DNA of 21,402 nucleotides, taken from positions 1 to 21,402 of IMG/VR virus record IMGVR_UViG_3300025767_001455. One strand, given 5' to 3'. The notes beneath the pieces were generated by a model that saw only the letters and a program-made list of their open reading frames with translations, had not been told where the DNA came from and made no database searches. Source of the DNA: a virus. Position 1 is the stretch's first letter, and every line of letters starts with the position of its first letter. Of the stretch, positions 1-21,402 are shown piece after piece. The position numbers and the translations under genes were made by a program.

Positions 1-53
1 GTATACCAGTACTACGAACAGTTAGCTCAGTAAACACCGCTCCTAAACGATAA
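1..53 (+). CDS. Possible 3' end of an upstream gene (frame uncertain)
   Basis: The first bases are open in two forward frames. Frame 1 closes with TAA at 31-33 and would end VYQYYEQLAQ. Frame 3 closes with TAA at 51-53, inside the late promoter motif, and would end NTAPKR. Overlap of a stop codon with a late promoter also occurs at 2200, which mildly favours frame 3. Too little sequence is present to name a product or to prove that either frame is coding. Confidence 0.25.
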   Translation, partial: IPVLRTVSSVNTAPKR

Positions 54-56
54 ATA
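49..56 (+). promoter_or_regulatory. T4-type late promoter (GATAAATA)
   Basis: GATAAATA matches the T4 late promoter consensus TATAAATA in seven of eight positions. It lies 20 bases before the start of the tail fibre gene and is preceded by C, giving CGATAAATA, the same nine bases found before the next structural block at 6253-6261. This supports a phage-specific late sigma factor motif rather than chance. An ACGAT/ATCGT dyad (47-51 and 70-74) surrounds it. Confidence 0.65.
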
Positions 57-76
57 TGTGTAATAGGAGATCGTAA

Positions 77-1777
77 ATGGCTGTAGTACAAATATCACGT
101 ATACAAATTCGTAGAGGACAAAAGAACGCTGGTAGCGGCTTACCTCAATTAGCATCAGGTGAACTTGGATGGGCAGTTGATACACAAGAACTATTCATTG
201 GTAATGGTAGTGTAGCAGAAGGCGCACCAGCTGTAGGTAACACAAAGGTGTTAACTCAATACGATAACATTTTTACACTTGCAGACAGCTATACTTATAG
301 AGAAGCTGATGCATTTTTGTTAACAGGTGGAACTGTTGATAGTCCTGTACGTAGAAGTTTACAAGCAAGACTAGACGATAGAGTTAGTGTTAGATCTTTT
401 GGTCTAACCGGACAAACAAGCCAAATTGCAACTACACGATTACAAGCAGCTATTGATCAACTATACTTAAACGATGCACTCAAAGGTAGTGCAGCTAGTA
501 GAGTTATACTACACCTCGAGCCAGGCGAATACGTTATTGACGGTCCTATTTACATTCCTCCATATGCTACACTTGTGGGTGCAGGAGCAGACAAAACAAT
601 CATTAGAACATTAACTGCTGGTGTTGACATGTTTACTACAGTCAACGAAGACAGCACAGTTGGTAACCCAGCAAGTGATGCAGGCGTTACATCGTTGACT
701 CAAGCACGCCGTATTAGAATTGAAGGCATGACTTTAGAAACAACAGTTCCAAACAAAGCTCTAGTGCTTAATAATTGTAAAGACAGTGTATTTAAAGACA
801 TTAAGTTCTCTGGTCCTTGGCAAAGTGGAGACACAGTCGATGTTGCTGACACTGCAATTGAAATGAATATCACAGGCGGCACTACTGCAGAAACTAAAAA
901 CAATCTATTTGAAAATTGTACAGTTAACGGTTTTTCATATGCTGTAGTAAGTGATTGGGATATACATAATAACGTATGGACCAATTGTGACTTTTACGAC
1001 TTATCATACGGACTGGCATTTGGTACACAACTAGTATCTCTAAATATATCAGTTGGCTCTGGAAGAGAAGTTGGCCCTTACAACAACTTATGGACTAACT
1101 GTAGATTTAATCAAATTAATAAAAATGCTGTATGGGTACGTTGGGGCAAGACTAATAAGAGCGAAAACAATTTCTATACCATGGTAGGCACAGAAGGCGC
1201 CGCTGAATTCCAAGCAACTGATGCTGTAATCAAATATCAAGTTTCGGGTAACACTTCTAAAGGAGATTTCTTTTCAAGGACTCGTTGGTTATCTTACACA
1301 CCCGGCTATTGGAGTAACTTTCCATATGTTCCGGAAATTGAAGGCGCAGTTATTGCTGACTTTGGCGAACTACACATTCTAAACACATTAACAAGAACAG
1401 GATACGATTTTGAAAATAATACATCTTTGTCAAAATGTTTTAGACTTTCGGGCGAAGCAGATATTGCTAGTCAACAATATGAAATTGAATATATCTTAGC
1501 AAGTAGAAATTATTCTTCAGTACGAAGCGGAGTATTAACAGTCAATGTTAACGGTATAGATAAAACTGTTAGTGTATCAGATTCTTACGATTATACAGGT
1601 ACTAGTACTTATGAAGATGCAATATCGTTCGCAGCATTGATACAAGATTCTGGTAATGACGGTACAAATGAAACCATTGATATAATGTATGGTAGTGTTA
1701 TGCCAGCTGACGATCTGTCGCAAATAGAATTTAAAATTAGAAATAGAAAAACAACAATCGACGCTACTGGTGAGTAA
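77..1777 (+). CDS. Tail fibre/spike-like protein: Mtd-type N-terminal anchor and pectin-lyase-like beta-helix
   Basis: A 566-residue virion protein, probably a tail fibre, spike or baseplate decoration. Residues about 6-45 (QIRRG, then GELGWAVDTQELFIGNG) match the short N-terminal domain found on many phage receptor-binding proteins (major tropism determinant N-terminal type), which usually anchors the protein. Residues about 100-450 contain the pattern of a single-stranded right-handed beta-helix (pectin lyase fold): a GEYVIDGPIYIPPYATLVGAG segment-like rung followed by many Asn-rich rungs (NNCK, NNLFENC, NNVWTNCDF, NNLWTNCRF). The last 100 residues are a separate beta-rich domain with no recognised motif. 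The start is fixed by AGGAGA at 65-70, seven bases before the ATG. It overlaps the next gene by one base. The structural role is secure; the receptor or substrate is unknown. Confidence 0.8.
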   Translation: MAVVQISRIQIRRGQKNAGSGLPQLASGELGWAVDTQELFIGNGSVAEGAPAVGNTKVLTQYDNIFTLADSYTYREADAFLLTGGTVDSPVRRSLQARLDDRVSVRSFGLTGQTSQIATTRLQAAIDQLYLNDALKGSAASRVILHLEPGEYVIDGPIYIPPYATLVGAGADKTIIRTLTAGVDMFTTVNEDSTVGNPASDAGVTSLTQARRIRIEGMTLETTVPNKALVLNNCKDSVFKDIKFSGPWQSGDTVDVADTAIEMNITGGTTAETKNNLFENCTVNGFSYAVVSDWDIHNNVWTNCDFYDLSYGLAFGTQLVSLNISVGSGREVGPYNNLWTNCRFNQINKNAVWVRWGKTNKSENNFYTMVGTEGAAEFQATDAVIKYQVSGNTSKGDFFSRTRWLSYTPGYWSNFPYVPEIEGAVIADFGELHILNTLTRTGYDFENNTSLSKCFRLSGEADIASQQYEIEYILASRNYSSVRSGVLTVNVNGIDKTVSVSDSYDYTGTSTYEDAISFAALIQDSGNDGTNETIDIMYGSVMPADDLSQIEFKIRNRKTTIDATGE

Positions 1778-2202
1778 TGTTTGACAAAACCTATGAAGAC
1801 AGGTTGGCCGCCTGGGTTGCCTTTCGGCACTCGCTTGAGCAATCAAAAGATCCAATTCAAGACGTTATAGACTGCTATAACACTGCTCCTACAGTGAGCA
1901 TTCACATAGATCCATGGGACCAAAAGAGCTGGCCAGACCCCTGGCAGCTTGTTCAAGAGAATCAGTACTGTGAGTTCGCTCGCGTACTAGGAATGTGCTA
2001 TTCTTTACAGTTAACAGATCGTTTTAAGGGGTCCTCCTTTGAGATACATATCATTACAGACTACGAAGAATCTACTAATTATTACATTTTAATGGTAGAC
2101 AAATACGCAATAGGATACTATAATAATACTTACACATCTATAGATGAGTTGCCATCGTCGTTGGTAGACCAGAAAATTTACAGTATGCCGCATAGGCAAT
2201 AA
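1777..2202 (+). CDS. Conserved-looking small protein of the tail fibre cluster, function unknown
   Basis: A 141-residue acidic, aromatic-rich soluble protein; no signal peptide, membrane segment or known motif is visible. Its ATG shares a base with the stop of the fibre gene (TAATG), so it is probably translated by coupling and works with that protein, for example as an assembly factor or small structural subunit. That role is inferred only from position. Striking features are the Trp/Pro-rich stretch around residues 46-60 (DPWDQKSWPDPWQ) and a Tyr/Asn-rich C-terminal third (TNYYI, GYYNNTYT). The base composition of its first 250 bases is visibly richer in G+C than the fibre gene before it, which may mean a separate evolutionary origin. 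I do not recognise the family. Confidence 0.65.
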   Translation: MFDKTYEDRLAAWVAFRHSLEQSKDPIQDVIDCYNTAPTVSIHIDPWDQKSWPDPWQLVQENQYCEFARVLGMCYSLQLTDRFKGSSFEIHIITDYEESTNYYILMVDKYAIGYYNNTYTSIDELPSSLVDQKIYSMPHRQ

Positions 2203-2205
2203 ATA
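2198..2205 (+). promoter_or_regulatory. Late-type promoter motif (AATAAATA) before nrdA
   Basis: AATAAATA shares seven of eight positions with the TATAAATA late consensus and overlaps the TAA stop of the preceding gene. It lies 30 bases before the nrdA start. No good -35 element is seen. It is weaker evidence than the CGATAAATA sites, because AT-rich stop regions can give this motif by chance, and nrd genes are normally early or middle genes. Confidence 0.4.
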
Positions 2206-2234
2206 TCAATTATAAGAACACACTAGGAGAGAGA

Positions 2235-4538
2235 ATGTCAAATGGAACGATGATCGTCAAACGTGACGGCACAAGAGAGCACCTTAACATTGATAAAATA
2301 CATTTTGTTGTTGAGGAAGCCTGCAAAGGACTAGCAGGTGTTAGTAGTAGTCAAATTGAAATGAACGCAAATTTGCAGTTCTATGATGGAATGACTACAC
2401 AGGAAATTCAGGAAATTTTAGTTAGAAGTGCAAACGACCTTATTAGTTTAGACTCTCCGAACTATCAGTTTGCAGCCGCTCGTCTTTTAAGCTATGGTCT
2501 ATACAAGCAAGTGTTTGGATCATATGAAGCAATTAGTTTTGAAGAACTTATCAAAGCAAATATTGCTCGTGGAATCTACGATCCAGAGATTTTAGAAAAA
2601 TATACTAGTGAAGAAATTGAACGTCTTAATTCTTATATCCACCACAAGCGTGATGAAAACTTTACCTATGCTGGACTACGCCAAGTAGTCGACAAGTATC
2701 TTGTTCAGGATCGTTCCTCTGAAGAGATCTTTGAAACTCCGCAGTTTATGTATATGATGATTGCAGCAACATTATTTGCAAACTATCCTGCAGAAGAACG
2801 CATGCACTATGTAAGGAGATACTACGATGCGACCTCACTTTTTAAAGTCAATATTCCAACACCAGTCATGGCCGGCGTCAGAACACCAGTGCGCCAATTT
2901 GCAAGCTGTGTGCTTGTTGACAGCGACGATACCCTTGATAGCATCTTTGCCAGCGATATGGCTATTGGACGCTACACTGCGCAACGTGCAGGCATTGGCA
3001 TCAATGCAGGGCGAATCCGTGGAGTAAACTCACGCATTAGAGGCGGAGAAGTAGCACACACTGGTATTGTCCCGTTCCTAAAGAAATTTGAAGCAACTGT
3101 GCGTTGCTGTACACAGAATGGTGTACGTGGCGGATCAGCTACAACACACTTCCCGTTCTGGCATCAAGAGATTGAAGACATCCTTGTGTTGAAGAACAAC
3201 AAAGGCACAGAAGACAATCGTGTGCGTAAGTTAGACTACAGCATTCAGCTTAACCTAACTATGTACCAGCGATTGCTATCTGGAGGCGATATTACTCTTT
3301 TCTCACCACACGATGTACCGGGCTTGTACGAAGCATACTTTGGCGATGCGTCCAAGTTTCAAGAACTGTACGAAATGTATGAGCGCAAGACCAGCATCAA
3401 GAAAAAGAAAATTCCTGCAATGGAGTTGTTCTCAGCGTTAATCAAAGAACGTGCCGAAACAGGACGCATCTACATTATGAATGTAGATCATTGCAACACT
3501 CATAGTTCATTTAAAGACACAGTTTATATGAGTAACTTGTGTCAAGAGATTACATTGCCAACTAAGCCGCTAGGACATATTGACGATCCCGAAGGCGAAA
3601 TTGCATTGTGTATTCTTAGTGCTATTAACGTAGGTATTATCAAGAGCTTAGACGAACTAGAAGAACTATGTGAACTGGCAGTACGTGCGTTAGAAGAAAT
3701 TATCGACTATCAGCGTTACCCAATCTTGGCTGCTGAAAAGTCTACTAAGGCTCGTCGTAGTCTAGGTATTGGTTATGTTGGTTTAGCACACTATCTTGCT
3801 AAGAACAAGGCAAGCTATGCAGATCCTGAAGCATGGAAACTAGTACACGACCTAACAGAAGCGTTCCAGTATTACTTGTTAAAAGCATCAAACAAACTTG
3901 CACAAGAGCGCGGTGCATGTGAGTACTTCAATCGTACTAAATACGCAGACGGCATCCTTCCAATTGATACATATAAAAAGGATGTTGATACTATTGTAGC
4001 GAATGAGTTAAAGTATGATTGGGATGGTTTACGACACGATATTAAACAACACGGGCTCAGGCACTCAACTTTGTCCGCACAAATGCCATCGGAGAGCAGC
4101 TCCGTTGTGTCGAACGCAACAAATGGAATTGAGCCCCCTAGAGGCTACTTGTCCGTTAAGAAGTCCAAAAAAGGGCCTCTTAAGCAGATTGTTCCACAGT
4201 ATCAAACTCTAAAGAACCACTACACCCTGTTGTGGGAAATGCCTAACAACACAGGATACATCAACGTTGTTGCTGTTATGCAAAAGTTCTTTGATCAAGC
4301 AATTAGTGGTAACTGGAGTTATAATCCTACACACTTTGAGAACAATGAAGTTCCAATGAGCGTGATGGTACAGGATTTGTTAACTACTTACAAGATGGGT
4401 TGGAAGACTAGCTACTATCAGAACACTTATGATTACAAAACAGATCCAAGTGATATTGAAGAAGAGGTTAAACAAGTTGCGCTACAACCAAGCACAGTAG
4501 CAGATGATGATGAAATGTGTGAAGCCTGTGCAATCTAA
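2235..4538 (+). CDS. nrdA: Ribonucleoside-diphosphate reductase class Ia, large (alpha) subunit
   Basis: Converts NDPs to dNDPs together with NrdB, for phage DNA synthesis in the cytoplasm. The 767-residue protein is full length (E. coli NrdA is 761). Residues about 5-95 are an ATP-cone-like allosteric domain (IVKRDGTREHL). The catalytic set is intact: C225 (FASCVL), N434/C436/E438 (NLCQE), C459 (LCILSAINVG) and the radical-transfer pair Y727/Y728. The C-terminal tail ends CEACAI, giving the C762/C765 pair that is reduced by glutaredoxin or thioredoxin. The substrate loop NATNGIEPPRG is present. The start follows AGGAGAG at 2225-2231. nrdB and a glutaredoxin follow directly, as expected for a phage nrd block. 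Everything needed for activity is visible. Confidence 0.98.
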   Translation: MSNGTMIVKRDGTREHLNIDKIHFVVEEACKGLAGVSSSQIEMNANLQFYDGMTTQEIQEILVRSANDLISLDSPNYQFAAARLLSYGLYKQVFGSYEAISFEELIKANIARGIYDPEILEKYTSEEIERLNSYIHHKRDENFTYAGLRQVVDKYLVQDRSSEEIFETPQFMYMMIAATLFANYPAEERMHYVRRYYDATSLFKVNIPTPVMAGVRTPVRQFASCVLVDSDDTLDSIFASDMAIGRYTAQRAGIGINAGRIRGVNSRIRGGEVAHTGIVPFLKKFEATVRCCTQNGVRGGSATTHFPFWHQEIEDILVLKNNKGTEDNRVRKLDYSIQLNLTMYQRLLSGGDITLFSPHDVPGLYEAYFGDASKFQELYEMYERKTSIKKKKIPAMELFSALIKERAETGRIYIMNVDHCNTHSSFKDTVYMSNLCQEITLPTKPLGHIDDPEGEIALCILSAINVGIIKSLDELEELCELAVRALEEIIDYQRYPILAAEKSTKARRSLGIGYVGLAHYLAKNKASYADPEAWKLVHDLTEAFQYYLLKASNKLAQERGACEYFNRTKYADGILPIDTYKKDVDTIVANELKYDWDGLRHDIKQHGLRHSTLSAQMPSESSSVVSNATNGIEPPRGYLSVKKSKKGPLKQIVPQYQTLKNHYTLLWEMPNNTGYINVVAVMQKFFDQAISGNWSYNPTHFENNEVPMSVMVQDLLTTYKMGWKTSYYQNTYDYKTDPSDIEEEVKQVALQPSTVADDDEMCEACAI

Positions 4539-4540
4539 GG

Positions 4541-4569
4541 TTGACAGGCAACACAAACGAACGTATACT
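4541..4569 (+). promoter_or_regulatory. Sigma70-type promoter for nrdB
   Basis: TTGACA at 4541-4546 and TATACT at 4564-4569 are separated by exactly 17 bases, with one mismatch to consensus. It begins right after the nrdA stop and would start transcripts near 4576, ahead of the nrdB start at 4608. nrdB, glutaredoxin and the Sm-like gene can therefore be expressed separately from nrdA. The same two hexamers with the same spacing recur at 21081-21109. Confidence 0.8.
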
Positions 4570-4581
4570 TGATAGTATACG
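4562..4581 (+). repeat. Perfect inverted repeat over the -10 box of the nrdB promoter
   Basis: CGTATAC (4562-4568) and GTATACG (4575-4581) form a perfect seven-base dyad around a six-base centre. The left half contains the -10 hexamer and the right half covers the expected transcription start. It looks like an operator for a dimeric repressor. It could also form a small hairpin in read-through mRNA from nrdA. Confidence 0.6.
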
Positions 4582-4607
4582 CACATAGATATATAGGAAG
4601 TAAAGAC

Positions 4608-5711
4608 ATGGCGAAAACAATTTTTAATCAAGATAAGGTTGATTTTACAAAACAGAATATGTTCTTCGGAGCAGATATGAATACGCAGCGATACGATACG
4701 TTTCGACATCCTGTGTTTGATAAACTCAATCAAACTATGCTTGGTTATTTTTGGCGCCCGGAGGAAGTCAGTTTGCAGAAAGATCGTGCAGACTTTCAAA
4801 ACTTTCGTCCAGAGCAGAAACACATCTTTACTTCCAATCTAAAATATCAAACACTTCTTGACAGTGTCCAAGGACGTGGACCATGCCTAGCATTTTTGCC
4901 GCATGTTTCAATTCCTGAACTTGAAGGTTGTATTGTTACTTGGGACTTCTTTGAAACAATCCACTCGCGTAGCTACACACATATTATGAAGAACGTGTAT
5001 GCTGACCCGTCAGAAGTATTTGATACTATTCTAGATGATGAAAAGATCATTGCCCGTGCAACTTCAGTAACCAAACACTATGATGCCTTTACATTAGCAG
5101 CAGATGCTTATACTCACCGTGGTGAAGGTAGCTTGCGTGAAGTTAAGAAGAAGTTGTACATGGCAATGATGACTGTTAACATTCTAGAAGGCTTGCGTTT
5201 TTATGTAAGTTTTGCGTGTACATTTGGCTTTGGCGAACTAAAACTAATGGAAGGCTCTGCAAAGATTATTTCATTGATTGCTCGTGATGAAGCACAACAC
5301 CTAGCACTAAGCACACATGTATTGAAACTATGGGCTCAAGGCAAAGACGATCCGGAAATGGTATCTATTGCAAAAGAGTGCGAAGAAGAAGTATATGAAA
5401 TGTGGCGTGCATGTGTTGCAGAAGAAAAAGATTGGGCAGCGTATTTGTTCAAAGATGGCAGCATGATTGGATTGAATACTACTCTACTTAATCAGTATGT
5501 AGAATACATTGCCAATCGTCGTTTGAAAGCTCTAAACTTGCAAGCAATCTTTGACCAACCAGTAAATACTAATCCGCTACCGTGGACTACACATTGGCTT
5601 TCAAGCTCAGGCTTGCAAGTTGCTCCACAGGAAACAGAAGTAGAAAGCTATATCATCGGCGGTATTAAGCAAGATGTAAGCACAGACAGTTTAAAAGGAT
5701 TTAGTTTATGA
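4608..5711 (+). CDS. nrdB: Ribonucleoside-diphosphate reductase class Ia, small (beta) subunit
   Basis: Carries the di-iron centre and stable tyrosyl radical that start catalysis in NrdA. The start is taken at ATG 4608 (MAKTIFNQ), behind AGGAAG at 4595-4600; the frame is open further upstream to a TTG at 4569, but that lies in the promoter's -10 box. The resulting 367 residues match the class Ia length (E. coli 376). Metal and radical residues are all present: the KDRADF segment with the first Asp ligand, E116-x2-H119-x3-Y123 (FETIHSRSY) with the radical Tyr, E194 (ILEGLRF), and E228-x2-H231 (RDEAQH). NLKYQTLLDS, as in E. coli NrdB, is conserved. The stop overlaps the glutaredoxin start by four bases (ATGA). 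Confidence 0.98.
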   Translation: MAKTIFNQDKVDFTKQNMFFGADMNTQRYDTFRHPVFDKLNQTMLGYFWRPEEVSLQKDRADFQNFRPEQKHIFTSNLKYQTLLDSVQGRGPCLAFLPHVSIPELEGCIVTWDFFETIHSRSYTHIMKNVYADPSEVFDTILDDEKIIARATSVTKHYDAFTLAADAYTHRGEGSLREVKKKLYMAMMTVNILEGLRFYVSFACTFGFGELKLMEGSAKIISLIARDEAQHLALSTHVLKLWAQGKDDPEMVSIAKECEEEVYEMWRACVAEEKDWAAYLFKDGSMIGLNTTLLNQYVEYIANRRLKALNLQAIFDQPVNTNPLPWTTHWLSSSGLQVAPQETEVESYIIGGIKQDVSTDSLKGFSL

Positions 5712-5959
5712 TAGAAATTTATGGCAAGCCAGCTTGTCCTTATTGTGATGCAGCGAAACAGTTGTGCGAAACACGTGGATTAAAATATACGTACAAGCAA
5801 CTTGATGCAGACTTTACTCGCGAAGAAGTACTAGAAATGTTCCCAGGAGCACGAACCTTCCCGCAGATTAAAGTAAACGGTACCAGCATCGGCGGCTGGG
5901 ATAAATTTCCACAGTATTTAGAAGAAACAGGCTATAACGGAACAGGACACGCACTATAA
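5708..5959 (+). CDS. Glutaredoxin (CPYC type)
   Basis: An 83-residue single-domain glutaredoxin. It has the dithiol active site C10-P-Y-C13, the cis-Pro motif TFPQI near residue 51 and the glutathione-binding GGWDKF segment near residue 62. In this position it is almost certainly the electron donor that reduces the C-terminal cysteine pair of NrdA. Its ATG overlaps the nrdB stop by four bases, so it is translationally coupled to NrdB. It may also recycle the peroxiredoxin encoded at 19981, since some Prx5-type enzymes use glutaredoxin; that link is inferred. Confidence 0.95.
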   Translation: MIEIYGKPACPYCDAAKQLCETRGLKYTYKQLDADFTREEVLEMFPGARTFPQIKVNGTSIGGWDKFPQYLEETGYNGTGHAL

Positions 5960-6246
5960 TGTTAATCGAATTACCATACAGAGTAGGAGATAATGTCTCC
6001 TTCAAATTAAGCTCAGGCGAAGAAATTATTGGACGACTAGAGGCAGAAGACTCAAAAGGCTATACATTACACAAGCCAATGGTACTTATTGCACAGCAAC
6101 AAGGTCTAGGACTAGCACCATTTATGTTTAGCGTATCACCGGATGCAAAGTTTGTATTGCAAGCAAACGCAGTAAGTTGCATTGCAAAAACTGAATCTGA
6201 AATCAGCAAACAGTACACTACACAGACAAGCGGCATCGCACTTTAA
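5959..6246 (+). CDS. Small protein with Sm-like (LSm) sequence pattern, function unknown
   Basis: A 95-residue protein whose ATG shares its A with the glutaredoxin stop (TAATG). The first 50 residues alternate as a short beta-barrel would: YRVGDNVSFKL, then SSGEEIIGRLEAED, then GYTLHKPMVL. The pattern of a hydrophobic strand, an acidic GEE turn and a following G-R-L strand is reminiscent of Sm/LSm folds, as in Hfq, which bind RNA. The C-terminal 25 residues (after SCIAKTESE) look flexible. If the fold is right it could bind phage or host RNA. No sequence identity to Hfq is visible, so this is a fold-level suggestion. It is the last gene of the nrd block, before the late promoter at 6254. Confidence 0.6.
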   Translation: MLIELPYRVGDNVSFKLSSGEEIIGRLEAEDSKGYTLHKPMVLIAQQQGLGLAPFMFSVSPDAKFVLQANAVSCIAKTESEISKQYTTQTSGIAL

Positions 6247-6253
6247 ACTGCAC

Positions 6254-6261
6254 GATAAATA
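6254..6261 (+). promoter_or_regulatory. T4-type late promoter (GATAAATA) for the tail block
   Basis: GATAAATA, preceded by C, is identical over nine bases to the motif at 48-56. Both stand before virion genes. By T4 late promoter spacing the transcript would begin near 6267, 19 bases before the start at 6286. It drives the 75-aa gene and probably the giant tail gene and PAAR/M15 gene. Confidence 0.7.
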
Positions 6262-6283
6262 CATTTATATAAGGAATGTATTT
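6257..6283 (+). repeat. Perfect 9-bp hairpin that holds the ribosome binding site
   Basis: AAATACATT (6257-6265) and AATGTATTT (6275-6283) are perfect inverted repeats with a nine-base loop. The SD sequence AAGGAA (6271-6276) lies in the loop and right arm, and the start codon is three bases beyond. The left arm overlaps the late promoter, so only RNA from upstream would contain it. Confidence 0.65.
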
Positions 6284-6285
6284 TT

Positions 6286-6513
6286 ATGGCAACACCACGC
6301 GGCGCACCGTTTGACGAAAACAACATATTTACTAGAAGCTCAGTAGACGGGGGTAAGTTAATTTATGAACAAGTTAACGACGCCCTCGACGGTGGATCAT
6401 TTACTACCCCCAATAGCATAGTAAATGACTGTGGTCACTTACCTAAAGTAGGAACAGCAACATACGTACCTGATCCTTATTATGGCCCAAACGGCCTAAT
6501 TATAGGAGAATAA
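6286..6513 (+). CDS. Small protein heading the tail block, probable virion-associated, function unknown
   Basis: A 75-residue protein with AAGGAA at 6271-6276 as its ribosome binding site. It starts MATPRGAPFDENNIF and is rich in Gly, Pro, Asn and Asp with a Tyr/Pro-rich end (PDPYYGPNG). That is typical of small extended phage structural proteins, but no known motif is visible. Three bases separate it from the giant tail gene, whose own SD (AGGAGA at 6504-6509) lies inside this gene's last codons, so the two are made together. It may be a minor tail component or a partner of the giant protein; this is inferred from position. Confidence 0.6.
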   Translation: MATPRGAPFDENNIFTRSSVDGGKLIYEQVNDALDGGSFTTPNSIVNDCGHLPKVGTATYVPDPYYGPNGLIIGE

Positions 6514-6516
6514 GGT

Positions 6517-9500
6517 ATGGCTGATCTTGGTAGCATCATTCTGCGTAGAGGAACTACGGAAGAACGACTAGCATTTGTTCCACTCAAAGGCGAAATTATA
6601 TATGACACCGAGCTTAAACAAGTATTTGTAGGCGATGGTGAGACATATGGTGGCAATAACGTATTCAATGAACAACTTGTTGTTGACAATGATAATAATT
6701 TAAGAGCAGGAGATAATCTTGCTATTATTATTGATGATACAGGTGCAGCTAAAAGTTTAAGATTACCTGGTGGCGATAAGAAGGATCGTCCTAATCCAGT
6801 AGCAGGTACACTACGTTATAATACTAACGACAAAGTAGTCGAGTATGCAGATGGTAACGAATGGTTCTTTTTAAATAAAACTGTTATCAACGGTGATGTA
6901 ACAGAACTGTATGTTAGTCTTGATGGACACGATGATAGACGATACGGCGTCCAGCGTGGCCGCAGTTGGGGAACAGCATTTAGAACTGTAAACGCAGCGA
7001 TGCGATTAGCAGAAGATATTATTAATGCTAATCCGCAAACTGAAAACTTTGTTAACGAAGAACAGCCAATCAAAACAAAACAGGTATTAGTACACGTAGC
7101 TAGTGGCATCTACGAAGAACATCTCCCTATCAAAGTTCCTGAGAACACAAGTATATTTGGAGCAGGCCAACGCCGTTGTACTATTAGGCCTAAGATAGGT
7201 GTTCCTAGTGAAAGTCCTTGGGCTAGAATAAGATTTTGGAGAGAAACTGAAGAATACCCTAATGGTTATTTTGGATACCATTATCTAACAGATCCTAGAA
7301 GTGAATATTCTACGCCAAACGATAACATCAATAACGATGTATTTTTGTGTAACAGTACAAACTGGTTTCACGACTTCTCAACAGACAAACATTCGAGCTT
7401 TGCATTTGTGCTTGATCCTGAAGGACAGATTTTAACCAAGTCGCCGTATCCACATACAGGTGCTTGTTTCCCTAAATCAAGTTATGATGTCGATCCTTAT
7501 CAAGTAGGATTTCACGGCGGCATATTTGCAGACGGATTCAGCGGTAACCAAGAATTTAATATAGACACAATCGGCGGCGATAATCTAAGTATGGTTGCCA
7601 GTGGCTTTTGGCGCAAGCCTAATATGCCAACAGCATTCTATGCAGACGGTAATAGATATCAAGCGCAGAGTGTAGAAGCACCTGACGATGCAAGAGTAAA
7701 TGCAACTGCAATACTTACTGCTAACAAAGAGTTTATTCAAGAAGAAACAATTGCATATGTAAACAATACATATCTATTTGAATATGATAGAGCTAAATGC
7801 AGACGTGACCTACAGTTTATTTTAAAAGCATCAAGCTACGATAGTATATTAGGTACTAACTACTTTGGAAGAATATCAGCGTTAGCTTATACTAGACCTA
7901 ATAGTGCATATGTGTTAAGTGATCAACTTGCTCCAACAATAGGCGGACTTAACTATGCAAAAGGACAAGCTAATACAGCATTGAGTAGTATTACTTCTGT
8001 ACAACAATCTAATACTGCATTGTTTGATGATGTAATTGATGTATTACAAAATGGTGCTGCTAATGTAGATGCATTAGTTTTTCCAGACACTGTTTATGAT
8101 GATGCAAAAGATTATGCAAAACAAATTATTGCAGCAAACAAAGAATTTATTAAAGCAGAAACAGTAAGTTGGATACAACAAAGAATAATAAATGAAGTTT
8201 CTCCCTTCACTGCTGATTATGTTTATGATCAAGACAAGTGCAGAAGAGATATTGATTTCTTATTAGACGCACTTCAATTTGATTTGAGCTTTGAAGGTAA
8301 CACAGCAATTAAAGAAGTTGCTAATAGTTATTGGAAAGGCATTACAAGTCAAATACCTACGCAGATACAACAACACGTATCGACATTTGCATTTATAAGA
8401 TCAATTATAGATACTATAATGCGTAATCAAGTGTTTACTGTAGAAAATAAACAACAGGTAGAAATTCCACAAGTAACAATAGAAAGTCCCACAGTATCTG
8501 AATCACTTATTACTCGAGCTCAAGACTTAATCACAGTAGTAGAAGAAGTTGTACAATACGGCACAAATTATGCACCACTAACTGTTGCTCCAAACTTTGA
8601 TGCATTACTACTTAATACACCTCCAGCATACGTTACAGCACTAGAACAGAAATTAGCACTACGTGATAGTTTTGTTGCAGCGTTTCCTGCAATAATTGAC
8701 AGCACTATTAATTTTATTGACACTGCTTACAGTAGTTTTGTTTACGATGAGGATACGTGTCGTAGAGATGTAGGACTTATTGTGGATGCAATGATTCACG
8801 ACTTGACCTACGGTGGTGAAAGTGAAACTTGTGAAGCAGCAGCAACCTACTTTGAAACAGGCTCAACTGTAATTGCAGATCAAGAAGCAGAAACAGTTGA
8901 TGCAATTAATAAAGCACGAGACGTTGCACTTGCTTGTATAGCAGGAACCATTGTAACTCCCTTACAAACTACTGTAACACAAACTAATGGCCTGGCTGCT
9001 GCTGAAGCAGGTACTGATGTTATTGTTACAGACTTGTTTGGTATAATAACTAATCTAGTAACTAATTATGTTGCAATAAAGGCCGCACACGATCTAGTAC
9101 TTGCTAACATCGAGTGGATACAAGACGAAGTTATAGCATACACAAATACTACATACTCATCTTTCGTATACAATCAAGAGTTATGTCGTAGAGATACAGG
9201 ATTTATTGTTGCTGCTATAGCAAACGACTTGTTTGGTGGTAAGCGCAGAAGTGTCGAAGCAGGGCGTAGTTATTACAGGGGCGTAAGTTCGTTAGGTGAT
9301 CCTAGCGTAGCAATTGGAGCACAGTTAACAGAAACACTAGATGCTAACAACTATGCAAAATACCTAATAAGACAAGTACTCGGCAACGAAGCACCTACTA
9401 CAACTTATCAATCTGCTACTACACAGACAATTGATCTTACAAAAACTGTAAGCGAAACAACTAAATTATTAGCTGATAGTTTATATGATCTTGTATTAGA

Positions 9501-12500
9501 CATTATGGAAAACGGCGAGACACAAGGTCCGCAGAGTCTACCTAAATACAAAATTAACATAAGCTCTGAAACACCATTGCTGCCAGCATTAGCGAATAGA
9601 AACCTAACAATGATTACAGCAGGTAACAAATCCTTTGTTGCAACTGACTGGACAATGTTTGGTAACTTAGGTTACGGTGTACTTGCAAGAAACAATGCAC
9701 GATGCGAGCTTGTTTCTATATTCACATATTATTGTGGATACACATATAAAGCAGAAAGTGGATCAGAAGTACGTTCACTTAACGGATCTAGTTCTAATGG
9801 TATATACGGTTTAGGCGCAGAAGGACGTAACCCGTTTGAGGTTCCAGTATATGCTACTACAGTAAACGAAACAGTATTTGTTGCACAAGCTGATAACACC
9901 GTAACAGGAGATAACCTACGTGGCGACTTACAAATTGTAATTAAGAATGAACAGGGATACAACGGTGGCCCCGCAGAGTTCTTTAATGTCATGGTTGCAC
10001 AAGTATCGCATGGTGGCGAGACTGGCGATGTAAGTTATGAAATAGGCAACTTCAATGGTAACAAATTAAACATCAGAGGATCAGCGCAAGGCTTGCTTGC
10101 TGATATTCCAGACGGTGCAGATATTACTATTCGCTTGCTACAAGAATACGAAATTGATACTGACAAAGATATTACTAACCTATTGCTAGGAGCAGCATTA
10201 CAATATGACGATGACCCTAATCAAGGTTATAGAATTATTCAAGTTACTCCTAATGAACTAGTAAACAATAGATTCGCTATTAGAGCATTGCCTACCCTAA
10301 ATCACTTAGGTGTAGTTGTAAACGGTGGTGGAAGTAATGTGGGCCCAGGCGTAAATCAATTTACAATTAATGCAATTGGATATACTGCTGATCGTTTAGT
10401 TAATAGACGTTTAGGTTACAAAGGAACAATCTATAGGGTAACAGCATACGACGAACTTACAAACGTTATTACGTTAGATCAAAATCTAACAGCTGAACTA
10501 ATTGATCAAGAAAGTGTTAGACTAAGTCCTGCACCAGGTGCAACTGGAAGTATATTTACTGACTTCTCTGTTGTTAAAGCAGGTAACCATGACATGCTTG
10601 ATATTGGTACTGGTGCGTATGAAGATTCTAATTATCCAAGAGAACTGTATGGTCCTCCAACAAGAAAACCTGCACAGTCACAAGAAGTAACTGAAGTTGC
10701 ACCAGGGCGTGTGTTCTTTGTTACTAACGACCAAGATGGTAACTTCCGTGTAGGTGATTACTTCCGTGTTAACCAAGGTGACGGTAGTGTTAGTTTCTCA
10801 GCTAGTATTGCTCTAAGTAACCTTGATGGTTTAGGATTTACACGTGGTGTCACAGTTAACGAATTTAGTCCTGACAGTGACATGTCAGACATCAGTGACG
10901 AAGCGTTACCAACAGAACAAGCTGTTGTTAATTACATAAACAAACGTCTTGGACAGAATCAAGACGGTATAAAGGTTGGCCTGGCAAGACTTGGTGCCGG
11001 TACACTTATGCTCGATGGAAGTCAAGCAATGGAAGGTGACTTAGATTTAGACAATAATAATATTGTCAATCTTGGAACGTTGAACACTACTAATATTGAT
11101 GCAGCATCAACCGACACCGACAATCTAGTTGTTAACACAGGCGCAATAATTCAAAGCGCACAGATTAGTGTACTTACAAATCAACGTCTAGTTATTGCAG
11201 GAGCAAGCGGCGTTCTTGCTGACAGTGGAAACTTAGTCTTTGATGGCACTAATTTAACAGTTACAGGCAATCAAACAGTAACAGGAGCATTAACAGTTCA
11301 AGGTGTTACTACTTTCTCTCAAATGGAAGTAGACAATCTAACTGTTAAAGGAGCAATATTTGGTGGACCGCTTAACACTGATGATATCCGTATTGCAGGT
11401 AACAGACTACAAACTACAGCATCAAATGCAGACGTAGAATTGTTTGCTAACGGTACTGGTCATATTGCTTTACTGAATGCAACTGACGTTACTGGAAATT
11501 TAGACGTAACCGGAACAGTTAGCGTAAGCTCTAAACTAAACGTGGACGGACAATCTACTCTTGCAAGTCTTAACATTGAAGACCTAACAGCAACACGTAT
11601 TCCTTATGTAGGAACTAACGGTGAGCTAGAAGATAATGTAGATTTTACACTTACATTTGGCAATGATGGCTTAGGCAACGAGACTACAAATATTACTCTA
11701 ATAGGACATCAAATAGTAAACGGTAGCATTACAGTTGATGATATTGTAATTGATGAGGATACCATAGAAATGAATGGCCAGCGCATCTATGGTGCAGGCT
11801 CAAGTGCATTAGGAACAATATATCTTATCCCTGGATACACAGGAACAAACTTAGGTGATGTAGAAATATTTGGCAACCTAAGTGTTACTGGTACAGTTAA
11901 TACTACAGACGTTGGACTTGAAAATACACAAATTAACGGCAACTTAACAGTATTTGGAAATACAACATTTGGAGATCAAATAACTGATGGCGTCACGTTT
12001 ACAGCTCGTGTTAATAGTGACATACTTCCACTAACAGATAGCGCACACGACTTAGGTACTGACGGCGCAGGCGGATTAGCTTACAGATGGGCAAATGTTT
12101 ACGCAGATAACTTTGACAGTTACAACTTAAACCTACGAGAAGCAGGCGACATTAGTGTTTTTAATAGTGCAGGCACTCCTTTAGAAACATTTGCTGTAGA
12201 TGGCGCAACTGGATTTGTTGAGTCTACAGGCGGCCTAGAAATTACATATTCTGGTGATATAAGAATATACGACAGTGCAGAAACTCCAGCTGTTACATTT
12301 GAAGTAGACGGTGCTACCGGTGACGCCAGCTTTGCAGGCGATGTGCAAATAGACGGTAACTTAACTGTTACCGGAACAGTATTGAGCGATCTAAGTATTG
12401 AAGATAACATAATTGTTCTTAACAGCAATTATACTGGTACCCCTAGTGTTGACGGACTAAATGCTGCAATTGAAGTAGAGCGTGGAGCAGGCACAAACGT

Positions 12501-14520
12501 AGACATACGATGGAACGAAACTACAGACAGATGGCAAATCACAAATGATGGCGCAGTATACGGTGACATAAGAACTGCTGCTGAAATAGCAGACGATATT
12601 GCAGCAGCTAGAAGTGACTCACTAGCATTCGGTACAACTACAGGTATAATAACACTAACAAGAGGCGACGAATCTACTGCTACAGTTGATATAGACGGAC
12701 GTTACGTATTAGACACTGGCGACTCGATGTCAGGTGCATTGACAATTAGTGTCGCCGACATTCTTAATAGTGCTAACACTGACCTGTTATATTTAAAAGG
12801 TGTAACAGCAGATATTGGTGCAACACCGATGAGTGTAGGTATTGCATTTGAAATTGAAGATACTAATAATTCTACTAACTTGTCAAGAATTAGAAGTGCG
12901 GCAGTTAATGCAGCTACTTACGGTGACGATGACGAAGCAGCAAGTAATTTAATATTCAGTACAACTAATGCAGGTGTTGAAGCTGATCACGTAATCATAA
13001 CAGGTCGCGGTGAGGTAGGATTTGGCGGACAACTTAATCCTACTGCTACTGTTGACATAACTGGAACATTAAAAGTTTCTACTACTGCAAGCATAGGTAC
13101 AACTTTAACAGTTAATACTATTAACGAACTTACAGCAGACAATGGAGTTAGTGTTGAAGGAGTACTATTAAAAGATAGTAAAGTAAATGTTGATACAATA
13201 ATATCTCAGTCTGCTAATACAGATTTATCACTAAGTGGTAATGGTACTGGCATTGTTAAGATTTCTGATAGTTTAGGTGTTGATTCAATTACAGCATATA
13301 CTAACAATACTAATCTTTCATTAAGCGGTAAAGGCACTGGAGTAGTAGCAATTACTTCTACACTAAATGTTGATAGTATTGATTCAAGAACTACTAACGC
13401 TAATCTTATTTTAAGCGGTAACGGAACTGGTGTTGTTAGAGTTAATGACGACTTAGAAATTAACGGCACTGTTAAAACAAATACTATTACAACCTATGCA
13501 GCTGATACTGATCTAACACTGACTGCTAACGGAACTGGTAAAGTTTACGTCAATGACACATTTGATGTTAACGGAACTATAAGTGCTACAGCTATTACTT
13601 CCGATTCAATAAGTTCAGAAACTGTTAATACAGATTTAGAACTAAGCGGTAATGGTACTGGCAATGTTAATATTTTAGATAGCTTAGATGTAAACAGTAT
13701 TAGTTCGTATAGTGCAAACACTGCATTGCAATTAAGCGGTAACGGAACAGGTAACGTGCAAATTACTGATTCGTTACAAGTTAATACTGTTGCAGCATAT
13801 ACGCTCAATGCTGATCTTACATTAAGTGGTAGCGGTACTGGTGCAGTAAAAGTCACCACAGCATTTTATGTTGATACGATTGAATCAAGAACGACGAACA
13901 CTAATTTAACACTAAGTGCAAACGGCACTGGCGTCGTTAAGGTAAGTGATGCTTTAGATGTTACAGGTAAAATTACATCTGACACTATAGAATCTCGCAC
14001 TACTGATACAGACCTAACACTAAGTGGCAACGGTACTGGCGTGGTTTATGTAAGTGATTCTCTTAAAACAACAGACATCACAACAGGCAACTCGGCAACA
14101 GCAGGTAGTATTACAGGTAACTGGAGTTTAACCACTGGATCACGTATGCAAGCAACCTACGCTGACTTGGCAGAAATTTACGCGACAGATCAAGAGTATG
14201 AAGTCGGAACGGTAGTAATGTTTGGAGGACACAAAGAAGTTACTATTGCCAATGAATATGCTACTACACGAATCGCAGGAGTGATATCTACAGATCCTGC
14301 GTTTATAATGAACAACACAGCAGAAGGACAACCTATTGCACTTAAAGGACGTATACCAGTTAAGGTAGAAGGTATAGTGCGCAAGGGCGATTTTATTGTA
14401 GCCAGTATCACACCTGGAGTAGGTATAGCAGTTGATAAGTACATCGGCGGCGCAATAATAGGCAAAGCTATTGAAGATAAAAATACACTTGGTGTAGAGT
14501 TGTTAGAGGTAAAAGTTTAA
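6517..14520 (+). CDS. Giant tail protein (2,667 aa): Mtd-type anchor, beta-helix, CRRD repeats, 30-residue C-terminal repeats
   Basis: A very large virion protein, probably a long tail fibre or baseplate-attached fibre. In order: residues 1-50, Mtd-type anchor (ILRRGT, then GEIIYD, VFVGDG); about 125-310, a pectin-lyase-like beta-helix (VSLDGHDDRRYG, ENTSIFGAG); about 400-940, four divergent repeats built on a C-R-R-D motif (Cys 428, 575, 748 and 890); about 1020-1110, another beta-helix stretch (GNLGYGVLARNN, RSLNGSSSNGIYGL); about 1395-1445, a conserved-looking module (FVTNDQDGNFRVGDYF, ALSNLDGLGF); about 1490-2230, many short Asn/Thr-rich beta units (GNLTVTGT); about 2231-2511, nine tandem repeats; and 2543-2667, a terminal domain starting TYADLAEIYATD. 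The mix resembles large structural proteins of T4-like marine phages. It overlaps the next gene by one base. Receptor unknown. Confidence 0.88.
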   Translation: MADLGSIILRRGTTEERLAFVPLKGEIIYDTELKQVFVGDGETYGGNNVFNEQLVVDNDNNLRAGDNLAIIIDDTGAAKSLRLPGGDKKDRPNPVAGTLRYNTNDKVVEYADGNEWFFLNKTVINGDVTELYVSLDGHDDRRYGVQRGRSWGTAFRTVNAAMRLAEDIINANPQTENFVNEEQPIKTKQVLVHVASGIYEEHLPIKVPENTSIFGAGQRRCTIRPKIGVPSESPWARIRFWRETEEYPNGYFGYHYLTDPRSEYSTPNDNINNDVFLCNSTNWFHDFSTDKHSSFAFVLDPEGQILTKSPYPHTGACFPKSSYDVDPYQVGFHGGIFADGFSGNQEFNIDTIGGDNLSMVASGFWRKPNMPTAFYADGNRYQAQSVEAPDDARVNATAILTANKEFIQEETIAYVNNTYLFEYDRAKCRRDLQFILKASSYDSILGTNYFGRISALAYTRPNSAYVLSDQLAPTIGGLNYAKGQANTALSSITSVQQSNTALFDDVIDVLQNGAANVDALVFPDTVYDDAKDYAKQIIAANKEFIKAETVSWIQQRIINEVSPFTADYVYDQDKCRRDIDFLLDALQFDLSFEGNTAIKEVANSYWKGITSQIPTQIQQHVSTFAFIRSIIDTIMRNQVFTVENKQQVEIPQVTIESPTVSESLITRAQDLITVVEEVVQYGTNYAPLTVAPNFDALLLNTPPAYVTALEQKLALRDSFVAAFPAIIDSTINFIDTAYSSFVYDEDTCRRDVGLIVDAMIHDLTYGGESETCEAAATYFETGSTVIADQEAETVDAINKARDVALACIAGTIVTPLQTTVTQTNGLAAAEAGTDVIVTDLFGIITNLVTNYVAIKAAHDLVLANIEWIQDEVIAYTNTTYSSFVYNQELCRRDTGFIVAAIANDLFGGKRRSVEAGRSYYRGVSSLGDPSVAIGAQLTETLDANNYAKYLIRQVLGNEAPTTTYQSATTQTIDLTKTVSETTKLLADSLYDLVLDIMENGETQGPQSLPKYKINISSETPLLPALANRNLTMITAGNKSFVATDWTMFGNLGYGVLARNNARCELVSIFTYYCGYTYKAESGSEVRSLNGSSSNGIYGLGAEGRNPFEVPVYATTVNETVFVAQADNTVTGDNLRGDLQIVIKNEQGYNGGPAEFFNVMVAQVSHGGETGDVSYEIGNFNGNKLNIRGSAQGLLADIPDGADITIRLLQEYEIDTDKDITNLLLGAALQYDDDPNQGYRIIQVTPNELVNNRFAIRALPTLNHLGVVVNGGGSNVGPGVNQFTINAIGYTADRLVNRRLGYKGTIYRVTAYDELTNVITLDQNLTAELIDQESVRLSPAPGATGSIFTDFSVVKAGNHDMLDIGTGAYEDSNYPRELYGPPTRKPAQSQEVTEVAPGRVFFVTNDQDGNFRVGDYFRVNQGDGSVSFSASIALSNLDGLGFTRGVTVNEFSPDSDMSDISDEALPTEQAVVNYINKRLGQNQDGIKVGLARLGAGTLMLDGSQAMEGDLDLDNNNIVNLGTLNTTNIDAASTDTDNLVVNTGAIIQSAQISVLTNQRLVIAGASGVLADSGNLVFDGTNLTVTGNQTVTGALTVQGVTTFSQMEVDNLTVKGAIFGGPLNTDDIRIAGNRLQTTASNADVELFANGTGHIALLNATDVTGNLDVTGTVSVSSKLNVDGQSTLASLNIEDLTATRIPYVGTNGELEDNVDFTLTFGNDGLGNETTNITLIGHQIVNGSITVDDIVIDEDTIEMNGQRIYGAGSSALGTIYLIPGYTGTNLGDVEIFGNLSVTGTVNTTDVGLENTQINGNLTVFGNTTFGDQITDGVTFTARVNSDILPLTDSAHDLGTDGAGGLAYRWANVYADNFDSYNLNLREAGDISVFNSAGTPLETFAVDGATGFVESTGGLEITYSGDIRIYDSAETPAVTFEVDGATGDASFAGDVQIDGNLTVTGTVLSDLSIEDNIIVLNSNYTGTPSVDGLNAAIEVERGAGTNVDIRWNETTDRWQITNDGAVYGDIRTAAEIADDIAAARSDSLAFGTTTGIITLTRGDESTATVDIDGRYVLDTGDSMSGALTISVADILNSANTDLLYLKGVTADIGATPMSVGIAFEIEDTNNSTNLSRIRSAAVNAATYGDDDEAASNLIFSTTNAGVEADHVIITGRGEVGFGGQLNPTATVDITGTLKVSTTASIGTTLTVNTINELTADNGVSVEGVLLKDSKVNVDTIISQSANTDLSLSGNGTGIVKISDSLGVDSITAYTNNTNLSLSGKGTGVVAITSTLNVDSIDSRTTNANLILSGNGTGVVRVNDDLEINGTVKTNTITTYAADTDLTLTANGTGKVYVNDTFDVNGTISATAITSDSISSETVNTDLELSGNGTGNVNILDSLDVNSISSYSANTALQLSGNGTGNVQITDSLQVNTVAAYTLNADLTLSGSGTGAVKVTTAFYVDTIESRTTNTNLTLSANGTGVVKVSDALDVTGKITSDTIESRTTDTDLTLSGNGTGVVYVSDSLKTTDITTGNSATAGSITGNWSLTTGSRMQATYADLAEIYATDQEYEVGTVVMFGGHKEVTIANEYATTRIAGVISTDPAFIMNNTAEGQPIALKGRIPVKVEGIVRKGDFIVASITPGVGIAVDKYIGGAIIGKAIEDKNTLGVELLEVKV
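7720..9320 (+). repeat. Four divergent CRRD repeats inside the giant tail protein
   Basis: Each copy reads roughly: an I-x-x-E-or-D start, an aromatic/Thr stretch, Y-D/N-x-x-x-C-R-R-D, then a hydrophobic helix with D-L or similar and a Y-x-x-G end. The Cys codons are at 7798, 8239, 8758 and 9184, so the spacing is 147, 173 and 142 residues. Copies are strongly diverged at DNA level, which means old duplication under selection for the protein motif. Confidence 0.75.
13207..14052 (+). repeat. Nine tandem ~90-bp coding repeats (LSGNGTG units)
   Basis: Nine copies of N-T-x-L-x-L-S-G-N-G-T-G-x-V-x-V follow each other. The Asn codons of the NGTG turn (or equivalent position) are at about 13240, 13330, 13420, 13528, 13651, 13741, 13831, 13921 and 14029. 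Spacings are 90, 90, 108, 123, 90, 90, 90 and 108 bases, so the base unit is 30 residues with insertions of 6 or 11. A tenth, diverged copy (FANGTGHIAL) lies near 11445. This is beta-structured fibre shaft sequence and not a CRISPR array. Confidence 0.85.
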
Positions 14521-15443
14521 TGCCAGAAGTAGTAAGAGCTGAATCAGATGCACACGTAGGACACGACAGTCCTACTCCGAGTCCGTTCCATCAAACAAAC
14601 TACAAGGCAGGACAATCAACTGTATTTGTAAATACCAAAGCAGTTATACGCAAAGGTGATACAACTGATTGCGGAGATCCTGCAGAAGGCGCATCGGACA
14701 ATGTTTATGCTGAAGGTAAACTGGTACACAGAAAAGGCGATGCTACAAAAGGTCATGCGAGCTTTGTAGCGAACAGTGCTAAAACGGGATCGCCTAACGT
14801 GTTTGCTAATAACCTAACAAATGTTGCAATCAACATTACTCCGGAGCACGAAGCATATTTACGAAGCGGTGCATCAACAAGAGTTGCGCAAGGCGAATTA
14901 CTTGAGTACGGTGATGGTGGCATTAGAAACGGCGACGGGGAATATCTTTCAAACAATACAAGTCCAGTGAACGGTGTTTCTGGTCCACAAAATGCACAAT
15001 CAGGAAACGTAGATAGACCAAGTACCTTTGAACGTGTATCAGATCCTGCACTAAATTTCCTTCCGCATACTGATTCAAGAATACAGCCCGAGTTGAGAAA
15101 TATTTTAATTAGGATTGCACGATCATGGGGGCAGAATCTTACTATTACAAGCGGATATCGTAGTCCGGCATATAATGATAGTGTTGGAGGTGCAAGCGGT
15201 AGTTTACACATGCAAGGTAAAGCAGTAGATATTGTAATGAGTTCATATAGCACATCAGACAGAGCAAGATTTATTGAAATAGCAATCAACGAAGGCGCTC
15301 AAGGTATAGGTGTATACAATACATTTACGCACGTTGATATCGGCCGCAAACGTGCATGGGGATCAAACGGCAGTAGAAGCAGTTTACCTAACTATCCGTG
15401 GGCGCAACCAGTGTTAGCAAGATACGGTTACGCAACCAGTTAA
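14520..15443 (+). CDS. Tail-tip protein: PAAR-like N-terminus fused to an M15 D-Ala-D-Ala peptidase
   Basis: A 307-residue protein likely to sit at the tail spike tip and cut peptidoglycan cross-links as the tail enters. Residues about 1-100 have the PAAR-like look of repeated short beta units: PTPSPFH, AVIRKGDTTDCGDPA, KLVHRKGDATKGHASF. Residues about 185-300 are a peptidase M15 domain: SGYRSPAYN, then SLHMQGKAVDI, giving the zinc ligands H230 and D237 (H-x6-D), and THVDIG with H271 and D273. The linker (about 105-185) is low-complexity Gly/Asn/Ser. The ATG shares its A with the stop of the giant protein, tying it to the tail operon. A classical lysis endolysin is less likely given the PAAR-like part and absence of a holin next to it. 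Confidence 0.85.
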   Translation: MPEVVRAESDAHVGHDSPTPSPFHQTNYKAGQSTVFVNTKAVIRKGDTTDCGDPAEGASDNVYAEGKLVHRKGDATKGHASFVANSAKTGSPNVFANNLTNVAINITPEHEAYLRSGASTRVAQGELLEYGDGGIRNGDGEYLSNNTSPVNGVSGPQNAQSGNVDRPSTFERVSDPALNFLPHTDSRIQPELRNILIRIARSWGQNLTITSGYRSPAYNDSVGGASGSLHMQGKAVDIVMSSYSTSDRARFIEIAINEGAQGIGVYNTFTHVDIGRKRAWGSNGSRSSLPNYPWAQPVLARYGYATS

Positions 15444-15446
15444 TGG

Positions 15447-15475
15447 TTGACTTCTTCTAACAACTCATATATAAT
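15447..15475 (+). promoter_or_regulatory. Sigma70-type promoter for the dadA-glyA operon
   Basis: TTGACT at 15447-15452 and a perfect TATAAT at 15470-15475 are separated by 17 bases. It begins three bases after the stop of the tail-tip gene and stands 30 bases before the start at 15505. No terminator separates it from the late block, so this operon can also be read from upstream late transcription. Confidence 0.85.
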
Positions 15476-15504
15476 TAACTTAACATTATTAAAGGAGATC
15501 TATA

Positions 15505-15687
15505 ATGACACAACCAACCCACGAAGAAATCGTATTGGCATTTAACAACTACTTGAAAGAGCATGCCTCTTTCGAAGAAAAAGGCGTAAAGGCAGCAGCT
15601 ACTCGCGCACGTACAGCACTTGGTGATCTAGGCAAACTTACTAAAGAACGCCGCAAAGAGATCATTGAGAAAAAGAACGCAATGTAA
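15505..15687 (+). CDS. Small basic helical protein, possibly nucleic-acid-binding
   Basis: A 60-residue, mostly helical protein behind a strong SD (AAAGGAGA, about 15490-15497). The N-terminal third (THEEIVLAFNNYLKEH) is a mixed-charge helix. The C-terminal half is Lys/Arg/Ala-rich (VKAAATRARTALGDL, KERRKEIIEKK), a pattern resembling the Hc1-like histone H1-type basic domains of some bacteria. DNA binding or a role as a small transcription or packaging helper is possible but not shown. It is the first gene of the sigma70-driven operon with dadA and glyA, 11 bases ahead of dadA. Confidence 0.7.
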   Translation: MTQPTHEEIVLAFNNYLKEHASFEEKGVKAAATRARTALGDLGKLTKERRKEIIEKKNAM

Positions 15688-15698
15688 TAAAATAAAAT

Positions 15699-16877
15699 AT
15701 GAAAAAGACAGTCGCAGTAGTTGGAGCAGGTATCGCAGGTATCACTACTGCGTACTATCTTGCTCGTGAAGGTTATGATGTAACTGTTTACGAACAAGAA
15801 CGCTACCCGGCAATGCGAACCAGTTTTGCCAATGGCGGACAGGTAAGCGTAAGCAATAGTGAAGTATGGACCACTTGGAGCAATGTTTTCAAAGGCATCA
15901 AATGGATGTTTAAAAAAGATGCTCCATTGTTGATGCGTCCTAAACTTGACTGGGCACAATTGAAGTGGATGGCTAAGTTCTTGTATCATACTGCTAAAGG
16001 TAGTTACGAAAAGAACACTGTTGACACTATCACTATGGGTCTAGAAGCTCGCAAGTTATACGAACAAATACAACAAGAAGAAGCACTAGACTTTGATCAA
16101 AGTAAATCAGGCATCTTACATTTTTATAAAGATTCCAAGTATTTTGACAATGCTGTTCGTGCTGGCGAATTGTATAGGAGCGCAGGTTGCGAATGGGATA
16201 TATTATCCCCACTACAAACTACTAGTCTAGATTCTTCATTAAGTAATATACAAAACGTCGTGGGCGGAGCATGGACTAAGGATGACTTCACTGGAGACAT
16301 ACACAAGTTTTGTTATCAGCTTACCCAAGTGTTAGAAAATAAATACGGTGTTAAGTTTTACTACAACTGTGAAGTTGACGACATTACAGAATTGTTGTAT
16401 AATGATGCTGTTGTTATTGCTAATGGAGTAGGAAGCACAAAGTTGGCAAAGACTATCGGCGATAGCTTAGACGTTTACCCTGTCAAAGGATATTCAATTA
16501 CAATTAACAATGTCGATCCTAAGTACTTGCCTCGAGTAAGTTTGTTAGACGACCAAGCAAAGATTGTAACATCAAGTTTAGGTAATCGTTTTAGAGTAGC
16601 AGGTACAGCAGAGTTAGCAGGAGAGGACTATGATATTCGTAGAGATCGCATTCAGCCATTGTTGGATTGGGTACACAAAAACTTTCCCAATATCAACACA
16701 CATGACTACACTCAATGGGCATGCTTGCGCCCGATGACTCCTAATATGATGCCTATTGTAAAGCAAAGCGATCGTAACCCTAAAGTGTTTTATCATGTAG
16801 GACATGGACATTTGGGATGGACACTTAGTCCGTCAACAGCAACAACTGTTGTTAATTTAATTAAAAAGGCAATCTAA
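15699..16877 (+). CDS. dadA: D-amino-acid dehydrogenase-like FAD oxidoreductase (DadA family)
   Basis: A 392-residue FAD-dependent amine dehydrogenase of the DAO superfamily, slightly shorter than E. coli DadA (432). Residues 6-33 are the FAD-binding Rossmann motif (VVGAGIAG, with the acid in VTVYEQE). DadA-type signatures follow: TSFANGGQVSVSNSEVW near 42-58, VKGYSITI in the middle, WACLRPMTPNMMPIV near 345-360 and GHLGWTLSPSTA near 375. DadA oxidises D-amino acids, chiefly D-Ala, to the 2-oxo acid plus ammonia and passes electrons to the respiratory chain. A glycine oxidase-like or other substrate cannot be excluded from sequence. No clear SD precedes the ATG, so coupling to the small upstream gene is likely. 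It overlaps glyA by one base. Auxiliary metabolic gene. Confidence 0.88.
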   Translation: MKKTVAVVGAGIAGITTAYYLAREGYDVTVYEQERYPAMRTSFANGGQVSVSNSEVWTTWSNVFKGIKWMFKKDAPLLMRPKLDWAQLKWMAKFLYHTAKGSYEKNTVDTITMGLEARKLYEQIQQEEALDFDQSKSGILHFYKDSKYFDNAVRAGELYRSAGCEWDILSPLQTTSLDSSLSNIQNVVGGAWTKDDFTGDIHKFCYQLTQVLENKYGVKFYYNCEVDDITELLYNDAVVIANGVGSTKLAKTIGDSLDVYPVKGYSITINNVDPKYLPRVSLLDDQAKIVTSSLGNRFRVAGTAELAGEDYDIRRDRIQPLLDWVHKNFPNINTHDYTQWACLRPMTPNMMPIVKQSDRNPKVFYHVGHGHLGWTLSPSTATTVVNLIKKAI

Positions 16878-18016
16878 TGGATAATAGAATTAAAAATATA
16901 CTGTTGAATGAAGGTATTCGGCAAGCGTCAACAGTAGAACTTATTGCAAGTGAGAACTTTGCAAGTGAAGCTGTTATGGAACTTGCTGGCAGTATTTTTA
17001 CCAATAAGTATGCAGAAGGTTATCCAGGCAAGCGTTACTACAACGGCTGCGATAACATGGACGAAGTTGAAGAATTAGCAATCGAACAGCTGAAAGAGAT
17101 CTACGGCTGTAACTTTGCAAACGTACAACCGCACTGTGGTGCAAATGCTAATACTGCTATCTATCTAGCATTTCTACAACCAGGAGATCGTATCTTAGGT
17201 ATGGATCTAGCAAGTGGTGGACATTTGAGTCATGGTGCTCCTGTAAACATCTCAGGCAAAGTATACGAAGCTCATCACTACGGTGTAGACGAAGCAGGTT
17301 GGCTTGACTACGGTGCCATTCTTGCACAAGCAATTGAAGTAAAACCTAAGATTATTGTTGCAGGTGCAAGTGCATATCCTCGTCAAATCAATTGGGAAAA
17401 GTTTAGGCATATTGCAGATGTGGTAGGAGCATACCTACTAGTTGATATGGCACACTACTCAGGACTTATTGCAGGCAGTGCTTATCCTAGTCCTGTGCCA
17501 TACGCAGATTTTGTTACAAGTACTACACACAAAACGCTACGTGGTCCACGTGGCGGCATTATTTTGTGGAATAAAGAAGAATACACTCGTAAGATCAATA
17601 GTGCTATCTTCCCTGGAACACAAGGTGGTCCGTTGATGAACATTATTGCTGCCAAAGCACAGGCGTTCGTAGAAGCAAACAATCCAGAGTTTAGACACTA
17701 TGCGTGTCGTGTAATTGAAAACGCACAGGAAATGTGTGCAGTGTTTAATCAGCGTGGACTCAAAGTTCAAACAGGTGGAACAGACTCGCATATTATCCTA
17801 ATGGATCTAAGTGAAAGCAAGTATAGTGGACGTGAAGCCGCTGATATGCTAGAAGCAAATGGCATCACTGTTAACAAAAACGGTGTACCTAATGATCCTC
17901 GCAGCTTTGTAGAGACAAGTGGTATCCGTATTGGTACAGCGGCAGAAACTACTCGCGGACACAACGAAATGTGGTTCCGTCAACTGGCACATAAAATTGC
18001 GGACATCTTAGAATGA
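16877..18016 (+). CDS. glyA: Serine hydroxymethyltransferase
   Basis: A PLP enzyme that interconverts serine plus tetrahydrofolate and glycine plus methylene-tetrahydrofolate, the one-carbon donor for thymidylate and purines. It has 379 residues against about 417 in bacteria; the first ~10 residues and part of the C-terminal domain are shorter. The active site is intact: E47 and Y55 (NKYAEGYPGKRYYNG), D190 and H193 (VDMAHYSG), the PLP lysine K219 (TTHKTLRGPRGG) and R351 (SGIRIGT). Numbering runs 10 to 12 behind E. coli throughout, with no internal gap at the active site. It shares one base with dadA and four with the next gene. With the nrd genes it makes biosynthetic sense for phage nucleotide supply; it could instead relieve a host glycine/serine limit. 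Confidence 0.97.
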   Translation: MDNRIKNILLNEGIRQASTVELIASENFASEAVMELAGSIFTNKYAEGYPGKRYYNGCDNMDEVEELAIEQLKEIYGCNFANVQPHCGANANTAIYLAFLQPGDRILGMDLASGGHLSHGAPVNISGKVYEAHHYGVDEAGWLDYGAILAQAIEVKPKIIVAGASAYPRQINWEKFRHIADVVGAYLLVDMAHYSGLIAGSAYPSPVPYADFVTSTTHKTLRGPRGGIILWNKEEYTRKINSAIFPGTQGGPLMNIIAAKAQAFVEANNPEFRHYACRVIENAQEMCAVFNQRGLKVQTGGTDSHIILMDLSESKYSGREAADMLEANGITVNKNGVPNDPRSFVETSGIRIGTAAETTRGHNEMWFRQLAHKIADILE

Positions 18017-18288
18017 GATTCTATGTGGGCACCTGCGAAATGAAATGGACCCACGAAGGGGACATAGAACAGCTCTGGATCCGGAGAGAACTAGGCGACG
18101 AGCTGTTCAAAGAAATCCAGCAAGATTATTATAAGCCAGTAATACTGCGTAGTGACAGTCAAACACTACCGGGCGATGTATATAAACGAGTTGATGTATA
18201 TGTGGACATCGAAGACGCATATCGTGCTACGCTGTTTGCGCTACGATTTACACGAGCAAGGAAGGTAGAAAAACATGTTATGGACTGA
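18013..18288 (+). CDS. Small protein, function unknown (follows glyA)
   Basis: A 91-residue protein starting MRFYVGTCEMKW, overlapping the glyA stop by four bases (ATGA). It is mixed alpha/beta with a central acidic/aromatic region (QQDYYKPVIL) and a basic end (RFTRARKVEKH). There is no signal peptide, membrane segment or known motif. The coupling to glyA suggests co-expression in the same operon, not a shared reaction. Not recognised. Confidence 0.65.
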   Translation: MRFYVGTCEMKWTHEGDIEQLWIRRELGDELFKEIQQDYYKPVILRSDSQTLPGDVYKRVDVYVDIEDAYRATLFALRFTRARKVEKHVMD

Positions 18289-18505
18289 TTATAATATAGA
18301 CCAAGCAGGTGATAACTTTAGAGTTGTTGGTGATTGGCCTGGCGAAGTCATGGGTAAGAAACAAGACGGCAGTGACAAAGGCTACGCATTGTATAGACCC
18401 GGAGATGTATTCATAGTAAACGAAGGCGGTTGGCTTTGTAAAGTAGAAGATGTAACAGCACTAATGATGAAATATGAAGCAGGTAAGGTAAAAGATGAAG
18501 TGTAA
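18275..18505 (+). CDS. Small protein, function unknown
   Basis: A 76-residue acidic protein with a good SD (AAGGAAGG, 18258-18265), overlapping the gene before it by 14 bases. It contains beta-type segments (NFRVVGDWPGEV, YALYRPGDVFIV, GGWLCKVED) that suggest a small barrel, and a short C-terminal helix. The family is not recognised. It belongs to the string of three overlapping small genes at the end of the glyA operon. Confidence 0.65.
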   Translation: MLWTDYNIDQAGDNFRVVGDWPGEVMGKKQDGSDKGYALYRPGDVFIVNEGGWLCKVEDVTALMMKYEAGKVKDEV

Positions 18506-18806
18506 GGCAGGAGATATTGCTCGTATTATCTATTCCGTGCGTCCAGAGAACATCGGACGAGTTGTAAAAGTAGTTGAGTATATCGGTAAGTTTGAAGAAA
18601 AAGAACAGTGGCAGTTTAGAGGAATGCCTTGCCAAGCGCCTGTGCATGATCACTATTGGTGGATTGAAGCAGATGACTTGTCTAGTGGATTTGGTCCAAG
18701 CCCTAAGGCATACATTGCCGACACATGGCTAGAACCAATTCGCCCAGAAGGAGAGAAACGATCTACTTCAACAGAAGAAAAACTAAGAAGATACGAGCAC
18801 GGTTGA
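18495..18806 (+). CDS. Small protein with SH3-like barrel pattern, function unknown
   Basis: A 103-residue protein overlapping the previous gene by 11 bases, with AGGTAAGG about eight bases upstream. The first 30 residues (KAGDIARIIYSVRPENIGRVVKVVEYIG) have the pattern of KOW or SH3-like barrels: a G-D-x-A-R-I strand, a P-x-N-x-G-R turn and a V-V-x-V strand. A Trp-rich middle (HDHYWWIEADD) and WLEPIRPEG follow, then a charged tail. Such folds often bind nucleic acid or protein, but no function can be assigned. It ends the operon; the tmRNA promoter begins eight bases later. Confidence 0.65.
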   Translation: MKCKAGDIARIIYSVRPENIGRVVKVVEYIGKFEEKEQWQFRGMPCQAPVHDHYWWIEADDLSSGFGPSPKAYIADTWLEPIRPEGEKRSTSTEEKLRRYEHG

Positions 18807-18813
18807 AAAGAAC

Positions 18814-18844
18814 TTGACATGTTCCTTTAAATGTGTTATAAATA
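18814..18844 (+). promoter_or_regulatory. Overlapping sigma70 and T4-type late promoters of the tmRNA gene
   Basis: TTGACA (18814-18819) and TATAAA (18837-18842) are 17 bases apart, a near-consensus sigma70 promoter. The -10 box is at the same time the first part of TATAAATA (18837-18844), a perfect T4 late promoter consensus. Both would start RNA at about 18849-18850. The tmRNA could thus be made in the early phase by host polymerase and in the late phase with the phage sigma factor. Confidence 0.8.
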
Positions 18845-18911
18845 TACTTGTAATGTTGAAGCGATTTGACGACTGAACTGGACCCGGGGGCGGCACCCGG
18901 CATCTCCACCA

Positions 18912-18940
18912 AGTGTACATTTACTGAGTGTATAGTTGAT
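18912..18940 (+). other. Spacer between tmRNA pieces (removed in processing)
   Basis: The 29 bases between the encoded CCA (ending 18911) and the first G of the coding piece (18941) correspond to the intervening segment that is excised from permuted tmRNA precursors. It contains a weak hairpin (TACA 18916-18919 with TGTA 18929-18932). RNase P would be expected to make the cut at 18940/18941 as for a tRNA 5' end; that is by analogy. Confidence 0.75.
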
Positions 18941-19024
18941 GGGGATGAAGCAGGTATCGACAGGCAGGATAGAAGAGTGGAGTTACCGGGATCTAAGCGC
19001 CGTACCGCGAAGAAAACTATAATT

Positions 19025-19054
19025 GCAAACGAAAGTTACGCATTAGCAGCCTAA
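19025..19054 (+). other. tmRNA tag reading frame (ANESYALAA, stop TAA)
   Basis: The resume codon is taken as GCA at 19025-19027, by alignment with the E. coli tmRNA context (an A-rich stretch, ATAGTC, then GCAAACG; here ATAATT then GCAAACG). The tag is nine encoded residues, ANESYALAA, against ANDENYALAA in E. coli. The C-terminal ALAA is the ClpX/ClpA recognition end. The frame is open upstream to 18866, but that part crosses the encoded CCA and tRNA-like domain and is not a protein gene. Confidence 0.85.
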
Positions 19055-19096
19055 GGGCAGCTACGAGGTAGTTAGACCTTGTTACCAAACATAGCA

Positions 19097-19125
19097 GAGA
19101 GGGCAGCTTAGGCTGCTCTCTTTTT
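19097..19125 (+). terminator. Rho-independent terminator after the tmRNA
   Basis: A hairpin with left arm 19097-19107 (GAGAGGGCAGC), loop TTAG and right arm 19112-19122 pairs over 11 positions, three of them G-U at most, and is followed by a T run. It closes the tmRNA transcription unit and may define the precursor 3' end. Confidence 0.9.
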
Positions 19126-19206
19126 CACTAACCACGTTTATCTTAGTAGAAACACTGAGATGATAAGTAAATTGTCAATTAAGACAGAAAAAGGAAACTA
19201 ACTAAA

Positions 19207-19794
19207 ATGAATACTACTACAATGATGATGGTTGCCGCAGTGGCAATGATTAGCACAGCCGCAGTGGCAGGTGACTACGACAATACAGCAGTAAAATTGA
19301 CTGCACAATCTGATGCTTACTCTATTAGCGTCAAAGCACCAGAAACAGGTGCAACTGAATTTGCTGTTAGCGTAACAACAGCACCAGTTGATGTAACTGC
19401 TACTTGGAGCCGTGAAGGCGCAGTAGACAACTATGCATTAAAAGCTGGTAAAGAAGTTGAAGTAGTTGGTCCAGTATATGCAGGCGCAAATGCAGAGTTT
19501 ACATTCGGTGACAGCTATACTTCAAAGACACGCACTGTAGTTGCAACTCCATATGTTGGCGTAGCACACGCAATGGGCCAATTGACACCGTATGCAGAAG
19601 TTGGCTATTCATTCAAGTCAACAACTAACGATGTACTTGGCTTTGCTCGCAATGACTCATATCTAGAAGTTGGTGCAAGCTATGCAGTAACTCCAGCAAT
19701 GGCAGTTAAACTAAGCGTGTCAGAAACACGTGACATTAACTTTAAAAATGCTGGTGACAAGAACGCAACAGTAGGCATTACTGTTAAATTCTAA
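19207..19794 (+). CDS. Small outer-membrane beta-barrel-like protein with signal peptide
   Basis: A 195-residue exported protein. Residues 1-21 are a Sec signal peptide: a short N-terminus with no Lys or Arg, a hydrophobic core (MMMVAAVAMIS) and an AVA cleavage site before G22. The mature ~174 residues alternate polar and hydrophobic residues in strand-like stretches (AYSISVKA, EFAVSVTT, VDVTATWS, TVVATPYVGVAHA, LTPYAEVGYSF, YLEVGASYAV, MAVKLSVSE) and end in VGITVKF, with the C-terminal Phe typical of outer-membrane barrels inserted by the BAM machinery. Size suits an eight-stranded OmpA/OmpX-like barrel. The SD is AAGGAAA at 19191-19197. It stands alone between two terminators. A phage might use it to block further adsorption or change the host surface. 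No specific family recognised. Confidence 0.8.
   Translation: MNTTTMMMVAAVAMISTAAVAGDYDNTAVKLTAQSDAYSISVKAPETGATEFAVSVTTAPVDVTATWSREGAVDNYALKAGKEVEVVGPVYAGANAEFTFGDSYTSKTRTVVATPYVGVAHAMGQLTPYAEVGYSFKSTTNDVLGFARNDSYLEVGASYAVTPAMAVKLSVSETRDINFKNAGDKNATVGITVKF
19234..19269 (+). repeat. 12-bp direct repeat within the signal-peptide coding region
   Basis: GCCGCAGTGGCA occurs at 19234-19245 and 19258-19269, in frame, 24 bases apart, encoding the repeated AAVA motif. It probably reflects a small duplication that lengthened the hydrophobic core. Confidence 0.7.
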
Positions 19795-19826
19795 ACTACG
19801 GGGATAGGCTATACGCCGTCCGAACT

Positions 19827-19853
19827 AAAGAGGCTTTTCGGAGCCTCTTTTTT
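19827..19853 (+). terminator. Rho-independent terminator after the outer-membrane protein gene
   Basis: AAAGAGGCT (19827-19835) pairs perfectly with AGCCTCTTT (19842-19850) around a TTTCGG loop and is followed by a T run. It ends the single-gene unit begun after the tmRNA terminator. Confidence 0.92.
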
Positions 19854-19885
19854 AATTGGTAAAAGCAATTATTGCTATAGAAAAA

Positions 19886-19926
19886 TACAATAGAAAATTA
19901 CTGAATAATAGTAGATTTCTATTGTA
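19886..19926 (+). repeat. Long interrupted dyad upstream of the peroxiredoxin gene
   Basis: TACAATAGAAA (19886-19896) and TTTCTATTGTA (19916-19926) are a perfect 11-base inverted repeat. Inside, after one A-A mismatch, TTACT (19898-19902) pairs with AGTAG (19910-19914) apart from one wobble, leaving a seven-base loop. It ends nine bases before a TATAAT box, so it could be an operator, or a hairpin in transcripts coming from upstream. Confidence 0.65.
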
Positions 19927-19934
19927 AATACATG

Positions 19935-19940
19935 TATAAT
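19935..19940 (+). promoter_or_regulatory. Probable -10 box (TATAAT) for the peroxiredoxin gene
   Basis: A perfect TATAAT stands 41 bases before the start codon, in the gap after the upstream terminator. The hexamer 17 bases further upstream is TAGATT, a poor -35, so an activator or the dyad-binding factor may be needed. GTAAATA at 19924-19930 is a weak late-type motif in the same gap. Confidence 0.5.
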
Positions 19941-19980
19941 TACATTTTGTGAGTAATTAAATTATTAAGGAGACACACAG

Positions 19981-20517
19981 ATGATCGAAGGATTCAAAGC
20001 ACCATGCGTGGTGTTCAAAACTCGTGTTCGCGATGAAAGCATTGGCGGACCTAACCCTTTCCGTTGGGAAGATGTAACTAGCGATAGTATTTTAAAAGGC
20101 AAACGTGTAGCAGTGTTTAGCTTGCCAGGTGCATTTACACCTACTTGCTCTACATATCAGCTGCCAGGCTTTGAAGAAAAGTACGAAGAAATCAAAAGCA
20201 TGGGCATTGACGAAGTATATTGTATTTCAGTCAACGATGCGTTTGTTATGAACGCATGGGCCAAGGCACAAGAAATTAAAAACGTAAAAGTTATTCCAGA
20301 TGGTTCAGGCAACTTTACTCGCTTTATGGGTATGTTGGTTGGTAAGAACCATGTAGGCTTTGGCAACCGTAGCTGGCGCTATATGGCAGTGTTCAACGAC
20401 GGTGTTGTAGAGAAGTGGTGGCAGGAACCTGGCATTAACAACGACGGCACTGACGAAGATCCATACGGTGAAACAACTCCGGAAAATATGGTAGAATATC
20501 TAAGCTCGGTTAAATAA
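19981..20517 (+). CDS. Peroxiredoxin, Prx5 (AhpC/TSA superfamily) type
   Basis: A 178-residue cytoplasmic thiol peroxidase that reduces hydrogen peroxide and organic peroxides. The catalytic motif is PGAFTPTCS with peroxidatic C56, the form typical of the Prx5 group. The fold is complete (KGKRVAVFSLPGAF strand, EVYCISVNDAFVMNAW helix, active-site Arg in GNRSWRYMAVF). Other cysteines are C9 and the one in EVYCIS, so the resolving mechanism is unclear; a one-Cys enzyme recycled by glutaredoxin would fit the glutaredoxin gene at 5708. It follows SD AAGGAGA and has its own promoter and terminator. Likely job: protect phage replication, including the radical enzyme NrdB, from oxidative stress. Rare enough in phages to suggest acquisition from a host. 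Confidence 0.93.
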   Translation: MIEGFKAPCVVFKTRVRDESIGGPNPFRWEDVTSDSILKGKRVAVFSLPGAFTPTCSTYQLPGFEEKYEEIKSMGIDEVYCISVNDAFVMNAWAKAQEIKNVKVIPDGSGNFTRFMGMLVGKNHVGFGNRSWRYMAVFNDGVVEKWWQEPGINNDGTDEDPYGETTPENMVEYLSSVK

Positions 20518-20530
20518 GTTTTAACAAATA

Positions 20531-20555
20531 AAAAGGCTCTTCGGAGCCTTTTCTT
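20531..20555 (+). terminator. Rho-independent terminator with TTCG loop after the peroxiredoxin gene
   Basis: AAAAGGCTC (20531-20539) and GAGCCTTTT (20544-20552) pair perfectly around a TTCG tetraloop closed by C-G, an unusually stable hairpin, followed by T-rich sequence. The flanking A and T runs could let it work in both directions. Confidence 0.95.
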
Positions 20556-20558
20556 ATA

Positions 20559-20566
20559 GCTAAATA
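20559..20566 (+). promoter_or_regulatory. T4-type late promoter motif (GCTAAATA)
   Basis: GCTAAATA contains CTAAATA, the late motif reported for T4-like cyanophages, and lies 31 bases before the nuclease start, directly after the terminator. A start near 20572 would be expected. It overlaps the left arm of the inverted repeat 20560-20585. Confidence 0.55.
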
Positions 20567-20585
20567 ATATGGGCACATTATTTAG
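20560..20585 (+). repeat. Perfect 9-bp inverted repeat joining late promoter and ribosome binding site
   Basis: CTAAATAAT (20560-20568) and ATTATTTAG (20577-20585) are perfect inverted repeats with an eight-base loop. The left arm is the late promoter core and the right arm touches the SD (GAGAGG, 20585-20590). RNA started at the promoter would lack the left arm. Confidence 0.65.
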
Positions 20586-20597
20586 AGAGGGCACAAT

Positions 20598-21077
20598 ATG
20601 CAACAGAACGAGTATGACGTAACTGTCATTAAAGTAGTCGACGGGGATACCGTAGACGTAGATATCGATCTAGGATTTGGCGTTTGCTTAAAAGACGAGC
20701 GTGTACGCATCATGGGCATTGATACTCCCGAGTCACGCACAAGTGACAGAGTAGAAGACTTGTTTGGCGAAGCAGCTAAAGCAAGACTAAAAGAACTTAT
20801 GAAGCACGGCGGCAAACTTATTACTACTGAAGACAAGAGTGGCGAAGATATGAAGGGCAAATTCGGACGTATCCTAGGAGACTTCAAAGTAGAATACAAT
20901 GGCGAGATGAGACGAGTAACTGAAATTATGGCAGAAGAAGGACATTGCGTTCCTTACTTTGGTGGATCAAAAGATGATACTCAAGCAGCGCACGAAGTCA
21001 ATAGAGCTCGTTTGTTAAACGAAGGTGTTGTAAGTCGTGAAGACTATGACGCTGCCGTTGCTAAAATGGCAAAATAA
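20598..21077 (+). CDS. Staphylococcal-nuclease-like (thermonuclease family) enzyme
   Basis: A 159-residue SNase-fold nuclease cutting DNA or RNA with calcium. The barrel begins VIKVVDGDTVDVDIDLG (metal-binding Asp near 17-20), continues RVRIMGIDTPES with R37, D42 and E45 at the positions of Staphylococcus R35, D40 and E43, and has GKFGRILG with R91 matching R87. All catalytic positions are filled, so it should be active. The C-terminal third (HCVPYFGGSKDD, then a helical tail) is also family-typical. There is no signal peptide, so it acts inside the cell, perhaps in host nucleic acid breakdown or DNA repair. The SD is GAGAGG at 20585-20590. T4-like marine phages often carry such a gene. Confidence 0.93.
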   Translation: MQQNEYDVTVIKVVDGDTVDVDIDLGFGVCLKDERVRIMGIDTPESRTSDRVEDLFGEAAKARLKELMKHGGKLITTEDKSGEDMKGKFGRILGDFKVEYNGEMRRVTEIMAEEGHCVPYFGGSKDDTQAAHEVNRARLLNEGVVSREDYDAAVAKMAK

Positions 21078-21080
21078 AAG

Positions 21081-21109
21081 TTGACAACTAACTAAACTCC
21101 TGCTATACT
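21081..21109 (+). promoter_or_regulatory. Sigma70-type promoter for the last gene
   Basis: TTGACA (21081-21086) and TATACT (21104-21109) are 17 bases apart, identical in both hexamers and spacing to the nrdB promoter. It starts just after the nuclease stop. Transcription would begin near 21116, inside the loop of the inverted repeat 21093-21140. Confidence 0.85.
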
Positions 21110-21140
21110 ATTAAGATAGTAACAACAAAGCAGGAGTTTA
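21093..21140 (+). repeat. Perfect 12-bp inverted repeat enclosing promoter -10 box and SD
   Basis: TAAACTCCTGCT (21093-21104) and AGCAGGAGTTTA (21129-21140) are perfectly complementary. Between them TACTAT (21106-21111) pairs with ATAGTA (21116-21121). The left arm lies in the promoter spacer; the right arm contains the AGGAG ribosome binding site (21132-21136). Confidence 0.8.
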
Positions 21141-21143
21141 ATT

Positions 21144-21402
21144 TTGACTATGCATTTAGTTGGTCCGTACATGACCACAACCAATTATCGCAAGGCCAAA
21201 CAGAAAAAGCGTACAAAGGCACAACAAGAACAGTTCGAGCAGTCACATCGAGAGTACAACAAAAGTATGAAACGCATGGGCTGTCATGATCAAATGATGA
21301 GTCTAGCAGACTACGATCTGTATGTGCGCGGCATGTACAAGCCAAAACTCAAAGGCGTGTATACTGCACCTGAAAACAAGCCCTATCGCCGCGAAACACC
21401 AG
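21144..21402 (+). CDS. Unknown basic protein, 5' part only (runs off the window)
   Basis: An open frame continues from here to the last base without a stop, so it is cut by the window edge. Start choices are TTG 21144, which has ideal spacing (seven bases) from AGGAG at 21132-21136, or ATG 21150, two codons later; both are in frame and the ATG is almost as good. The visible ~84 residues are rich in Lys, Arg, Gln and Tyr (NYRKAKQKKRTKAQQEQFEQ, MKRMG, YDLYVRGMYKPK, NKPYRRE). No motif is recognised. A dedicated sigma70 promoter and an unusual hairpin precede it, so its expression is probably tightly timed. Confidence 0.75.
   Translation, partial: MTMHLVGPYMTTTNYRKAKQKKRTKAQQEQFEQSHREYNKSMKRMGCHDQMMSLADYDLYVRGMYKPKLKGVYTAPENKPYRRETP

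Follow-up and report, generated by a model that had tools for sequence, protein, structure and literature searches.

The stretch of DNA analysed here (the window) comprises the whole of a viral record, 21,402 bases, and its source is a T4-like marine phage. Its genes encode tail or fibre proteins, NrdA, NrdB, glutaredoxin, a PAAR-M15 peptidase protein, a DadA-like oxidase and GlyA, together with an outer-membrane barrel protein, a peroxiredoxin and a nuclease. At 18849-19125 we identified a circularly permuted (two-piece) tmRNA gene, in which the tRNA-like 3' half comes first and is succeeded by a spacer and then by the 5' half. The locus is organized as follows.

18495..18806, + strand: small ORF (phrog_2529), directly 5' of the tmRNA here and in many relatives
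18814..18819, + strand: -35 element TTGACA, a perfect consensus, read from the sequence
18837..18844, + strand: TATAAATA, overlapping a sigma-70 -10 element (TATAAA) and equal to the T4-type late promoter motif
18849..18911, + strand: acceptor piece (leader, T-arm, acceptor 3' strand, A73 and encoded CCA), from Rfam and ARAGORN
18884-18900, + strand: T-arm CCGGG-GGCGGCA-CCCGG, the T-stem showing compensation in relatives
18901-18907, + strand: acceptor 3' strand CATCTCC, followed by ACCA at 18908-18911
18912..18940, + strand: intervening spacer of 29 nt, forming a hairpin (fold -7.2 kcal/mol, z -2.0)
18941..19054, + strand: coding piece, 5' part, with the acceptor 5' strand, the D-domain (containing TATCGACAGG) and the tag frame, from sequence, ARAGORN and Rfam
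18941-18947, + strand: acceptor 5' strand GGGGATG, pairing 7/7 with CATCTCC, G3-U70 included
19025..19054, + strand: tag reading frame ANESYALAA with TAA stop, from ARAGORN
19055..19096, + strand: coding piece, 3' part (pseudoknot region); the RF01850 match extends to 19123
19097..19122, + strand: intrinsic terminator, an 11-pair hairpin followed by a T-run, from sequence and fold
19207..19794, + strand: outer-membrane beta-barrel protein (Phage_OMP), the next gene 3' of the tmRNA

Elsewhere in the window, an ORF of 2,667 residues (6517-14520) probably encodes a giant repetitive fibre or structural protein, and a single protein at 14520-15443 combines a PAAR motif with a C-terminal M15 peptidase, its PAAR part being closest to those of phages Melnitz and HTVC008M. 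At 15699-18016, the DadA-like oxidase adjoins serine hydroxymethyltransferase (GlyA); both are rare among named phage records (4 and 48, respectively) and are possible glycine/serine metabolism genes.

A preliminary description of this DNA had proposed a phage-borne permuted tmRNA, and computational screening bore this out, with phage genes on both flanks. ARAGORN called a permuted tmRNA with the tag ANESYALAA at 18819-19145, and Rfam searches returned beta_tmRNA (RF01850; 102.2 bits, E 2e-30, 18813-19123, cut-off 84), tmRNA_permuted (RF04321; 101.7 bits, 18849-19054, cut-off 47) and alpha_tmRNA (RF01849; 81.8 bits, cut-off 50), all above cut-off; the window gave no match to cyano_tmRNA (RF01851). 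The seven-position acceptor pairing with G3-U70 that had been described is present in full, as are the D-domain, the terminator, a tag frame that comes after the resume codon and ends in ALAA and a stop, and a promoter in front (TTGACA-17-TATAAATA, 18814-18844). A CCA is likewise encoded, but the span originally assigned to it, 18901-18911, takes in the acceptor strand and ACCA, the CCA itself occupying 18909-18911. The fold of the tmRNA is more stable than those of shuffled sequences (z -3.3).

A blastn search of the tmRNA gene against phage records gave no match, and relatives were found instead by T-loop and tag patterns. All 155 unique viral relatives have a T-stem paired 5/5, and 128 of them have an acceptor paired 7/7, variable positions showing several standard pair types; the acceptor 5' strand was located automatically, and the remaining relatives at least partly reflect its misplacement by the script, as in HTVC008M. 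The T-loop of the window departs from the canonical TTCRANT, a point absent from the preliminary description, and this departure could be read as the mark of a decayed pseudogene. We regard that explanation as very improbable, given that the form GGCRGYA is normal for alphaproteobacterial tmRNAs and that every stem and the tag are intact.

The gene order around the tmRNA also recurs. In contigs L017, L040, L041, L129, L170, L380 and L484, among others, the small ORF lies directly 5' of the tmRNA, or a barrel, peroxiredoxin or nuclease gene lies 3' of it, or both; the homologue of the small ORF in L040 has 78% identity and ends at the tmRNA, and Phage_OMP itself is 3' of the tmRNA in L017, L041 and L170. 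Contig L380, from another sample, carries GlyA, three homologous small ORFs and the tmRNA in that order, with the same promoter and tag as the window and different stems. Because the stems vary by compensation and the same neighbours stand on both sides in independent viral contigs, we conclude that the assembly is not chimeric; fusion with a bacterial chromosome at this point, which the preliminary description had raised, is extremely improbable for a locus that is flanked by phage genes and keeps its order in the seven contigs named. The peroxiredoxin gene of the window lies two genes 3' of the tmRNA, and in SAR11-type phage contigs with the tag ANESYALAA (L414, L432, L449, L462, L508 and others) the tmRNA often adjoins or is near a peroxiredoxin gene.

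The window T-loop, GGCGGCA, fits the alphaproteobacterial pattern GGCRGYA. When about 85,000 species genomes were scanned for this pattern in a tmRNA context, at least 118 stretches matched; among the matches listed, ARAGORN calls a tmRNA in 103, and of the 80 with titles all except about 6 name Alphaproteobacteria, Pelagibacteraceae included. Three stretches among the exceptions come from Saccharibacteria and have no tmRNA call. We had considered GGCGGCA as a phage novelty and rejected this, since the scan of cellular genomes revealed an ordinary alphaproteobacterial form. The tag ANESYALAA is identical in three Pelagibacteraceae tmRNAs (L235, L266 and L275) and is the sole tag common to 73 phage and 68 cellular tags, its phage count being inflated by its use as a search pattern. 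To our knowledge, AN and ALAA are near-universal in tmRNA tags, so that only three residues carry the match.

We likewise rejected the lineage that the Rfam scores by themselves would assign (beta at 102 bits, alpha at 82), as T-loop and tag contradict it: the beta consensus T-loop in the RF01850 alignment is UUCGAUU, which GGCGGCA does not meet. The syntenic homologue in L380 scores 70 on RF01850, below cut-off. The preliminary description had expected a high score to one permuted model to name the lineage; the scores are indeed strong, but the lineage named by the top model is not the one indicated by T-loop and tag. On the basis of these two features, we take the tmRNA type to be alphaproteobacterial, although the best full-length Rfam model is beta; a cyanobacterial type is not supported.

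These assignments bear on the host, for which alphaproteobacteria or marine cyanobacteria had been suggested. The T-loop and tag are indeed of alpha/SAR11 type and the cyanobacterial option found no support, but the tmRNA type does not fix the host, because Melnitz has an alpha-type tmRNA yet infects OM43 and because the window tmRNA clusters with phage genes only and apart from those of SAR11. Naming the host by protein similarity was not decisive either: NrdA and NrdB are closest to those of cyanophages (72% and about 65%), and PAAR/M15 is closest to Melnitz and HTVC008M. The window has a GC content of 40%, whereas contigs of SAR11 phages that share its tag are at roughly 32%. As a caution, the host should not be named from tmRNA type alone.

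In a quick tree, the window fell within a set of 78 phage tmRNAs with no cellular members (support 0.76). A more careful tree was computed from 103 rows and 141 columns with the tag left out; it has many open forks and includes no betaproteobacterial rows, because a sample of 200 Pseudomonadota gave no beta tmRNA over cut-off, some of which the fast filters may have lost. The 53 phage rows of this tree need 2 label changes, compared with 34.7 in shuffles. With these 141 columns and no beta rows, holding the window with SAR11 was rejected (p-AU 0.020) and holding it with all cellular rows was borderline (p-AU 0.0525); a single clade of all phage rows was not rejected (p-AU 0.448). Over the compared segments, the window tmRNA has a mean identity of 42% and a maximum of 45% to SAR11 genes, and 76% to L380.

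Recent capture of a host tmRNA gene by the phage, through transduction or imprecise excision, would account for a tag shared with SAR11 tmRNAs and for the alpha-type T-loop, and gene exchange has been proposed as the origin of the Melnitz tmRNA (PMC9004378). Nevertheless, the identities to SAR11 genes are far below that to L380, the grouping with SAR11 is rejected, and the promoter and neighbours are phage-specific, which makes recent capture distinctly unlikely and leaves ancient capture as the remaining possibility. Judged from these comparisons, the window tmRNA apparently belongs to an old phage-only lineage.

The promoter is a further phage-specific trait. In the window TATAAATA occurs as a single copy, both strands counted, 17 nt from TTGACA. 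Of 105 regions upstream of viral tmRNAs with GGC T-loops, 57 contain exact TATAAATA, whereas none of the 145 cellular regions does; the background rate is 0.026 per 120 nt. Among the 94 viral relatives that were aligned, 42 have TTGACA matching 6/6 at the 17-nt spacing. Across all phage loci compared, TTGACA stands beside 62 of the 88 copies of TATAAATA near tmRNA, compared with 10 of 441 elsewhere, and 2 of these 10 proved to be tmRNA genes missed by ARAGORN. We read TTGACA-17-TATAAATA as a composite promoter in which a host sigma-70 motif is combined with a T4-late motif and which is all but confined to these tmRNA genes. A generic promoter scan had missed it, as such a scan accepts only T at the sixth position of the -10 element.

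By analogy with T4 biology, TATAAATA may direct late transcription in this phage. None of the structural genes of the window is preceded by it. The motif is enriched before ORFs within 260 nt (68% versus 43% for a control word), but because this enrichment is limited to that range, with none at 20-60 nt before ORFs, it argues weakly for late-promoter use. The tmRNA promoter of Melnitz, where the same TATAAATA is present before the tmRNA, was called early (PMC9004378).

The spacers between the halves have a median length of 29 nt in cellular genes and 64 nt in phage genes, and 64 of 91 phage spacers are closed by a helix of at least 7 pairs, compared with 5.5% in shuffles. When the spacer is 90 nt or longer, 22 of 32 hold an ORF over 75% of its length (4.35 expected from mononucleotide shuffles), and pairs of these ORFs are conserved as proteins, with changes mostly at third codon positions. 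Small spacer ORFs were seen in L065, L095, L096, L131, L136, L146, L147, L148, L152, L159, L182, L183, L351 and others, with MDFHWISW...FQWGDFR and MEIIWHILLTVC as recurring families. Cloverleaf-like folds with T-arm-like hairpins occur in the spacers of L380 (L380:8008-8096, GAGG-TTCGAAT-CCTC), L107 and L201; ARAGORN found no tRNA in any spacer, and Rfam called none for these three. One tRNA within a permuted tmRNA spacer has been described, in a nominally archaeal genome (PMC11915505).

The mature RNA of L129 and L484 is largely common while their spacers differ, and the spacers of L129 and the window (18912-18940) are nearly identical, a pattern which suggests that the spacer may be exchanged as a unit. 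It is possible, although we would stop short of calling it probable, that marine T4-like phages have long kept their own tmRNA lineage, transcribed both early and late from a composite promoter specific to tmRNA genes, and that the spacer provides an exchangeable slot for small proteins and cloverleaf-like RNAs released at processing, the window being a member with a short, empty spacer.

With respect to function, we are highly confident that this T4-like marine phage carries a circularly permuted ssrA gene that looks functional and is predicted from its sequence to use host SmpB and host alanyl-tRNA synthetase. SmpB was not found in 15 related phage records (Melnitz and HTVC008M included, several possibly incomplete), the same search being positive in 10 of 14 control genomes, and ordinary trans-translation with host SmpB is therefore most likely. 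In such a scheme, host RNase P, together with the enzymes that process tRNA 3' ends, would cut the precursor at either end of the spacer, and the two resulting RNAs would stay joined by pairing. Host alanyl-tRNA synthetase would charge the tmRNA via G3-U70, and host SmpB would bring it to stalled ribosomes, where ANESYALAA would be added and the tagged product passed to host proteases. The promoter may be read early by host sigma-70 and late by the phage late machinery, and tmRNA made at both times could keep ribosomes circulating while mRNAs are degraded. We infer that the phage supplies its own ribosome rescue RNA.

The same RNA could instead act as a decoy or inhibitor that loads host SmpB, alters the tag and blocks or redirects host rescue. 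DS6A, a tag-less phage form, offers a precedent, since in the passage of PMC11915505 that cites it this form inhibits endogenous tmRNA, and some phage tags, long ones included, are far from host tags. However, the window gene retains all parts for full trans-translation and its tag ends in ALAA as host tags do, so that we consider a decoy unlikely and favour ribosome rescue.

The preliminary description had found a split tmRNA in a phage much less familiar than a one-piece form, but the two-piece tmRNA of phage Melnitz, whose host belongs to the OM43 clade, was published in 2022, and two-piece forms make up 53 of 133 unique phage tmRNA structures, 50 of the 53 being marine or aquatic (PMC9004378). 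Permuted tmRNAs in viral contigs also number well over 100 among the matches listed here. The T4-like marine Methylophilales phage Melnitz (MZ577097) resembles the window in its permuted ssrA, alpha-type T-loop (GGCAGTA) and TTGACA with TATAAATA, but differs in its tag, ANDNYVPVDYALAA, its spacer of more than 140 nt with a small ORF, and its other neighbours; a glutamine riboswitch was reported for Melnitz (PMC9004378), whereas an Rfam search of the window gave none.

Pelagibacter phage HTVC008M shares a phage permuted tmRNA and a nearby peroxiredoxin gene with the window, but has the T-loop TGCAATA, the tag ANFNEYALAA and another promoter class. Its tmRNA lies at about 145120-145460 of KC465899.1 (L377:1621-1962) and is unannotated in the record. 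Predicted tags of about 29-31 residues, far above the usual length, occur in L041, L054 and L057 (also L123 and L124) and share FVNF/FVDF before EDFALAA. Among cellular forms, alphaproteobacterial permuted tmRNAs (RF01849), especially those of Pelagibacteraceae, have the same gene order, the T-loop GGCRGYA and, in part of SAR11, ANESYALAA, whereas those of Pelagibacteraceae reach no more than 45% identity in the segments compared and have a different 5' leader and no TATAAATA promoter. The betaproteobacterial form (RF01850) gives the top full-length Rfam score but has the beta T-loop.

Collectively, the window adds another two-piece tmRNA to those already known in phages (PMC9004378), and a clear case among the little-studied phage tmRNAs. 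Three computational results reach beyond what was found in the openly searchable literature: the separate grouping of phage tmRNAs, their composite promoter and the cargo of their spacers. The cultured phages Melnitz and HTVC008M would allow the promoter and the filled spacers, both concrete traits, to be tested. Because phage tmRNA genes are common, syntenic and separate from cellular ones, they are probably selected for and not passing host genes.
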